Source of the DNA: Pedobacter sp. SL55
GTDB taxonomy: Bacteria > Bacteroidota > Bacteroidia > Sphingobacteriales > Sphingobacteriaceae
Assembly: GCF_026625705.1 (NCBI RefSeq)
Contig: NZ_CP113059.1
Span: 3,658,001 to 3,722,000, forward strand
Length of the DNA: 64,000 bases
Direction of reading: 5' to 3'
The notes under the pieces were generated by a model, which had not been told where the DNA came from, did no database searches, and was given only the letters and a program-made list of their open reading frames with translations. Below are positions 1-64,000 of the stretch, piece by piece. A program made the position numbers and the translations under genes. Numbering within the stretch: the first letter of the stretch is position 1; the number at the start of each line of letters is the position of its first letter.

Positions 1-71
1 ATGCTTGGTATGTAATGGAAACGGACTCGTAGCAAACTAACTTTAATAAAAACAAACTAAAATCATCTACT

Positions 72-437
72 ATGTTAAAAAAAACACTGCTTTTGGCATT
101 ATTTACGATATATAGCATTGCGTTAAATGCACAAATAAAAAAAGTACAATTGCTTGCCCACTGGCAACTCAGCCATTTTATAAATAAACAAATAAGTGAA
201 AATGAACAGAAAAAAAGTTATGTGTTTATTGCTGATACACTAATATACAGCAGTGTACAGCGACAATTAAAAGGTACGTACCAACTAAATGAACAAACTG
301 GCCAACTTGCGTGGCAGCCAACCTATAGTACAAGTCCTATTTTATTTACACTCATACACATTGATACCGACACCTTACATATTTCGCAACCCAGTATCAA
401 TGCAACTATTGGTGTTTTAATACGTAAAAAACAGTGA
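72..437 (+). CDS. Small secreted protein of unknown function
   Basis: This 121-residue protein begins with a clear signal peptide: Lys-Lys-Lys, a hydrophobic core, and a likely cleavage site after LNAQ near residue 21. The mature part is short, polar and probably beta-rich, with no cysteines and no motif I recognise. Its stop codon overlaps the GTG start of the Sel1-repeat gene, so the two are probably co-translated and may act together in the periplasm. That functional link is inference from the overlap. No known family was recognised. Confidence 0.7.
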   Translation: MLKKTLLLALFTIYSIALNAQIKKVQLLAHWQLSHFINKQISENEQKKSYVFIADTLIYSSVQRQLKGTYQLNEQTGQLAWQPTYSTSPILFTLIHIDTDTLHISQPSINATIGVLIRKKQ

Positions 438-1045
438 GCTTAAAAATCATTACTTTTTATCTATTGCTTTTGCCTTTACAAATTTGTGCACAAAAACCCA
501 TTACAGCCAAAGCAGCCTACACAAAAGCCAACAAGGCTAGTGCAATACAAAATTGGAACGAAGCGCTAAAATGGTACAAACTTGCTGCCCAAAAAGGCAA
601 TGCCGATGCCATGTACAATTTAGGCTATATGTACGAAAGTGGCCAGGGCATAGACCAAAATTACCCAGAAGCAATGAAGTGGTATAGAAAAGCAATTGCA
701 AAAGGACAAACCAACGCCATGGTAGCATTGGGTATTATTTACCAAAACCACGATAGCTATACCGAAGCCGAAAACTGCTTTAAACTCGCAGCAGATAAGG
801 GCAATACCGATGCCGAAGATTTGTTGGGCTATTTTTACTTTATCAAAGAACGCTATAAAGAAGCATTGGTTTGGTTAAACAAAGCCGCTATCAAAAATAA
901 ACCTATGTCTTTATACTACCTTGCCGAGATGTACTACAATGGTTACGAATTACAACAAGATCAAAAAAAGGCTAAACTTTATTTCGAAAAAGCAGCAGAA
1001 ATGGGAGAAGAAAATGCAATATCAAAACTTAAAACAATACAATAA
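434..1045 (+). CDS. Secreted Sel1-repeat (SLR/TPR-like) protein
   Basis: The 203-residue product has an N-terminal signal peptide (hydrophobic stretch ending ICAQ near residue 20), then about four to five Sel1-like repeats of roughly 36 residues. Each repeat shows the A..WY..AA..G...A...LG.MY pattern, for example around residues 42-75 and 78-110. Sel1 repeats form alpha-solenoids used as protein-binding scaffolds. The start is GTG at 434, inside the stop codon of the preceding gene (GTGA), which indicates translational coupling. Partners cannot be told from sequence. The domain call is firm; the role is unknown. Confidence 0.8.
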   Translation: MSLKIITFYLLLLPLQICAQKPITAKAAYTKANKASAIQNWNEALKWYKLAAQKGNADAMYNLGYMYESGQGIDQNYPEAMKWYRKAIAKGQTNAMVALGIIYQNHDSYTEAENCFKLAADKGNTDAEDLLGYFYFIKERYKEALVWLNKAAIKNKPMSLYYLAEMYYNGYELQQDQKKAKLYFEKAAEMGEENAISKLKTIQ

Positions 1046-1352
1046 ACCTATCTAAAGCAATCTAGCAACTAATTACAGAATTACTTTATTTGGCATTTAT
1101 ATTAGCTTAGCTTATGTGCAAATTTGGTAGCAAGTACAGAAACAGAGGCTTATCAAGTAAAAACTAAAGAAATCTTATTTCTGCGAGATGACCCAAAGAT
1201 TTTACTTCTTAACGTTTTTCGTAAATTGTTTAGCTTATTTGTTTTTCAATGATTAACTAAAGTAAAACATTAAATACCGACTAGTACAATTATATCAAAA
1301 CCGCCTCAAAAAAAACTATACAAACCCAACCCTTGCCAAACCTAGCTTATAG
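1046..1352. other. Intergenic stretch with no gene seen
   Basis: About 300 AT-rich bases between the Sel1 gene and the next membrane-protein gene. I see no ORF of credible length, no strong hairpin and no RNA gene. Confidence 0.5.
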
Positions 1353-1910
1353 ATGAAAAGTCAAAACCCACATCAACTAGCCTACGAGCAAAATAAATTA
1401 GCCAAAGAAATTTGGCATCAAAAAAACACAGTTTTAGTTTACCAGAGCAAACGTGAAAATGCGCTATGGTTTGTAAGTGTCATTAGTTTAGTAACCTCCT
1501 GCATTATTAACTATCTGGTTTGTACTGGAAAAATAAGTAATACCGACTTTTCTTCGCAACTATCTTATATTTTTTGGATGATAGCCTTTATAATTGCCGG
1601 CAATTTGCTAATGATAGTTTTATTGTGGATGCATGGAAAGTACCTTATAATGCTATCTATTTTACCTAACCAAATGATAGCAGTTACCAGCTGGAGCATT
1701 TGGGGCAAGCACCAAACAAAAACCTATACCAAAGCTAATTTCTGTGGCCATGTTAAGAGTTATGATGGTAAAAGCAATTTTTACAATATACCATCGGTTA
1801 ATGCTCCTTTTGTTAAAATAAAAACGCTGCAAGGAAAAGTGTTTATAGTAGATTTACAAGGCGAATTTCCGCAAGGTATGCAAACATTTCTTGCTATTTT
1901 TAAATCATAA
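1353..1910 (+). CDS. Two-TM membrane protein of unknown function
   Basis: A 185-residue protein with two hydrophobic segments, about residues 38-58 and 71-95. They are followed by a soluble C-terminal domain of about 90 residues rich in beta-type sequence. The architecture (short N-terminal helix, two helices, then a PH-like or YcxB-like cytosolic domain) is known in other bacterial membrane proteins, but I cannot assign a family with confidence. It is flanked by gene-free DNA on both sides, so it appears to be monocistronic. Confidence 0.6.
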   Translation: MKSQNPHQLAYEQNKLAKEIWHQKNTVLVYQSKRENALWFVSVISLVTSCIINYLVCTGKISNTDFSSQLSYIFWMIAFIIAGNLLMIVLLWMHGKYLIMLSILPNQMIAVTSWSIWGKHQTKTYTKANFCGHVKSYDGKSNFYNIPSVNAPFVKIKTLQGKVFIVDLQGEFPQGMQTFLAIFKS

Positions 1911-2822
1911 AACAAAGTCGATAAAAACTTAAATAACGTAAGTTCGGGATAAGAAAATTATGCTAATTGCTAGCGATAGCGCTTAAAATCTTCGTTCAGC
2001 TCATTTTCGGTCTCTTGTTTTTCGGGTCGCAGCAATAAGCCAAAGCACTTTCTTTGAAAGAAACCTGCGGAGCAAGCATGAAGACAATAAAAACAAAAAA
2101 CTACACTGAATAAATAAGCAACCGAGAGTTTATCAGCAAAGCTGATGAGCTCCGTAAACTCCGGTTTTGTTACTTTTTGCGGTCAACCTGCGAAGCAAGC
2201 TTGAAGGCAATTAAAAACATAAAGAAATTCTGAAAAAAAGTAAGAGCCCAGCGGCGGCGAGCTAAAAAAATACGTTCAATGCGAATTTCTCAAGAATTGT
2301 AAAGACACTTAACTCGAACTCACGCTAAATAGTAACCATTTTTTTAAAGAAATGGTGTTATACCTTTTTCATTCTCTTAACTAACCTGTTACGCTTTACA
2401 ATATCTTGATAAACGTAGTTAGAAAAATCTGCTAAGAACTTCAAAAACGTAATATTTTTTAAATACTTCATGATGAGAGGCTAAAAGTTTTTTAATATTC
2501 TTTTCTCAAAGATAAGCCATTAAAGCACATTTTTGTTACACAATGTACGAGAACACCATTTTAATAAACCAAAATACTTATTCAGTATATGAAGTGTAAA
2601 ATATTCACTTATTTGAAATGAATTTTAGATAAGTACATACATCAACTTAAAAATAATCTCATTAAAAACTAAACAGATGAAATTTTAGTAAATTTATCAT
2701 ATAAAACAATACAATTAAACAACTTAAGAACATTTATATAAATACAAAGTTGATATTAAAAACTCGCTTTAACCCAAAATAATGTTATTAAAACTAAGCT
2801 TTAATAGCTAAAAAAATATCAA
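1911..2822. other. About 0.9 kb gene-free, repeat-bearing DNA
   Basis: No credible ORF is present on either strand. The first half holds a degenerate direct repeat (2064-2096 and 2187-2219) and a hairpin-forming palindrome (2121-2164), listed separately. The second half (2340-2820) is very AT-rich without recognisable structure until the terminator of the E1 gene. Confidence 0.5.
2064..2219. repeat. Degenerate direct repeat around an imperfect palindrome
   Basis: Two related units read CCTGCGGAGCAAGCATGAAG (from 2064) and CCTGCGAAGCAAGCTTGAAG (from 2187), each followed by an A-rich tail. Between them lies a hairpin-capable palindrome: ACCGAGAGTTTA at 2121-2132 pairs with TAAACTCCGGT at 2155-2165 with one bulge, and ATCAGC (2132-2137) pairs with GCTGAT (2141-2146) inside it. 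This looks like a short interspersed repeat or a decayed mobile element. Confidence 0.5.
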
Positions 2823-2854
2823 CAAAAAATGAGCCCGATAAAAATCGAGCTCAT
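2823..2854 (-). terminator. Rho-independent terminator of the E1 gene
   Basis: On the minus strand an 11-bp stem (arms 2829-2839 and 2844-2854, one mismatch) with a short A/T loop is followed by a T-run (A-run 2823-2828 on the plus strand). It lies 30 bases past the E1 stop codon. Confidence 0.75.
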
Positions 2855-2883
2855 GATATTACTAATTAATTACCAGTATAATT

Positions 2884-5307
2884 TTAGTAGAGTTTCGGAT
2901 ATCGGTCTGGATTAGTTTCGTTCATCATTTGATAAGCTGCCTCTACCACATCATCTACAGAAGGTTTTGAGAAATAATCGCCATCAGAACCATAAGGGGG
3001 GCGGTGTGCCTTTGCCGTTAAGGTTTGAGGTTTGCTATCTAACAAATAATAACCTTTTTGTACTTCTAAAATTTGCTGTAAGATAAATGCACTGGCTCCT
3101 CCTGGCACATCTTCATCTACAACCAAAAGTTTGCTAGTTTTCTGTAGCGATTGAGCACAAAGTTGATCTAAATCAAAAGGAAGCAACGTTTGCACATCTA
3201 TTACTTCTATGGCAATGCCAAAACTTTCTAATTCTTCTGCAGCTTCTTCTACCAAGCGCAAGGTAGAGCCGTAGCTCACTACTGTGATGTCTTTACCTTC
3301 TTTAATCATTTCGGCTTTACCCAATGGCACGGTAAATTCGCCTACGTTGTTAGGGAGCTTTTCTTTAAGTCGATAGCCATTTAGACATTCGATAACCAAG
3401 GCTGGCTCATCAGCCCTAAATAACGTATTATACATTCCGGCTGCCTGGGTCATGTTACGAGGTACACAAATGTGCATTCCACGCAACGAACCTAAAATCA
3501 TGCCCATTGGCGAACCCGAATGCCAAATCCCTTCTAACCTATGGCCACGACTTCTGATAATTAGCGGCGCCTTTTGCCCACCTTTGGTACGGTAAGAAAG
3601 TGTGGCTAAATCATCGCTAAGAACGGTAATGGCATACAATAAGTAATCTAAATATTGAATTTCGGCTATTGGCCTTAACCCTCTCATAGCCAAACCAATA
3701 CCTTGCCCTACAATAGTAGCCTCCCTTATACCTGTATCATTTATCCTAGCTTCGCCATATTTAGCCTGCAAACCAGCAAAACCTTGGTTAACATCGCCTA
3801 TGGCGCCTAAATCTTCCCCAAAAGCCACTAATCTGGCATCTCTTTCAAAATTAGCATCAAAGCAAGCGTTCAAAATTTCTCGTCCATCCAACATCTTGGT
3901 TTGCTCGTCATATTCTGCGGCAATAGCTATAGCTTTAAGAGGGCTTTCAATTCCATCGGTAAATAGCTTTGAATTATACAACTCGCTATAAACCTCAATC
4001 TTGCTTTCATACCATTTAATCAGCGTATCTCTATCTGCCGATGGCGAGTTTACGCTCTGCCTAATTGCTTTTCTAGCAGCAGAAACCACTTCTTTGCGTA
4101 AGGCATCGTGAGTTGAAGCTAGCTGAGCAGCAATTTTACTTAAGCCTGCATTGCCGTTAGCCATGTTATTGATCATCCGTACCACATCTGCCTGCTCTTG
4201 CTTAATTACATCCAAAAACTCATTCCAAGCTTCCTTCTGTATTTCTTTAACATATTTTTTAGCTGTTTCCTCTAATTCGTCTAGTTCTTCTTTAGTAGCA
4301 ATGGCAGATTCGATCATCCATTCTCGCATTTTTGTGATGCAATCATGTTCTTTTTCCCAAGCCAAGCGTTCTTTACTTTTATAACGTTCGTGAGAGCCAG
4401 AGGTAGAGTGGCCTTGCGGTTGGGTAACTTCGGTAACGTGTATTAAAACAGGTACATGTTCATTTCTGCAAATTTCGATAGCTTTCAAATAAGTTTCGCA
4501 TAAAGCGGGATAATCCCAGCCTCTAACCTTGAAAATCTCATAGCCTTTGCTACCCTCGTGGCGTTGAAAACCTTTTAAAATTTCGGAGATACTTTCTTTG
4601 GTGGTTTGATATTTTGCAGGTACAGAAATGCCAAAGCCATCGTCCCAAACAGAAATGGCCATTGGTATTTGCAATACGCCAGCAGCATTAAAAGCTTCAA
4701 AAAATACGCCTTCAGAAGTAGAAGCGTTGCCAATGGTACCAAAAGCAACTTCGCTTCCGTTTACAGAAAAATTCTTCAGGTAATCTAATTCCTTATTTTG
4801 TTTATAAAGTTTAGAAGCATAGGCTAAACCCACTAAACGAGCCATTTGTCCGCCTGTAGTAGAAATATCTGCCGAACTGTTTTTAACCGCTGTTAAATCA
4901 CGCCAAGTACCATCATCATTTAATGATCTGGTAGCGAAATGGCAATTCATCTGCCGGCCTGCCGAAGCAGGGTCTGCATTCACATCTGGATTTGCGTATA
5001 ATTGGGCAAAAAATTCCTTAATAGTAGATATGCCTGTAGCAAAGGCAAAAGTTTGATCTCTATAGTAGCCAGCACGCCAATCGCCTTTTTTAAAAACCTT
5101 GGCCATAGCCAATTGTGGCACTTCTTTTCCGTCGCCAAAAATACCAAACTTGGCTTTACCAGTAAGCACCTCTTTACGGCCTAATAAGCTCGCCTGCCTA
5201 CTTTCTACGGCAATTCTGTAATCATCTATTACTATGGCTTTAAAAGCATCAAAACTTAGTTCAGATGCATCAATTTCATTGGTAATAACTTTCCCGACTG
5301 ATCTCAT
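2884..5307 (-). CDS. Fused 2-oxoacid dehydrogenase E1 alpha/beta subunit
   Basis: The 807-residue protein joins an E1-alpha thiamine-diphosphate domain (about residues 60-385) to an E1-beta transketolase-like domain (about 470-800). It should decarboxylate 2-oxoacids, most likely branched-chain ones, and pass the acyl group to a lipoyl E2. The alpha half carries a TPP-region motif, but GDG is replaced by GNA and the terminal NN by DD (VWDDGFGIS). The beta half shows VAFGEDLG, GIREATIVGQGIGLAMRG and SYGSTLRLVEEAAEELE. A lipoyl E2 is encoded at 56313-57665 in this window; no E3 is seen. A -7 box lies just upstream and a terminator follows. Substrate (branched-chain or other) is inferred. Confidence 0.9.
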   Translation of the reverse strand: MRSVGKVITNEIDASELSFDAFKAIVIDDYRIAVESRQASLLGRKEVLTGKAKFGIFGDGKEVPQLAMAKVFKKGDWRAGYYRDQTFAFATGISTIKEFFAQLYANPDVNADPASAGRQMNCHFATRSLNDDGTWRDLTAVKNSSADISTTGGQMARLVGLAYASKLYKQNKELDYLKNFSVNGSEVAFGTIGNASTSEGVFFEAFNAAGVLQIPMAISVWDDGFGISVPAKYQTTKESISEILKGFQRHEGSKGYEIFKVRGWDYPALCETYLKAIEICRNEHVPVLIHVTEVTQPQGHSTSGSHERYKSKERLAWEKEHDCITKMREWMIESAIATKEELDELEETAKKYVKEIQKEAWNEFLDVIKQEQADVVRMINNMANGNAGLSKIAAQLASTHDALRKEVVSAARKAIRQSVNSPSADRDTLIKWYESKIEVYSELYNSKLFTDGIESPLKAIAIAAEYDEQTKMLDGREILNACFDANFERDARLVAFGEDLGAIGDVNQGFAGLQAKYGEARINDTGIREATIVGQGIGLAMRGLRPIAEIQYLDYLLYAITVLSDDLATLSYRTKGGQKAPLIIRSRGHRLEGIWHSGSPMGMILGSLRGMHICVPRNMTQAAGMYNTLFRADEPALVIECLNGYRLKEKLPNNVGEFTVPLGKAEMIKEGKDITVVSYGSTLRLVEEAAEELESFGIAIEVIDVQTLLPFDLDQLCAQSLQKTSKLLVVDEDVPGGASAFILQQILEVQKGYYLLDSKPQTLTAKAHRPPYGSDGDYFSKPSVDDVVEAAYQMMNETNPDRYPKLY

Positions 5308-5329
5308 AAGCTACAAGTTGGTTAAGTCG

Positions 5330-5337
5330 CAAAGATA
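5330..5337 (-). promoter_or_regulatory. -7 promoter box for the E1 gene
   Basis: On the minus strand TATCTTTG matches the Bacteroidota -7 consensus TAnnTTTG, 22 bases upstream of the E1 start codon. No clear -33 element was identified. Confidence 0.5.
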
Positions 5338-5391
5338 CAATTCTTTCCATACTTGACTTATCAATGCAGGCAAATAATATTTGGAATACTT

Positions 5392-5421
5392 TTTGTTTTG
5401 AATTATTAAACACTAAATTTG
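5392..5421 (+). promoter_or_regulatory. Promoter of the DUF1573 gene
   Basis: TTTG at 5392-5395 (-33) and TAAATTTG at 5414-5421 (-7), separated by 18 bases, fit the Bacteroidota sigma-ABfr consensus. The start codon is 27 bases downstream of the -7 box. Confidence 0.6.
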
Positions 5422-5448
5422 TTAGATACTAAATTAAAATAAACACAC

Positions 5449-5826
5449 ATGAAAAAGCTACTTTTTTTATTTGTTGCCCTAGTTGGATTAGGCCTTACCG
5501 CAAATGCACAAACTAAACCAGCAGAATTTAAGTTTGAGGCTGAAACTCACGACTTTGGAAAGATTAAACTAGACCAAGCTGTTAGCTACACCTTCAATTT
5601 TGTTAACGAGGGAGATGCTCCTTTAATCATTTCTAAAGTAGAGCCAACTTGTGGTTGTACTGTTGGCGAGTACACGCAAACACCTGTTAAAAAAGGAGAA
5701 AAAGGTTACATAAAAGTTACAGTAAAAAAATCAGGTTCGCCACTTCCTTTTAATATGGCGGTAACCGTAACTTCAAACGCCAGAACCACTACCAAAGCTT
5801 ACTTTACCTTAAAGGAGAAACGGTAG
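5449..5826 (+). CDS. Secreted DUF1573 protein
   Basis: A 125-residue exported protein: signal peptide to about residue 20 (cleavage after NAQ), then one immunoglobulin-like DUF1573 domain. The domain has the characteristic HDFGKI, FNFVNEGDAPLIIS and PTCGCTVGEYTQ motifs. DUF1573 proteins are abundant in Bacteroidota and related to the MSP/ASH fold; the biochemical role is not established. The gene is monocistronic, with its own promoter and terminator. Confidence 0.88.
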   Translation: MKKLLFLFVALVGLGLTANAQTKPAEFKFEAETHDFGKIKLDQAVSYTFNFVNEGDAPLIISKVEPTCGCTVGEYTQTPVKKGEKGYIKVTVKKSGSPLPFNMAVTVTSNARTTTKAYFTLKEKR

Positions 5827-5911
5827 CAAATGCCACTAAATAGTACGTTTTAATATTTTTTGGCGGCAAGTCATCCTTATCAGCCATCAAAACAAAAAAA
5901 TTAAATAAATG

Positions 5912-5938
5912 AAAACCTCGTTATTGCAACGGGGTTTT
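5912..5938 (+). terminator. Terminator of the DUF1573 gene
   Basis: An 11-bp stem (arms 5912-5922 and 5928-5938, one G-T pair) with loop ATTGC ends in a T-rich tract (TTTTTCTATTTTT). The tail itself becomes the -7 box of the next gene. Confidence 0.75.
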
Positions 5939-5940
5939 TC

Positions 5941-5948
5941 TATTTTTG
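5941..5948 (+). promoter_or_regulatory. -7 box of the aminotransferase gene, overlapping the terminator tail
   Basis: TATTTTTG fits TAnnTTTG and ends only 4 bases before the ATG at 5953. The predicted transcription start therefore falls on or next to the start codon, implying a leaderless or near-leaderless mRNA. Confidence 0.55.
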
Positions 5949-5952
5949 TGCC

Positions 5953-7149
5953 ATGCCAAAAATATCAGAAAAAGGGGTTCAAATGCCCGCTTCGCCAATC
6001 AGAAAATTAACTCCATTTGCCGATAAAGCTAAAGCTGATGGCAAAAAAGTTTATCACTTAAATATCGGTCAGCCAGATATTGAAACCCCAGAAGGAATGT
6101 TAAATGCCATTAAAAACATTGATTTTAATGTTTGGGCATACACGCCATCTGAAGGCACATTGGCTTATAGAAAGAAACTTACCGAATATTATAACAAATT
6201 AGGCTACAACATTACGCCAGAAAACATTTTGGTAACTGTTGGTGGCTCGGAAGCTATTACCATTGCCATGCAAACTTGTGTAAACGAAGGCGATGAAATT
6301 ATTATTCCAGAACCATTTTACGCCAACTACAATGGTTTTGCTTGCATGAGCAATGTAGTGGTTAAGCCTATTTTATCTTACATAGAAAACGGTTTCGCCC
6401 TGCCTCCTATCGCCGAATTTGAGAAATTAATTACTGAAAAAACCAAAGCAATAATTATCTGTAACCCAAATAACCCAACAGGATATTTATATAGTAAAGA
6501 AGAATTAGAAGCTTTAAAAGCACTTTGCTTAAAATACGATTTGTTCTTATTTTCTGATGAAGCTTACCGTGAGTTTTGTTATGATGGCCGTGAGTTTATC
6601 TCGCCTATGCACTTAGATGGTTTAGACGAAAACGTAGTGATTATGGATACGGTTTCTAAGCGTTACAGTGCTTGTGGTGCTCGTTTAGGCTGTCTAATCA
6701 CAAAAAACAAGCAAGTAATTGCCTCTGGATTAAAATTTGCACAAGCTCGTTTAAGTCCGGGTATGGTAGAGCAAATTGCTGGTGCCGCTGCTGTAGATAC
6801 ACCAGACAGTTATTTTGAGGCAGTAAATAAAGAATATACTTTGCGTAGAGATACCTTGGTAAGCAGACTAAACAATATTGATGGCGTTTTTTGCCCTAAC
6901 CCAGGTGGTGCTTTTTATGTGGTAGCTAAATTCCCTATTGATGATGCAGATAAATTTTGCCAGTGGATTTTAGAAAGTTTTGCGCACAACAACGCTACGG
7001 TAATGATGGCACCAGCTACAGGTTTCTATTCATCGGCAGGTTCTGGAAAAAATGAAGTGCGTATGGCCTATGTACTTAACGTTGATGACTTAAATGCTGC
7101 AATGGATTGTTTGGAACTGGCTTTACAACAATATCCGGGAAGAGTTTAA
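5953..7149 (+). CDS. PLP-dependent aminotransferase, class I/II (AspC-like)
   Basis: A 398-residue fold-type I aminotransferase. Visible motifs are LNIGQPDIETP near the N terminus, the NPNNPTGYLYS segment, SDEAYREF (Asp binding the PLP nitrogen) and the Schiff-base lysine in SKRYSACGARLG near residue 234. A C-terminal arginine in NEVRMAYVLN would bind the substrate carboxylate. Family members transfer amino groups between aspartate or other amino acids and 2-oxoglutarate; exact specificity cannot be read here. The promoter overlaps the upstream terminator, so the mRNA is probably leaderless. Confidence 0.9.
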   Translation: MPKISEKGVQMPASPIRKLTPFADKAKADGKKVYHLNIGQPDIETPEGMLNAIKNIDFNVWAYTPSEGTLAYRKKLTEYYNKLGYNITPENILVTVGGSEAITIAMQTCVNEGDEIIIPEPFYANYNGFACMSNVVVKPILSYIENGFALPPIAEFEKLITEKTKAIIICNPNNPTGYLYSKEELEALKALCLKYDLFLFSDEAYREFCYDGREFISPMHLDGLDENVVIMDTVSKRYSACGARLGCLITKNKQVIASGLKFAQARLSPGMVEQIAGAAAVDTPDSYFEAVNKEYTLRRDTLVSRLNNIDGVFCPNPGGAFYVVAKFPIDDADKFCQWILESFAHNNATVMMAPATGFYSSAGSGKNEVRMAYVLNVDDLNAAMDCLELALQQYPGRV

Positions 7150-7349
7150 CATAGTGGCTAGGAATTAGTGGTTAGGTAATAGTAGTCATTAAGCGCAAGG
7201 GATCAGGTATCAGTAATCATGTGATATAATTATTAGATAGTTGCTTAGTACTGTGCTATCCATTAACCCTTTATGCTTAACAATTAATCGTTTTAAAAAC
7301 TAATTACTAGCTCCTAATACCTGACAACTAATTATTGGCATTTTATTTG

Positions 7350-7357
7350 TACTTTTG
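7350..7357 (+). promoter_or_regulatory. Candidate -7 box for tmRNA
   Basis: TACTTTTG matches TAnnTTTG about 65 bases upstream of the mature tmRNA 5' end, giving a short 5' leader to be removed by RNase P. The -33 element is not clear. Confidence 0.45.
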
Positions 7358-7422
7358 TAGTTCGGTTGGAGTTGGGTAGAATTTACTGATACCTGATTAC
7401 TAACAACTGACTACTAAAAAAA

Positions 7423-7789
7423 GGGGCTGTTCTTGGATTTGACAGGGTGGCGCTGAATATGTAAGCATGCAGTGCGTTGTACGGAGAGCACTTTAAAGAG
7501 AACGTTCAAAACAATAATTGGCGAAAATAACTACGCCTTAGCTGCTTAATTTAGAATTAAGAAAGCTTTTGTCTCGCTAACTGCCGCATAGTTAGGTTAG
7601 CATTAGAGGCATCGAAATAACTACGCTAGCTTTTGTAGAGGTACGATACAATTGCGAAACAAAGTATCTAAGGATGTTGTCAAGGTCGGTTTCCAGCTGG
7701 GCACATCTCTAAAATTAATTGGAAAATAAGCACGTAGAAAGCATAATTTATCACACAACTGGACAAGGGTTCGACTCCCTTCAGCTCCA
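7423..7789 (+). ncRNA. ssrA: Transfer-messenger RNA
   Basis: The 5' end GGGGCUG pairs with CAGCUCC at the 3' end to form the tRNA-like acceptor stem, and a T-arm (GGGUUCGACUCCC) precedes it. The tag reading frame at 7520-7549 encodes GENNYALAA followed by TAA, the tag type of Bacteroidota. tmRNA rescues stalled ribosomes with SmpB and marks the product for proteolysis. CCA is not encoded, so the end at 7789 is the discriminator base. A strong terminator follows. Confidence 0.97.
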
Positions 7790-7802
7790 CAAAATCCATT
7801 AA

Positions 7803-7844
7803 AAATCCGCGAAATTTCAAAAATATCGCGGATTTCTTTTTTTT
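7803..7844 (+). terminator. Terminator of ssrA
   Basis: A perfect 10-bp stem (7803-7812 with 7826-7835) is followed by a T-tract at 7836-7844. Confidence 0.9.
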
Positions 7845-8067
7845 CATACAAAACTAAATATTGTAATTATGATACTTTTAGCAGTTTGCACTTTCGCTAA
7901 GCAGGCCGCTGTCGACCTTATCAACAATCTTGGCCTTTGTAGTCGGATCAGAACAAAACCTGTGGACTAAGCAAATAATTGTTGGTCTTATAGTTTTTTA
8001 TTTTCACTTCTATTTTGCTTGCTTTAGTGGCAAACTGATTCAATGAAAAGGAATTTCCTTTAAACGC

Positions 8068-8096
8068 AAAAAAAGCACCTAAAACAGATGCTTTTT
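8068..8096 (-). terminator. Terminator of tRNA-Ala
   Basis: On the minus strand AAAAAGCA and TGCTTTTTTT flank a short loop, giving a hairpin that ends in T residues directly after the tRNA. Confidence 0.7.
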
Positions 8097-8101
8097 AAAT
8101 G

Positions 8102-8175
8102 TGGAGAATGCCGGATTCGAACCGGCCACCTCTTGCCTGCCAGGCAAGCGCTCTAGCCAAATGAGCTAATCCCCC
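8102..8175 (-). tRNA. tRNA-Ala (anticodon GGC)
   Basis: The cloverleaf folds fully: acceptor GGGGGAT with ATTCTCC (two G-U pairs), D-arm GCTC/GAGC, anticodon stem CTTGC/GCAAG with loop CTGGCAG giving anticodon GGC, and T-arm GCCGG-TTCGAAT-CCGGC. The CCA end is not encoded. It reads the GCC and GCU alanine codons. Confidence 0.95.
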
Positions 8176-8223
8176 ATTGCGCTGGCAAATGTAAATATTT
8201 TACTTAATAACGCAAATTTAAAA

Positions 8224-8253
8224 TAAAAAAAGGGAAGACTATCCAGTCCTCCC
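8224..8253 (-). terminator. Terminator of the surE-lpxB transcript
   Basis: On the minus strand a 9-bp stem (8232-8240 with 8245-8253, one G-T pair) and a 4-base loop are followed by a T-run (A-run 8224-8231 on the plus strand), about 120 bases past the lpxB stop. Confidence 0.8.
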
Positions 8254-8373
8254 AAACACAATAACATAGTTAAGTAGAGAATAGACAAACATTACCCTAC
8301 CGACTTAACCTAAATTTCTTCAAATTTATTACATGAAATAGCTTCATACAATACCTAAAAATGGGTATTTTAT

Positions 8374-9480
8374 TTAATTTTTAGTGTAGCCTAGAATTAA
8401 TTTTGCCGTTTTTTCTGACGCTCCAGCCTCTCCCATCAATTGGTGTAAATTTTCATAACCTACCAGCATTTTTGTTCTTCCACTTCCAGTAATAATGGCA
8501 ACTAATTCTGTGGTTATTTTTTCTTTTGAGCAATCTTCTTGAATTAACTCGGTAACTATTTTTCTATCTACAATTAAATTAACCAAAGAAATAAACTTAA
8601 TTTTAACCAGTAACCTAGCAATAGCAATAGAAACAGTGCCACCTTTGTAAACCACCACTTGCGGCACATTAAACAAAGCGGTTTCTAAAGTTGCAGTTCC
8701 AGATGCTACAATGGCAGCATGTGCATGGTGTAGTAAATCATAAGTTTGGTTAAATACCAATAAGGCGTTGTTTTCGCCTATAAATTGTTGGTAATACTCG
8801 GCAGTAAAAGTTGGAGCAGCGGCTATAACAAATTGATAATCGTCAAATTTGTTCATCACACTCAACATCACAGGCAATAACCTTTCTATTTCCTGTTTTC
8901 TACTTCCAGGCAAAAGCGCAATAATTGGTTGTGCTGTTAGTTTATTTTGTTCTCTAAAATCTTCATTCGCAGAAAAGTCAGAAATCTCATCTAACAAAGG
9001 GTTGCCTACATAATCTACCTCCATACCCCAATCTTTGTAGAAAGCAACTTCAAATGGCAAAATACAGAACATGTGATCAACAATTCTTTTGATTTTGAGT
9101 ACCCGCTTTTGGTTCCAAGCCCAAACCTTTGGAGAAATATAATAACAAACTTTAATGCCATGTTCTTTGGCAAACTCAGCAATTTTCAAGTTAAAACCTG
9201 GAAAATCTATCAAAACCAATACATCAGGCTGGTAGGCTAATAAATCTGCTTTGCAGGCTTTTAGATTTTTAAAAATGGTACGCAGGTTAAACAATACCTC
9301 GGTAAAGCCCATAAAGGCCATATCTGCATAGTGCTTTACCAACTCTCCTCCTTCGGCCTGCATTTTATCGCCACCAAAGTACCTAAATTCGGCATCTAAA
9401 TCCTCTATTTTTAGTGCTTTCATTAAATTGGCGCCGTGCAAATCGCCAGAAGCCTCGCCTGCTATTAAGTAGTATTTCAT
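8374..9480 (-). CDS. lpxB: Lipid-A-disaccharide synthase
   Basis: A 368-residue GT19 glycosyltransferase. LpxB condenses UDP-2,3-diacylglucosamine with lipid X to make the lipid A disaccharide at the inner membrane. Supporting motifs are AGEASGDLHGANLM at the N terminus, GGDKMQAEGGE, DFPGFNLKIA, SPKVWAWNQKR and LLPGSRKQEI, then the C-terminal VASGTATLETALF and VVYKGG. Length is normal. It lies last in a minus-strand run surE, small membrane protein, lpxB that ends at a terminator. Confidence 0.95.
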   Translation of the reverse strand: MKYYLIAGEASGDLHGANLMKALKIEDLDAEFRYFGGDKMQAEGGELVKHYADMAFMGFTEVLFNLRTIFKNLKACKADLLAYQPDVLVLIDFPGFNLKIAEFAKEHGIKVCYYISPKVWAWNQKRVLKIKRIVDHMFCILPFEVAFYKDWGMEVDYVGNPLLDEISDFSANEDFREQNKLTAQPIIALLPGSRKQEIERLLPVMLSVMNKFDDYQFVIAAAPTFTAEYYQQFIGENNALLVFNQTYDLLHHAHAAIVASGTATLETALFNVPQVVVYKGGTVSIAIARLLVKIKFISLVNLIVDRKIVTELIQEDCSKEKITTELVAIITGSGRTKMLVGYENLHQLMGEAGASEKTAKLILGYTKN

Positions 9481-9598
9481 TGCTAGATATGAGTATTGAG
9501 ATGTGAGATACGAGACATTACTTCTTAATGGATTAGTATTTAGAAAAAAAGTTCTCGGCTAACCGATTAACCAAATCAACAATTAACCAGTAAACACG

Positions 9599-9880
9599 CT
9601 AAACTTCCTGCATTATTTTATAGAAAAAGAAAACAAAGGCACATAAAAAAGTGGCGCTTACAATTCCTCGTCCAATATTTTCTTTATTGATTTTGTTGAA
9701 GTAATTTACCCAAACCAAATTAACCGCTACGCAACCAATAAGCAATAAATCTGCTTTTTTAAACACAGTAGTGTGGTGCATTAGGTACCAAGCAATAGAA
9801 CCTAAAATTAACGGACTGCCCAAGCCAATGGCCAGGCCAACCAACACATGGTTTTTTATGGAATAAAATAGCTTTGCCAT
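9599..9880 (-). CDS. Small membrane protein between surE and lpxB
   Basis: A 93-residue protein with three predicted membrane helices (about residues 12-33, 43-61, 71-88). No catalytic motif was seen. It begins directly after the surE stop codon and lpxB follows on the same strand, so it is probably co-transcribed with them. Function unknown. Confidence 0.7.
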   Translation of the reverse strand: MAKLFYSIKNHVLVGLAIGLGSPLILGSIAWYLMHHTTVFKKADLLLIGCVAVNLVWVNYFNKINKENIGRGIVSATFLCAFVFFFYKIMQEV

Positions 9881-9881
9881 C

Positions 9882-10703
9882 CTATCCTAAATTAGCACCG
9901 TCGGCACCGGCTGTTTTTTTAGGTTGATCAACATCCCCGGTAAAATCCCAAGTATTTAAAATTTGGATGGCATGGTGCGCCGTTAAATCAAACTGTACAG
10001 GCACTACCGAGGCGTAACCATGATCTAAAGCCCAAACATCAGTATCTTCGCCCTTGTCATAATTTTCAAAAACTCCAGTTAACCAATAATATGGTCGGCG
10101 ATAAGGGTCTTGGCGCTCGTCAAAATCTTCTGCCCATTTGGCATTGGCCTGCCTACAGATTTTTATTCCTTTAATTTGATCTCCTTTAGGGAAGTTTACA
10201 TTTAGCAAAGTGCCTTCTGGTAATCCGTTAGCCAACACTTGCTCCGTAATTTGCTTGATGTATTTCTTGCAGTGCGAAAAATCGGCATCTTGCGCAAAAT
10301 CATCCATAGAAAAGCCAATAGATGGAATTTTTTCTATCGCTCCTTCTACCGCTGCAGACATGGTGCCTGAGTAAATTACATTGATAGAGTTATTCAATCC
10401 GTGGTTGATACCCGAAACACATAAATCTGGCTTTTTACCTTTAAAAACTTTATTTACTGCTAATTTAACACAATCTACAGGCGTACCAGAGCATTTGTAC
10501 ATTTCAATTGGCGGATAAAGATTTACCTTATCAAACCGCAAAGGTTTACCAATGGCGATGGCGTGCCCCATTCCAGATTGTGGCCCGTCTGGCGCTACTA
10601 CAGTCACATTTCCTATCTCGCTCATTACCTCAATTAGCGCTTTAATGCCCGTTGCGGTAATTCCATCATCGTTAACTACTAATATAGAAGGTTTAGTTTT
10701 CAT
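9882..10703 (-). CDS. surE: 5'/3'-nucleotidase SurE
   Basis: A 273-residue metal-dependent nucleoside monophosphatase. The metal site VNDDG (residues 10-14), the loop DGPQSGMGHAI, SGTPVDCVKLA and VSGINHGLN are all present, as expected for SurE. It dephosphorylates nucleoside 5'- or 3'-monophosphates, with roles in stress and nucleotide salvage. The tail after about residue 255 is a short Lys/Ala/Gly-rich extension. It is the first gene of the surE-lpxB transcript and has a -7 box upstream. Confidence 0.95.
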   Translation of the reverse strand: MKTKPSILVVNDDGITATGIKALIEVMSEIGNVTVVAPDGPQSGMGHAIAIGKPLRFDKVNLYPPIEMYKCSGTPVDCVKLAVNKVFKGKKPDLCVSGINHGLNNSINVIYSGTMSAAVEGAIEKIPSIGFSMDDFAQDADFSHCKKYIKQITEQVLANGLPEGTLLNVNFPKGDQIKGIKICRQANAKWAEDFDERQDPYRRPYYWLTGVFENYDKGEDTDVWALDHGYASVVPVQFDLTAHHAIQILNTWDFTGDVDQPKKTAGADGANLG

Positions 10704-10796
10704 TTTTATGATTTTTTATTTGTGGATGAATGACTGTTGTCTATTTACATAGATCATATTGGAAAAGCCACTACAGTTCGCACCCTCAAAAATACA

Positions 10797-10804
10797 AGAT
10801 TTTA
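10797..10804 (-). promoter_or_regulatory. Candidate -7 box for the surE operon
   Basis: On the minus strand TATTTTTG matches TAnnTTTG, about 94 bases upstream of the surE start codon. Confidence 0.45.
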
Positions 10805-10868
10805 TGCGAATAGCCCCAACTCAAACTTTTTAATTCTGTGCAACATCACTTAAATATAATTGTCTTTG

Positions 10869-10876
10869 TATATTTG
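10869..10876 (+). promoter_or_regulatory. -7 box of the M16 protease gene, deciding its start
   Basis: TATATTTG matches TAnnTTTG. Transcription should begin near 10882, downstream of the upstream ATG at 10878, so translation most likely starts at the ATG at 10896. Confidence 0.6.
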
Positions 10877-10895
10877 AATGATAACTTATTTCAAC

Positions 10896-13832
10896 ATGAA
10901 AATAAAACTAATACTATTTGCGTGCCTGCTTTTTGTAGGTTCAAATTTAGTAGCCCAAACGGCCACTTACCAGTGGAAAACGGCTACCGCGGGCGGTTAC
11001 ACTTACAAGTATGTAACCAACGACCCTTCTAAAACACGTTTCTATACACTCAAAAATGGCTTGACGGTAATTTTATCGCCAAACTACAAAGAACCAAAAA
11101 TTGAGTATCGCATGAGCATTAGAGCTGGTAGCAATACCGACCCTAAAAATGCCACTGGTTTAGCACATTATTTAGAGCACCTTTTGTTTAAAGGAACCGA
11201 TAAATTTGGTACTGCCGATTGGGCAAAAGAGAAACCTTTATTGGCTAAAATAGATGCGCTGTACGAAAAGTATAACAAAACCACCGACCCAGCGCAACGT
11301 AAAGAGATTTACAAAGAAATAGATAAAGTTTCTGGCGAGGCATCTAACTTCTCTATTGCAAACGAGTATGATAAAATGATGCAAGGCATTGGCGGCAACT
11401 CTACCAATGCACACACTTGGTACGAAGAGACCGTTTACAACGAAGATTTCCCTTCTAACGCCACTGATAAGTTTTTAGCTATTCAAGCAGAGCGTTTCCG
11501 CAACCCGATCTTCCGTATTTTCCACACCGAGCTAGAGGCTGTTTACGAAGAGAAAAACAGAGGCTTAGACAACGACAGCTGGAAATTGGATGAAGAAATG
11601 ATGGCGAAATTGTTTCCTACACATAACTACGGGCAACAAACTACCATTGGTACTATTGAGCATTTAAAAAATCCATCGTTGGTAGAAATTAGAAACTACT
11701 ATAATAAATACTACGTACCTAACAACATGGCACTCATTTTAGCTGGCGATTTAAACCCAGATGAAATGATCAAGAAAGTAGACAAGGCTTTTAGTTATAT
11801 GATTGCTAAACCAGTTAGCCTTTATAACCCAGCACCAGAAAAACCATTAACGCAAATCCAAAAAGTTGATGTTTATGGTCCAAGTGCCGAAGCTGTAGAA
11901 ATCTACTATCGCGGATACGCCCAAAATACCAAAGAAAGTTTAATGCTTTCGCTAATTAGAAGTATTTTAACTAATGGAAAAGCCGGTTTGTTTGACATTA
12001 ACTTAAACAAACAACAAAAGGTTTTGAAAGCAAATGCTTCTTACCAACAAATGAAAGATTATGGTGTGTTCAACTTATCGGCACAGCCAAAACAAGGACA
12101 AAGTTTAGATGAGGTAACCAAACTTTTATTGGAGCAAATACAAGCTTTAAAAGATGGCAAGTTTGATGACGAATTGTTAAAGGCTATTGTTGCAAATGGA
12201 AAACTCAGTTTCTTACAGGCTTTTGACAACAACGGAAGAAGAACAGATAACCTCTCTAATGAATTTATCTTAAACAGAGGTACTGGCTGGGATAAATCAT
12301 TAGCAGAATTAGATGAAACTGCTAAAATTACCAAAGCACAGGTAGTAGCTTTTGCTAAAACTTTCTTTAAAGACAACTACGTAATTGGTTACAAACACAA
12401 AGGCGAAGACAAAAATACCATTAAGGTAGAAAAACCAGCTATCACACCTATCAATGCTAACGCTGGCCTTACTTCTCCGTTTGTAAAAAATATTTTAGAA
12501 GCCCCAATTAAGCCAATTGCGCCTAAGTTTTTAGACTACCAAAAAGACATCACTTTTGGCAAATCGGGCATTGCAGAAGTAATGACTATTAAAAATACAG
12601 AAAACGCTATCTTTAGAATGAGTTACCGTTTTAATATGGGTACTAACAACTACAAGCTGTTGCAATATGCAGCCTCGTATTTGCCTTTCTTAAGTACTGA
12701 TAAATATACTGCCGAAGAACTAAGCAAGCAGTTTTACAACATTGCTTGTACTTACAGTTTAAATGTTGGTACAGAAACTACCACCATTAACGTTAGTGGT
12801 TTGCAAGAGAACTTTGATAAAGCAGTAGCTTTGGTTGAGCACATTTTTGCCAATGTAAAAGCAAACGAAAAAGCATTGGCAGAGCTGAAAAGCAGCATCT
12901 TAAAATCTAGAGAGAATGCCAAACTAAACAAAGGTGCCATTATGAATGGCTTAACTTCCTATGCACAATACGGCAGTTTAAATCCTTTTAACAATGTTTT
13001 AAGTAACGAAGATGTAAAGAACATTAAAGCAGAAGATTTAATTTACACCCTTAAAAACTTAAACAACTACGAGCATGTAATTACCTACTATGGACCTAAA
13101 GATTTAGCGGCGTTTACAGCGAACATCCAAAAGGCGCATGCTTTGCCTAAAGAATTTACGCCAGCTGCACCAGCTAAAACCTACACCTATACCGTGCAAG
13201 ACTCTAACAAAGTTTACTTTGCCAATTACGATATGGTACAATCAGAAATACGTTGGTTAAGAAATACAGGTTTATACAACAAAGCAGATGGTGCAAATAT
13301 AGAAGTATTTAACAACTACTTTGGCGGTGGCATGGGTTCGGTAGTTTTCCAAACCATTAGAGAGTCTAAAGCATTGGCTTATTCTACTTTCGCTACCTAT
13401 GCATCGCCAGATAGAGCAGATAAGCAATACAGCATGGTAGCTTACGTGGGTAGCCAAGCAGATAAAATGAACGATGCAGTTGCCGGCATGAACGAACTTT
13501 TAAATGTATTGCCTAAAAGCGAGAAAACATTTGAAGGCGCTAAAACTAATTTATTGGCCAATTACGAATCAGACAGGGTGTTGAAAGATGCTATTTTTGG
13601 TTACTATTTTGCCGATAAAAAGTTAAGTTATAATTACGATTCTAGAATAGATAGATACAAAGAAATTAAGCCAATCACTTTTGATAACATCAACACTTTT
13701 CATCAACAAAAAATAGCTAACAAGCCTTATACTTATTTAATTGTGGCTTCAGATAAAAGAGTGAAACAAGAAGATATGGCTAAATTTGGTGCCGTTAAAA
13801 CCTTAACTTTAGAAGAGATTTTCGGTTACTAA
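10896..13832 (+). CDS. Secreted M16 (insulinase/pitrilysin) zinc peptidase
   Basis: A 978-residue two-half M16 protease. A signal peptide (residues 1-21, cleavage after VAQ) points to the periplasm. The inverted zinc motif HYLEH lies at residues 91-95 and the distal glutamate is in LEAVYEEKNRG. The second half (about 500-978) is the inactive M16 domain that closes the peptide chamber. The family degrades peptides and small proteins. The start at 10896 is chosen over 10878 because it gives the cleanest signal peptide and the -7 box sits at 10869-10876. The gene is monocistronic and followed by a terminator. Confidence 0.92.
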   Translation: MKIKLILFACLLFVGSNLVAQTATYQWKTATAGGYTYKYVTNDPSKTRFYTLKNGLTVILSPNYKEPKIEYRMSIRAGSNTDPKNATGLAHYLEHLLFKGTDKFGTADWAKEKPLLAKIDALYEKYNKTTDPAQRKEIYKEIDKVSGEASNFSIANEYDKMMQGIGGNSTNAHTWYEETVYNEDFPSNATDKFLAIQAERFRNPIFRIFHTELEAVYEEKNRGLDNDSWKLDEEMMAKLFPTHNYGQQTTIGTIEHLKNPSLVEIRNYYNKYYVPNNMALILAGDLNPDEMIKKVDKAFSYMIAKPVSLYNPAPEKPLTQIQKVDVYGPSAEAVEIYYRGYAQNTKESLMLSLIRSILTNGKAGLFDINLNKQQKVLKANASYQQMKDYGVFNLSAQPKQGQSLDEVTKLLLEQIQALKDGKFDDELLKAIVANGKLSFLQAFDNNGRRTDNLSNEFILNRGTGWDKSLAELDETAKITKAQVVAFAKTFFKDNYVIGYKHKGEDKNTIKVEKPAITPINANAGLTSPFVKNILEAPIKPIAPKFLDYQKDITFGKSGIAEVMTIKNTENAIFRMSYRFNMGTNNYKLLQYAASYLPFLSTDKYTAEELSKQFYNIACTYSLNVGTETTTINVSGLQENFDKAVALVEHIFANVKANEKALAELKSSILKSRENAKLNKGAIMNGLTSYAQYGSLNPFNNVLSNEDVKNIKAEDLIYTLKNLNNYEHVITYYGPKDLAAFTANIQKAHALPKEFTPAAPAKTYTYTVQDSNKVYFANYDMVQSEIRWLRNTGLYNKADGANIEVFNNYFGGGMGSVVFQTIRESKALAYSTFATYASPDRADKQYSMVAYVGSQADKMNDAVAGMNELLNVLPKSEKTFEGAKTNLLANYESDRVLKDAIFGYYFADKKLSYNYDSRIDRYKEIKPITFDNINTFHQQKIANKPYTYLIVASDKRVKQEDMAKFGAVKTLTLEEIFGY

Positions 13833-13869
13833 GCATATCACTAATTACTTAGGTGCTGTAAAGAGCTCC

Positions 13870-13908
13870 AAACCCCCAAAAGTTTAAATGCTATTGGGGG
13901 TTTTTAAT
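13870..13908 (+). terminator. Terminator of the M16 protease gene
   Basis: A perfect 10-bp stem, AAACCCCCAA (13870-13879) with TTGGGGGTTT (13894-13903), is followed by a T-rich tail. Confidence 0.85.
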
Positions 13909-14029
13909 TTTCTAAATTGATGTTCTGGCTTATGCCACATTGGCGAGGACGAAAATGTTTAAACTGACTTTGTCGGCGTTCCCGCTAACAAATAATAGGT
14001 TTCGAATACCTTTAATTTATCAGCTAAAT

Positions 14030-14062
14030 AAAAAAATAGGCTGGATATTAAACCCAGCCTAT
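14030..14062 (-). terminator. Terminator of the Nudix-type regulator gene
   Basis: On the minus strand a 9-bp stem (14036-14044 with 14054-14062) is followed by a T-run (A-run at 14030-14036 on the plus strand). Confidence 0.8.
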
Positions 14063-14121
14063 AATAAAGTTGATTAAAATTAAAGCATCAAAGCCACTTT
14101 ACGCCTGATACCTGAAGACTC

Positions 14122-14811
14122 TTAAAAAGAAATCTCTTTACCAAAAAGCTTGTTGTACTTACGTTTATCGAACTTATACAAAGTAGCTGCCCTAAAAGAA
14201 ACGCCTCGCTGTTTTTCTTCCAGCTCTTTCAGTACCTTAAAGCTTAAAATCTTTTTCCTGAAATTACGTTTATCTAGCTTTTTGCCCAAAATTAACTCAT
14301 AAACACTTTGCACTTGGGTAAGCGTAAATTTCTCCGGCAACAACTCGAAAGCTAAAGGCAGGTGTTTAATTCTGCGCTTAATTTTTTCTAAACCTTTGTT
14401 TAAAATATGCTGATGATCAAAAGCCAATTTTGGCAGTGTAGCCACATTTACCCATTGTGCTTTTTTAGCGTAGCTACTTAAAGGCTTCAAAGGTTTATCT
14501 CCTCCTAACCTTAACATGGCATAGTAGGCTACCGAGATTACCCTACCTTGGGGATGCCTATCTACATCGCCAAAAGCATAATATTGCTCCATGTAGATAT
14601 CGCCCAAGCCCGTAAGCTCTTTTAAGATACGTTGCGCCGATTGGTCTACACTTTCGTCTTTGCCAACCAAATTACCAGGCAAAGCCCACCAATCTTTAAA
14701 TGGATCTTCGTTACGCTCAATGAGCAAGATTTTTAATTCTGTACCATCAAAACCGAAAAGCACACAATCTATAGAGACTGCAAAATCGAAACCGGGGGTA
14801 TTTTCTATCAA
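14122..14811 (-). CDS. Nudix-domain transcriptional regulator (NrtR/AraR-like)
   Basis: A 229-residue protein with an N-terminal Nudix fold (about 8-145) and a C-terminal winged-helix region (about 155-225, with FTLTQVQSVYELILGK). The Nudix box aligns as GNLVGKDES then AQRILKELTGL: the REUxEE core has become RILKEL, so two catalytic glutamates are lost. That pattern is typical of Nudix-derived sugar or NAD-metabolite sensing repressors rather than hydrolases. It is divergent from pfkA, with a palindromic operator between them, so it probably controls pfkA and perhaps itself. The start codon is TTG; no ATG is available in frame before an upstream stop. The ligand is unknown. Confidence 0.8.
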   Translation of the reverse strand: MIENTPGFDFAVSIDCVLFGFDGTELKILLIERNEDPFKDWWALPGNLVGKDESVDQSAQRILKELTGLGDIYMEQYYAFGDVDRHPQGRVISVAYYAMLRLGGDKPLKPLSSYAKKAQWVNVATLPKLAFDHQHILNKGLEKIKRRIKHLPLAFELLPEKFTLTQVQSVYELILGKKLDKRNFRKKILSFKVLKELEEKQRGVSFRAATLYKFDKRKYNKLFGKEISF

Positions 14812-14893
14812 AACTGAGGTTTTAAAAGTTTAAAATTTGAAACAAAATAAAGACACTTATTTCGTTAATTCATAAATTTTTTGAAAAAAAATT

Positions 14894-14923
14894 ACTTAGT
14901 GTAAAAAATACACGTTATATTCG
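14894..14923 (+). promoter_or_regulatory. pfkA promoter with inverted-repeat operator
   Basis: CTTAGTGTA at 14895-14903 and TACAC at 14909-14913 form an inverted repeat (GTGTA-AAAAA-TACAC). A -7-like box TATATTCG follows at 14916-14923, ten bases upstream of the pfkA ATG. The same half-site and spacing recur upstream of the candidate small RNA at 18645-18675. Proposed binding site for the divergently encoded Nudix-type regulator; the binding is inferred. Confidence 0.55.
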
Positions 14924-14933
14924 TGTAATCAGA

Positions 14934-15923
14934 ATGAAACCAAATATCAAGAACATAGCAGTATTGACCTCTGGAGGCGATGCGCCAGGCATGAATGCCT
15001 GCATTAGAGCTGTTGTGCGCACTGGAATTTATCATGGCAGAAACATGTTCGGTGTAGTACAAGGCTACCAAGGTTTAATTAATAACAACATTATTTCAAT
15101 GAACGCCCGTTCTGTAAGCAATATTTTACACATGGGCGGCACCATCCTTAAAACAGCCAGATGTCTGGAGTTTAAAGAAGATGCTGGAATGGAAATCGCT
15201 TTTAAGCACTTAAAGGAAAAAGAGATTGATGGATTAGTAGTCATTGGCGGCGATGGTACTTTTACCGGAGCAAAAAGATTCGGCGAAAAGTTTGGCATCA
15301 ACGTAATTGGCGTACCAGGCACCATAGATAACGATCTTTATGGCTCAGATTTTACTTTAGGTTATGATACCGCTATTAATACGGTAATAGAAGCTATAGA
15401 TAAGATTAGAGACACGGCCGATCTGCACGACAGGCTATTCTTTATTGAAGTAATGGGCCGCGATTCGGGCTGCATCGCTCTGCGAAGTGCCATTGCCAGC
15501 GGTGCTGAAGCTGTACTTTTACCTGAAAGAGAAACCTCATTAAAAGAGTTAATTACCAAACTGAAAGCAGGTGCTTCTACTAAAAAATCATCGAGCATTG
15601 TAATTGTTTCTGAGGGAAATAAATACGGCGGTGCTTACGATATTGCCAAAGCTGTAAAACGCAAGTTTACCCATTACGATACCAAAGTAACCATTTTAGG
15701 GCACCTGCAACGTGGTGGTAGCCCTAGCGGTTTCGACAGGATTTTGGGCAGTCGTTTAGGTTTTGCCGCTACCAATGCACTTATCAATGGCGAATCTATG
15801 AAAATGGTAGGTTTAAAAGGCAACGAAATTGGTCTAACCTCATTAAACGAAGCGCTGAGTGGCAAAAGCAACTACAAGTTAGAAGACGACTTACTGGAAA
15901 TGACACATGTATTATCTATATAG
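14934..15923 (+). CDS. pfkA: ATP-dependent 6-phosphofructokinase
   Basis: A 329-residue PFK-A enzyme that phosphorylates fructose 6-phosphate to fructose 1,6-bisphosphate, the committing step of glycolysis. Motifs: LTSGGDAPGMNACIRA (ATP site), GGDGTFTGA, GTIDND with the catalytic Asp, MGRDSG, and HLQRGGSPSGFDR. The Gly after GGD in the ATP site argues for ATP rather than pyrophosphate use. It is followed within 12 bases by a BadF-type kinase and then gap, making a sugar-catabolic block. Confidence 0.97.
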   Translation: MKPNIKNIAVLTSGGDAPGMNACIRAVVRTGIYHGRNMFGVVQGYQGLINNNIISMNARSVSNILHMGGTILKTARCLEFKEDAGMEIAFKHLKEKEIDGLVVIGGDGTFTGAKRFGEKFGINVIGVPGTIDNDLYGSDFTLGYDTAINTVIEAIDKIRDTADLHDRLFFIEVMGRDSGCIALRSAIASGAEAVLLPERETSLKELITKLKAGASTKKSSSIVIVSEGNKYGGAYDIAKAVKRKFTHYDTKVTILGHLQRGGSPSGFDRILGSRLGFAATNALINGESMKMVGLKGNEIGLTSLNEALSGKSNYKLEDDLLEMTHVLSI

Positions 15924-15935
15924 TGGAGAGCAGAG

Positions 15936-16778
15936 ATGATTGCAGTAGTATATAGCGGATCGAAAAATGCTTGCTGGAAAATATGGCAAGATGGCACCAC
16001 CATGATTGAAACACATACGGCGAGTGTAAACCCGTGTTTTAATGACCCGAAGCAAATACGCCAGTTATTAAGCAAAAACATTACCTTGATACACAACGCA
16101 GAAAACATTAAGAAAATCTATGTTTTTGCTGCTGGGGCTTCGGCCAAAGATAAACAAGACGAATTAGCCAGTACATTGGAGGCTTTTTTTGTAAACAGCA
16201 AAATAAAGGTAAGAGATGATGTGTATGGCGCCGCCATTGCAGCCTGCCACGATAAAACAGGTATTGTGGGTATTTTAGGCAGCGGAGCCAACTGCGCCTA
16301 TTATAATGGTAAGAAACCAGAAAACAATAACTATGGCTTAGGCTATATACTGGCAGATGAAGGCTCGGCCAATTATTTTGGGAAAATGCTATTGAAGAAT
16401 TTTCTGGAAGATAAAATTCCGGCAGATTTAAAAACGAAAATGGCCAACCAATACAGTCTAGATAGGCCAACTATTTTAGAAAGAGTATACAGGAAACCAC
16501 AAGTACAAACTTACCTTGCCTCATTTTTAGAATTTTATATCGAAAACAGGGAGCATAAATTTATTGAAACACTGGTATTACAAGGTTTCGAGAAATATTT
16601 CAGCACCTATATTATCCCTACTTTAGAAAAACACCCTGATGAAGAAATTCACTTTGTAGGCTCGGTAGCTGGTGCTTTTCAAGATCAACTTAGAGAAATA
16701 GCTAAAAAATATAACATCCAAATTATGTCGGTTACGAAAGAGCCAATACATAACATATTAAATTATTACAAGAATTAA
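15936..16778 (+). CDS. BadF/BadG-type sugar kinase (N-acetylglucosamine kinase-like)
   Basis: A 280-residue ASKHA-fold protein of the BadF/BadG/BcrA/BcrD group, which includes N-acetylglucosamine kinases. The phosphate-binding segments are present: a degenerate first loop (AVVYSGSKNACW), VGILGSGANCAYY with the second loop, ADEGSANYFGK, and VGSVAGAFQDQL. Its position directly after pfkA suggests phosphorylation of a sugar or amino sugar entering glycolysis. The usual Asp-Gly-Gly of the first phosphate loop is not evident (YSGS instead), so substrate and even activity are uncertain. Confidence 0.75.
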   Translation: MIAVVYSGSKNACWKIWQDGTTMIETHTASVNPCFNDPKQIRQLLSKNITLIHNAENIKKIYVFAAGASAKDKQDELASTLEAFFVNSKIKVRDDVYGAAIAACHDKTGIVGILGSGANCAYYNGKKPENNNYGLGYILADEGSANYFGKMLLKNFLEDKIPADLKTKMANQYSLDRPTILERVYRKPQVQTYLASFLEFYIENREHKFIETLVLQGFEKYFSTYIIPTLEKHPDEEIHFVGSVAGAFQDQLREIAKKYNIQIMSVTKEPIHNILNYYKN

Positions 16779-16782
16779 ATAA

Positions 16783-17896
<1,114 letters not shown>

Positions 17897-17921
17897 GCTT
17901 ATCCAAACCCAAAAATAGAAG

Positions 17922-17949
17922 GCGGTACTGAGAGGTACTGCTTTTTTTT
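17922..17949 (+). terminator. Terminator of gap
   Basis: GCGGTAC (17922-17928) pairs with GTACTGC (17935-17941), with one G-T pair, followed by eight T residues. The T-run is also the start of the tandem repeat array. Confidence 0.75.
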
Positions 17950-18432
17950 GTTGCTATGCATTTTGGATTAACCACAAAGACACGAAGAACGCAAAGGATT
18001 TTTATGGAGTTAGCGTGAAATTGCGATATAAATCGACTTCATAAGATTAATATCTTTTTTTATTTGTGCATCTGTGGCAAACCAAAAAATAGAAACCAAT
18101 ATTGCAAAAGCATTGTTTTTTTTGTTGCTATGCATTTTGGATTAACCACAAAGACACGAAGAACGCAAAGGATTTTATTGAATTGGAGTTAAATTGCGAT
18201 ATAAATCGAACTCATAAGATTAATATCTTTTTGATATTTTTGCATCTGTGGCAAACCAAAAAATAGAAACCAATATTGCAAAGCATACTGCTTTTTTTGT
18301 TGCTATGTATTTTGGATTAACCACAAAGACACGAAGAACACTAAGGTTTCTATGGAGTTAGCGTGAAATTGGGATATAAATCGACTTCATTAAATTAATA
18401 TCTTTTCGATATTTGTGCATCTGTGGCAAACC
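17942..18432. repeat. Three tandem copies of a 174-175-bp intergenic repeat
   Basis: The unit starts are marked by TTGCTATG at 17951, 18125 and 18300, giving periods of 174 and 175 bases. Each copy runs from a T-run through GGATTAACCACAAAGACACG and a variable centre to GCATCTGTGGCAAACC. The outer parts are imperfectly complementary (AACCACA / TGTGGCAAACC). No ORF crosses the array. The CATCTGTGGC half recurs at 38900, 51417 and 55803. Confidence 0.85.
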
Positions 18433-18644
18433 GCCCACATCAATGTTAACAAAAGTTTAATACACTATTATCAAATCTATTTTTTAAAAAATTTTATAAT
18501 CTGTTTCGCATTTTTGCGTTGTTATATCAGTTTTTGCGGAGCATAGCTGCACATAGTAAAGAATTTCATTATTGAAAATGTCTTTTTTTGCATAAACAAG
18601 CATACAAAAGTCATAAAAATGTCATAACAGCTGACAAAATAAAA

Positions 18645-18691
18645 TTTTCTTAGTGTAATATTTACACTAAGAAAAATAATACCTACATTTG
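18645..18691 (+). promoter_or_regulatory. Strong palindromic operator and -7 box of the candidate small RNA
   Basis: TTTTCTTAGTGTAA (18645-18658) and TTACACTAAGAAAA (18662-18675) are perfect 14-base inverted arms around TAT. TACATTTG at 18684-18691 is a perfect TAnnTTTG -7 box. The palindrome covers the -33 region, so a bound protein would block the promoter. The half-site CTTAGTGTA and 5-base inner spacing match the site upstream of pfkA. Confidence 0.65.
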
Positions 18692-18695
18692 TAGT

Positions 18696-18822
18696 GTTGA
18701 TTAAGATCAACCACAAGAAAAGATAAAAGTCCCGTAAGGGAATAAAGAGCAACCCGTTCATACAGGTTTATATTTGGTTAGAAAGAGAGACAAGCTTGGA
18801 TGAGTTGTCTCTTTTCTTTTTT
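18696..18822 (+). ncRNA. Candidate terminated small RNA, about 127 nt
   Basis: A promoter (18684-18691) is followed by hairpin GTTGAT/ATCAAC (18696-18711), the GNRA-type hairpin TCCC-GTAA-GGGA (18730-18741), a weak AACC/GGTT stem (18751-18768) and a strong terminator (18786-18822). No start codon opens a credible peptide. No Rfam family was recognised. The operator links it by sequence to the pfkA site, so a role in sugar-responsive regulation is proposed; expression and function are inferred. Confidence 0.5.
18786..18822 (+). terminator. Terminator of the candidate small RNA
   Basis: AGAGACAA (18786-18793) pairs perfectly with TTGTCTCT (18805-18812), followed by a T-rich run to 18822. Confidence 0.8.
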
Positions 18823-18971
18823 ATAGAGGTTTTTGGCCCCTTAAACCACTTTAAAGCTATATACAGCTATTTCCTGCTAAAAGTTTAATTCCTACAACGC
18901 TTCCTGTTATTAATCTATTTGTTATCTATTTTGTTGGAATTTGTTGGAACATTTGTTGGAATAATTCCGCT

Positions 18972-19431
18972 TCAAATATAGGCCTCCTCAGCCATACTAA
19001 AGTAGTTATTCTCTGAAATTATCAAATGGTCATGTAGTTCAATATCCAATAGCTTAGCCGCATCTTTCAATTTCTTAGTTATTCGTATATCATCACTAGA
19101 TGGTCTTAAATTGCCACTAGGATGATTATGTGCTAAAATGATACTTGTTGCTGTCGACTTCAAAGCAATTGCAAATACTACCCTAGTATCCATTACCGTT
19201 GAACTTCCTCCGCCTTTCGATAAGTCCACTATTCCTAACACCCGATTGTTTCGATTTAGTAATATCATTTTAGCTTGTTCTAAGAAGTTAATCAAGTTCT
19301 TATCCCAATTAACTAATTAGCAAGTCATACGCTTGCTTAGAACTACTAATTTGAGGTCGCTCTTGCGATTTAAAATGTGGTTTGTAGCTTAGTTGCACTT
19401 CTGCAACGTTAAAGAATTCTGTTTGCTCCAT
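18972..19431 (-). pseudogene. Frameshifted RadC/JAB-domain protein
   Basis: The minus strand starts at ATG 19431 and reads 40 residues (MEQTEFFNVAEVQLSYKP...AYDLLIS) to a TAA at 19311-19309. Skipping one base there restores SNWDKNLINFLEQAKMILLNR and the 107-residue C-terminal part, with LAHNHPSGN (JAB/MPN+ zinc motif) near its middle. Such short RadC-like proteins (about 150 residues) are typical cargo of Bacteroidota mobile elements. One extra base near 19309-19313 breaks the frame. It marks the start of the accessory region; an internal start at the ATG at 19295 could still give the JAB domain. Confidence 0.8.
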
Positions 19432-19590
19432 ATGATTTTAATTAATTATGGAACAGCAGCAACCTTTCTCAACAACTAAGCAAAGGAGGAACGGAATAAA
19501 TAGGTTGTGCGCAAATGCCACGGGAGCGTTTATGCCGTAGTTCCTTTAAGCGTGTTGGGGAGAAAGGTTAAATTTGAGGAGTAATTGATA

Positions 19591-19672
19591 AATAACGTTT
19601 CGGGCTTTGCGTTGGGGTAGGTTTTGGAGCACAAAACTGTCAACCAGAACGCAAAGTGTGTGTTAGCAAACG
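19591..19672. repeat. attC-like imperfect palindrome, copy A
   Basis: CTTTGCGTT (19605-19613) and AACGCAAAG (19648-19656) are perfect inverted arms. The outer ends are TAACG and CGTT / GTTAGC. The centre carries TTTTGGAGCACAAAAC, related to TTTTCAGCACAAAAGTTGAT in copy B. It lies immediately downstream of the receiver gene (which ends at 19680), in the position expected for a cassette recombination site. Confidence 0.6.
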
Positions 19673-19679
19673 TTTTCAT

Positions 19680-20075
19680 CTATATGTTTTCTGCTAAAAT
19701 ATCTTTTATCTGGCTTTGGCTAATAGGTTTTATTAAGTAATTACTTGTCAAGCTATATTTTTTTGCTTTTTCAATATCAGCTTCATTATTTGAACTAGTC
19801 AGAATGTATATTGTTATAGGTTTTTCAATTGGTATTTTTGTAAACTCATCTAAAAACTGCCATCCATCCCAAACGGGCATATTTAAATCCAAGAAAATTA
19901 TTTTTGGTAGTTTTTCTTTATCCGTAACTAATTTTTGCAGCGTGTCAAACGCATCTTTTCCGTTATTGCAAACGATAATCTTTTCAACATGACCTGATAG
20001 CTCAATATATTTTTTTGTAATAAATACATGAGTTGGGTCATCGTCTACTATGCATACAAGGTCTATTTTTTTCAT
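19680..20075 (-). CDS. Single-domain response regulator (CheY-like)
   Basis: A 131-residue stand-alone receiver domain: acidic pocket DDD (11-13), phosphoacceptor Asp63 in FLDLNMP, Thr/Ser in YILTSS and Lys in YLIKPIS. There is no output domain, so it should signal by protein interaction or in a phosphorelay. It begins 2 bases after the stop of the PAS kinase gene, its evident partner. The pair is bounded by attC-like palindromes. Confidence 0.9.
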   Translation of the reverse strand: MKKIDLVCIVDDDPTHVFITKKYIELSGHVEKIIVCNNGKDAFDTLQKLVTDKEKLPKIIFLDLNMPVWDGWQFLDEFTKIPIEKPITIYILTSSNNEADIEKAKKYSLTSNYLIKPISQSQIKDILAENI

Positions 20076-20077
20076 AA

Positions 20078-22759
20078 TTATTTTTTAAAAATTATTTTGA
20101 ATGTTGTACCAATGTTTACCTCACTTTCTACTGTTATCTTACCACCCATGCTTTCTACTTGGTTCTTGGTAATGAATAATCCTATTCCTCTGGAATCATC
20201 ATGGCGATGAAAAGTCTTATACATGCCAAAGAGTTTATCTCCATGCTTGTTTAAGTCAATGCCAAGTCCATTATCTTGAAAAAACAAAGTTATGGTTGAC
20301 TTATCTTCTTCATAATAAATTCTCAAAAACGACTCTCTAACCTCACTTTTGTACTTAATGGCATTAGTTATCATATTTAAAACAATGCTATCAATATAAG
20401 CGGATATCCCTTGTATTTGAATTGCATCGGGAATATCATTAATTATTTTAATTCCTGTTCTATTAATCTCACTAGATAAGCTTTTGATGTTTTTCTCAAT
20501 AACGCCAGATAGTTGAATGTGCTGTAGTTCTTCAATAGTAAGATTTACTTTTACAATTTCTGTAAGGTCTTCCACCGTTTGTTTTAGGTTTTCTGCACTG
20601 CTGTTTAACAATGTTACTAGCTCGGTATGTGCAAGGTCGGCATTTTCCAACTGTAACAATTCAATTAAACCAGAAATACCACCGCTATGCGACCTTAAAT
20701 TATGAGAAACTATATAGGCAAAGTTCTTTAATCGGTCATTTTGCTTTTCGGTTATGCTTAAGAGCGATCTAATCTCTTTTTCTACTTTTTTAAGTTCTGT
20801 AATATCAGTAGCTACTCCCAAATAGCCTGAAATAGTATTTTCATCTACAATTTTATTTATTGAAAGCAAAACAGGAATTATGTGCCCATCTTTGCCTTTA
20901 TAGCTCCATTCTTTTGTTTTCGGCTGACCAATTTCAGCTTCATAAACAAAGGTTTCAAAACCACTTATTTTCTTATCGTACTTTTCGGAAAGAACTTTGC
21001 TTTCTTTTTCTATTTCTTCAGGCAAATGAATAATATCAGGTGTATGTTTTCCCACTAATTCTTCTGCTTTGTAACCAAGCAATTGTTCTGCTCCTGAATT
21101 GAAAAGTACAATTTTTCCTTCGGTATCCGTAGCAACAATAGAAACCTGCTTACTGGCATCTAATACAGCCTGTAAGTTTGAAATAGCTTCATTCAGTTTT
21201 CTCTCAGCTTCTTTTTCCTGACTAATATCTCTTACCAATGACCATATTAGTTTTTTACCTTCTGCATCTTTTACCACTATACCTTGCACCGATACCGGAT
21301 ATCTTGAACCGTCTTTTCGGATATACTCTTTTTTAAACGCTTCGTATCTGCCTTTATCTTCCATTTGTTGAAGAGCGACAATTTCAAAGGGTTCGTACTC
21401 TTTTGGGGTTACATCCCTATGGCTAAGCGCTAGAAACTCCTCTTTTGTATATCCCGTTGGCTCAGTAAGTTTGTCATTTGCATCGATAAATTTTCCGGTA
21501 TCGTAGTCATTTAATGCTATGCCAATAGGCGAAAGATTGTAAAACGATGAAAGTAAATTCTTTTGGTAGATTAATTCCTCTTCCTGTTTTTTTCTTATAG
21601 AAATGTCAATGATTTGGGAAATAAAATAGAGAATTTTACCCTCAGCATCTTTTACAGACGATACTGCTAGTATGATATAGACAATATGCCCTTGCTTATG
21701 AAAATATCGCTTTTCCATTTGGTAATGGCTTCTTTTGCCCTCAATCACTTCGTTGAGTAAGGCTTCGTCAGTATGTAAATCATCAGGATGGGTAATATCC
21801 TGAAAAGTTAGATTCAATAATTCCTTTTCGGGGTATCCTACAATTTCACAAACTTTGTAGTTCACTTTGAGCCATTTACCGTTTGGGCTAACAATAGCCA
21901 TACCTACAGCAGCGTTTTCGAAATTCCCTCTAAAAGACTCCTCGCTTAAGCGTAGTTCTTCTTCTTTTAGTTTCCTTTGAGTAATATCTTGATGGGTTCC
22001 ATACATCATCAATGGTTTGCCATCTTCTGTCCATTCTAATACTTTACCACGATCAAATACCCAAACCCATTGCCCGTCTTTGTGTCTCATGCGAGCTTCA
22101 AAATCGTAATAATCAGCCTTTTTTTCGAAGCACGCATTTAATCGCCTGCCCGATTCCTCTAAATCATCTGGGTGAGCCAATTTCATCCAGGTTTCTATAC
22201 TTATTGGTGCCAATTCGGCAAGGGTATATCCTACTATATTCGCCCAACGCTCGTTAAATACCGTTTGCCCGGTTTGCACATTCCATTCCCAAGTACCAAC
22301 ATTGGTTCCTTCTATTAAAGATTTGTATCGTATTTCATTATTCTTAAAATCTGTTATGTCGTTATGTACACCTAACATACGAGTTGGTTTGCCTTGTTGG
22401 TCTCGCATGGCTTTTCCTTTGCATCTAATCCAAACGGTGTGTCCATCTTTGTGCCGGTATCTAACAATTTGGTCGTAGGGATGATTTTCGTCTGCCAAAT
22501 GTTTTTGAAAATTATCTATGGCAACTTGTAAATCTTTTTGATTAATAATGTGTTGCCACGCACTTGGCGAATGAGGCATTTCATTCGGGTTATAACCTAA
22601 GGTGTGCCAGAATCGAGGGTTCATCCACTCGTTCTCGGGTTTTTCCAAATCCCAATACCAGAGTCCATCCAAACAATTATCTTGAATAAAATCAAAAATT
22701 TGTTCATTGTTTTTAATGGAACCATAGAGCTCAGATTTTAGGTAATTGTCATTCATCAT
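20078..22759 (-). CDS. Multi-PAS sensor histidine kinase
   Basis: An 893-residue soluble kinase with no signal peptide or membrane helix. About five PAS/PAC domains run from residue 15 to 650, each marked by PAC-type ends (for example GVHNDITDFK, GTHQDITQRK, SQIIDISIRK, VATDITELKK). A dimerisation domain follows with His686 in FAYIVSHNLRSH, then an ATPase domain with N799, DNGLGID and GIGLFITKNQVE. The HNLRSH box is the Bacteroidota/phytochrome-like kinase type. It probably senses intracellular redox, light or small-ligand cues and phosphorylates the receiver encoded 2 bases downstream. Context suggests an acquired cassette-like unit. Confidence 0.92.
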   Translation of the reverse strand: MMNDNYLKSELYGSIKNNEQIFDFIQDNCLDGLWYWDLEKPENEWMNPRFWHTLGYNPNEMPHSPSAWQHIINQKDLQVAIDNFQKHLADENHPYDQIVRYRHKDGHTVWIRCKGKAMRDQQGKPTRMLGVHNDITDFKNNEIRYKSLIEGTNVGTWEWNVQTGQTVFNERWANIVGYTLAELAPISIETWMKLAHPDDLEESGRRLNACFEKKADYYDFEARMRHKDGQWVWVFDRGKVLEWTEDGKPLMMYGTHQDITQRKLKEEELRLSEESFRGNFENAAVGMAIVSPNGKWLKVNYKVCEIVGYPEKELLNLTFQDITHPDDLHTDEALLNEVIEGKRSHYQMEKRYFHKQGHIVYIILAVSSVKDAEGKILYFISQIIDISIRKKQEEELIYQKNLLSSFYNLSPIGIALNDYDTGKFIDANDKLTEPTGYTKEEFLALSHRDVTPKEYEPFEIVALQQMEDKGRYEAFKKEYIRKDGSRYPVSVQGIVVKDAEGKKLIWSLVRDISQEKEAERKLNEAISNLQAVLDASKQVSIVATDTEGKIVLFNSGAEQLLGYKAEELVGKHTPDIIHLPEEIEKESKVLSEKYDKKISGFETFVYEAEIGQPKTKEWSYKGKDGHIIPVLLSINKIVDENTISGYLGVATDITELKKVEKEIRSLLSITEKQNDRLKNFAYIVSHNLRSHSGGISGLIELLQLENADLAHTELVTLLNSSAENLKQTVEDLTEIVKVNLTIEELQHIQLSGVIEKNIKSLSSEINRTGIKIINDIPDAIQIQGISAYIDSIVLNMITNAIKYKSEVRESFLRIYYEEDKSTITLFFQDNGLGIDLNKHGDKLFGMYKTFHRHDDSRGIGLFITKNQVESMGGKITVESEVNIGTTFKIIFKK

Positions 22760-22800
22760 TGGTGTCTAGTTTTCTGTTTTATCGATGAGTTCTAAAATGC

Positions 22801-22940
22801 TTGCTAACGGTTTTGGGCTTTGCGTGGTGGCGGATTTTCAGCACAAAAGTTGATAGTAAGCCGTCACTTCAAATTTAGTAAAAGTTTCAAGCGAAACACT
22901 TCGCCCGCCATTACGCAAAACCCATGTTATATGCCGTAAA
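22801..22940. repeat. attC-like imperfect palindrome, copy B
   Basis: GGGCTTTGCGTGGTGGCGG (22815-22833) is complementary with few mismatches to the segment 22904-22923 (CGCCATTACGCAAAACCC). Outer ends are TTGCTAACGG and CATGTTATATGCC. It contains TTTTCAGCACAAAAGTTGAT (22835-22854). It sits about 40 bases upstream of the kinase start, so the kinase-receiver pair is flanked by copies A and B in the same orientation. Confidence 0.6.
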
Positions 22941-23456
22941 GGCTGGTTACTTTGACCTTAAAAGCTCTTTTTTTATGATCAGGAAGTTTTTTAGGTTTTT
23001 CCTTGTCGTAAATTAAACTTGAAGTCAGATTAAATATTTTGTGTAAAAGCTTTTGTCAGTAATTATCTAGTTTTTAATTTTTTTGCTGAAAATTTCGGTC
23101 AGCTTTTTTTTAATTCTCAATTTAACATTTATGAGCTGTTTTTTAGGTTTAAATTTCGTTTCAGGTCAATTTTTTTAAGTTCATTCAGTAGTTTTTAAAG
23201 CTATTTTTCCAGTAGGTTATGTGTCGTAAGGTCAGCGTTTTTTGTCGATTTCAATTTGTCCGTTAAACCACTTTATTTTTTAAAGACTTTACCAATTGTC
23301 CACCGAAGATGCTGTTTTTTTAAAAGCACAAATTCTTAAAGAACCAGTTCAGCCAAAATTTGCCACAAATTTCCGTGGGCAATTCGTCAAGTCTTAATTA
23401 TGCGTTTTGTCGGCTGGTTTGTTTTCAGCACGAACGTTGATTTTATGGCATATAAC
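22926..23456. other. T-rich gene-free segment bounded by inverted ends (copy C at right)
   Basis: GTTATATGCCGTAAA (22926-22940) and TTTATGGCATATAAC (23442-23456) are inverted, 14 of 15 matching. The right side contains TTTTCAGCACGAACGTTGAT (23422-23441), the same core as copy B. The interior is T-rich on the plus strand with no convincing ORF on either strand. It may be an empty or decayed cassette. Confidence 0.45.
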
Positions 23457-23611
23457 TAACATATATGTCTGAAGTTATCAGACCAATCTATCCAAATATA
23501 GCTGTATTTGTCTATGTTTTTTACACCATTTTAAAAAGAATATAGCAATTATCTAAATTTATAAAACTAGCTTTTAAAGTATTTTACTTCGACTTTGGCG
23601 TATGTAACTGT

Positions 23612-23734
23612 CACTTTGCTCACCGCCTGCGAACGGAGTCCATGTGTCAAAGAAAAAGTGCGTAGCACGACTTTGACTATGTTTTACACAAGCGCAGCGC
23701 AGCATGGACGATTGCGCAGGTGAGCTGAAAAGTG
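23612..23734. repeat. Nested 123-bp imperfect palindrome, GC-richer than surroundings
   Basis: Outer arms CACTTTGCTCACCGCCTGCG (from 23612) and the complementary GCGCAGGTGAGC...AAAGTG (23714-23734) enclose GTCCATG (23638-23644) / CATGGAC (23703-23709), then GTCAAAG (23646-23652) / CTTTGAC (23671-23677), and finally GTGC-GTA-GCAC (23658-23668). The whole could fold as one long hairpin. It has no ORF worth calling and looks like a dispersed MITE- or REP-like element. Confidence 0.65.
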
Positions 23735-23813
23735 GAAAGCTTTCACGGAGCCTATTAGTTGAGCTCTGCAAAGCGAATGACGGAGTGAAATGATGGCCAG
23801 CGTTTATTTATTC

Positions 23814-25012
23814 TTATAAAGAATAGATATAGCTGGATCGATATTTTTTTTTAAAGTCATTAATGGAATAAATTACTTTTTTGTATGGAATCAGAGGTCC
23901 AATTTTACCTTTCCAATTCTCCCAGTATTTTGTTGAGTAGCCTATCACTATCCCTGTTCTTGGCAATGAGAAACCCCGAACCTCTCCAAAATGGTTAATG
24001 TTTCCGCTTGTAGGCTCTCCAACTAAAATTGCACTAGTATTTCTTTTTAATGTAACAGCATTCATTAATGCATAAGAAAATGTCTTTTTACCAATTAGCA
24101 CAAATAGCTTTCCATTTTTGTTTAAATAGCTATTTTTAATACTATCTATAAATGGTCGTAAAACACCAGAATTTCCACCATTATTTTCTCTTAAATCAAC
24201 CATAATTCGCTCTGGCTTATACTTGTCGATTGTAGCAAATAGTGTTTGGTTAAATTTATCGAATGGTAGATTTTCCTGTATTCTGTAAGTATTATATTTA
24301 AAATAGATTGCCTTAGTTTCTGCATTATATTCATACCAATAAAAGTCTTCGTGCTTATTGGCAAAAGCATTTTTAAGTGGAGACTATAGTGGTGTACTTT
24401 GTATAGAACCCTTTGAAACTGACCTCAAATTTATAGTGGTCACTTAATTATCTTTTGATAATTAAGTAAAAGAAGCCGAATCAACATTTTCAATAACATT
24501 TATTCCTTTTAAAAACGAAGGGTTATTCAAAAAATGAAGGAGATACACTTCGAAATAAGAATTATTTTCATTTTGTATGACCGTTCTGCTACGACGGATT
24601 ATTTCTTCAATAGGATGATTATTTATAGCGATGAGTTTCGCTGGCAATAATCGCAGCGCATTTGAGTCAATACCAATTGTAAAAATCCCTTCTTTATAAA
24701 TTTCAAATTTGATGGGCAATATCTTGATATAAGTACGCTCGATTTTGGTGTGCTCATCTTCTATGGAAACGACTAGTTTAAATAATTCTGCAGTAAATGT
24801 TTCATAATTGAGTTTTTCTGCTTTAAATGCAATTTTGTCTACACTATTTTCCAATTCAGTCTTACTAATTTTTTTAAATAGATTAGTATGTTTTTGTGGA
24901 AGAGTATTCTTAAAATATTCCAAATCTGAAATAAAATCCGCAGTAGATGGTTGTTTACTAAAGCAAAAAGTATTCGCAAAAACGAAAATGATAGGTAATT
25001 GTATTTTTTCAT
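23814..25012 (-). pseudogene. Decayed S41-family (tail-specific protease-like) gene
   Basis: Three minus-strand pieces belong together. From ATG 25012 an intended signal peptide (PIIFVFANTFCFSKQ) is out of frame by one base in a run of six A. The middle piece (to 24462) covers the N-terminal helical region of a periplasmic S41-like protein (EDEHTKIE). The C-terminal piece (from about 24383 down to 23814) has KPERIMVDLRENNGGNSG, VLIGKKTFSYALMNAV with the likely nucleophile Ser, and GEPTSG. Between the last two lies an 80-base insertion with stops. Two independent lesions make a functional product unlikely. Confidence 0.75.
24384..24466. mobile_element. Short insertion breaking the S41-like gene
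   Basis: About 83 bases not fitting the protein frame. They contain a 9-base direct repeat TATAGTGGT (24385-24393 and 24432-24440) and a perfect hairpin CTTAATTATC / GATAATTAAG (24443-24452, 24457-24466). This looks like the remnant or solo end of an insertion sequence. No transposase is present; origin is inferred. Confidence 0.4.
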
Positions 25013-25389
25013 GCGGAATTATTTAAATCATTATACACAAAAGATCTAAAAATATTGCTCCTAATTTTCAAGTCTTATTACTTTATCATCATTCCCTCAA
25101 TTTTTGAAATTTGAAATGGAATTCTGAGCGAGAGATGAATTAATGTCTTTTAGATGATTCTAGATTGAATTACTAGTAAATGGTACTTTATTAGCTAATC
25201 ATACAAAACTTTAATGTTATGCGTTTAATTCAAATAATCTTTATGTTTTTATTAATGAATTGCTGTTCAAAGCACCTCTCTCAACCTACCCTTGTAACGA
25301 AATGCTTAAATGGAAATTGGGATCAAGCAAATAATCTGGGGGGATTCATTTAGATTTTTATTTTTGTTGTTCACTCTTGATTTATTTTT

Positions 25390-25737
25390 TTGGAACAGCA
25401 GGAACTACTCAAACTACTTCTACCGACAGAACTTATCGAACATTTTGACCTTATCCGCATCGAACCGATGGAAGATGGTTATCATTTATTTCTTGACCAG
25501 CATAATATTCCACCTGCGGAATTTGCCAGCCACAAGTTGGAATCCAAAGGATTTTTAGATCAGGCAATTATCCGTGATTTTCCCTTGCGTGGCAAAGCCT
25601 GTTTCCTTCATCTTCGCCGTCGCAAATGGCATGACCATGATACCGGCGAATCCGTTTACAGTTCATGGAATACGGTGGCAGAGGGCACGCGTTTAACCGC
25701 AGAGTTCGCTGCTTTTTTAAAAGAATTTGATCGATAA
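25390..25737 (+). CDS. ISAon1-type transposase, N-terminal region protein
   Basis: A 115-residue protein encoded by the first IS ORF, with TTG as the only nearby start (EQQELLKLLLPTELIEHFDL). It carries a helical N-terminal region and the basic stretch LHLRRRKWHDHDTGE, a likely DNA- or zinc-binding part of an ISL3-type transposase. It overlaps the second ORF by 11 bases in another frame. Whether the two are joined by frameshifting or made separately is not clear. Confidence 0.8.
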   Translation: MEQQELLKLLLPTELIEHFDLIRIEPMEDGYHLFLDQHNIPPAEFASHKLESKGFLDQAIIRDFPLRGKACFLHLRRRKWHDHDTGESVYSSWNTVAEGTRLTAEFAAFLKEFDR

Positions 25738-26713
25738 CCATCCTATCAGCTGCAAACTATTGGGTCAGCTGTATGGGCTTGATGGCAGGCGGTTGCAGGA
25801 ACAATATATTCGTTACCTAAGTGATTTCATGGACTGGGACCAACGTTCTCATGCAGGCCACTGGGTTCTATTCGAACAAAATATTGGAGAATACCTAAGC
25901 CTGGATGAAGTATGCCTGTCCCGGGGAGAACTCTATACGGTACTCACCAATAAGGATGCAAAGGGGAAAAAGGGTGCTTTACTGGCTATGGTAAAAGGAA
26001 CCATCAGCGATCAGGTGATTGCTATACTTGAACGCATTCCCTATCGTCTTCGTAAAGAAGTAAAGGAGGTTACTTTGGATCTGGCTCCAACGATGGAGCG
26101 TATTGCCAGGCGTGCCTTCCCCAAGGCAAGACTGGTATCTGACCGCTTTCACGTGCAGCAGCTTGCAGCAGATGCTGTTCAACAAATCCGCATTCAATAC
26201 CGATGGGAAGCTATCGATCAGGAAAACAGTGAAATGGAGCTGGCAAAACAGCTAAACCATCCCCATGTGCCTGATATATTAGAAAACGGAGATAGTTTAA
26301 AGCAATTACTGGCCCGTAGCAGGCACCTGTTATTTAAAGATGAAACAAACTGGACAGCTTCCCAACAGCACAGGTCAGAGCTGCTGTTTGCCAGGTATCC
26401 CTTATTAGAGAAAGCCTATCGGCTGAGCAGGAAACTGTCTCATATCTTTTCAAACACAAAGGAGAAGGGCATCGGTTTTACCAGGCTCGCCAAATGGTAT
26501 GATGAGGTTGAAAAATCAGCCATAAAAGCATTTTCAACCGTGGCAAGAACCATACAGAACCACTACCACACCATCCTGAACTACTTTGACAACAGGCATA
26601 CAAATGCTTCTGCAGAATCGTTCAATGCTAAAATCAAAGCACTAAGAACTCAATTCAGAGGAGTCAGAAATGTTGAATTCTTTATGTACAGATTAGCCAA
26701 AATATATGCGTAA
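25727..26713 (+). CDS. ISL3-type DDE transposase (ISAon1-type)
   Basis: The 328-residue catalytic part of the transposase. A DDE core is visible: YLSLDEVCLSRGELYTVL with the first Asp, VTLDLAPTMERIARRAFPKARLVSDRFHV with the second, and the C-terminal NRHTNASAESFNAKIKALRTQFRG with the Glu, as in the DDE_Tnp_ISL3 family. Start is TTG at 25727, or translation continues from the first ORF; a -1 shift would not align the frames, a +1 shift would. The gene looks intact. Confidence 0.88.
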   Translation: MIDNHPISCKLLGQLYGLDGRRLQEQYIRYLSDFMDWDQRSHAGHWVLFEQNIGEYLSLDEVCLSRGELYTVLTNKDAKGKKGALLAMVKGTISDQVIAILERIPYRLRKEVKEVTLDLAPTMERIARRAFPKARLVSDRFHVQQLAADAVQQIRIQYRWEAIDQENSEMELAKQLNHPHVPDILENGDSLKQLLARSRHLLFKDETNWTASQQHRSELLFARYPLLEKAYRLSRKLSHIFSNTKEKGIGFTRLAKWYDEVEKSAIKAFSTVARTIQNHYHTILNYFDNRHTNASAESFNAKIKALRTQFRGVRNVEFFMYRLAKIYA

Positions 26714-26748
26714 TCTTTCTAGCCCCCCCCAGATTATTTGCTTGATCC

Positions 26749-26764
26749 ATTATTTGCTTGATCC
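26749..26764 (+). repeat. Extra copy of the IS right tip
   Basis: ATTATTTGCTTGATCC directly repeats the last 16 bases of the right inverted repeat, which end at 26748. The target duplication begins only after this second copy, so the copy moved with, or was formed during, the insertion. Confidence 0.75.
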
Positions 26765-26811
26765 GGAAATTGCTTGAACCTACGCTAGGTATTAAAAAAA
26801 CTGATTTTAAA

Positions 26812-26847
26812 CAAAAAATCCAGACTTTGACGGTTCAAAGTCTGGAT
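26812..26847 (-). terminator. Terminator of tRNA-Leu
   Basis: A perfect 13-bp stem ATCCAGACTTTGA / TCAAAGTCTGGAT (26818-26830, 26835-26847) is followed on the minus strand by a T-run. Confidence 0.85.
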
Positions 26848-26874
26848 ATAGCCTTCATCGGGCTCTTTTTTTCG

Positions 26875-26954
26875 TACCCAGGGCCGGGATCGAACCGGCA
26901 CGGTTTCCCATTGGTGTTTGAGACCAACGCGTCTACCAATTCCGCCACCTGGGC
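26875..26954 (-). tRNA. tRNA-Leu (anticodon CAA)
   Basis: A class II tRNA: acceptor GCCCAGG / CCTGGGT, D-arm GCGGAATTGGTAGACGC, anticodon stem TTGGT/ACCAA with loop CTCAAAC (anticodon CAA), a long variable arm and T-arm with GGTTCGATC. CCA is not encoded. It reads the UUG leucine codon. Its 3' side faces the IS insertion about 100 bases away. Confidence 0.95.
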
Positions 26955-27070
26955 ATTTCCCCGTAAGCGGGAGCGCAAATCTATAAAAAGACACGCTATT
27001 ACGCAAGTATTATTTAAAGTATTCGCAATTATTTTTAAGCAAGTGTCCTTTCACACAGATACACAGCGAA

Positions 27071-27367
27071 TTAATTTTCAACAACTTCCTCTTCTTTCAG
27101 CTTTTTTTCTACATAGAACGGAACAAATGGCAATAATGAAGCTATAAACAATACCACAACTTTAGCAAAACTCCATTTTCTTTCTTGCCAAGCCATAACT
27201 AAACAAGCAATATAAAGTACAAACAATAGACCGTGCAACCAACCTACATATTTTACTGCCAATGGTAAACCAGCCCAATATTTAAGCGGCATAGCAATAA
27301 AAAGCAAAACAATGTAAGAAATACCCTCGGCTAAGGCTACTTTTCTGAAAAGATGTAATGAAGACAT
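27071..27367 (-). CDS. DUF3817 membrane protein
   Basis: A 98-residue protein with three membrane helices and the family signature FRKVALAEGISYIVLLF...MPLKY...VGWLHGLLFVLY. DUF3817 proteins are small integral membrane proteins of unknown role, sometimes fused to transporters. The start at 27367 (MSSLHLFRK) is preferred over an ATG ten codons earlier because family members begin just before the FRxVAxAEG motif. Confidence 0.85.
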   Translation of the reverse strand: MSSLHLFRKVALAEGISYIVLLFIAMPLKYWAGLPLAVKYVGWLHGLLFVLYIACLVMAWQERKWSFAKVVVLFIASLLPFVPFYVEKKLKEEEVVEN

Positions 27368-27443
27368 ACGTTTAAAATTTGGACTAAAATAATCCATTTT
27401 ATCGCAGCATTTTAACCCAATATCCTTTATGACAAAAACCTAA

Positions 27444-27965
27444 CTAAAGTTTAGCTAAACTTTCTTTTAATCGAAGAATATATTTATTACGGTAATAGAT
27501 ATCTTTGATTTTAACCAGCTTCTGTTCTTGCTCATCTACACTAAGAGCTTGAAATCCGCTAGTATGAGAAAGTAACTTATCATTTAAGGATTGTTCAATA
27601 CTTGCAATTTCAGCTTTCACTTGAGCCGCTTTGTCAACATCTGGATCAAACTGCAAATCCATAATGGTTTCGTTTACCTCCATCATCTCCATTAAAAATG
27701 ATTGCGGAAGTGCATAGCTTTCTCCTTCGGTAATCATCCCCTTTAACTCCAGTACATAGTGAAGCACTTTCTGAGGGTTTTTAAGCACTTGAAAAGCTTT
27801 GTTATTTAGTGTAGACAGTTCTAACACCTCATCTTGTTTTTCTGTATCCTCATTGATATAGAAATCTGGATGATATTTCTTACTCAGCGCATAAAACTGT
27901 CGTTTCACCACATTTTGGTCTGGATGAAAAGAAACTGGTAAATCGTATAATTCGAAGTAATTCAT
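27444..27965 (-). CDS. hscB: Fe-S cluster assembly co-chaperone HscB
   Basis: A 173-residue J-domain protein. The J domain (about 1-75) has KKYHPDFYINE, with the HPD that stimulates Hsp70 ATPase, followed by a helical C-terminal domain (about 80-170) resembling the HscB scaffold-binding domain. It should deliver IscU-type clusters to an HscA/DnaK chaperone. The start at 27965 (MNYFELYDLP) fits the family better than the ATG seven codons earlier. Confidence 0.85.
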   Translation of the reverse strand: MNYFELYDLPVSFHPDQNVVKRQFYALSKKYHPDFYINEDTEKQDEVLELSTLNNKAFQVLKNPQKVLHYVLELKGMITEGESYALPQSFLMEMMEVNETIMDLQFDPDVDKAAQVKAEIASIEQSLNDKLLSHTSGFQALSVDEQEQKLVKIKDIYYRNKYILRLKESLAKL

Positions 27966-28030
27966 TTTAACAGGTTTTAGGTACAAGGTATTAGGCCTAA
28001 AATCTTATTCCTAACACCTAATACCTAAAT

Positions 28031-29431
28031 TTATATTCCAAACCCTTTAAGGATATCATTACCAAAAGCAAAAACCATTAAACTTAGCAGAATTACAAAA
28101 CCTGCCACCTGTGCACGTTCCATAAATTTATCGCTCAAAGGCTTTCCTTTTATCATTTCGATAATTAAAAATACCACGTGTCCACCATCTAAAGCGGGTA
28201 TTGGCAACAAGTTCATAAATGCTAATGCCATTGATATTAATCCAGTTAAGCTCCAAAATTTCTCCCAATCGAAATCGCTACCATAAACCTGTGCAATACC
28301 TATTGGACTGCTGATATTTCTTGCACTCAATTTTCCTGTAACCATTTTCCAAATACCTTTGGCGTTATCAGTAAACGAGCTCCAGCCTTTATCAACACCA
28401 ACCGAAAACGATTCGAAAAAGCCATATTCTATGTTTACCACCGGTGGCGGAATTGTTGGTATAATGATAGACAAAGTTCCATTTTGTGAAACTTTAGGTA
28501 TTAAAGTCAATATTTCGCTTCCTCTTAGTACTTCTATTGCAATTTTTTTGCCTTTATTTTTTGCTACTTCGGCAGTAATATCTCCATAAAACTTAACGCT
28601 TTTGCCATTTACAGCTAAAATGCTATCGCCTTTCTTCATTCCGGCTTCAAAAGCTGGAGCCTCTACTTTTACCGCTACTGGCTTAAAAAACAAAGCTTTT
28701 ATTTTACCCAATAAACTCACTTTAGGTTGTAAATCTTGAGGCGTAACCACCGAATCTACCTTCTTTGCAATTACCCTAGGTCCTACAAATTCTCTAATTT
28801 TATATTTACTAATGCTATCTAAAACAGATTCTGGCACCCTTAAATCTATAGCTTTACCATCGCGAGAAATAGTTAACTTGGTATTGTTCAATAAAACTTT
28901 AGAACTTAAAATTTCATCCAAATAAATCAGCTTTTGTCCGTTTACTGCCAAAATTTTATCGCCTGGTTGCAAGCCCATCTGTTTGCCCACAATACCAGGA
29001 CTAATGCCATTTGCGAGCTTATCATTCGGTATAAACGTATTTCCATATTTAAAGGCAACCATCCAAAAAATAAAAATACCAACAATTACATTCACAATGA
29101 TACCGCCCAACATTACAATTAAACGTTGCCAAGCTGGCTTAGAGCGAAATTCCCAAGGTTGTGCCGGCGCCGCCATTTGCTCGGTATCCATGCTTTCGTC
29201 TATCATTCCAGAGATCTTCACATATCCGCCCAAAGGCAACCATCCTACGCCGTATTCTGTATCCCCAACTTTAAAACTAAAGAGTTTAAATCCCCAAGCA
29301 TCAAAAAAAAGGTAAAATTTTTCTACTTTAATTCCGAAAGCTCTAGCTGCTAAAAAATGTCCTAATTCGTGTAAAATTACTAGTATCGATAATCCCAGCA
29401 AAAGCTGGCCCGCCATAATCAATCCGTCCAT
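28031..29431 (-). CDS. rseP: Site-2 intramembrane metalloprotease
   Basis: A 466-residue M50 protease with zinc motif HELGHFLAAR near residues 21-30 in the first membrane helix. Two PDZ regions follow (about 130-215 and 240-320), then MNLLPIPALDGGHVVFLIIE near the C terminus carrying the third metal ligand. RseP cleaves anti-sigma factors or signal peptides inside the membrane. It lies 20 bases after dxr on the same strand, a common dxr-rseP pairing. Confidence 0.95.
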   Translation of the reverse strand: MDGLIMAGQLLLGLSILVILHELGHFLAARAFGIKVEKFYLFFDAWGFKLFSFKVGDTEYGVGWLPLGGYVKISGMIDESMDTEQMAAPAQPWEFRSKPAWQRLIVMLGGIIVNVIVGIFIFWMVAFKYGNTFIPNDKLANGISPGIVGKQMGLQPGDKILAVNGQKLIYLDEILSSKVLLNNTKLTISRDGKAIDLRVPESVLDSISKYKIREFVGPRVIAKKVDSVVTPQDLQPKVSLLGKIKALFFKPVAVKVEAPAFEAGMKKGDSILAVNGKSVKFYGDITAEVAKNKGKKIAIEVLRGSEILTLIPKVSQNGTLSIIIPTIPPPVVNIEYGFFESFSVGVDKGWSSFTDNAKGIWKMVTGKLSARNISSPIGIAQVYGSDFDWEKFWSLTGLISMALAFMNLLPIPALDGGHVVFLIIEMIKGKPLSDKFMERAQVAGFVILLSLMVFAFGNDILKGFGI

Positions 29432-29450
29432 ATTTTATTTATGTGTGTTT

Positions 29451-30617
29451 CTATTTTAGATGTGTTAAACTCTGTTTTGTTACTAATTCGTTTGCTAATG
29501 CCCTAGTTAGTTCATCTGCTTTTAAATAATCATTTAATGTTGGATGAGGCACAAATGCCACCTCTTCCATACATTGCTCAATTACATTGCTCATTTCTAG
29601 AAAACCTATTTTATCTTTCAAAAATGCGTCTACCACAATTTCATTGGCTGCATTTAAGATACAAGGCATGTTCCCTGCTTTTTCCATGGCTTTGTAAGCG
29701 AGGTCAAGGTTACGAAAACTTTTTGTATCTGCCTCAGAAAATGTCAACTCTGGATATTTCAAAAAGCTAAAACGTTCAAAATCTGTTTTTAATCTATTTG
29801 GATAAGCAAAGGCGTAATGAATAGGCAGTTTCATATCTGGCACTCCCATTTGCGCCTTAATAGAACCGTCGGTAAATTGCACCATAGAGTGGATAATTGA
29901 CTGTGGATGTACGACTACCTCTACCTGTTCTGGCTTTAAATCAAATAACCACTTTGCTTCAATGGCCTCCAAACCCTTGTTCATTAGCGAAGCAGAATCG
30001 ATGGTAATTTTAGCACCCATTACCCAGTTAGGGTGTTTCAAGGCTTCATTTTTAGTTACTTTAGCTAAAAACTCTCGGTCTTTTCCACGAAAAGGTCCTC
30101 CAGAAGCGGTCAACAAAATTTTCTCAATTTCGTTCTGCTCTTCGCCAACCAAGCATTGGAAAATAGCGGAATGCTCTGAGTCTACGGGGATAATTTTTAC
30201 ACCGTTTTGTTTGGCTAAATCCATTACCAGCTCACCGGCAACTACCAAAGTTTCTTTGTTGGCAAGGCCGATGTCTTTCTTAGCCTCGATAGCGGCAATA
30301 GTAGGTTTTAAGCCTACCGAGCCCATTACGGCAGTTAAAACCAATTGAGTTTTTGGTAGTTGTACTGCAGCTATTAAGCCTTCTTCGCCAGCAATAACTT
30401 TAGCATTTGGCAAAGCCGATTTTACCTGCTGGTACAAATTTTCGTTGCCAATTACTACCAACTCTGGTTTAAATTCCAACGCTTGCGCAATAAGTAAATC
30501 TGCATTATGCTGTGCAGTTAAGGCGTCAACCTTGTACAAACTAGGATTTGCCCGCACTACATCTAATGCCTGCGTTCCTATAGAACCTGTTGAACCTAAT
30601 ATGGATATGTGTTTCAA
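29451..30617 (-). CDS. dxr: 1-deoxy-D-xylulose-5-phosphate reductoisomerase
   Basis: A 388-residue enzyme of the MEP isoprenoid pathway that converts DXP to MEP using NADPH. Motifs: the NADPH loop ILGSTGSIGTQALDVV, ANKETLVVAG, VDSEHSAIFQCL with the metal-binding acidic residues, LTASGGPFRG, HPNWVMGAKITIDSASLMNKGLE and NAANE. Length is standard. It appears to be co-transcribed with rseP. Confidence 0.97.
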   Translation of the reverse strand: MKHISILGSTGSIGTQALDVVRANPSLYKVDALTAQHNADLLIAQALEFKPELVVIGNENLYQQVKSALPNAKVIAGEEGLIAAVQLPKTQLVLTAVMGSVGLKPTIAAIEAKKDIGLANKETLVVAGELVMDLAKQNGVKIIPVDSEHSAIFQCLVGEEQNEIEKILLTASGGPFRGKDREFLAKVTKNEALKHPNWVMGAKITIDSASLMNKGLEAIEAKWLFDLKPEQVEVVVHPQSIIHSMVQFTDGSIKAQMGVPDMKLPIHYAFAYPNRLKTDFERFSFLKYPELTFSEADTKSFRNLDLAYKAMEKAGNMPCILNAANEIVVDAFLKDKIGFLEMSNVIEQCMEEVAFVPHPTLNDYLKADELTRALANELVTKQSLTHLK

Positions 30618-30639
30618 ATTTATTTTATTAGTCTTATCA

Positions 30640-30722
30640 TCGTCATTTCGACCGTAGGGAGAAATCTCGCAGAGGAAATTACTTTCAGTTAGATTTCTCC
30701 TCGTTCCTCGTCGAAATGACGA
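30640..30722. repeat. REP-like palindrome between dxr and the GH3-like gene
   Basis: CGTCATTTCGAC (30641-30652) pairs with GTCGAAATGACG (30710-30721), and GGAGAAATCT (30658-30667) pairs with AGATTTCTCC (30691-30700). This nested palindrome resembles intergenic repeats widespread in Bacteroidota genomes. Confidence 0.75.
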
Positions 30723-30727
30723 GATAG

Positions 30728-32230
30728 TTAATTATCAATATACCTCTCCAACCCTTCCGCTATTTTCCTATCGTTACTTAATCTCGGCACTTTGTTCTGT
30801 CCGCCTAATTTACCCTCAGCTTTCATGTAATTTACAAACGCTTCTTTTTGTAATGTTGTAATTTTCAAAGGCTGCAAAATATTACCCTCAATTAAATCAA
30901 AATAGTAAATATTTTTTTGCTGCAAGGCTTTATCTACTTTTAAAGCAAATTCGGCCAAATCAGCAGGTGCTTTTGCAAATTCTATAAACCATTCGTGGTA
31001 AGGCAGCTCGCCACCCTGCGGATTTACCTGCGGGGCTACTGTAAACTCTGTAATTTCAACGCCTTCTTGGTTAGCAACCGATAACAAAGCATGTTCCACT
31101 TCCTCTCCTATCACGTGTTCGCCAAATGCCGAAATAAAATGCTTTATTCTTCCAGTAACCACAATTTTGTATGGATTTAGGGAAACGAATTTAACCGTAT
31201 CGCCAATGCTGTAGCCCCATAAACCAGCGTTAGTGTTCAAAATCAAAGCGTAGTTTTTGTCGAGCTCAACTTCTGCTAAACTCAACCTAGTTGGTTTTTC
31301 GTTATAATATTCATCCGAAGGAATAAATTCGTAGAACATACCTGCATTTGCCAATAATAGCAATCCTTTCTCCGTCTGGCTATCTTGGTAAGCAATAAAA
31401 CCTTCTGATGCAGGATAGGTTTCTATAGCAGCTATTTTTTTGCCAATGCTGGCTTCAATTTTAGCTCGATAAGGCTCAAAATTTACACCTCCGTATACAA
31501 ACAATTGAAAATTCTTGAAGATATCCTTGATTTGCTTACCACCTGATTTTTCAGTCAGTTTATCGAAATACATTTGTACCCAAGGCGGAATACCAGAAAT
31601 CAATCTCATATCTGCATTTATGGTTTCATCCACAATGGCATCTACCTTTTGTTCCCAATCTTCGATACAATTAGTTTCATAGCTCGGCATCCTATTCTTC
31701 TGCAAATATGCAGGTACCAAATGTGCAACAATGCCCGAAAGACGGCCAACCTTAATACCCTTTTTTTCGCTTAAAACGGGGCTTCCTTGCAAAAAAATCA
31801 CTTTACCATCTACAAAACTAGCATTTCCAGTTTCATGGATATAAGTTAACAACGCATTTCTGGCAGCTTTGATATGCTCGGGCATAGACTGTTTAGAAAT
31901 AGGAATATATTTTACGCCAGAAGTAGTACCCGACGTTTTCGCCAAATATTCGGGCTTATCTCTCCACAAAATATTGGGTTCTCCTGCAACTACTCTTTCT
32001 ATGTAGGGCTTTAAATCTTCGTAATCCCTAACTGGTACGTTTGCTTTAAAATCATTGTAGTTCTTAATATCTTCAAAACGATGATCTTTACCAAAAGCTG
32101 TATTTTTTGCTTCACTGATTAGTCGCTTCAACGTTAGTTCTTGCGCAGAAACAGCATCGTATTTCCATTTATCAATACCCTTAACTACAAAAGATGCAAA
32201 TACCTTACTTAGTGCTGATTTTAATCCCAT
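30728..32230 (-). CDS. GH3-like acyl-acid amido synthetase family protein
   Basis: A 500-residue member of the GH3 branch of adenylate-forming enzymes. Visible features are the ATP-binding segment YLAKTSGTTSGVKYIPIS, VYGGVNFEPY, IETYPASEGFIAYQD and the C-terminal VVTGRIKHFISAFGEHV. Plant GH3 enzymes adenylate carboxylic acids and join them to amino acids; the bacterial substrate is unknown. The start at 32230 (MGLKSALSK) removes a doubtful four-codon extension. Confidence 0.88.
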   Translation of the reverse strand: MGLKSALSKVFASFVVKGIDKWKYDAVSAQELTLKRLISEAKNTAFGKDHRFEDIKNYNDFKANVPVRDYEDLKPYIERVVAGEPNILWRDKPEYLAKTSGTTSGVKYIPISKQSMPEHIKAARNALLTYIHETGNASFVDGKVIFLQGSPVLSEKKGIKVGRLSGIVAHLVPAYLQKNRMPSYETNCIEDWEQKVDAIVDETINADMRLISGIPPWVQMYFDKLTEKSGGKQIKDIFKNFQLFVYGGVNFEPYRAKIEASIGKKIAAIETYPASEGFIAYQDSQTEKGLLLLANAGMFYEFIPSDEYYNEKPTRLSLAEVELDKNYALILNTNAGLWGYSIGDTVKFVSLNPYKIVVTGRIKHFISAFGEHVIGEEVEHALLSVANQEGVEITEFTVAPQVNPQGGELPYHEWFIEFAKAPADLAEFALKVDKALQQKNIYYFDLIEGNILQPLKITTLQKEAFVNYMKAEGKLGGQNKVPRLSNDRKIAEGLERYIDN

Positions 32231-32234
32231 AATA

Positions 32235-32332
32235 CACCCCAAACCCCTAAAGGGGCCTTTCCTTTCTCTCGTTAATATCTGAAAAAATTATTCTGACCAT
32301 AAAATAAGTCCCCTTTAGGGGATTTAGGGGTT
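32235..32332. repeat. REP-like inverted repeat with CCCCTAAAGGGG cores
   Basis: ACCCCAAACCCCTAAAGGGG (32235-32254) and the complementary CCCCTTTAGGGGATTTAGGG (from 32310) face each other across about 50 bases. The right arm abuts the stop codon of the adjacent membrane-protein gene. It is similar in style to the 56022-56117 element. Confidence 0.7.
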
Positions 32333-33205
32333 ACATAATATTATGAATAATATCTGGATGTTCATCGCCTTTGTACTCGCTCATAATCTTGCGGTAAGCT
32401 ACAGCAAAAAAAGCTGTGGAGAATGGTACAATTACAAACGAACTAAAAATTACGACAATTAATGAACTGTACTGACTGATATCGTAATCTATAAAGAGAT
32501 TTACCAACCTGAAACCCATTAAAATTACGATATAGAAAAAGCCGAAAACTATAGCCTGTACAATTACCAAACCCAATAAAATCATCAATAATTTAATGAA
32601 ATTTCCTTTGGTAGTGGCCAAACTTAGCTTGATAGATTCGAAAGGCGAACTATGCTTATCAATAATAAAGAATGGAAAAAAATGATCCTTACGAAAGTAA
32701 GGAAGATACTTAGCACCGCAATACCAACCGCTATATTTACAATAATAGCACCAGTTTGTGCATAGCCAGAAATTACGCCTTGATTTACCAATAGCTTTAG
32801 CAGCAAATCTAGTACATATAAGATTGGCATCAATAAAATACCTACAAAAAATATACTTAAACCAAAATATACGGCGGCAATTAAAAATTTAATGATTTCT
32901 GCTCTTGTTGGGAGCGTTTCAATAATCTGAATATCGGCATTTTCAGTATCTAAAAGCTTAAAAATGTACTTAATCATACACAGCTCTACTACGCAGTAGC
33001 TTAACAAAAAAATCAACAACATTACCGTTCTAATTCCCAAGTTTAGCTCTTCCATAAAAAAAGCCATAAAGGTTGATGTAGATGCGGTAAGGAAAATTAA
33101 AAAGCAAAGCGTAGCAATAGAAAAGTAATTTTCTTTGGTTACTTTCCAAGCTTGCATAATTACATCTTTTACTGCAAAAGTACTTTCTTTTAAGTAGTTA
33201 ATCAT
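32331..33205 (-). pseudogene. Multi-spanning membrane protein, frameshifted in a homopolymer
   Basis: The minus strand from ATG 33205 encodes several helices and ends prematurely after VRIIFFHSLLLIS. Adding one base in the T-run (A-run 32676-32682 on the plus strand) gives VRIIFFPFFIIDKHSSPFES followed without a break by the 96-residue downstream frame (ATTKGNFIKLLMI...). The restored protein is about 290 residues with about six helices and resembles the polytopic DUF975/glycerophosphoryl-diester-phosphodiesterase-like membrane domains (FxxfxiiD....ai..S...tkG). Function is unknown. Whether the indel is real or a sequencing error is open. Confidence 0.75.
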
Positions 33206-33337
33206 TGTTTTAGATATGAGATTTGAGTATTGAGATTTAAGACTTAACCCCACTACACCTATCAGTTTTTCATTATTAGTTCACTCGTAATTTGTAAGTT
33301 AGTTGTTTGGCATCCTAAACTTTTGCCTTTTAACTTT

Positions 33338-34303
33338 TCACTTATTAAGCAAAACTCGTTTCACAAAATCTTGTATAAAACCCAAACCATAAGCGGTAAG
33401 TTGTATAAAAGATGCTATTATACTCAAAAATGCAATTTTTATTGATTTGTTGACCTGCCAAGCGTGAAAAAATATCAACAAAAAGTATAAGAGTAAAAAG
33501 AAATTACAAACGTAAGCTAAAGGACTAAAAAAGAGGTTACAGAGAATGGTAAAACCTAACCCGAGGGTAAAAATTGCCGGAAAAAAATGTACCGCCTTTA
33601 ACTCTGATGGAAAATGTTTGTAAATATTGATGCGTGCCCTCCCAAAAAAATGCAATTGCTTGTAAAACTGTTTGAAACTTGTTCTACGTTTATGGTAAAC
33701 TTTTGCGGCTGGAATTAAGCCAATTTTAAAACCATTTTCGTGTATACGGATACTGTACTCGATATCTTCGCCCAAACGGGTAAGGATAAAACCTCCCACC
33801 TTTTCATAAACTTCTCTGGAAAGCCCCATGTTAAAGCTACGCGGATGAAACTGCCCAATATGCTTTTTGTTGCCACGAATACCTCCAGTTGTAAAAGGGG
33901 AAGTCATGGCGTAACTGATGGCTTTTTGTACTGGCGTGAAACTTTCATGAGCAGCATCTGGACCACCAAAAGCATCCAATTGATGTTCAAACAGGTAATC
34001 TTTTACAATTTCCAAGTAATCGGATGGCACTAAAATATCCGAATCGAAGATGATGAAGTAATCGCCTTTGGCACGTTCGAAACCAAAATTTCTTGAAAAG
34101 CCCTGACCAGAATTTTCTTTGTAGAAATACTTCACATCGAGCTTATTCTCAAAACTAGCCACCATAGCTTTGGCATCATTTACCGATCCATCTTCTATTA
34201 CCAGTACCTCAAACTGCATATAAGTTTGCTTGCACAAAGTAGATAGCAGTTCTTTAATTTCCTGCGGACGGTTGTATAAAGGGATGATTATTGAGAAAAA
34301 CAT
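33338..34303 (-). CDS. Family 2 glycosyltransferase
   Basis: A 321-residue GT-A transferase: SIIIPLYNRPQEIKELLSTL, VLVIEDGS, the DXD-like FDSDILVP near residue 92, and GEDIEYSIRIHENG with the catalytic acidic residue. Two C-terminal membrane helices (about 240-310) anchor it to the inner membrane. It probably adds sugar to a lipid-linked or cell-surface glycan. A second GT2 gene lies upstream on the same strand. Confidence 0.9.
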   Translation of the reverse strand: MFFSIIIPLYNRPQEIKELLSTLCKQTYMQFEVLVIEDGSVNDAKAMVASFENKLDVKYFYKENSGQGFSRNFGFERAKGDYFIIFDSDILVPSDYLEIVKDYLFEHQLDAFGGPDAAHESFTPVQKAISYAMTSPFTTGGIRGNKKHIGQFHPRSFNMGLSREVYEKVGGFILTRLGEDIEYSIRIHENGFKIGLIPAAKVYHKRRTSFKQFYKQLHFFGRARINIYKHFPSELKAVHFFPAIFTLGLGFTILCNLFFSPLAYVCNFFLLLYFLLIFFHAWQVNKSIKIAFLSIIASFIQLTAYGLGFIQDFVKRVLLNK

Positions 34304-34370
34304 TCTTATGGTGTAAGGTTAAAGGTCTAGGGTTTAAGGCGTATTAACACTACGCCCTAAACCTCATCCC

Positions 34371-35318
34371 TTAAAGCTCTTTTTCTATTAAATACTGATT
34401 TCTTTCTGGGGCGTTACGACCAACCAATTCTGCTACAAAACCTGCCAAAAACATTTGAGAACCTACAACAATGGCTACCAGCGCTAAATAAAATAACGGT
34501 TGATCTGTAGCATTACGATAAGGCAAATTATTCCAGATATGGATTTGCTTTTCTACCATGATGTAAATAGCCATGATGATACCCAAGAAAAAGCTTAATA
34601 CGCCCAAAGAACCAAAAAAGTGCATTGGTCGTTTACCGAATTTACCTACAAAGAAAATAGACATTAAGTCTAAAAAACCATTGATAAACCTACTTAAACC
34701 AAATTTGGTTACCCCGTATTTACGGGCACGATGCTCTACCACCTGTTCTCCTATTTTAGAGAAACCAGCCCATTTTGCCAGCACAGGAATATAACGGTGC
34801 ATTTCGCCATAAACTTCTATGGTTTTAATGACATCGTGACGATATGCTTTAAGGCCGCAGTTGAAATCGTTCAATTGAATGCCACTCATTTTACGGGTAG
34901 CGGCATTGAATAATTTAGTGGGAATGGTTTTGGTAATAGGGTCGTAGCGTTTTTTCTTCCAGCCCGAAATTACATCGTAACCTTCGTCTTTAATGCGGCT
35001 GTAAAGTGCGGGTATTTCGTCTGGACTGTCTTGCAAATCGGCATCCATAGTGATAACCACATCGCCCTGCGCCGCAGCAAAGCCCACATTTAATGCGGCT
35101 GATTTACCGTAGTTACGTCTAAATTTGATGGCTCTGATACTTGCAAACCTCAAATTCAATTCTGTAATTACCTGCCAAGAGCGGTCGGTACTTCCGTCGT
35201 CAATAAAAATGGCTTCGTAAGAAAAGTTATGCTTCTGCATCACATCGTCTATCCAAGAAATTAACTCGGGCAGCGACTCGTCTTCGTTATATAGCGGTAC
35301 TACAATTGATATGTCCAT
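34371..35318 (-). CDS. Polyprenyl-phosphate glycosyltransferase, GT2 (DPM1/GtrB-like)
   Basis: A 315-residue enzyme with SIVVPLYNEDESLPEL, FIDDGSTDRSW, MDADLQDSPDEIP (DXD and acceptor loop), and NDFNCGLKAYR. Two C-terminal membrane helices (about 230-252 and 268-292) fit the GtrB/ArnC type, which transfers a sugar from a nucleotide donor to undecaprenyl phosphate. A seven-base repeat tract lies immediately before its start. Confidence 0.92.
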   Translation of the reverse strand: MDISIVVPLYNEDESLPELISWIDDVMQKHNFSYEAIFIDDGSTDRSWQVITELNLRFASIRAIKFRRNYGKSAALNVGFAAAQGDVVITMDADLQDSPDEIPALYSRIKDEGYDVISGWKKKRYDPITKTIPTKLFNAATRKMSGIQLNDFNCGLKAYRHDVIKTIEVYGEMHRYIPVLAKWAGFSKIGEQVVEHRARKYGVTKFGLSRFINGFLDLMSIFFVGKFGKRPMHFFGSLGVLSFFLGIIMAIYIMVEKQIHIWNNLPYRNATDQPLFYLALVAIVVGSQMFLAGFVAELVGRNAPERNQYLIEKEL

Positions 35319-35323
35319 TCTTT

Positions 35324-35358
35324 AGTATTGAGTATTGAGTATTGAGTATTGAGTATTG
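35324..35358. repeat. Heptanucleotide tandem repeat (AGTATTG)5
   Basis: Five perfect copies of AGTATTG occupy 35324-35358, six bases upstream of the start codon of the GT2 gene. Change in copy number would alter the 5' leader or promoter spacing. Related TGAGTATTGAGA text also occurs near 9488 and 33223. Confidence 0.85.
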
Positions 35359-35389
35359 AGACCTACTGTCGAATACATTTACCCATCAA

Positions 35390-35437
35390 AAAATAACGTG
35401 CAAATTTCATCAAATAAATTGAGATAATTTGCACGTT
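35390..35437 (-). terminator. Terminator-like hairpin after the DUF4199 gene
   Basis: AACGTGCAAATT (35395-35406) and AATTTGCACGTT (35426-35437) are perfect 12-base inverted arms; on the minus strand a T-rich tract follows. It would separate the DUF4199 transcript from the GT2 genes. Confidence 0.7.
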
Positions 35438-35458
35438 TAAAATATAAATTAAAAAGTA

Positions 35459-36037
35459 TTAATTGGCTCCAAATTGCTCGTCTGCTTGGCGAGCAAACGG
35501 ATTTGGGTTTTCTTTTTTAACGATAGCGGCACTAATTAAACTAATGATCAACCCAGATATAGTAAACGTAACTGCCAATCCAAAAACCATGAACAAAATC
35601 ATGTATTTGCTCATCATTTCTATACCTTTTAGCTGTTGTTCGTCACTGCCTGCTTTTGCTCTTGCAGCATCAATAATAGCTTCCATTGAACCAGGACTTA
35701 GTATTTTATAGTACAGAACGGTTAATAATGCGATAAAAAGCCCAGCGTAAGCCGCCACCTTAAATCCAGCAGAGAAAGCTCTACCAAAAGTGATAAAACC
35801 ACCCAATTCGCTCCTATGTTTAGTTTGCACATAAATAATGGCTGCAATAAAAGGAACATACGTTAAGGCGGTTGACAAAATCTTTAAACCAATTGATACA
35901 TTCTCGTAATTCGCTCCGCCCATACCCATCGCTTCCGAAAGATAAATCAACGCCAAATTATAAATTGCATATAATAGTGCTATTTGAAAAGCCAATAGGT
36001 TCGGCTTTTTTTGTTCTTGTGCAAGCTGTTGTTCCAT
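35459..36037 (-). CDS. DUF4199 membrane protein
   Basis: A 192-residue protein with four membrane helices (about 15-37, 47-67, 84-108, 145-175). The pattern KHRSELGGFITFGRAFSAGFKVA between helices 2 and 3 is typical of DUF4199, a Bacteroidota family of unknown function often found beside GT2 genes and pyrC-like genes. It starts directly after the next acidic protein gene on the minus strand. Confidence 0.85.
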   Translation of the reverse strand: MEQQLAQEQKKPNLLAFQIALLYAIYNLALIYLSEAMGMGGANYENVSIGLKILSTALTYVPFIAAIIYVQTKHRSELGGFITFGRAFSAGFKVAAYAGLFIALLTVLYYKILSPGSMEAIIDAARAKAGSDEQQLKGIEMMSKYMILFMVFGLAVTFTISGLIISLISAAIVKKENPNPFARQADEQFGAN

Positions 36038-36040
36038 ACG

Positions 36041-36715
36041 TTATCTACTTTGGTTAAAATTAGTAATTAAACTATAAACAGACGCATCAAACGCCTTATT
36101 GTTACTGTATTTTTCTAAATCTTTATACGCTTGCTCTGATGCTACTGGCTGTAAGAAGAAAGCCATAAACGGCACAAACAACTCTTGCATCTCTTCTGCC
36201 AAATCCAAAATCTTTGCATTTTCGCAAATTTCTTGAATGCTGGTTTCGGCCAATTGCTGGTTTTCAATCAAATCTTCGTAGATATGAAATTCATCTTGAA
36301 ACTCATCTTCTTCTACCAATAAAAATTCTTTCAAGAAGTCTTCTAATTCCGGTTTAATCTGTTCATCGTGGCACTCGTTAATATACAGTAACAAGTTTAA
36401 CAATTCTGTGCCTCTATCAATGGTTTCATCTTCAATAGCTTCCCATTCTTTAGATTCAAGATAGTCTTCTTCCAACTTATTTACGTCGCTGGTAAAAAAG
36501 TTAATCATCAATAAATCGAAGAAAATTTCTCTCAGCTCTTCAAATTTTGGATATTCATCGAAAACACCGTCGAACTGTGCTACTTTATCCATAAAATCAG
36601 CATCAGCTTCAAAAACCGCTACTAATTTGTGCGTTAATTCTACACTTGCCACCTTGTTCACTTCGCCAAACTTAGCTAATGAAGCCGTTATTGTCTTTTT
36701 TACTGTGTTGTTCAT
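36041..36715 (-). CDS. Acidic cytoplasmic protein of unknown function
   Basis: A 224-residue, strongly acidic, largely alpha-helical protein with no signal peptide, membrane helix or recognised catalytic motif. It lies between DUF4199 and dinD on the same strand with very short gaps, so it probably belongs to that transcript. No family was recognised. Confidence 0.7.
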   Translation of the reverse strand: MNNTVKKTITASLAKFGEVNKVASVELTHKLVAVFEADADFMDKVAQFDGVFDEYPKFEELREIFFDLLMINFFTSDVNKLEEDYLESKEWEAIEDETIDRGTELLNLLLYINECHDEQIKPELEDFLKEFLLVEEDEFQDEFHIYEDLIENQQLAETSIQEICENAKILDLAEEMQELFVPFMAFFLQPVASEQAYKDLEKYSNNKAFDASVYSLITNFNQSR

Positions 36716-36745
36716 CTTACTCTTTTGTCCCTCTAAAAAAGGGAA

Positions 36746-37591
36746 TTATTTTAATTTCTTACTTGTTTTACTCACTTTCTTTTCTTCGCTCTGCAACCTA
36801 CGGCTAACCTTCTTTACGTCTTCTAATGCAGGTAAATTTTCTGGCTGCACACCTCTTTCTTTTAACATCTTACGAACCGCTGTGCTATTATCCACATGCT
36901 CTTTACCTATCTGTTGCTGTCCTTTTAAGTCTTTTTCAATTACATTGTGACTAGTTAATTCGGCGGCAAAGTCTTTAGCTTTTATAGTAAGTGTTGGCAA
37001 AAAATCAGCTAGCGGCTTGCTATCTGGAATTTGCAGTTTACGTTTCATATCATTGGTAGAAAAACCACCAAAAAGTGCTTGATCTCCCATGCTTCTAATT
37101 ATTGCAAAACCTTTATTATCTACTCCACGTTCGTAAATGATGCCTGAAAGTTTCTTTTCCGATCTGCTTAGCTTCTCTCTTGCGATTACCCTTGCAACCT
37201 CCAGTAGTCGCTGCTCAATTATTTCTTGTTTACGTGTTTGTACGGCAAAGTAAGTTTGTGCAAATGCAATTTCGCTCTTAGTGGCATCTCCATTTTGGGC
37301 TATTAAGTAACAAGCATATCTGGTAAGAGCAATATCGTCTATTTCTCTTTGTGCTCCCTTTGCCAGACTTATCATTTTGTTGAACCCAACAAAATGATCA
37401 AAAACCACTTCTCCTGCATTTTCACAAGATTTTTTGGCTTTATCTATAGCTTTTAAAAAATTGCGCCACTCTGCGTAATTAAATACTTTTTGCAGCTCTC
37501 TTGCACTCCAACATTCAACACCCTGATAAGTATATGCGGCCTGTTCAAACTTTTGCAATAACTCGGCAACTAATTCTGTTTTCATAGGCAT
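36746..37591 (-). CDS. dinD: DNA damage-inducible protein D
   Basis: A 281-residue DinD homologue. The N-terminal BRO/ANT-like region contains ECWSARELQKVFNYAEWRNFLKAI and the conserved ALTRYACYLIAQNGDATKSEIAFAQTYFAVQTR. A basic, charged C-terminal half follows with VRKMLKERGVQPENLP. E. coli DinD is SOS-induced and inhibits RecA filament activity; a similar role is plausible. No obvious LexA-type box was identified upstream. Confidence 0.9.
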   Translation of the reverse strand: MPMKTELVAELLQKFEQAAYTYQGVECWSARELQKVFNYAEWRNFLKAIDKAKKSCENAGEVVFDHFVGFNKMISLAKGAQREIDDIALTRYACYLIAQNGDATKSEIAFAQTYFAVQTRKQEIIEQRLLEVARVIAREKLSRSEKKLSGIIYERGVDNKGFAIIRSMGDQALFGGFSTNDMKRKLQIPDSKPLADFLPTLTIKAKDFAAELTSHNVIEKDLKGQQQIGKEHVDNSTAVRKMLKERGVQPENLPALEDVKKVSRRLQSEEKKVSKTSKKLK

Positions 37592-37601
37592 TGATGTTTT
37601 T

Positions 37602-38861
37602 CTAGTATCCCAAATACTGTCCGTTATTATAAACCAGCTCTACTTTTCCCTTCAAAGTTTTATTAAACAAAGGCGAATTAGCTGATTTTGATCGATTTGT
37701 TTCGCTATTGAAAACCCATTCTTTGGTTGAATTAAAAACCGTAAAGTTTGCAACCGCTCCTTTTTTAATCTGAGGAATTTCTAGCTTCAATAATTTTCTA
37801 GGAGCAACTGCCAATTTCTCTACAATTAATGTCGTATCTAAACCTGCTTGCAACAACAAAGGCAATACCGTTTGTAAAGCAATAATTCCGTAGTTAGCAA
37901 TTTCGAACTCTACGTTTTTAAACTCTATTTCGTAAGGGCGATGTTGTGACGAAATTGCATCGATAGTACTATCTTTCAAACCTGCAATTAGCGCTTTGTT
38001 ATCGGCTTTGCTACGTAAAGGCGGTTTTACTTTGTAATTGCTATCGAAGTCGTTCAACAACTCTTCTGTAAATACCAACTGATGAGCTGCTACATCGCAA
38101 GTTACTTTTACGCCATCTTTTTTTGCTTTTTTAATTAACGCTACAGCACCTGCGGTAGAAATATTACTGATGTGGATTGGTGCATTATGGTATTGTGCTA
38201 AAAACAAATCTCTAGCAACCTGCATTTCTTCGGCCAATGCCGGAATACCTTTCATGCCCAACAAAATGGTAGTAGCGCTTTCATTTACCTGAGCTTTGCC
38301 AACTAACGCTTTATTTTCTGGATGCGTAAATAACAAACCATCGAAACCTAAAGCGTACTGCAAAGCTCTACTCATAAACCCATCATCGGCAATGGCTTTT
38401 CCAACTTCGGCAAAGGCAACAGCACCAGCTTGTTTCATATCAAACATTTCGGCCAGTTCTTTTCCTTCCAAATTTTGGCTAATCGCACCTATAGGATGCA
38501 CATCTACCAAATTGCCTTTAGCTTTATTCAAGATATATTCTACCTCGCCTTTGCTATGTACCACAGGTTTGGTATTGGGCATAATTGCTACACCTGTAAA
38601 CCCACCCGCAGCGGCTGCAGCCGTACCTGTTCTTATATCTTCTTTGGTTTCGAAACCAGGATCTCCAAAAACACAATTCAAATCGAAAAATCCTGGCGAT
38701 AAAACAGTTCCATTCCCTTCAAAAACAGTCTCAGACTTTTGCGGCGATAGGTTTGCACTTATTTCTGCAATTGTTCCTTGATCAACTCTCACATCGCAAG
38801 TTTTTCCGTTAAACTCGCTGCTGGCATCGGCAATGGTAATTCCCTTAATTAAGAGGCTCAT
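37602..38861 (-). CDS. Dihydroorotase-like protein lacking metal ligands
   Basis: A 419-residue amidohydrolase-fold protein clearly related to dihydroorotase (GDPGFETKEDIRTGT, PNTKPV, THPENKAL, IHISNISTAGAV). The catalytic residues are changed: the HxH after PGF.D is NCV, the second His of the HIxHVST motif is Asn, and the SDHxP Asp is Gln (SSQHRPYE). It is therefore probably a non-catalytic partner, as known for inactive DHOases bound to aspartate transcarbamoylase. The start at 38861 (MSLLIKGITI) is preferred over an upstream ATG that adds 17 atypical residues. Confidence 0.88.
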   Translation of the reverse strand: MSLLIKGITIADASSEFNGKTCDVRVDQGTIAEISANLSPQKSETVFEGNGTVLSPGFFDLNCVFGDPGFETKEDIRTGTAAAAAGGFTGVAIMPNTKPVVHSKGEVEYILNKAKGNLVDVHPIGAISQNLEGKELAEMFDMKQAGAVAFAEVGKAIADDGFMSRALQYALGFDGLLFTHPENKALVGKAQVNESATTILLGMKGIPALAEEMQVARDLFLAQYHNAPIHISNISTAGAVALIKKAKKDGVKVTCDVAAHQLVFTEELLNDFDSNYKVKPPLRSKADNKALIAGLKDSTIDAISSQHRPYEIEFKNVEFEIANYGIIALQTVLPLLLQAGLDTTLIVEKLAVAPRKLLKLEIPQIKKGAVANFTVFNSTKEWVFNSETNRSKSANSPLFNKTLKGKVELVYNNGQYLGY

Positions 38862-38899
38862 GAATTCTATATTTATTTTTAATTTTCTTTTGTCTATTA

Positions 38900-38972
38900 G
38901 CCACAGATCCACAGATTTTTCATCTTATATCTATCTTCCAAATTAAAATCAATTTATTTGTGCATCTGTGGC
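38900..38972. repeat. Inverted ATCTGTGGC repeat
   Basis: GCCACAGATCCACAGAT (38900-38916) faces ATTTGTGCATCTGTGGC (38956-38972). This is the same family as the half-sites in the 17942-18432 array and at 51417-51490. Confidence 0.75.
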
Positions 38973-40990
38973 AAAAAAAATCTAACTAATAATATTTCGG
39001 CGGCTATGAAAATTAAGCTCAAAATTAGGCAAAGTTTCCATAACTCAGTTCCATTATTTTTTTCGGCAATGGCCGATGATATATTCTCTTTCTTAGCATC
39101 AATGAAATGAACTTTCTGCGTACCAAAATGTTCTTCCAACTCACCTTGAGTATCGTATTTCATATTCGATTCTGCTCTGTTATCATTAAAGGCAACCACA
39201 GCTAAAGTAGAATCCGCTTTTTGCACCTTATAAAATCCAGATTTTTGAATTTGATCTGCTATATAAAGTAAGGTTTTTCCATTTTGATGACTGACATCTG
39301 GAATGACCTCAAATCCATCTCCAATTAGCTTTAGGGATTGATTAGCTCCCAACTTAACTGAAGGTAAAGTAATTACGTTGTCTTTGGCAATGGTGTAAAA
39401 CAATGGTTGGTCTTTTGCACTCTCAAAGGCAATTTTATACATCAGCGGCACAAAAAGTGGATGTTTAGAAAGGTTCCCATCGGCTTCTTCTAGTCCAGTA
39501 GCGGCTAAGAAAACTTGTCCAGAAGCTATTGGATAACGTGCTAAAAAAGTTTTCCCAGCAGGCAATTGCAGCAATGGCTCTTTTGCTATCCTGCTATTAT
39601 TAGCATAAGTGAAGTATCTATTGGCTAAAGGCAAATCCATGTTTCTGGGCAAAGTTTCGAACACATCCTTAAACAAACTGTGTTTCAATTCTATTTGAGC
39701 AACCTTAACAGGCGCTGTAACTAAACTAGCTACCGCAGGCAAATTTAGTGTAGTTAGAAATGAGGTATAAATAGTTGGATCAACTGTTGTGGATGGAAAA
39801 ACTACTACCGTACCGCCGTTATTTACATAGTTTTTTAATCCTTGAGCTAAGCCACTAGAAGGCTGATTGATACCATTCAAAACAATTAAACTGTAATTTG
39901 AAAAAGCCGAGTAGTTAATGTTATTTTCGGAAACCGAAGTCAACTTGAAATAAGGATCGGCGTTGTAAAGTGCTTCGATATATTTAGCTGTTTTGTTGCC
40001 ATTGATACTCAATATTTGCTGATTAGCACTTACATTAAAACTGAAATCCAGTTCATCATCAAATGTTAAAGGATAATCTTTAATGCTTAACACGCCTTTT
40101 TGCCAGCCCAAACCTAAGCCGCTGTAAGAAAGGGTATCAATTGCCGTGGCTCCAGTAGCTACAGTGATGCTTCCAATAGCCTTTTGCTGATTATTGATGG
40201 TTAATTTAAGCGGCACATTCTTGGCTTCTTCATTACCAAAGTTTTTTAAACGAACAATAATTTTTTCTGAAATATTGGGCTGGTGCACTGGCGATAAGAA
40301 CCAAACGCTATCTACCGAAATATTCGGCAATTCGTTGGCACTAATTTTAACCAGTGCCAATTGCGTAGCTTGGTCTTTTTTAATAGCCTCTTTACCTGCA
40401 AAGTTTTGCTGAAAATCAGAAATCACATAAGCATATCTGTTGGCAGCACCAGTAAACACACCCTGCTGACGATTAATTACTTGTTGTAAATTTCTATTGG
40501 CAGCAGATATTTTTACTTCATCTACGGCTTGTACAAACTCTTCTGGATTGAGCAAACGCTGATGTTTCCCTTCAAAATCGTTAGTTAGCAACTGGAAACG
40601 ATCATTGAGTTGATAGCTTTTTACAATCTCCTTTGCTCGGCGCTTGGCTTCATCTAGCAAACTTCCCTCCTTATTTACCGCATCCATGCTATACGAATTA
40701 TCCAGATAGATACTTACGATATTGCCGTTTGATCTGTTGGTATCCTCGTTAGAATTGATAAAAGGTCTGGCAAATGCCAAAACCAGAAACACAATTGCTA
40801 AAATACGAGCAGCTAAAATCAATAGATTTTTGAGTTTTTCTCTTGATGAATTTTGTTCTTTAACTTCTTTTAAGAACGAAACGTTACTGAAATAAACTTT
40901 TTTGAACTTGCGGAAATTGAATAAATGAATTATTACCGGAATTAAGACCGCCAATAGTACAAAAAGAAAGCCCGGATAGAGGAAATTCAT
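38954..40990 (-). CDS. BatA/vWA-domain membrane protein
   Basis: A 678-residue protein beginning with the BatA N-terminal module (FLYPGFLFVLLAVLIPVIIHLFNFRKFKKVYFSN and a second helix at about 52-72). A von Willebrand A-like domain follows from about 85 (IVSIYLDNSYSMD, a DxSxS MIDAS), then a long beta-rich region and a final membrane helix near 650-670. Such proteins in Bacteroidota accompany aerotolerance (Bat) systems and may act in cell-envelope assembly. The start at 40990 is chosen because BatA proteins begin MxFLxP. Confidence 0.85.
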   Translation of the reverse strand: MNFLYPGFLFVLLAVLIPVIIHLFNFRKFKKVYFSNVSFLKEVKEQNSSREKLKNLLILAARILAIVFLVLAFARPFINSNEDTNRSNGNIVSIYLDNSYSMDAVNKEGSLLDEAKRRAKEIVKSYQLNDRFQLLTNDFEGKHQRLLNPEEFVQAVDEVKISAANRNLQQVINRQQGVFTGAANRYAYVISDFQQNFAGKEAIKKDQATQLALVKISANELPNISVDSVWFLSPVHQPNISEKIIVRLKNFGNEEAKNVPLKLTINNQQKAIGSITVATGATAIDTLSYSGLGLGWQKGVLSIKDYPLTFDDELDFSFNVSANQQILSINGNKTAKYIEALYNADPYFKLTSVSENNINYSAFSNYSLIVLNGINQPSSGLAQGLKNYVNNGGTVVVFPSTTVDPTIYTSFLTTLNLPAVASLVTAPVKVAQIELKHSLFKDVFETLPRNMDLPLANRYFTYANNSRIAKEPLLQLPAGKTFLARYPIASGQVFLAATGLEEADGNLSKHPLFVPLMYKIAFESAKDQPLFYTIAKDNVITLPSVKLGANQSLKLIGDGFEVIPDVSHQNGKTLLYIADQIQKSGFYKVQKADSTLAVVAFNDNRAESNMKYDTQGELEEHFGTQKVHFIDAKKENISSAIAEKNNGTELWKLCLILSLIFIAAEILLVRFFLPQMHK

Positions 40991-41142
40991 TAAAAACCAA
41001 AGGTACAAAAGATTTACAATTTTACAGATTGGGATTTATGATTTTATAGTTGCTACCAACCATGCCAAATTAAAAAGCATGGCCATCAATTTTATTAAGA
41101 ACATAATTACCGTTTACTTTATTAGCCAATAAATAAATAGCT

Positions 41143-41790
41143 TTACCTAATTAAGCCATGCAAAACACCGTAACGTATTAGTGCGGCAGAATTTTTAGAG
41201 CCAGTTTTATCTAGCAAACTTTGTCTGTGTCCTTCAATAGTTCTTTTACTTAAAAACAACTTCTCCGACATTTCTAAATTCGTCAAACCTTCGGCTATCA
41301 ATTGTAAAATTTCTAGTTCTCGCAGCGAAAAATCAATTTCATTGTCAGACATGGTCATTAAATACTTTTTGCTTTGCAACATTGTATCCATCAAAGACAT
41401 GGTCAACTCCGCACAAAGATACCTGTATCCTCTACATACAAATTTAATGGCGAAAATAAGTTCTTCGGCAGAAATGTTTTTGAGCAAATAACCATCTCCA
41501 CCATTTTTAAAAGCTTCCATTACATATTTTTCGTGATCATGCATGGAGAGCATTACCACTTTTATTTTTGGATATTTGGCTTTTACCTCTCTAAGCAGCT
41601 GCATCCCATCCATTTCTGGCATATTAATATCTGCTATAATGATGTCTACCTCATTAGAGGCAAGTAATTTCATTACACCTAAGCCATTAATTGCCTCGCC
41701 TAAAACCTTAATTTGTTCGTCGGCTTCTAAAAGTAGTTTAATACCATTTCTTACAATGTTATGATCTTCTGCTAATATGATTTTTATCAT
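41143..41790 (-). CDS. NarL/FixJ-family response regulator
   Basis: A 215-residue regulator: receiver domain with phosphoacceptor Asp54 (IIIADINMPEMDG), Ser/Thr and Lys switch residues (VMLSMHD, GYLLKN), and a LuxR-type HTH at about 150-210 (LRELEILQLIAEGLTNLEMSEKLFLSKRTIEGHRQSLLDKTGSKNSAALIRYG). It is divergent from a HisKA_3 histidine kinase gene that starts 305 bases away and is its probable partner. Confidence 0.93.
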   Translation of the reverse strand: MIKIILAEDHNIVRNGIKLLLEADEQIKVLGEAINGLGVMKLLASNEVDIIIADINMPEMDGMQLLREVKAKYPKIKVVMLSMHDHEKYVMEAFKNGGDGYLLKNISAEELIFAIKFVCRGYRYLCAELTMSLMDTMLQSKKYLMTMSDNEIDFSLRELEILQLIAEGLTNLEMSEKLFLSKRTIEGHRQSLLDKTGSKNSAALIRYGVLHGLIR

Positions 41791-42094
41791 CCTTACCCTT
41801 TATTTTATGATGTTTACTTTTTTTCAAAAGCCCGAAATTAGCATAAACAAGTACTTAAATATGGTAGACAAATGGTGTACGTTAAACAATGACCCTTGCA
41901 ATGCAAAAAACAGATATTATTTAAACTTAATTAGGTACTAATACGCCTTAAAAACTGATTTTTCTAATGGTAGTTTAGTTCATTTTAATAATAGAAAGAA
42001 CGTGTATTTTGTTTTACCTTTTTCTACAAAAGTAATTGGGCTCAATTTAGAACTTTATATTAAATCGCTTGTTTACTAAAGGAACTCAACAATT
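41791..42094. other. Divergent promoter region of the NarL-type pair
   Basis: About 300 AT-rich bases between the divergent regulator and kinase genes, presumably holding both promoters. No ORF, RNA gene or strong palindrome was seen. Confidence 0.4.
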
Positions 42095-43945
42095 ATGTCA
42101 GATTTTATACACGCAGCCGCAGTTTTAGATGCATTGCCTATCCCTTGTTACGTGTTAGATAATGAGGCAAACTTTATTTTCATTAACAAAAAGGCTTTAG
42201 CTTATTTTAAAAAACCTAGCGCAGATATGTTGGGTAAAAATGTTTGGGCAATATTTAAACACTCTATTAATACAACATACTACCACGAAATAAACCAAGC
42301 ATTTAAGAACAAAAAGGAAACTAGCTTCGAATACCTTTCGGTATTTACAGAAAGCTGGATAAAACTAACCGTAACTCCTTTACCAAAAGGCATTTTGGTA
42401 ACTTTTTCTACTACGCAAAAAAACATGGAAAATGTAATCCGCGAAGCTGAGCAAAGGTACTTGATAAATTTGGAGAAAGATATAGATATAAGAACCAAGG
42501 AACTTCAAAATAGTAGAGATGAACTAGAAACAATCTATAACAGTACATTAATGTCTATGTCGGTTTTAAGTGCGATAAACGATGAAAATGGAAAAATTAC
42601 AGATTTTCAAATTGCCTTGGTTAATAAAGCTTTAGAAAAAGAAACCGGTAGAGACGACTTAATAGGCAAACATTACGCACAGGAATTTCCAGGAATTAAA
42701 AAAAGCGGCTTGTTTGATCTGATGTTAAAAGTAATGGAAACCGGCCTACCGCAGACCACAGAATATTTTTATCCCTACGAAGGCTTTAACAAATGGTATT
42801 CTTGCATGTTCGTAAAAATGGGCGATAGCTTGCTGGCTACCAATTTGGATATTAGCGAGCGAAAAATTGCCGAGCAGTTATCTCTAGAAAATTCGGCAAT
42901 GATACAAGGAATAGCTAATTCTGCACCAGATATGCTTTATGCCATCAATTTAATTAGCTTAGAGCAATTTTATTCTAACCATAGGATTGAGCAATTGGTA
43001 GAAAAATCTCAAGATGAAATAAAAAAAATGGGTAAAGATTTCTTTGAGCAGTTTATCCATCCTGATGATAAGGTAAACTTTTACAACGAACTTAAAGGCA
43101 GGCTTTCTAAAAGGGAAACAAAAGAATTAGTGTACCGACTGATAGACGCCAAAGGTCATATCCATTGGATTAAAACAAAAAGTGCCGCCTATGTAAGAGA
43201 TGAAAGTGGATTTTCTACTCATATTGTTGGCATTTCGCAAGATATTACCAAGCAGAGAGAACTAGAAGAAAGAAATAAGCAGCTTACCCTAGAAAGAAAT
43301 GAGTTAGAAAAACAACAGCAGAAAGAAATTTTAAAAGCAACGTTAAACGCTCAGGAAGAAGAAAGGCAAAGGATTGCCGAAAGCTTGCACAATGGCTTAG
43401 GCCAAGTTTTATATGGTGTAAAAACCAGTTTAGAACGTTTAAATCTAGGTAGTGCAAATGCAATTGAAGAGAATATAGACATCCTTAACAGATCAAAGGA
43501 ATTATTAAGCTTATGCATACAGGAAAGCAGAAAAATTTCTCACGAATTGATGCCATCAATTCTCGAAGACTTTGGACTAAAAGCAAGCATAAAAGATGTG
43601 TGTAGCCAATTGAGGGGTAAAACACATTTCAATTGTACTTTTTCTAATCTAGACGTGCATTTAGACAAGTACATACAACTGGCTGTTTACAGAATTGTAC
43701 AAGAGCTATCGCTAAATATCATGAAACATGCCGATGCTAAAAATGCCCATATAGATGTTTCGGTACTTGATGACCAAATTTACATTATGGCAAAAGATAA
43801 CGGTAAGGGATTTGACAGCAAAAAAAGTAAAAAAAACGGAATTGGATTGAAAACAATCGAATCAAAAGTAAAGCTGCTTAATGGTAAAATTACCTTCGCT
43901 TCCAAATCAAATGAAACCATTGTGCGCATCCAATTTCCTTTATGA
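42095..43945 (+). CDS. PAS-domain HisKA_3 sensor histidine kinase
   Basis: A 616-residue soluble kinase with three PAS regions (about 8-115, 145-255, 265-388), a coiled-coil linker (390-420) and a HisKA_3 dimerisation domain with His432 in ERQRIAESLHNGLGQVLYGVK. A HATPase domain ends it (NIMKHADAKNAH, AKDNGKGFD, NGIGLKTIESKV). This NarX/DegS-type kinase pairs with NarL/FixJ regulators, here the divergent gene at 41143-41790. The sensed signal is unknown; lack of membrane helices implies an internal cue. Confidence 0.92.
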   Translation: MSDFIHAAAVLDALPIPCYVLDNEANFIFINKKALAYFKKPSADMLGKNVWAIFKHSINTTYYHEINQAFKNKKETSFEYLSVFTESWIKLTVTPLPKGILVTFSTTQKNMENVIREAEQRYLINLEKDIDIRTKELQNSRDELETIYNSTLMSMSVLSAINDENGKITDFQIALVNKALEKETGRDDLIGKHYAQEFPGIKKSGLFDLMLKVMETGLPQTTEYFYPYEGFNKWYSCMFVKMGDSLLATNLDISERKIAEQLSLENSAMIQGIANSAPDMLYAINLISLEQFYSNHRIEQLVEKSQDEIKKMGKDFFEQFIHPDDKVNFYNELKGRLSKRETKELVYRLIDAKGHIHWIKTKSAAYVRDESGFSTHIVGISQDITKQRELEERNKQLTLERNELEKQQQKEILKATLNAQEEERQRIAESLHNGLGQVLYGVKTSLERLNLGSANAIEENIDILNRSKELLSLCIQESRKISHELMPSILEDFGLKASIKDVCSQLRGKTHFNCTFSNLDVHLDKYIQLAVYRIVQELSLNIMKHADAKNAHIDVSVLDDQIYIMAKDNGKGFDSKKSKKNGIGLKTIESKVKLLNGKITFASKSNETIVRIQFPL

Positions 43946-44285
43946 TGCTACGCTGGGGCAATAGTTCTAAAAAGGTCAGTTGCCCCTATTATTTAATTCA
44001 TTTTCTTTTACTAATCTTCGATTTTGGTTCTCTTGCCCACCTTGGTGTTCGCATTTCTTATACTCATTATTTTGCATGGATAGGCCCAAACCCTTAAAAA
44101 AGTGCTAATTATCTATAAGAAGAGTATTTTTACTTTAAGTAGAGGTATTTAAAATCACAATTAAAATACACTTGCTAGTTTAATCAATAAGACCAAACAA
44201 GTATTTAACCCGACTTATACTCGTTTTTGCAATAGAAAAATTTAAAGAGCATTTATTAGGTATATTTGGGATAAACACAGTTAAC

Positions 44286-44453
44286 ATGAGAGAGAAATTA
44301 AGCAAAAACCAACAAGCTACTAAAAGCTTATTGGAAAAATCGCGGGCTTTAAGAGAAAAATCCAAAGAAACTGAAAATAAATTCAACGAACTTAAGTCTA
44401 AGGTTGATAAATTTATCCATTCTGATCAGAGCCATTCGAAAACTGACAACTAG
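44286..44453 (+). CDS. Small coiled-coil protein, 55 residues
   Basis: ATG 44286 to TAG 44453 encodes MREKLSKNQQATKSLLEKSR and a further 35 residues, highly charged and predicted helical, with no cysteine or hydrophobic segment. Heptad-like spacing of Leu/Ala suggests a coiled coil. It sits between the HisKA_3 kinase and a cluster of stress proteins. No family was recognised; coding status rests on composition and isolation. Confidence 0.45.
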   Translation: MREKLSKNQQATKSLLEKSRALREKSKETENKFNELKSKVDKFIHSDQSHSKTDN

Positions 44454-44458
44454 TACCA

Positions 44459-44635
44459 TTAGCTTTTCTTCTTTGGCACCTTTGCCCCTGCTTTCTTTGC
44501 TTGAGATAAACCGATAGCAATAGCCTGTTTTTTTGACGTTACCTTCCTACCTGTACCAGTTTTCAGTTGTCCTTCTTTCATCTCGTGGATAGCCTCGCCA
44601 ACTTTTTCGCCAGCTTTTTTAGCATATTTAGCCAT
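44459..44635 (-). CDS. DUF6496-type small basic protein
   Basis: A 58-residue lysine-rich protein reading MAKYAKKAGEKVGEAIHEMK at the start and KKAGAKVPKKKS at the end, with the conserved centre KVTSKKQAIAIGLSQAKKAG. This matches the DUF6496 family, small basic proteins found near stress genes in many bacteria. It ends 5 bases from the convergent 55-residue ORF. Nucleic-acid binding is a guess from charge. Confidence 0.85.
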   Translation of the reverse strand: MAKYAKKAGEKVGEAIHEMKEGQLKTGTGRKVTSKKQAIAIGLSQAKKAGAKVPKKKS

Positions 44636-44827
44636 ACGTTTATTTTAAGTTACTTACTAACCAAATTTTAACCCTTCTTTGTTTAAAAATTCTTTTAAAC
44701 AGGTATTAGTACCTAGCAATCTTCACAAAATACTCGTTTTAAGCCGCCCTCAAACAAAAATGGAGTTAGCACGCTTATATCAATACGAAAATCAAAACAT
44801 ATCCTATCACATTTAATTATTAGTATT

Positions 44828-45340
44828 ATGAAAAGTAGAAAAGATAATGGCAGTATGCCCAACGCACATTTACACGAACTATTTGTTGACGAGTTGAGAG
44901 ACGTACTTGGTGCAGAAAAACAACTTCTAAAAGGCTTAAAAAAAATGGCGGATAAAGCTGTTGGGCAGAGCTTAAAAGATGCGTTTGCTTCTCACTACAC
45001 TGAAACAGAAGAACAAATTGATAGGCTAAAACAAGTTTTTGCTTCTATTGACCTAACCGCAAGAGGGAAAAAATGTAAGGCTATGGAAGGCCTTTTAAAC
45101 GAGGCCGAAGAAATTATGGAAGAATTTGAAGGAGATGAAGCCTTAGATGCAGCTCTAATTGCCGCTGCGCAAAAAGTAGAGCATTATGAAATTGCAACAT
45201 ACGGTTGCCTAGTAACTTATGCCACCTTAATGGAGCACGAAGAAGCGAGAGGGCTTTTGCAGACTACCTTAGATCAAGAAAAGGAGACAGATAGTAAATT
45301 AACGGAAATTGCAATGTCTGAATCTAATGTTGCTGCCTAA
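44828..45340 (+). CDS. DUF892 ferritin-like protein (YciF-type)
   Basis: A 170-residue four-helix-bundle protein of the YciE/YciF (DUF892) family: LHELFVDELRDVLGAEKQLLKGLKKMA, SHYTETEEQIDRLKQVF, and KVEHYEIATYGCLVTYATLMEHEEARGLL carry the di-iron-type Glu/His positions. E. coli relatives are induced by osmotic and general stress. A second, more divergent DUF892 gene lies 400 bases downstream on the other strand. Confidence 0.92.
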   Translation: MKSRKDNGSMPNAHLHELFVDELRDVLGAEKQLLKGLKKMADKAVGQSLKDAFASHYTETEEQIDRLKQVFASIDLTARGKKCKAMEGLLNEAEEIMEEFEGDEALDAALIAAAQKVEHYEIATYGCLVTYATLMEHEEARGLLQTTLDQEKETDSKLTEIAMSESNVAA

Positions 45341-45502
45341 ATTAGGCCTTGTAAACTCTTAGGTCGGCGTTAACAAATAAGTTTAACGTCGATTTTTTTT
45401 CATTATTGAGTGTCAAATTTTAAAAAAAGAAGTTTTTCTAAAATGAAAATATGCTAAAAATAAGCCTGTTACCGTACGTTGTAAAGTTAAAATCATTAAA
45501 TT

Positions 45503-45748
45503 ATGTCGACAACAGCAATAAACTTTTATATAATAGTGGAAATTGATGGTAGAGAAAGCCAACTTAAAGTTGTACAATTAGAAACCACAGATGGCGTTCC
45601 TTATTACTCGTGCAAACACAAGGAAATCGAAATTACACAGCTACGAAACGAAACCTATGGCAAATGGGAACAACTTTGGGGCAATTTAGATGACAAAACA
45701 ATACAAGATTTAGGTTCTAAAATAGAAGAAAAAATTATGCCACCTTAG
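45503..45748 (+). CDS. Small protein of unknown function
   Basis: An 81-residue cytoplasmic protein (STTAINFYIIVEIDGRESQL...) with mixed alpha/beta composition. It has one Cys-X-His and no known motif. It lies between the two DUF892 genes, convergent with the second, so a stress-related context is likely. No family was recognised. Confidence 0.6.
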   Translation: MSTTAINFYIIVEIDGRESQLKVVQLETTDGVPYYSCKHKEIEITQLRNETYGKWEQLWGNLDDKTIQDLGSKIEEKIMPP

Positions 45749-45755
45749 GCTAAAA

Positions 45756-46286
45756 TTAATTACCCACTATCTTATCGAGCATTTGACTGGCACCTGCCAT
45801 GGCCAGTTGCTCTTCTTCTTGGTGTTTATTATAAATAATAACCCTCAGCAGGTTTACTATTTTCTGTTTATCATAGAGTAAAGCTTGTGCCAATAAAGAA
45901 GTATATGTTGTAATTTGGTATTGCTGTAATTGTTGCAGGCCTACAATTAAACCCGCATCTCGTATAAAACTATTTCTAGGAGTAACATCTATGATATCGT
46001 AACACTCTTCAACTAAAACCTCTATATCTTTATTGCTCTGCTCTACTTTTGAAGCACCTAGTATACTAAAAATAATTTCTAGGCGCTGAACGTGTGCTTT
46101 TCCTTCTTTTTCAAATTTATTTAACATTGCTAACAGATCTTCACAACCTATCGCCAAACGCAGAATTGGCAATAGTGCAAGCCATTGTTTTTCGGCATTA
46201 TATGCCTGCTGCAAATTGTTTATCATAGATTTAATTTTAAAATCTTTTTCATCGCTAGAAGTATCAATGTGAGTTACATTAACCAT
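45756..46286 (-). CDS. Divergent DUF892 ferritin-like protein
   Basis: A 176-residue predicted four-helix bundle with the DUF892 pattern: LQQAYNAEKQWLALLPIL, EKEGKAHVQRLEIIF, AGLIVGLQQLQQYQITTYTSLLAQALLYDKQKIVNLL and NKHQEEEQLAMAG. Some canonical Glu/His positions are replaced (for example QQYQ for EHYE), so metal binding may be lost. It is a probable paralogue of the 44828 gene. Confidence 0.75.
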   Translation of the reverse strand: MVNVTHIDTSSDEKDFKIKSMINNLQQAYNAEKQWLALLPILRLAIGCEDLLAMLNKFEKEGKAHVQRLEIIFSILGASKVEQSNKDIEVLVEECYDIIDVTPRNSFIRDAGLIVGLQQLQQYQITTYTSLLAQALLYDKQKIVNLLRVIIYNKHQEEEQLAMAGASQMLDKIVGN

Positions 46287-46647
46287 AAAAACAAATTAAA
46301 TTCTAAAAATAAACACCTATAGATAATGTAATACAACTAATACCCTATTGAAGATTAATTTACAGCAGTACACTTGCAACTTATATTTTACGCATAAACA
46401 CACCTTTTATTATTTATAATCTAAAGTATGTAGCGAAATAAACAATTTATTTTCAATAGTGTTTTTGAGATGTGAATATTGCTGAACTTACATCAAAAGT
46501 GTATATCAAAGATACATACCTATATTAACCCTTTTTCTGGTCATGAAGAATTACAAAACAACAAATTAACTACGTTAGAGATTGTTGCTACCGAAGTAAA
46601 AATTACGTTCAGCAGGTAACACCCCAAACCCTACCTTACTTAATTCA
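46287..46647. other. Intergenic stretch with no gene seen
   Basis: About 360 AT-rich bases between the second DUF892 gene (its promoter side) and the end of the SDR gene. No ORF, terminator or repeat of note was found. Confidence 0.4.
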
Positions 46648-47532
46648 CTAAATCGTAATTCTACCGCCAGTTACTGGTAATACCGCACCCGAGATAAAAC
46701 TTGCATCAGCGGATGCTAGAAACAAAAACGCTGGCGCTATTTCAACTGGTTGCCCTGGACGCTCCATTGCCGTGTTTTTACCAAAATTTTCAACGTTGAA
46801 TTTTGTAGCTGGAATTAATGGTGTCCATACAGGGCCTGGTGCAACAGCATTTACCCTAATTCCTTTATCTTGCTTTAAAAGTATCTGACTTAAGTTTGCG
46901 GTTAAGTTAACTACTGCACTTTTAGTGGCAGAGTATGGTAATAAATCTTCTGAGGGATCAAAAGCGACAACAGAAGTAGTATTAATGATGCTACTTCCTT
47001 TTGGCATGTGAGGAACTGCTGCCTTACATAAATAAAATAGGGCATTTACGTTGGTATCAAACGTCAAATTCCATTCGTAAGTGGGAATATCCTCTATCGA
47101 TTTTCTACTGATATGAAAAGCAGCATTATTGATAAGTACATCTATATGCCCGAACTCTGCCACAGCATTATCTACAATTGCCTTACAGTGCTTTTCACTT
47201 GTAATGTCGCCTTTCATCAGCATTGCTTTTCTTCCTGCTTTTCTAACAAACGAAGCCGTATCTTCGGCATCTTCATCTTCTTCATCCGAAAGATAGCTGA
47301 TCAATACATCGGCACCTTCTCTAGCAAACGCAATGGCTACTGCCTTTCCTATACCAGAATCTCCGCCAGTAACAATAACTTTTCTATCCTTAAATCTACC
47401 ATAGCCTACATAACTTTCCTCTCCATGATCGGCCTTTGGCTCCATTTTATTTTCAGTGCCCGGATAATCCTGGTATGGTGTATCAAATGGCGGTGCAGAA
47501 AACATCTTTTTTGGATCTATATTTTGCTCCAT
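46648..47532 (-). CDS. SDR-family oxidoreductase (YhdF/YghA-like)
   Basis: A 294-residue classical short-chain dehydrogenase: NAD(P) motif VTGGDSGIGKAVAIAFAREGADV, DVLINNAAFH, the catalytic Tyr and Lys in LLPYSATKSAVV, and VNAVAPGPVWTPL. The N-terminal extension (FDTPYQDYPGTENKMEPKADHGEESYVG) places it in the YhdF/YghA/general-stress group. Substrate unknown. It lies in the stress-protein cluster. Confidence 0.92.
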   Translation of the reverse strand: MEQNIDPKKMFSAPPFDTPYQDYPGTENKMEPKADHGEESYVGYGRFKDRKVIVTGGDSGIGKAVAIAFAREGADVLISYLSDEEDEDAEDTASFVRKAGRKAMLMKGDITSEKHCKAIVDNAVAEFGHIDVLINNAAFHISRKSIEDIPTYEWNLTFDTNVNALFYLCKAAVPHMPKGSSIINTTSVVAFDPSEDLLPYSATKSAVVNLTANLSQILLKQDKGIRVNAVAPGPVWTPLIPATKFNVENFGKNTAMERPGQPVEIAPAFLFLASADASFISGAVLPVTGGRITI

Positions 47533-47640
47533 AATATCTTTTACTTAATCATATAATGAAACGATTGAAAAGAATAAAAGTTCAGTAGATTTAGCTTTTT
47601 GGCATTAATACTGATTATCCATACGTATTTATCCAGCAAT

Positions 47641-47670
47641 AAAAAAGCCGTAAACAAAACTGCTTACGGC
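47641..47670 (-). terminator. Terminator of the lipocalin-like gene
   Basis: On the minus strand GCCGTAAGCA and TGTTTACGGC (47647-47670, 4-base loop, one mismatch) form a stem followed by a T-run. Confidence 0.85.
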
Positions 47671-47693
47671 TTACATTGAAATTTAATAAGATT

Positions 47694-48185
47694 TTAGTTT
47701 ACTGCTTTTACGAAGTTCATTACAACGTAAGCGGTTTTACCACTGTATTCTATCGGAGATTTGATCATCATTGTACTTTCATCAGCACCAGCCAATACTA
47801 AACGATAACCTTCGATTATATTTCTAGCCTTTTCACCTTCGTATAATTTTTTAAATTGGAAAGTTTCATCAGCTGTGCTTACCGACCAAAAAATATTTTG
47901 TGTTTTAGCAGAACAACTTGCGCTAGCAGGTAAGCTATAGCTACCATTTCCGCTGTTGGTTAACCTCCAAATACTACCAACAAAACATTTATAAGAGCTT
48001 TCTCCTAAAAATGATCTTACTGCCACATCAGGAATACCTTCGAAAGTAATGTTGTTCAACATCCAGTTACCTGTAACATTACCTCTCCTAACGGCAGGCG
48101 CCCCTGTTGTAGTTTTTGGAGAACAACTTTCTAACACCATTAACGATGCAGAGAATAAAGCAATAGCTAAAATTAATTTTTTCAT
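47694..48185 (-). CDS. Lipocalin-like lipoprotein
   Basis: A 163-residue lipoprotein: signal peptide and lipobox LESC with Cys near residue 21, then a beta-barrel-type sequence starting GNVTGNWMLNNITFEG and containing SIWRLTNSGNGSYSL. This matches small lipocalin-like proteins common in Bacteroidota. The ligand is unknown; it is likely membrane-anchored. Confidence 0.8.
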   Translation of the reverse strand: MKKLILAIALFSASLMVLESCSPKTTTGAPAVRRGNVTGNWMLNNITFEGIPDVAVRSFLGESSYKCFVGSIWRLTNSGNGSYSLPASASCSAKTQNIFWSVSTADETFQFKKLYEGEKARNIIEGYRLVLAGADESTMMIKSPIEYSGKTAYVVMNFVKAVN

Positions 48186-48294
48186 CTGTTTTTGATTTTT
48201 TTATTGAAGTAGGTTAAACCTCTACATTGAATATAATTTTTGTGAACTCTTCACATAAATCTTGCCAAAAATAGAGTATTTCGGCTATTTCATT

Positions 48295-48302
48295 TACATT
48301 TG
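48295..48302 (+). promoter_or_regulatory. -7 box of the cystathionine gamma-synthase gene
   Basis: TACATTTG matches TAnnTTTG, 26 bases before the start codon. No riboswitch precedes this gene, in contrast to metY. Confidence 0.5.
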
Positions 48303-48328
48303 TTTAATTACCAATTAAATTAAATCTT

Positions 48329-49447
48329 ATGAAGCCTGAAACTAATGCTATACATGCCTCTAACCTAGTTAAAGCCAGTACAGGAGACGTTACTTCTCCC
48401 ATTCATTTGTCTACCACTTATTTTAGAGGCGAAGATGGTGGCTATCCGGGTGGTCACATGTATAGTAGAGTAAGCAATCCAAATCGTTCTGCCTTAGAAA
48501 AAATAATTACTGTTTTAGAGGGCGGTGCCGATACTTGTGCGTTTTCGTCGGGCAATACTGCCGGCATGGCCATTTTCCAAGCCCTAAAACCTGGTAGTCA
48601 TATTATTGCACCAGACGACATGTATTGGGGCTTTAAAAAGCAATTGCTGACCATTTTTGCAGATACCTTAACTTTCGATTTTGTTGATTTAACAGTAGTT
48701 GAAGAAGTTGAAAACTATGTAAAAGCAAATACAGCATTGCTTTGGGTAGAAACCCCTTCCAATCCACTTTTAAAGATTTGCGACATCGAAGCATTGGGGA
48801 AAATTGCGAAAAAACATCAACTGATATTTGCCGTGGATAGTACTTTTGCCTCGCCAATTTTGCAAAACCCTATTGCCTTAGGCGCTGATATTGTGATGCA
48901 TTCTACTACCAAATACATTGGCGGACACAGTGATGTTTTAGGTGGTTCTTTAACTTTTGCGGTTAAAAATGAGTTTTTTGAGAAGATTAAAAACATTCAA
49001 GAAACTGGAGGCGCTGTGCCTTCGCCATTCGATTGCTTCTTATTGCTACGAAGTATTAAAACTTTAGCTTACCGTATTAAAGGGCACTGCGAAAATGCAG
49101 AGAAATTGGCCAGTTACTTAAATCATCATCCTAAAGTAGAAGCGGTTTTTTATCCTGGCTTAGCTTCTCATCCGCAGCATGAAATTGTAAAGAAACAAAT
49201 GCGTGGTTTTGGCGGTATGCTTTCTATTTTAACCAAAGGCGATGCCGATTTTGCCAGAAAAGTAGTGAATAGTGTTAAAGTTTTTAGTCAGGCAACGAGC
49301 TTAGGCGGTGTAGAAAGCTTAATTGAGCACCGTGCTTCTGTAGAAGGACCGACTAGCAAAACCCCACAAAATTTAATTCGTATTTCGGTAGGTTTAGAGC
49401 ATATTGATGACTTAATTGCAGATTTGGAGCAAGCGTTAGGGAGTTAA
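48329..49447 (+). CDS. Cystathionine gamma-synthase-like PLP enzyme
   Basis: A 372-residue Cys/Met metabolism PLP enzyme: SPIHLSTTYFR, YSRVSNPNRSALE, FSSGNTAGMAIFQAL, WVETPSNPLLKICDI and the Schiff-base lysine in MHSTTKYIGGHSDVLGG. It would form cystathionine from cysteine and an activated homoserine, or act as a lyase; sequence alone does not settle which. It lies next to cysM and epsC, so cysteine made there could feed it. Confidence 0.88.
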   Translation: MKPETNAIHASNLVKASTGDVTSPIHLSTTYFRGEDGGYPGGHMYSRVSNPNRSALEKIITVLEGGADTCAFSSGNTAGMAIFQALKPGSHIIAPDDMYWGFKKQLLTIFADTLTFDFVDLTVVEEVENYVKANTALLWVETPSNPLLKICDIEALGKIAKKHQLIFAVDSTFASPILQNPIALGADIVMHSTTKYIGGHSDVLGGSLTFAVKNEFFEKIKNIQETGGAVPSPFDCFLLLRSIKTLAYRIKGHCENAEKLASYLNHHPKVEAVFYPGLASHPQHEIVKKQMRGFGGMLSILTKGDADFARKVVNSVKVFSQATSLGGVESLIEHRASVEGPTSKTPQNLIRISVGLEHIDDLIADLEQALGS

Positions 49448-49587
49448 AAGTTGAAAGTCAAAAGTTAAAAGCAGTATTGTGCATAAAAGGAATCCCGTAA
49501 ATTGCGAGGCACGAAGCAATCTTACTAAGATATACGAACATCCTAAACATATCGTGATGCCAACTTGATTGGACATCGTAATGCCTT

Positions 49588-50460
49588 TTACCCAAACAAA
49601 TCGCTACTCAAATACCGATCTCCCCTATCGCAAGCAATAAAAACAATCAAGCCGCTTTCCAATTCTTCGGCTAGTTGCAAGGCACAATGCAATGCACCGC
49701 CACTGCTCATACCAGCAAAAATACCTTCTTTCCTAGCTAAAGTCCTAGCAGCTAAGGTTGCATCTTGCTGAGAAACATCCATAATTCTGTCTACTCTTTC
49801 AGGCTCATAAATCTTTGGTAAATATTCAATTGGCCATCTACGAATACCTGGAATGGATGATTCTTCTGTCGGTTGGCAACCTACAATCTGAATATCCGTA
49901 TTTTGCTCTTTCAAATATCTTGAATTTCCCATGATACTACCTGTAGTACCCATGCTACTCACAAAATGAGTAATCTTACCTTGGGTTTCTTCCCAAATTT
50001 CTGGACCTGTAGTTTTATAATGCGCCAAGTAATTATCAGGATTGGCAAATTGGTTCAGCAAAAAATAACCAGGCTGTGTTCCCTTTTCTTCTGCATAATC
50101 TCTACAAACTTCAATATTTTCTAACAAAGTAACTTTAGCGCCAAAAGCTTCCATGGTTAAGGTGCGTTCTCTGGTAGAACTTGCTGGCATTACCAACTCA
50201 ATCTCAATTCCGTAAATGGATGCAATCATGGCTAAGGCAATCCCTGTGTTTCCACTGGTTGCTTCAATCAGCTTGGTGTTTTTATCTACATCGCCTCTTT
50301 CCATCGCACTACGGATCATGTTCAATGCAGCCCTGTCTTTCACACTTCCACCTGGATTATTTCCTTCAAGCTTAGCGTAAATTTTGACGTTGGGATTGGT
50401 ATTCAGATATCTAATTTCCGCCAGTGGCGTATTGCCGATGCAATCTATAATGGTTTTCAT
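49588..50460 (-). CDS. cysM: Cysteine synthase B
   Basis: A 290-residue O-acetylserine sulfhydrylase. The PLP lysine is in NNPGGSVKDRAALNMI, the phosphate loop in TSGNTGIALA, and the substrate loop in SSMGTTGSIMGNSRYL. The QPTEESSIPGIRRWP segment is typical of CysM rather than CysK. It lies 65 bases downstream of epsC on the same strand: the two enzymes make cysteine from serine. Confidence 0.93.
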   Translation of the reverse strand: MKTIIDCIGNTPLAEIRYLNTNPNVKIYAKLEGNNPGGSVKDRAALNMIRSAMERGDVDKNTKLIEATSGNTGIALAMIASIYGIEIELVMPASSTRERTLTMEAFGAKVTLLENIEVCRDYAEEKGTQPGYFLLNQFANPDNYLAHYKTTGPEIWEETQGKITHFVSSMGTTGSIMGNSRYLKEQNTDIQIVGCQPTEESSIPGIRRWPIEYLPKIYEPERVDRIMDVSQQDATLAARTLARKEGIFAGMSSGGALHCALQLAEELESGLIVFIACDRGDRYLSSDLFG

Positions 50461-50525
50461 ATTTTTATAATTTCACAGATTAAGAGATTTCACAGATGTG
50501 ATTATCATTTATTACAGTCTAACCA

Positions 50526-51332
50526 TCAACTGCTCTTCTCCTTAATTTTAACCTCTGCCTGATGGTAAACTGTAGAACCTTCTGGAACACTCTTCGTTAA
50601 CCAAACATTCCCACCAATTACACTATGGTCTCCAATAAAGGTTTCGCCACCCAAAATGGTTGCACCAGAGTAAATAATTACATGGTTGCCAATAGTTGGG
50701 TGTCTTTTGATGTTTCGTTGTTCTTTATCTACACTTAACGCTCCCAAAGTAACGCCTTGATACAATTTAACGTGGTTGCCAATTACCGTACTTTCTCCAA
50801 TTACCAATCCCGTACCGTGGTCAATATATAAATATTCGCCAATTTCTGCTGCCGGATGAATATCAATTCCAGTTGTGGTATGTGCATATTCGGTAATGAT
50901 ACGCGGAATATGTGGCACCTCTAACAAGTGCAATTCATGCGCAAAGCGATACATCGCCACCGCAAAAAAACCAGGATAGCAGCGAATGATCTCGAACTCA
51001 CTTTGTGCCGCCGGATCTCCATCTACCAACGCCATTAAATCTGTATTTAATTTTCGGTAAATCTCTGGCAAATTTTTAAAGAAAGTATCCGCAGTTCCTT
51101 TGCTAAACGTTTTATCAGGCGATTTTGTAGATTTCAATATCAACTGGAGCTCTTCTTTCAATTCGAAAAAAATACCTTTTAATACCTCTTGATTATAATT
51201 GGAGGATGCTCCTCTTTCAGGAAAAATCAAATTTAATAACGATTGAGCCCAATTTGCAATAGTCTGATTGGAAGGCACAACCTGTTGCTGGTTTTGGCGT
51301 TGGATAATGCTATTTAGGAATGCTGTATTCAA
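50526..51332 (-). CDS. epsC: Serine O-acetyltransferase (EpsC/CysE type)
   Basis: A 268-residue enzyme making O-acetylserine from serine and acetyl-CoA. A helical N-terminal region (about 1-150) precedes a left-handed beta-helix with hexapeptide repeats: TGIDIHPAAEIGEYLYIDHGTGLVIGEST, VKLYQGVTLGALS, RHPTIGNHVIIYSGATILGG. It is the first gene of the epsC-cysM pair. Confidence 0.93.
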   Translation of the reverse strand: MNTAFLNSIIQRQNQQQVVPSNQTIANWAQSLLNLIFPERGASSNYNQEVLKGIFFELKEELQLILKSTKSPDKTFSKGTADTFFKNLPEIYRKLNTDLMALVDGDPAAQSEFEIIRCYPGFFAVAMYRFAHELHLLEVPHIPRIITEYAHTTTGIDIHPAAEIGEYLYIDHGTGLVIGESTVIGNHVKLYQGVTLGALSVDKEQRNIKRHPTIGNHVIIYSGATILGGETFIGDHSVIGGNVWLTKSVPEGSTVYHQAEVKIKEKSS

Positions 51333-51416
51333 AATCTAAAAATATATAGTAAGTCTACAAAGTTAGTATTTTATTCATTCAAGAATACTCCGATATATCA
51401 TTCAAGTATCTTTTTA

Positions 51417-51490
51417 GTCACAGATGCACAGATAACTTCTATTTACAGGTATTTAATGTAAACCGATTATCTGTGTATCTGTGGTTAACC
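51417..51490. repeat. Inverted ATCTGTG repeat between epsC and the met promoter
   Basis: GTCACAGATGCACAGATAA (51417-51435) is complementary, with a few mismatches, to TTATCTGTGTATCTGTGG (51467-51484), followed by TTAACC. It belongs to the same dispersed family as 38900-38972 and the 174-bp array. Confidence 0.75.
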
Positions 51491-51542
51491 AAACAAAAAA
51501 TTAATTGAAAATCAAGCATTTAATTATTTTTCAGAATTTTAT

Positions 51543-51574
51543 TTTGTATTAAAATAAAAAACACCCTATATTTG
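51543..51574 (+). promoter_or_regulatory. Promoter of the metY-metX-hom operon
   Basis: TTTG (51543-51546) and TATATTTG (51567-51574), spaced 20 bases, match the Bacteroidota -33/-7 consensus. Transcription should start near 51580, just ahead of the S-box riboswitch. Confidence 0.7.
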
Positions 51575-51627
51575 AAACATTATTTGGAACACCAAGTAAA
51601 AGTCAATTACCTAACGGTGTTGATTTA

Positions 51628-51702
51628 TAAAGAAGTGGCGAGAGACAGGCTCACAGACCCACTGGCAACCCTCAAAAAGAGAAGGTGCCAATTCCTGACC
51701 AA
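51628..51702 (+). promoter_or_regulatory. SAM-I (S-box) riboswitch
   Basis: The conserved core is recognisable: AAGTGGCGAGAGACAGGCTC (from 51631), then CCACTGGCAACC, a P3 hairpin CTC-AAAAA-GAG (51671-51681), and AAGGTGCCAATTCC (51683-51696). These match the S-box SAM-binding motif upstream of methionine genes. With high SAM it should reduce expression of the downstream met genes. Outer P1 boundaries are approximate. Confidence 0.9.
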
Positions 51703-51738
51703 ATTGCATGGTGCATTTTGGAGATATAAATTAATAAG

Positions 51739-51858
51739 ATGAAACTAATTAATTCTATTTCAAGAAACACGTTTCCCGAGCAGGTCGGCAAAACTTCTAT
51801 TATTGGCAATTGCTGCAGTATGCAATTGATGATGTGTATGTGCATTCGCATGTACTAA
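51739..51858 (+). CDS. Candidate Cys/Met-rich leader peptide
   Basis: ATG 51739 to TAA 51858 encodes 39 residues. The last 15, CCSMQLMMCMCIRMY, hold 4 Cys and 5 Met, which is far from random and mirrors classical attenuator leader peptides whose codons sense the end product. It lies between the S-box riboswitch and metY, 131 bases before metY, with alternative hairpins in between. The peptide is expected to have no function other than ribosome pausing when Cys-tRNA or Met-tRNA is short. That role is inferred. Confidence 0.65.
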   Translation: MKLINSISRNTFPEQVGKTSIIGNCCSMQLMMCMCIRMY

Positions 51859-51895
51859 AATCAAAAATCTTCCACTTGTAATTTTCTCGCAATTA

Positions 51896-51945
51896 GGAAG
51901 GTCCCGCTGAAACGGGATACGCCCCACTGACGTACCTTAACAGGT
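51896..51945 (+). promoter_or_regulatory. Alternative hairpins between leader peptide and metY
   Basis: AAGGT (51898-51902) can pair with ACCTT (51934-51938), enclosing CCCG (51903-51906) / CGGG (51913-51916). ACCT (51934-51937) can instead pair with AGGT (51942-51945). The two states exclude each other. No T-run follows, so control would be on translation or by Rho rather than an intrinsic terminator. Confidence 0.4.
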
Positions 51946-51977
51946 TCAACATTTAAACATTTCAACCTTAACTTTAA

Positions 51978-53287
<1,310 letters not shown>

Positions 53288-53312
53288 CAGTTTTCAGTCA
53301 GCAACCTTACAC

Positions 53313-53330
53313 TTCCGATAGCTATCGGAA
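53313..53330. repeat. Perfect 18-base palindrome TTCCGATAGCTATCGGAA
   Basis: The sequence is its own reverse complement and lies in the metY-metX gap. The related half TTCCGATAG recurs near 56219, so it is probably one of the dispersed short palindromes of this genome. Confidence 0.75.
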
Positions 53331-53343
53331 CCAACTTTTAAAC

Positions 53344-54402
53344 ATGTCTAACACCTATAAATATCCAAAAATATTCAAGCTAGAAAGCGGAAAAAAACTT
53401 CGCAATCTGGAAATTGCATATCACACTTACGGCACCTTAAATGCAAAGAAAGACAATGTAATTTGGGCTTGCCATGCGCTAACGGCAAATGCCGATGTAT
53501 TAGATTGGTGGAAAGGATTGTTCGGCACCAAAGATTTGTTCAATCCAGAAGAGCATTTTATTGTGTGTGCAAATGTTTTGGGTTCTAACTATGGTACAAC
53601 CAACCCATTAAGCGTAAACCCAGTAACTGGCCAGCCTTATTATTTGGCTTTTCCTGAGTTTACCATTAGAGATTTGGCGGCAATCCATCAAATATTAGCA
53701 GATCATTTAGGTATTAAAACGGTAAAGACTTTAATTGGTGGTTCGTTGGGTGGCCAGCAGGCTTTGGAATGGTCTATTACAGGTAAAACTGAAATCGAGA
53801 ACTTGATTTTAGTAGCTACCAACGCAGCTCACTCGCCTTGGGGAATTGCCTTTAACGAAAGTCAGCGTTTGGCCATTGCTACCGACAGAACTTTCTTCGC
53901 TAACAAACCTGATGGTGGTTTAAAGGGACTTAAAACTGCAAGAAGCATCGCTTTGCTTTCGTACCGAACCTACGAAGCTTACAACGAAACGCAGCTAGAA
54001 AGCGTAAACGATAAAGTGACCGATTTCAGAGCCTCATCTTACCAAAACTATCAGGGCGAAAAATTGTGTAAACGCTTTAATGCCTACAGCTATTGGTATT
54101 TAAGCAAAGCGATGGATAGCCATAACGTTGGCCGCGGTAGAAAAAGCATAGCTGATGCCTTGAAATTGGTAAAAGCGAATACACTTGTTGTAGGTATTGA
54201 GAACGATGTGCTCTTCCCTATTACCGAACAACAGTTTTTAGCCAACAACATTACCGATGCACAATTTGCCAGCATTAAATGCGCTTACGGCCACGACGGA
54301 TTTTTAATAGAAACAGATAAGTTAACGAACATCATTGGCACGTTCTTGAAAGAAAATGCCGCAAAAAACAAGAAAGTAATAAAGTTAAATAGAACAGCAT
54401 AG
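53344..54402 (+). CDS. metX: Homoserine O-acetyltransferase
   Basis: A 352-residue alpha/beta-hydrolase-fold acyltransferase: LEIAYHTYGTLNAKKDN, CHALTANAD, nucleophile Ser in IGGSLGGQQALEW (near residue 137), Asp in ENDVLFPITEQQ, and His in YGHDGFLIE. It activates homoserine with acetyl-CoA for MetY. It lies between metY and hom, so the operon covers the branch from aspartate semialdehyde to homocysteine. Confidence 0.95.
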   Translation: MSNTYKYPKIFKLESGKKLRNLEIAYHTYGTLNAKKDNVIWACHALTANADVLDWWKGLFGTKDLFNPEEHFIVCANVLGSNYGTTNPLSVNPVTGQPYYLAFPEFTIRDLAAIHQILADHLGIKTVKTLIGGSLGGQQALEWSITGKTEIENLILVATNAAHSPWGIAFNESQRLAIATDRTFFANKPDGGLKGLKTARSIALLSYRTYEAYNETQLESVNDKVTDFRASSYQNYQGEKLCKRFNAYSYWYLSKAMDSHNVGRGRKSIADALKLVKANTLVVGIENDVLFPITEQQFLANNITDAQFASIKCAYGHDGFLIETDKLTNIIGTFLKENAAKNKKVIKLNRTA

Positions 54403-54482
54403 CGAAGAATGCTGAGCGTTTGGGGTTAAGCGTTTGCCAAAATGTCGCAAAACGCAAAACGCCAAACTCAATACCATAAAAC

Positions 54483-55724
54483 ATGAGCAAGAAACTTAAA
54501 ATAGGATTATTTGGATTTGGCGTAGTTGGCCAAGGGCTACACGATATCATAAAGGCACAAAACCTAAATCTAGAAATTGTTAAAATAGCCATCAAAAACC
54601 CTGAAAAACGCAGAACCTTAGATGCGCATCTTTTCACAACCTCACATGATGAAATTTTAGACAATCCCGAAATCAACACCATTGTAGAGTTAATTGACGA
54701 TGCCGATGCGGCTTATACAATCACCAAAAAAGCATTGAGCAATGGAAAAAACGTAGTATCGGCCAATAAAAAAATGATTGCTACCCATTTAGAAGAGTTG
54801 GTAAAGCTGCAAGAAGAACACGGCACTTCGCTGCTATATGAAGGCGCTGTTTGCGGCAGTATCCCAATCATCAGAAACTTAGAAGAATATTACGACAATG
54901 AATTGCTACACGGCATCAGCGGCATCTTTAACGGTTCTTCTAACTACATTTTATCGAAGATATTTAACGAAGGCGCTAGTTACGAAGCTGCTTTAAAAGA
55001 AGCACAGGATTTAGGTTTTGCAGAAACTAACCCTATTTTAGATGTGGGTGGTTACGATCCTAAGTTCAAATTAACCATTGCTACAGCACACGCTTATGGC
55101 CTATTCTTAAATCCAGATAAGATTTTGAACATTGGTATCCAAAATTTAAGCGATGCTGATATCCAATACGCAAAAGAAAAAAACTACAAAATTAAATTGG
55201 TGCCAACTACTAGAAAAATCAGCACCAAACAGGTAATTACGTTTGTATTACCAAAGTTTGTAAAAAGCGACGATTTCTTGTACAACGTAGAAAACGAATA
55301 CAATGGGGTAACGGTGCAAGCTGCTTTTGCCGATAAACAATTCTTCTTTGGTAAAGGAGCTGGAGGCCACCCTACTGGTGCTGCTGTACTTTCGGATATT
55401 GCTGCATTGCGTTACGATTATCGTTACGAATACAAAAAATACAAACAACAAAATGGCTTAATCCATACAGATAAAGTTAGCTTGGAAGTTTACTTACGTT
55501 ACCAACACGAATACACGGTAGAGAAACTACAAATCGAAAATATTTCGGAGCGTTTTTCACGTAACGACTACAAATATGTAATTGGCAGCGTAAGCCTGAA
55601 AAGTCTTTTAGAAAACAAAGATATTTTGGTAAACAAAGATGTTTTTATTGCCCAAACTGGCCGAATTAGCTATAGCGAACAAGATATTAAAGCTATAGCC
55701 GAAGAAGGAGAATTAGTAAATTAA
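54483..55724 (+). CDS. hom: Homoserine dehydrogenase
   Basis: A 413-residue NAD(P)-dependent enzyme that reduces aspartate semialdehyde to homoserine. Motifs: LKIGLFGFGVVGQGLHDI, VSANKKMIATH, YEGAVCGSIPIIRNL, SGIFNGSSNYILSKI and GGYDPKFKLTIA. The region after residue 330 lacks a clear ACT domain, so feedback control probably occurs at the RNA level (riboswitch and leader). Third gene of the met operon. Confidence 0.94.
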   Translation: MSKKLKIGLFGFGVVGQGLHDIIKAQNLNLEIVKIAIKNPEKRRTLDAHLFTTSHDEILDNPEINTIVELIDDADAAYTITKKALSNGKNVVSANKKMIATHLEELVKLQEEHGTSLLYEGAVCGSIPIIRNLEEYYDNELLHGISGIFNGSSNYILSKIFNEGASYEAALKEAQDLGFAETNPILDVGGYDPKFKLTIATAHAYGLFLNPDKILNIGIQNLSDADIQYAKEKNYKIKLVPTTRKISTKQVITFVLPKFVKSDDFLYNVENEYNGVTVQAAFADKQFFFGKGAGGHPTGAAVLSDIAALRYDYRYEYKKYKQQNGLIHTDKVSLEVYLRYQHEYTVEKLQIENISERFSRNDYKYVIGSVSLKSLLENKDILVNKDVFIAQTGRISYSEQDIKAIAEEGELVN

Positions 55725-55752
55725 ATTTTTATATTGTTTTGTTTTGATGGTA

Positions 55753-55787
55753 AAATGCCCAGATGGATGTCTGGGCATTTACTTTTA
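55753..55787 (+). terminator. Terminator of the met operon
   Basis: AAATGCCCAGA (55753-55763) pairs perfectly with TCTGGGCATTT (55770-55780). The trailing T-tract is short (ACTTTTA), so strength is uncertain. Confidence 0.65.
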
Positions 55788-56252
55788 AGGCCTTTTTTAT
55801 TGAGCCACAGATGCACAGATATTTTTATTTTCATTCTATCCTGCATCATTTTGTCTATAGTTTTTTTGAAGAGCACTAGCATTGCTACTATTTACCGAAA
55901 GTCTGGCTGTTCGTTACAACTCCTCTCCCGATATAAAATCGGGATGTGGGGTTTCCACTACTATCCAGTCTATTTAACCTAATTTTTTGTTCCAATTTAA
56001 GTTAGATTGTAATACGTTGAAAACACCCCGGTCTTCGACCACCCCTCTGAAAGAGGGGATTGGCGTGATGAAAATTCCCCTCTTTTAGAGGGGTGCCCAA
56101 CGGGCGGGGTGTTTTTTTGACTTGACTTTAGTGCACAGTGTTTACTTAATTAAACCTGATAGTAGCGAGCACGTATCCCGATTTTATCGGGAGAAGTAAA
56201 GCGAATAGGACTACAACTTCCGATAGAATACCGACATTCATTTTCTAAAAAC
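55781..56252. other. Repeat-rich intergenic region after hom
   Basis: No gene is seen. It contains an ATCTGTGGC-family half-site (55803-55822), two TCCCGAT/ATCGGGA palindromes (55926-55944 and 56176-56192), the REP-like element at 56022-56117 and a TTCCGATAG half-palindrome near 56219. Confidence 0.6.
56022..56117. repeat. REP-like nested palindrome with CCCCTCT/AGAGGGG cores
   Basis: Outer arms AACACCCCG (56022-56030) and CGGGGTGTT (56104-56112) enclose two hairpins: CCCCTCT-GAA-AGAGGGG (56042-56058) and CCCCTCTTTTAGAGGGG (56077-56093). A T-run follows at 56112-56118, so it may also terminate transcription. Confidence 0.75.
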
Positions 56253-56283
56253 AAAAAATCCCGACAAAAAAATTCATCGGGAT
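56253..56283 (-). terminator. Terminator of the E2 gene
   Basis: On the minus strand ATCCCGA and TCGGGAT (56258-56264, 56277-56283) form a stem followed by a T-run (A-run 56253-56258 on the plus strand). Confidence 0.75.
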
Positions 56284-56312
56284 AGATTTATATCATTCAA
56301 ATAGAAGTCTAG

Positions 56313-57665
56313 TTAAGAAATTTCTCTGTTGATGTCCCAATTTTCTAAATAATCTGCCACTCGGCGTACAAAAGAACCACCTAACGAACCATCAACCACT
56401 CTATGGTCATAAGAAAGCGAAAGGAACATCATGTGTCTAATGGCAATTACATCGCCGTGTTCGGTTTCTAAAACTGCTGGTTTCTTTTTAATGGCACCAA
56501 CTGCTAAAATAGCTACTTGTGGCTGGTTAATAATTGGCGTACCCATTACATTACCAAAAGAACCCACATTAGTTAAGGTAAAAGTTCCATTTTGGGTTTC
56601 GTCTGGCTTAAGTTTAGAAATACGAGCTCTGTTAGCCAAATCATTTACCGCTTTGGTTAAACCTACGATATTCAATTGATCAGCATTTTTAATTACCGGC
56701 ACAATTAAATTACCGGAAGGCAATGCCGCCGCCATACCGATATTGATATCTTTCTTTTTGATGATTTGCGTTCCGTTCACAGAAACGTTAATCATAGGAA
56801 AGTCTTTAATTGCTTTAGCTACTGCTTCAACAAAGATTGGCGTGAAGGTAATCTTCTCATTTTCACGTTGCTCAAAAGTCTTTTTCACCTTATTCCGCCA
56901 AAGCACCAAATTAGTTACATCTGCCTCTACAAACGAAGTTACGTGTGGAGAAGTTTGCTTACTCATTACCATGTGATCGGCAATCAGTTTACGCATTCTG
57001 TCCATCTCCATAATTTCATCGCCACCGCTTACACTAGCAGCTATTGGAGCGGGTTGAGCAGCTTTCTCTTGCACAGGTGTCTCTACAACAGATCTTGCCT
57101 GCGCTAAAGTATCGCCAATTCTAGAAGTAGAGCCTCCCTTTTTAGCTTGTATATGGTTCAGTAAGTCTTCTTTGGTTAAACGGCCATCGGCTCCAGAACC
57201 TTTAATACTATCTAGTTCTTCGATAGACAAACCTTCTTCTTTGGCAATATTTTTTACCAAAGGCGAATAAAACCTGTCCGAAGATTTAAAATCTACATTT
57301 GCTTGAGGTGCTCTATCTGTAGTTGGCAACTGAGCAATTCCAGGAATGGTTTCGGCAACTGGCTCAGGTTTTAGTTCTTGAGCTTGTTCAGGAACAGACG
57401 CATTTATTTCTACTTCAACGCCATCGGCTAGCTCAATAATTGCAATAACGGCACCTACTTGTACCACATCATCAGCTGCAAACAATTGCTTTACCAATTT
57501 ACCTTCTACTGGCGACGGCACTTCCGAATCTACCTTGTCGGTAGCAATCTCCAAGATAGTATCATCCAAATTAATGTGGTCTCCAGGCTGTTTAGTCCAT
57601 TTAATAATGGTCGCTTCGGCAACACTCTCCCCCATTTTAGGCAATAACAATTCGTATTGAGCCAT
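56313..57665 (-). CDS. 2-oxoacid dehydrogenase E2 (dihydrolipoyl acyltransferase)
   Basis: A 450-residue E2 subunit with three modules: a lipoyl domain (1-80; lysine in EIATDKVDSEVPSP), a peripheral subunit-binding domain (about 135-170; YSPLVKNIAKEEG...GRLTKEDLLNHI), and a catalytic domain (about 215-450) with LSLSYDHRVVDGSLGG, containing the HxxxD acyl-transfer site. Linkers are Pro/Ala-rich. It probably forms the branched-chain 2-oxoacid complex with the fused E1 at 2884-5307, though the two are far apart. Confidence 0.92.
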   Translation of the reverse strand: MAQYELLLPKMGESVAEATIIKWTKQPGDHINLDDTILEIATDKVDSEVPSPVEGKLVKQLFAADDVVQVGAVIAIIELADGVEVEINASVPEQAQELKPEPVAETIPGIAQLPTTDRAPQANVDFKSSDRFYSPLVKNIAKEEGLSIEELDSIKGSGADGRLTKEDLLNHIQAKKGGSTSRIGDTLAQARSVVETPVQEKAAQPAPIAASVSGGDEIMEMDRMRKLIADHMVMSKQTSPHVTSFVEADVTNLVLWRNKVKKTFEQRENEKITFTPIFVEAVAKAIKDFPMINVSVNGTQIIKKKDINIGMAAALPSGNLIVPVIKNADQLNIVGLTKAVNDLANRARISKLKPDETQNGTFTLTNVGSFGNVMGTPIINQPQVAILAVGAIKKKPAVLETEHGDVIAIRHMMFLSLSYDHRVVDGSLGGSFVRRVADYLENWDINREIS

Positions 57666-57796
57666 ATCTTTTTTTATTAATGTAATTTGGTTATGTGGGC
57701 AAAAGTACGCTTTTTAATACTTTATTAAAAGCAGTTCGCCGTATTCAATTCTCAGTTTTCGGCTTTCGCAGTTAAACAATTAAACAATTTAAACAA

Positions 57797-59050
57797 TTAG
57801 GCAACCTCTAAATCTTGCTTTAACTGCATAAACAACATCATCATTGCTGCCATTGCCGAGCGTTCTATATTTTGAAAACGTTGGTTAGCGAACTTATACA
57901 TTTTAGCCTTAGCACCTTTATGGTCTGCTACTGCTATCCATACCGTTCCAACAGGTTTATCTTCGGTGCCACCATCTGGGCCTGCTATGCCCGTAATAGC
58001 AATGGCGTAATCGGTTTTAAAGTTGGCCGCTGCTCCATTTGCCATTTCTATTGCTGTTTGCTCGCTTACCGCTCCAAATTCCATCAGTGTTGTTTCTTTA
58101 ACACCAAGTATAGTTTGCTTTACAGCATTAGCGTAAGTAACGGCACTACCTTGAAATACCTTAGAAGAACCTGGATGTTGTGTAAATAAGTGCGACAGGT
58201 ATCCACCAGTACAACTTTCGGCTAACGACAAAGTCAAATTGTGTTTACCCATTAAATTTAAAATTGCTTTTTCGAAAGGCAAATCTTCGGTAAGCACCAC
58301 GTATTTTTTTATACGATTTACAATTTTTTGCGTAAACAAAGCTACTTCGGCCAATAAAACAGCCTTATCAGTACCAGTAGCACTTAATCTTAATCTTACC
58401 TGTCCTAATTTTGGCAAATAAGCCAATTTAATGTACAATGGTAAAGCTTCTTCTATATCTGCTATTTGTGCCGCCAAGAAAGATTCTCCTAAACCCGCGG
58501 TTAGTATACTTTGATGAACGATAAAAGGCATTTCGAAACGCTGCTGAATACGAGGAATAACTTCTTCCGTCATCAAATACTTCATCTCAAACGGTACTCC
58601 AGGCATAGAAACAATGATTTTTCCATTGTGCTCAAACCACATACAAGGCGCCGTACCATTTTCATTTTTAATTACGGTACAACCGTCGGGCACTTCGGCT
58701 TGTTTAATGTTTACATCAATCATTGGTCGGTTAAGCTTTTCGAAAAATGCTTTTACATGCGCTAAAGTGGGTTCGTCTAGCCTTAAAGGCATATTAAAAT
58801 ACTTCGCTAAAGTGTGCTTGGTAATATCGTCTTTAGTAGGGCCTAAACCGCCGGTAATTAAAATGATATCTGCACGTTGCTGTGCTTCGTTTAATGCGCT
58901 AATGATATGATTGGCATCGTCAGAAATAGAGGTAATTTGTTTAACCTTAACACCAATTTTATTCAGCTCTACTCCCATCCAGGCAGAGTTGGTATCCACA
59001 ATTTGACCAATCAGAATTTCATCGCCAATGGTTATAATTTCTGCTAACAT
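57797..59050 (-). CDS. cinA: CinA-family nicotinamide-nucleotide amidohydrolase
   Basis: A 417-residue two-domain CinA. The N-terminal MoaB/MogA-like COG1058 domain (about 1-170) has IITIGDEILIGQIVDTN and ITGGLGPTKDDITK. The C-terminal amidase domain (about 255-410) has LAESCTGGYLSHLFTQHPGSS, SAVTYAN and ITGIAGPDGGTEDKPVGTVWIA. CinA/PncC deamidates NMN in NAD recycling; the N-terminal domain can hydrolyse ADP-ribose. Confidence 0.95.
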   Translation of the reverse strand: MLAEIITIGDEILIGQIVDTNSAWMGVELNKIGVKVKQITSISDDANHIISALNEAQQRADIILITGGLGPTKDDITKHTLAKYFNMPLRLDEPTLAHVKAFFEKLNRPMIDVNIKQAEVPDGCTVIKNENGTAPCMWFEHNGKIIVSMPGVPFEMKYLMTEEVIPRIQQRFEMPFIVHQSILTAGLGESFLAAQIADIEEALPLYIKLAYLPKLGQVRLRLSATGTDKAVLLAEVALFTQKIVNRIKKYVVLTEDLPFEKAILNLMGKHNLTLSLAESCTGGYLSHLFTQHPGSSKVFQGSAVTYANAVKQTILGVKETTLMEFGAVSEQTAIEMANGAAANFKTDYAIAITGIAGPDGGTEDKPVGTVWIAVADHKGAKAKMYKFANQRFQNIERSAMAAMMMLFMQLKQDLEVA

Positions 59051-59130
59051 ATTTTAATTTTAGATTTTAGATTTACGAATTACGATTGAGCTCTTAATCA
59101 TCGGACTTCGGACGTCAAACTTACCGACTG

Positions 59131-61868
59131 TTAATACCTCGTATAAAAACCTTTACGCTTGCTTAATTTTAAATCTTGTAAAACTGATGCTTTTACTCTG
59201 ATATCTATCGAATAACTTTGATAGGCGCCAAAAGGTACCCAAGTTGCGCTCAAATCCCAACAATGTAGATCTCTGTAAATAGCAAAGTTGGTTTGCGATA
59301 AGTTTTTAGCCTTAAAATCGTAGCCTGAAGTGTATTGAATTTTCCACTTTGGGGTAAGATTAAAATCGCCACTAAAATTTAGTGTATTGGTAACATTTCT
59401 GGTTTCAGGCCTTCCTAAAGTGTTAGAATAATCAAATCTGTAATTGAAAGAGAAATTCCAAGGAATATTAAAATCTACGAAAGCATTTGGATCTCTACTT
59501 ATGGCATTTAATTGGTCTATCTGCTCTTGCGTTCTGGTTGCTGGAGCATTTTGGTTATTCAGGTTATCGATGTTTTCATTACGTTTTTTAAAAGCTTCTG
59601 GATTTAAACTGTAATCAAAAGAGAAACCAAAATTGGTTAACCTTGGTAGTTTTCCATCTTTCCAAACGTATCTATCTAATTCTTGATAAGAAGAAGTGGT
59701 TACCGTATTTGCACCAGAACCTGTGGTATAATCTACCAAACCCACCGAATATGGGCTAAACACGCCATTAAAGTTGATACCCAATTTTTCGGTAAACTGC
59801 GAACGGCCACTAAAGTTAATTGGGGCAAGTTTTTTATTCAACCTAAATAAATCGTAATTGGTATTAAAGGTTAAACCTTGCAAAATGGCCAATTTTCTTT
59901 CTCCAGTTCCGGTGGTATCTTTGCGGTTTCTAACTTTCAGTTCTACGTTGTTATCCATAGAAAAGCCAATACTTCCGCTACGACCTTGCGATGGGCCGCC
60001 ATTCATAAACACCGAATAAAGCACTGGCTTGCCAAATTGGTCGGTAACAAACTCGCCTGTTGGCTGGCTCATTCCAGGCCTCAAATCGTCGGTATAGTAT
60101 TGCGCTGGCAAGTAATAGCCGTAGCTCTCTTTAGCAAAATCTGGACGGTAGCTAAAGCTCAAACTCGGTGTCATTACGTGTCGCATTGCCCTGATACTTC
60201 CATTGCCTTTAAACTGCTTGGTACCGTAAATTTTGGTAGACATAGAGGTACTTAAACTGTATTGCCCGCCACGTTTAAAACCATTTACGGTATCTTGCCT
60301 TATCTCGTAACCAGTTCCTGCTGAACTTCTAATGTATCTATTTCTAACGGTTTTAAAATCCCATTTTTCGCTATAGTTTACACTAGAAGAAAAATTTAGG
60401 TACTGAAATAAGGTAAACGGCAAACTGATAGGCACATTATGATCAAAACTATTGGTAAATGCGTTTAAACCACTTTTAGAAAACAGCACATCTTCTGTTG
60501 TATTTACTCGGTTATAGGCGTTCATGCTGTAGCCAACCGTTAATTTTTGGTACCATTTTGCTTCGCCAACTCTTTTTTAGAATCGAATGGGCTTATGGTA
60601 GACATATTCAAAGCCACATCTGGTAAAGTTAAGCTGATGGTTTTGTTCTGCGTTTCTTGCGAGTGCGTTAAGGCCGAAGTAAAGTTAAACAGTCCATCGC
60701 CAAATACTTTACCATAGGCAATACTAGAGCTCATGGTGTTTTGCAATATCCTAGTAGGATCATAGGTACCGTTACCAGCAGTAACTTGGTTGTGTGCACT
60801 AGAGCCCGCATTTACAGAAGCACTAAAGGTAGTTCCTGGCCTGGCATTGGCACCCTGGCTATGCGACCAACCTAACATAAAAGTTTTTTGCGGCTCGAAT
60901 TCTGGTGTGCCCTCTAAACCATTACGTGTACTAGAATAGGTAAAGTTAAGATTGCCGTTATATTTATATCTTTTTGTGTAGTTAGAAACCAAGTTCAAAT
61001 CGTAAGAGCCATTGGTGTAAATATTACCAATTAAACGAGCATCTAAATAATCGTTAAAAGCCATGTAATAGCCCCCACCCATTAAAGCAAAACCTTTGGT
61101 GGCGTCTTCTTGTGGGGTAGGTAAAATAAAACCCGATGCCTTTTTATTAGGTTTTGGAAAAAATAAGAAAGGTAAACCTAGCGGCATCGGAATATCTTCA
61201 AACTTCATAAACACTGGTCCAGCAATGATATGGTTTTCTGTAGCTATACCCTTAGAAATTTGTATCCCAAAATGCGGATGTGGCAAATTACAGGTACTAA
61301 AAGTGGTACCGTGAACGTGAAATTCGTTATCTGGTTGCATCTTAGTTTTACCGCCAGAGAAGAAACCGCCTTCTTGTTCGGTAAAAACGCCACTAACTAA
61401 ACCTTTTCCAGTTTCGGTATTGTACCTTAACGAATCAGCCATTGACGAGCCTTGTCCTTCTGTTTTAAAGATTGGCCTACCGTAATATTTCCCTTTTTCG
61501 TCTTTGGTTCCGCTGGCAAATATCACTTTGTTCTTGTTATCGAACGTGATAAATTCTGCATCTAACTCTAAACCTTCGTATTTAACCCTCGCTCCGCCGT
61601 ATAAATACTGCACTTCGTTTTTGCGGTCTAATACTACCGAGTCTTTTGCATAGTATTCTAGCTTAGAATCTAGGCTACTTTTTTTCATTACCTTTTTGGT
61701 AGTGTCTCTTTTAACACTATCTGTTTGCCGAGGCAGCGTTTGAAAAAAGCTAGCGTTACTGGATGCAAAAACTTTATTATCAGCCGATAAGGCCAACAAC
61801 ACAAAAAACGTTGAAAAAATGAGTGTATTTAAAAGTTTCAAATTTGTGTGTGAATGTTTATTTTGCAA
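59131..61868 (-). pseudogene. lptD: LPS-assembly protein LptD, frameshifted
   Basis: The minus strand encodes about 912 residues of an LptD-like outer-membrane protein: a signal segment, an OstA/LptA-type beta-jellyroll (about 60-190; YLYGGARVKYEGLELDAEFI), then PMPLGLPFLFFPKPNKKASGFILPTP and a long beta-barrel to the C terminus. At 60556-60559 a run of four T (A on the sense strand) is one base short: the frame ends AKQNGTKN, while the next reads AKQKWYQKLTVGYSMNAYNR. LptD inserts LPS into the outer leaflet and is usually essential, so a sequencing error is likely. lpxB, its pathway neighbour, lies at 8374. Confidence 0.88.
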
Positions 61869-61897
61869 TAATGTTTACCACAAAACGTTCAAAATTA

Positions 61898-62775
61898 ATG
61901 AAAAATATACCATTGACTAGAGCAAAACGAATATTGATACTATTAATTTCTTTAACTCTACTTTTACCTATTGATAATCAAGCAATTGCACAAGAATATA
62001 AAATAAAAACAATTGTGTTAGATGCTGGCCACGGAGGTAAAGATGGTACAACCAGAGGCGCTTACTCTACAGAAAAAGACGTTGCACTAAAAACTGCGCT
62101 ACGTTTAGGTAAGCTCATTGAAGAAAATATGAAAGACGTAAAGGTTGTTTATACCCGTACCGAAGATGTTTTTGTGCCTCTTTATGAAAGAATTGGGCTT
62201 GCCAACCAAGTTGGTGCAGACTTATTTATATCAATACATTGTAATGATATGCCGGTGTTTACACAACGTTACATTAGTGGCTATACTAGAAATAAAAAAG
62301 GCAAAAAAGTTCCTATCTATAAAACTAGGCATGCAAAAGTATTTCTACCAAAGGCACAGAGACCTTTGTTTCGGGTAGCGGTAGGTTAGACGAACAAGAC
62401 GAAGCGATTAAAAGAGAAAACGCATCGATATTTTTAGAGGAAAATTACAAAGAAAACTACGAAGGATTTGACAACAACGATCCCGAAAGCGCCATCATTT
62501 TATCCTTAATGAAAAACAGCTTTAGAACACAAAGCTTAAAATTTGCAAAATACATTCAAGACCAATATGTAGCCGTTGGTAGGATTAACAGAGGCGTGCA
62601 AGAAAAAAGTTTAGCCGTATTGGCCAGAGCGGGTATGCCGGCGGTACTTACCGAAATTGGCTTTATCTCTAACCCGAGCGAAGAAGACTACATGAACTCT
62701 GAAGCTGGCCAAATTGAAATAACAAATTGCTTACTAAAAGCTATTCAGGCATATAAAATGAGTATAGAACTTTAA
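61898..62775 (+). pseudogene. N-acetylmuramoyl-L-alanine amidase, frameshifted
   Basis: An Amidase_3 enzyme of about 292 residues. A signal peptide (MKNIPLTRAKRIL...AIAQ) precedes TIVLDAGHGGKDGTTRGAYS (zinc His), DLFISIHCNDM (zinc His) and VLTEIGFISNPSEEDYMNSE (catalytic Glu). Near 62338-62340 (AAAAGT) one base is missing: the frame goes to VFLPKAQRPLF and stops, while the correct reading is GISTKGTETFVSGSGRLDEQ. The start at 61898 is chosen for its signal peptide and because an earlier ATG would overlap lptD. It is followed by a paralogue. Confidence 0.88.
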
Positions 62776-62783
62776 ATATTTTG

Positions 62784-62791
62784 TATTTTTG
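62784..62791 (+). promoter_or_regulatory. -7 box of the second amidase gene
   Basis: TATTTTTG matches TAnnTTTG and lies 16 bases before the ATG at 62808, so the second amidase can be transcribed independently of the first. Confidence 0.55.
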
Positions 62792-62807
62792 CAGAAAACA
62801 CACATCA

Positions 62808-63578
62808 ATGCGATTAAAAAACACTTTTATATACCTTATTTTTTTATCTACGATACTATTTTCATTTAACGCTAATGCACAAGGCTATAAAATTAAAACC
62901 ATAGTAGTTGATGCTGGCCACGGAGGCGGGAAACCCGGAGCCAAAGGTGCCTACTCTTGGGAAAAAGACGTGGCTTTGAAAGTGGCATTAAAATTGGGCA
63001 ACAAACTGCAAGAAGAACTGCCTGGCATAAAGATTATACAAACCCGTAAAACAGATGTTGATGTAGATTGGTACCGCAGAGCAGAAATAGCTAACGATGC
63101 AAAGGCTGACCTTTTTATCTCGATACACTGTAACTCTATGCCTCCTGGAAATGCACATGTACGTGGTACCGAAACTTTTGTAGGCGCTTACAGACGTATT
63201 AACGAGATGGACGCCGGATTAAAGGAAAACGAAGAAATCATCAAAGATAAAAACTATAAAAAACAAAACGACCCAACAGATCCAGAAGAAGCTATTTTAT
63301 TATCACTCTATAAATCTCTTTACCGTTCAAAAAGCTTAGCTTTGGCTAGCTATATCCAAAAAAATTACACAGAAGTAAACAAAAGAGTAAACAGAGGTGT
63401 TAAAGAGCAAGGATTGCTAATATTACAGCGTGCAGCCATGCCATCGGTACTTACAGAAATTGGTTTTATATCTAACAAAGAAGAAGAGAAATACATTAAC
63501 TCTGACGAAGGCCAAGAAGAAATAGTGATGGCGATAGTAAATGCTGTAAAACAATATAAAAAAGAAGTAGAAAATTAA
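62808..63578 (+). CDS. N-acetylmuramoyl-L-alanine amidase (Amidase_3)
   Basis: A 256-residue periplasmic cell-wall hydrolase cleaving the bond between MurNAc and L-Ala. It has a signal peptide to about residue 25 (NANAQ), VVDAGHGGGKPGAKGAYSWEKD with the first zinc His, DLFISIHCNSMPPG, and VLTEIGFISNKEEEKYINSDEG with the catalytic Glu. It resembles the upstream amidase along its length, so the two are tandem paralogues. The start at 62808 fits both the signal peptide and the -7 box at 62784-62791. Confidence 0.94.
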   Translation: MRLKNTFIYLIFLSTILFSFNANAQGYKIKTIVVDAGHGGGKPGAKGAYSWEKDVALKVALKLGNKLQEELPGIKIIQTRKTDVDVDWYRRAEIANDAKADLFISIHCNSMPPGNAHVRGTETFVGAYRRINEMDAGLKENEEIIKDKNYKKQNDPTDPEEAILLSLYKSLYRSKSLALASYIQKNYTEVNKRVNRGVKEQGLLILQRAAMPSVLTEIGFISNKEEEKYINSDEGQEEIVMAIVNAVKQYKKEVEN

Positions 63579-63646
63579 ATTTTAAAACTGCTCCAAAAAT
63601 TTACGTTACCCATATTCTTTACTATTAAAACATCGCTACAACATAA

Positions 63647-64000
63647 ATGAAAATCAAAAACGAAACCAAAGTAGGTGTATTAGCCGCTGTTGCCATAGCC
63701 CTGCTCATTATTGGATATAATTTCTTAAAGGGTAATAGTATTTTCACAAACGAAACAGTTTTGTATGCTAAATACTCGCAAGTAGATGGCTTAACTGTTT
63801 CTAAGCCAATTTTAATTAACGGTTACCAAATTGGTAGGGTTGCTGCGCTAGAGTTGCAACCAGATGCAACCATTAAAGCTACGCTAAAAATTAATGGCAA
63901 GTATGAAATTCCTAGAAACACCATTGCTCGTTTAGAGGGAACAGATTTATTAGGTAGTAAGGCCATTATTTTAACCTTAGGTAATGATAAAAATTTTGCC
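63647..64000 (+). CDS. MCE/MlaD-family protein, 5' part (runs off the window)
   Basis: The frame from ATG 63647 is open to the end of the window (118 codons). It begins MKIKNETKVGVLAAVAIALL, an N-terminal membrane anchor, and continues YAKYSQVDGLTVSKPILING with YQIGRVAALEL, the MCE-domain signature. MlaD-type proteins form the periplasmic ring of lipid-transport systems that keep outer-membrane asymmetry. The C-terminal part is not visible. Confidence 0.9.
   Translation, partial: MKIKNETKVGVLAAVAIALLIIGYNFLKGNSIFTNETVLYAKYSQVDGLTVSKPILINGYQIGRVAALELQPDATIKATLKINGKYEIPRNTIARLEGTDLLGSKAIILTLGNDKNFA

Follow-up and report, generated by a model that had tools for sequence, protein, structure and literature searches.

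A cysteine- and methionine-rich leader ORF directly behind an S-box riboswitch suggests two-signal control of metY in Pedobacter and other Bacteroidota

Riboswitches and leader-peptide attenuators are commonly regarded as two different answers to one regulatory problem. In the Mg2+/proline leader of mgtA, sensing of a ligand and translation of a leader are combined. To our knowledge, Shine-Dalgarno sequences are rare in Bacteroidota and little is known in this phylum about the regulation of sulfur genes. In Actinobacteria, leaders with runs of Cys codons precede the cys operons of Mycobacterium and Propionibacterium and cbs of Bifidobacterium; as portrayed in passages of PMC1262725, these are short ORFs with the Cys codons near the stop and without a conserved terminator hairpin, and Rho-dependent output has been proposed for them. 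The uORFC-8-2 upstream of cysS in Rhodobacterales carries conserved Cys codons in a stem, for which ribosome-mediated attenuation has been proposed (PMC8632094). P1 stems of SAM-I riboswitches can take in a ribosome-binding site, and Bacillus clausii metE places SAM-I and AdoCbl riboswitches in tandem; the passages of PMC2258182 that report both mention no leader peptide behind a riboswitch. At metA of Sinorhizobium meliloti, a SAM-II riboswitch acts on a start region far ahead of the main start codon, and a Rho-independent terminator separates the two (PMC9373788), and in TnaC a stalled ribosome keeps Rho off (PMC8092293).

An earlier note on the DNA studied here had called attenuation little described in Bacteroidota. 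This is partly right, although there are prior hints: the Bacteroid-trp motif appears in a listing for Bacteroidetes (PMC2864571), a study of Flavobacterium psychrophilum reports strong clues to attenuation by leader peptides ahead of amino-acid operons (PMC9723704), 5' UTR ORFs of B. thetaiotaomicron are reminiscent of leader peptides (PMC7366714), and bulk tables of leader genes include Bacteroidetes (PMC4833913). Among the titles, abstract openings and selected passages of the open-access literature that were searched, no paper was found that links S-box and leader peptide in Bacteroidota.

The window analysed is a 64,000-nt stretch of the genome of Pedobacter sp. SL55, whose nearest named relative among the named metY loci is Pedobacter xixiisoli. 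A covariance model and a reading of its ORFs place an S-box aptamer, a leader ORF and a MetY-type gene one after the other (alignment A1 and model R1 are described below):

51622-51732, plus strand: S-box (SAM-I) riboswitch aptamer, RF00162 (cmscan, 72.3 bits, E 5.6e-15)
51725-51732, plus strand: 3' strand of the S-box P1 stem, TATAAATT (covariance-model alignment)
51739-51858, plus strand: leader ORF of 39 codons plus stop (ATG start, kept in relatives, synonymous excess)
51811-51855, plus strand: Cys/Met-rich leader tail CCSMQLMMCMCIRMY with a C-M-C motif (sequence; tail composition of 136 leaders)
51836-51855, plus strand: hairpin A, GUAUGUGC with GCAUGUAC around an AUUC loop, inside the leader tail (helix 1 of A1)
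51869-51900, plus strand: helix B, CTTCC (51869-51873) with GGAAG (51896-51900) (A1)
51901-51918, plus strand: hairpin C, GTCCCG (51901-51906) with CGGGAT (51913-51918) (A1; model R1)
51990-53287, plus strand: metY-like Cys/Met PLP enzyme, first regulated gene (ORFs; PF01053 on both pieces)
53344-54402, plus strand: probable homoserine O-acetyltransferase (metX), second gene (Pfam: only alpha/beta hydrolase)

The aptamer match clears the RF00162 gathering score of 44.4 bits in sequence and structure, which predicts a SAM-I riboswitch. Its P1 3' strand stops 6 nt ahead of the leader ATG. The leader encodes MKLINSISRNTFPEQVGKTSIIGNCCSMQLMMCMCIRMY, with four Cys and five Met in its last 15 residues; the earlier note had this ORF right in coordinates and counts. 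By Pfam (Cys_Met_Meta_PP), the gene downstream of the leader encodes a MetY-type enzyme. Its frame is broken in the window into ORFs 51990-52592 and 52592-53287 (break region 52550-52600), whereas metY of relatives is a single open frame of about 435-485 codons; the break is either a sequencing error or a young pseudogene. The name metX is our presumption, given that Pfam reports only the hydrolase fold for this gene. Adjoining metY, window 48329-51332 holds a second Cys/Met PLP-type enzyme gene, with cysK-like and cysE-like genes on the opposite strand; by names read from their translations, these genes together with metY look like a sulfur amino-acid cluster. A Flavo-1 RNA (RF01705, 46.7 bits, minus strand) lies at 55896-55975, shortly past the third gene of the operon. 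A second known riboswitch between leader and metY was ruled out, as no Rfam family matches within 51859-51990. Bacteroid-trp (RF01692), which we take to be a Trp leader, has no match in the window at the gathering score, nor in 51500-52100 at E ≤ 10.

The arrangement extends well beyond the window. Covariance model R2, built from 20 S-boxes, calls an S-box at 203 Bacteroidota metY loci (75 + 59 + 69), and at 201 of them an ATG ORF begins between -3 and +15 nt past the S-box and ends before metY. Because the locus sets overlap in species, the leaders were dereplicated to 136 (below 85% similarity); the S-box-to-ATG offset among these has its mode at 7 nt and falls between +5 and +10 in 118. Within the genus of the window, metY is present in 94 of 99 genomes (E ≤ 1e-60), and upstream regions were taken from 70 of the 94. 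R2 finds the S-box at 69 of these 70 loci, the sole locus without being L179, and 68 of the 69 leaders have at least two Cys in their last 12 residues, 58 at least three. Common tails are CMCCCIQ, CMCCCIR and CMCCCIG, each directly before the stop codon. The 80 named loci span Pedobacter, Hymenobacter, Parachryseolinea, Spirosoma, Cytophagales and Sphingobacteriales MAGs, one Crocinitomicaceae and others; 75 carry the S-box, with at least two Cys in 74 and at least three in 67 of those, and the five S-box-less ones include Spirosoma loci. In a family sample of 40 loci picked from 100 genomes with metY, 33 have the S-box and 25 a leader with at least three Cys. The class sample (metY in 47 of 247 genomes at E ≤ 1e-70; 45 loci scanned with R2) yielded an S-box at 27 loci, 20 of them with such a leader. 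Across the class, S-box and Cys leader together are common but not universal. An apparent absence of S-boxes from many Cytophagales loci was an artefact of a GGCAACC regular expression that missed them; cmscan found the S-box in 20 of 20. At L091, L102, L112, L131, L139, L215 and L221-L223, S-box and Cys leader lie 500-1100 nt ahead of metY and probably front another first operon gene.

The last 12 residues of the 136 leaders contain 35.2% Cys and 13.2% Met, compared with 2.5% and 1.5% in the remainder, and Cys plus Met average 5.8 of the 12. At least three Cys occur there in 113 of the 136 leaders, against 3 of 2560 shuffles for an ORF in the same placement; a tail with at least three Cys arises anywhere in the shuffled region in 32 of 2560 (shuffles built from 128 loci, leaving out eight with gaps over 450 nt). 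On the sense strand, 105 of the 128 loci have a Cys-tailed ORF somewhere between S-box and metY, on the antisense strand 3. Conservation of the ORF and its tail in relatives, which the earlier note had named as one check on its reading, is thus borne out. Two marks of a leader-peptide attenuator are present: a short ORF with regulatory codons near its end, enriched in Met as well as Cys, and a downstream gene from the metabolism of the same amino acids. Fewer than three Cys in the last 12 residues are found in 23 leaders, and none in five. The window leader is among the Cys-poorer ones, with two Cys in its last 12 residues and five Met. The order and number of Cys vary (CMCCC, CCCCC, CCMCICCPCCC), which points to the codons rather than to one peptide.

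The codons themselves show constraint. In 79 of 341 pairs of related leaders, codons with a single change are synonymous in 185 of 527 cases in the leader body (expected 0.265) and in 54 of 150 in the tail (expected 0.198), suggesting mild to moderate constraint at the amino-acid level, with mild selection on the body; RNA structure may contribute to the excess in the tail.

For Pedobacter, RNAalifold was run on A1, an alignment of 39 sequences from the tail to TACGC, chosen from 55 dereplicated among 101 loci. It returned hairpin A over the tail codons, helix B and hairpin C. Hairpin A, whose pairing in the list above is hand-written while the alignment consensus has six pairs, is paired in 95.3% of cells over the 39 sequences. 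Helix B is paired in 100% of cells yet almost invariant, hence little covariation. Hairpin C, followed by a conserved TACG (51918-51921), has changes on both sides in four of its six pairs and holds most of the covariation. Overall, 96.8% of cells are paired. Cells with both-side changes number 56 against 19.8 in shuffles (0 of 500 reach 56); slid versions reach at most 17, a comparison in which the structure has the advantage of having been taken from the same alignment. Seven pairs show a both-side change, a number reached in 4 of 500 shuffles, and further pair types are not in excess over shuffles (310 of 500). No Rfam family matches this RNA. Because the tail codons overlap with hairpin A, RNA structure may explain some of the conservation seen in the tail.

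The region past the leader stop folds better than its shuffles, with a mean z of -1.78 in 53 Pedobacter loci and -1.10 in 74 others. Other clades have other folds, and several of 35 singly folded loci pair the Cys codons with downstream sequence, for example CAACAA in L133, L134 and L137. A general duplex between tail and downstream sequence was set aside, its signal being weak (mean z -0.50 and -0.70). The mutually exclusive hairpins of the earlier note (AAGGT/ACCTT versus ACCT/AGGT) can be written at this locus but are not conserved, as 12 of 101 loci have ACCT in the 25 nt that follow the conserved hairpin; the conserved pairings are instead CTTCC/GGAAG and the stem directly after it. Hairpins A, B and C are mutually compatible, and A1 contains no conserved pair of mutually exclusive helices among its 39 sequences. 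No antiterminator/terminator pair is therefore shown, and how stalling would alter output is not visible in the fold.

The note's reading that the gap lacks a T-run fits the wider set: only 4 of 101 Pedobacter-type loci (not dereplicated) have five or more T among the 10 nt that follow the final hairpin stem. An intrinsic terminator after hairpin C was rejected on this count as the general output for Pedobacter metY, and over all clades 20 of 128 loci have a terminator-like hairpin between the leader stop and metY, so that the U-tract terminator of a classical attenuator is mostly absent. Such hairpins also occur at 11 of 26 other S-box loci, and with the 20 metY loci this indicates that terminators of this kind are used in the family. 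From the end of hairpin C to metY the mean distance is 80 nt (46-120), and this linker has 21.5% C and 8.4% G (100 loci), compared with 16.3% and 16.7% upstream of 32 window ORFs, a control that includes upstream coding sequence and so makes the hint of Rho a weak one. We favour Rho-dependent or pause-based termination as the putative output, at the level of transcription and without an intrinsic terminator, the reasons being the general scarcity of U-tract terminators, the mean distance of 80 nt from the last hairpin to metY and a linker rich in C and poor in G.

Taken together, the sequence evidence makes it fairly likely that metY is under two-stage, two-signal control, with an S-box and a ribosome-mediated attenuator in series, so that the cell probably reads both SAM and the supply of cysteine and methionine before making the enzyme. 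In the first stage the S-box would sense SAM. Because the P1 stem ends 6 nt before the leader AUG, bound SAM should hinder translation of the leader, and its absence would allow translation to start. In the second, a ribosome would read the Cys/Met codons at the leader end and, when charged tRNA-Cys (and probably tRNA-Met) is short, stall there, unfold the hairpin over the tail codons and, by its position, let RNA polymerase proceed into metY. With ample sulfur amino acids, or with SAM blocking leader translation, the downstream RNA would fold and expression would fall. The earlier note had proposed sensing of SAM together with Cys/Met: the conserved Cys/Met-tailed leader stacked directly on the S-box makes two sulfur signals the natural reading, while the particular hairpin switch does not stand. 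That interpretation was thus right in outline and wrong on the hairpins, and the scope is larger than it proposed. It had included neither the position of the S-box where it could gate the start codon of the leader, nor the [R/C]-M-[R/C] motif, nor a family of SusC-type receptor loci with the same kind of leader.

L250 and L270 are the two exceptions to the placement rule. In L250 a Cys-tailed ORF is present with its ATG inside the stretch matched as S-box. In L270 there is no leader, and the ATG of metY itself lies 10 nt past the S-box, in the usual place of the leader ATG, which suggests that the S-box gates translation of whichever ORF follows. Conversely, 8 of 33 metY loci not called as S-box have a Cys-tail ORF. 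Two of the eight, from Pedobacter, had not been included in the S-box search; at the other six (L231, L237, L242, L243, L256, L229), short Cys/Met-rich ORFs stand at metY without an S-box by cmscan, so the S-box is not obligatory and the ORF can stand alone.

Other readings of the same elements were weighed. The tail might stall the ribosome as a nascent peptide that responds to a thiol, sulfide, metal or other ligand, and not through tRNA shortage. A [R/C]-M-[R/C] motif within the last 16 residues of 101 of the 136 leaders, CGA as the Arg codon ahead of Met in 42 of 44 in-frame YGN-ATG-YGN motifs, and the Cys-less leaders L283 and L289 (genus g16, same family), which end in RMR before the stop, speak for such an arrest. 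We nevertheless regard peptide arrest as unlikely: the rest of the tail is free in Cys order, number and intervening residues, the controlled genes are sulfur amino-acid genes, and YGN AUG YGY is also part of the Pedobacter RNA hairpin, which could account for the motif. More doubtful still is a second aptamer (for cysteine, homocysteine or O-acetylhomoserine, for example) formed by hairpins A-C and TACG, with the ORF incidental or secondary. The covarying stem and the TACG invariant in 39 sequences would suit it, as would the lack of a matching Rfam family and the behaviour of model R1, which has a single match in the genome of the window and likewise a single match per genome in 76 of the 201 genomes searched in the order, directly before metY where the position of metY is known. 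But R1 matches are confined to the genus except for two weak ones, while the leader occurs far beyond it; the Cys tail is kept where the RNA differs, and unpaired conserved sequence is scant for a pocket.

We consider it highly improbable that the ORF encodes a small, Cys-rich functional protein or a natural product formed by modification. The homologous leader P0001 is named 'Natural product' in UniRef but hypothetical protein at NCBI, and the former is probably a misleading automatic label; no curated family matches at cut-off (10 leaders against NCBIfam, six against Pfam; one sub-threshold lanthipeptide match, E 0.051), the single leader query searched returned three database matches, and leader length runs from about 15 to 64 codons while the position after the S-box stays fixed. 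Least credible is an S-box acting alone on metY with the Cys/Met ORF a chance product or relic. L270 and the few leaders without Cys would fit it, but the shuffled and antisense controls (3 of 2560 and 3 of 128) and the synonymous excess argue against chance. So does the singularity of the element in the genome of the window, where R1 and a CMC hairpin pattern each match at one place only. A CCC-stop pattern, which could not itself retrieve the window leader, gave 64 hits there against 25 for the reversed control; four ending in TGG (no stop) were dropped, and the 60 examined gave four ATG ORFs, none with a CDS after it.

Leaders L283, L289, L234 and L299 of genus g16 hold little or no Cys and end in RMR before a stop codon that lies inside TAGTCGTC, a stretch which by eye could pair with a downstream GACGAC. 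The g16 metY leaders L021 and L031, which are not among the 203, carry RMRM or RMR, with one and no Cys, respectively, in their last 12 residues. Cys-poor leaders of this kind count against the two-stage reading.

Set beside the described systems, the putative two-stage control would have a leader that works like the actinobacterial Cys leaders and uORFC-8-2, a likeness in function that carries no claim of common descent. As in the former, a Cys run lies near the stop of a short ORF with no conserved terminator behind it, and a Rho-dependent output is likewise proposed here. They differ in phylum and genes and in having no riboswitch in front according to the passages that describe them (PMC1262725), and the tail at metY is one of Cys plus Met with an [R/C]M[R/C] motif. 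uORFC-8-2 shares the conserved Cys codons in a stem, but it has a run of U (intrinsic terminator) and two tandem Cys codons, precedes cysS and not metY, and is described in the relevant part of PMC8632094 with no mention of an S-box. As in direct P1 control by SAM-I, the P1 3' strand lies at or next to a translation start; except in L270, however, that start belongs to the leader ORF and not to the metabolic gene (PMC2258182). S. meliloti metA resembles the locus in having a SAM riboswitch on an early start region, but its riboswitch is SAM-II, and the account of it in the abstract of PMC9373788 describes no Cys/Met leader peptide. B. clausii metE also has two serial inputs in one 5' UTR, but these are two aptamers, without a leader peptide in the passages of PMC2258182. 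Bacteroid-trp is similar as a leader-type element in Bacteroidota, but concerns another amino acid and is not matched in this region. A stalled ribosome that keeps Rho off would be shared with TnaC, and the coupling of ligand sensing to leader translation with mgtA; TnaC and mgtA are unrelated in sequence, belong to E. coli and Salmonella and respond to other ligands. Cys-rich leaders and S-boxes are each already known, and what looks new against the open-access literature searched is their joining: here riboswitch and leader are coupled in a fixed geometry ahead of metY, and this recurs across many lineages within a single phylum.

Thirty other S-box loci were compared: 4 precede metY, 8 a SusC-type receptor (named from translations; seven from the genus of the window and one from another) and 18 other genes. 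At these 18 (metH, NifS-like, peroxiredoxin-like and others, by translation), the filter used found no Cys-tailed ORF. Six of the seven SusC-type loci of the genus (L006, L010, L012, L014, L016, L017, L020) have a terminator-like hairpin after the S-box. These loci carry a second ORF further downstream, for example MKKTDELKSIAANLNACFRMRMPC followed by a stop. In L006, L012, L016 and L017 the last codon and stop of this ORF fall within the 5' arm of a hairpin with a T-run behind it (arms CCTGTTAAA and TTTAACAGGCTTTTT in L006); in L020 the ORF ends in a hairpin without a clear T-run, and in L010 and L014 it does not end in a hairpin. Within this genus, leaders of the same kind can thus also be coupled to an intrinsic terminator. 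In 141 genomes of the family there are 19 SusC-type loci, six of them also among the eight above, and 14 have an S-box in the fetched stretch; the genome of the window has no such receptor at the threshold used. An ATG ORF within 400 nt with at least three Cys in its last 12 residues occurs at 12 of the 19 (shuffles 29 of 1900, antisense 0 of 19), and one with at least one Cys and at least three Cys plus Met at 16 (91 of 1900 and 1 of 19).

These loci bring into view, as a tentative possibility to which we give somewhat less than even credence, a sulfur regulon across Bacteroidota. In such a regulon the S-box would control the leader start codon, and Cys/Met codons with the R/C-M-R/C stall motif would decide transcription, so that SAM and charged tRNA-Cys/Met would both have to be low, as in an AND gate; its targets would be metY and SusC-type outer-membrane receptors, the latter through a variant with two terminators in series. 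Should leader translation indeed be gated by the S-box, the element would be a two-input logic device occurring in nature, whose sequence of events (ligand, start codon, stall, output) can be tested; Bacteroidota would gain a sulfur-controlled gene set readable from sequence, and receptors of unknown substrate would become candidate importers of sulfur compounds. At SusC-type loci of other genera (the L361-L379 set), ORFs ending in CCC or CCCCCC are seen.
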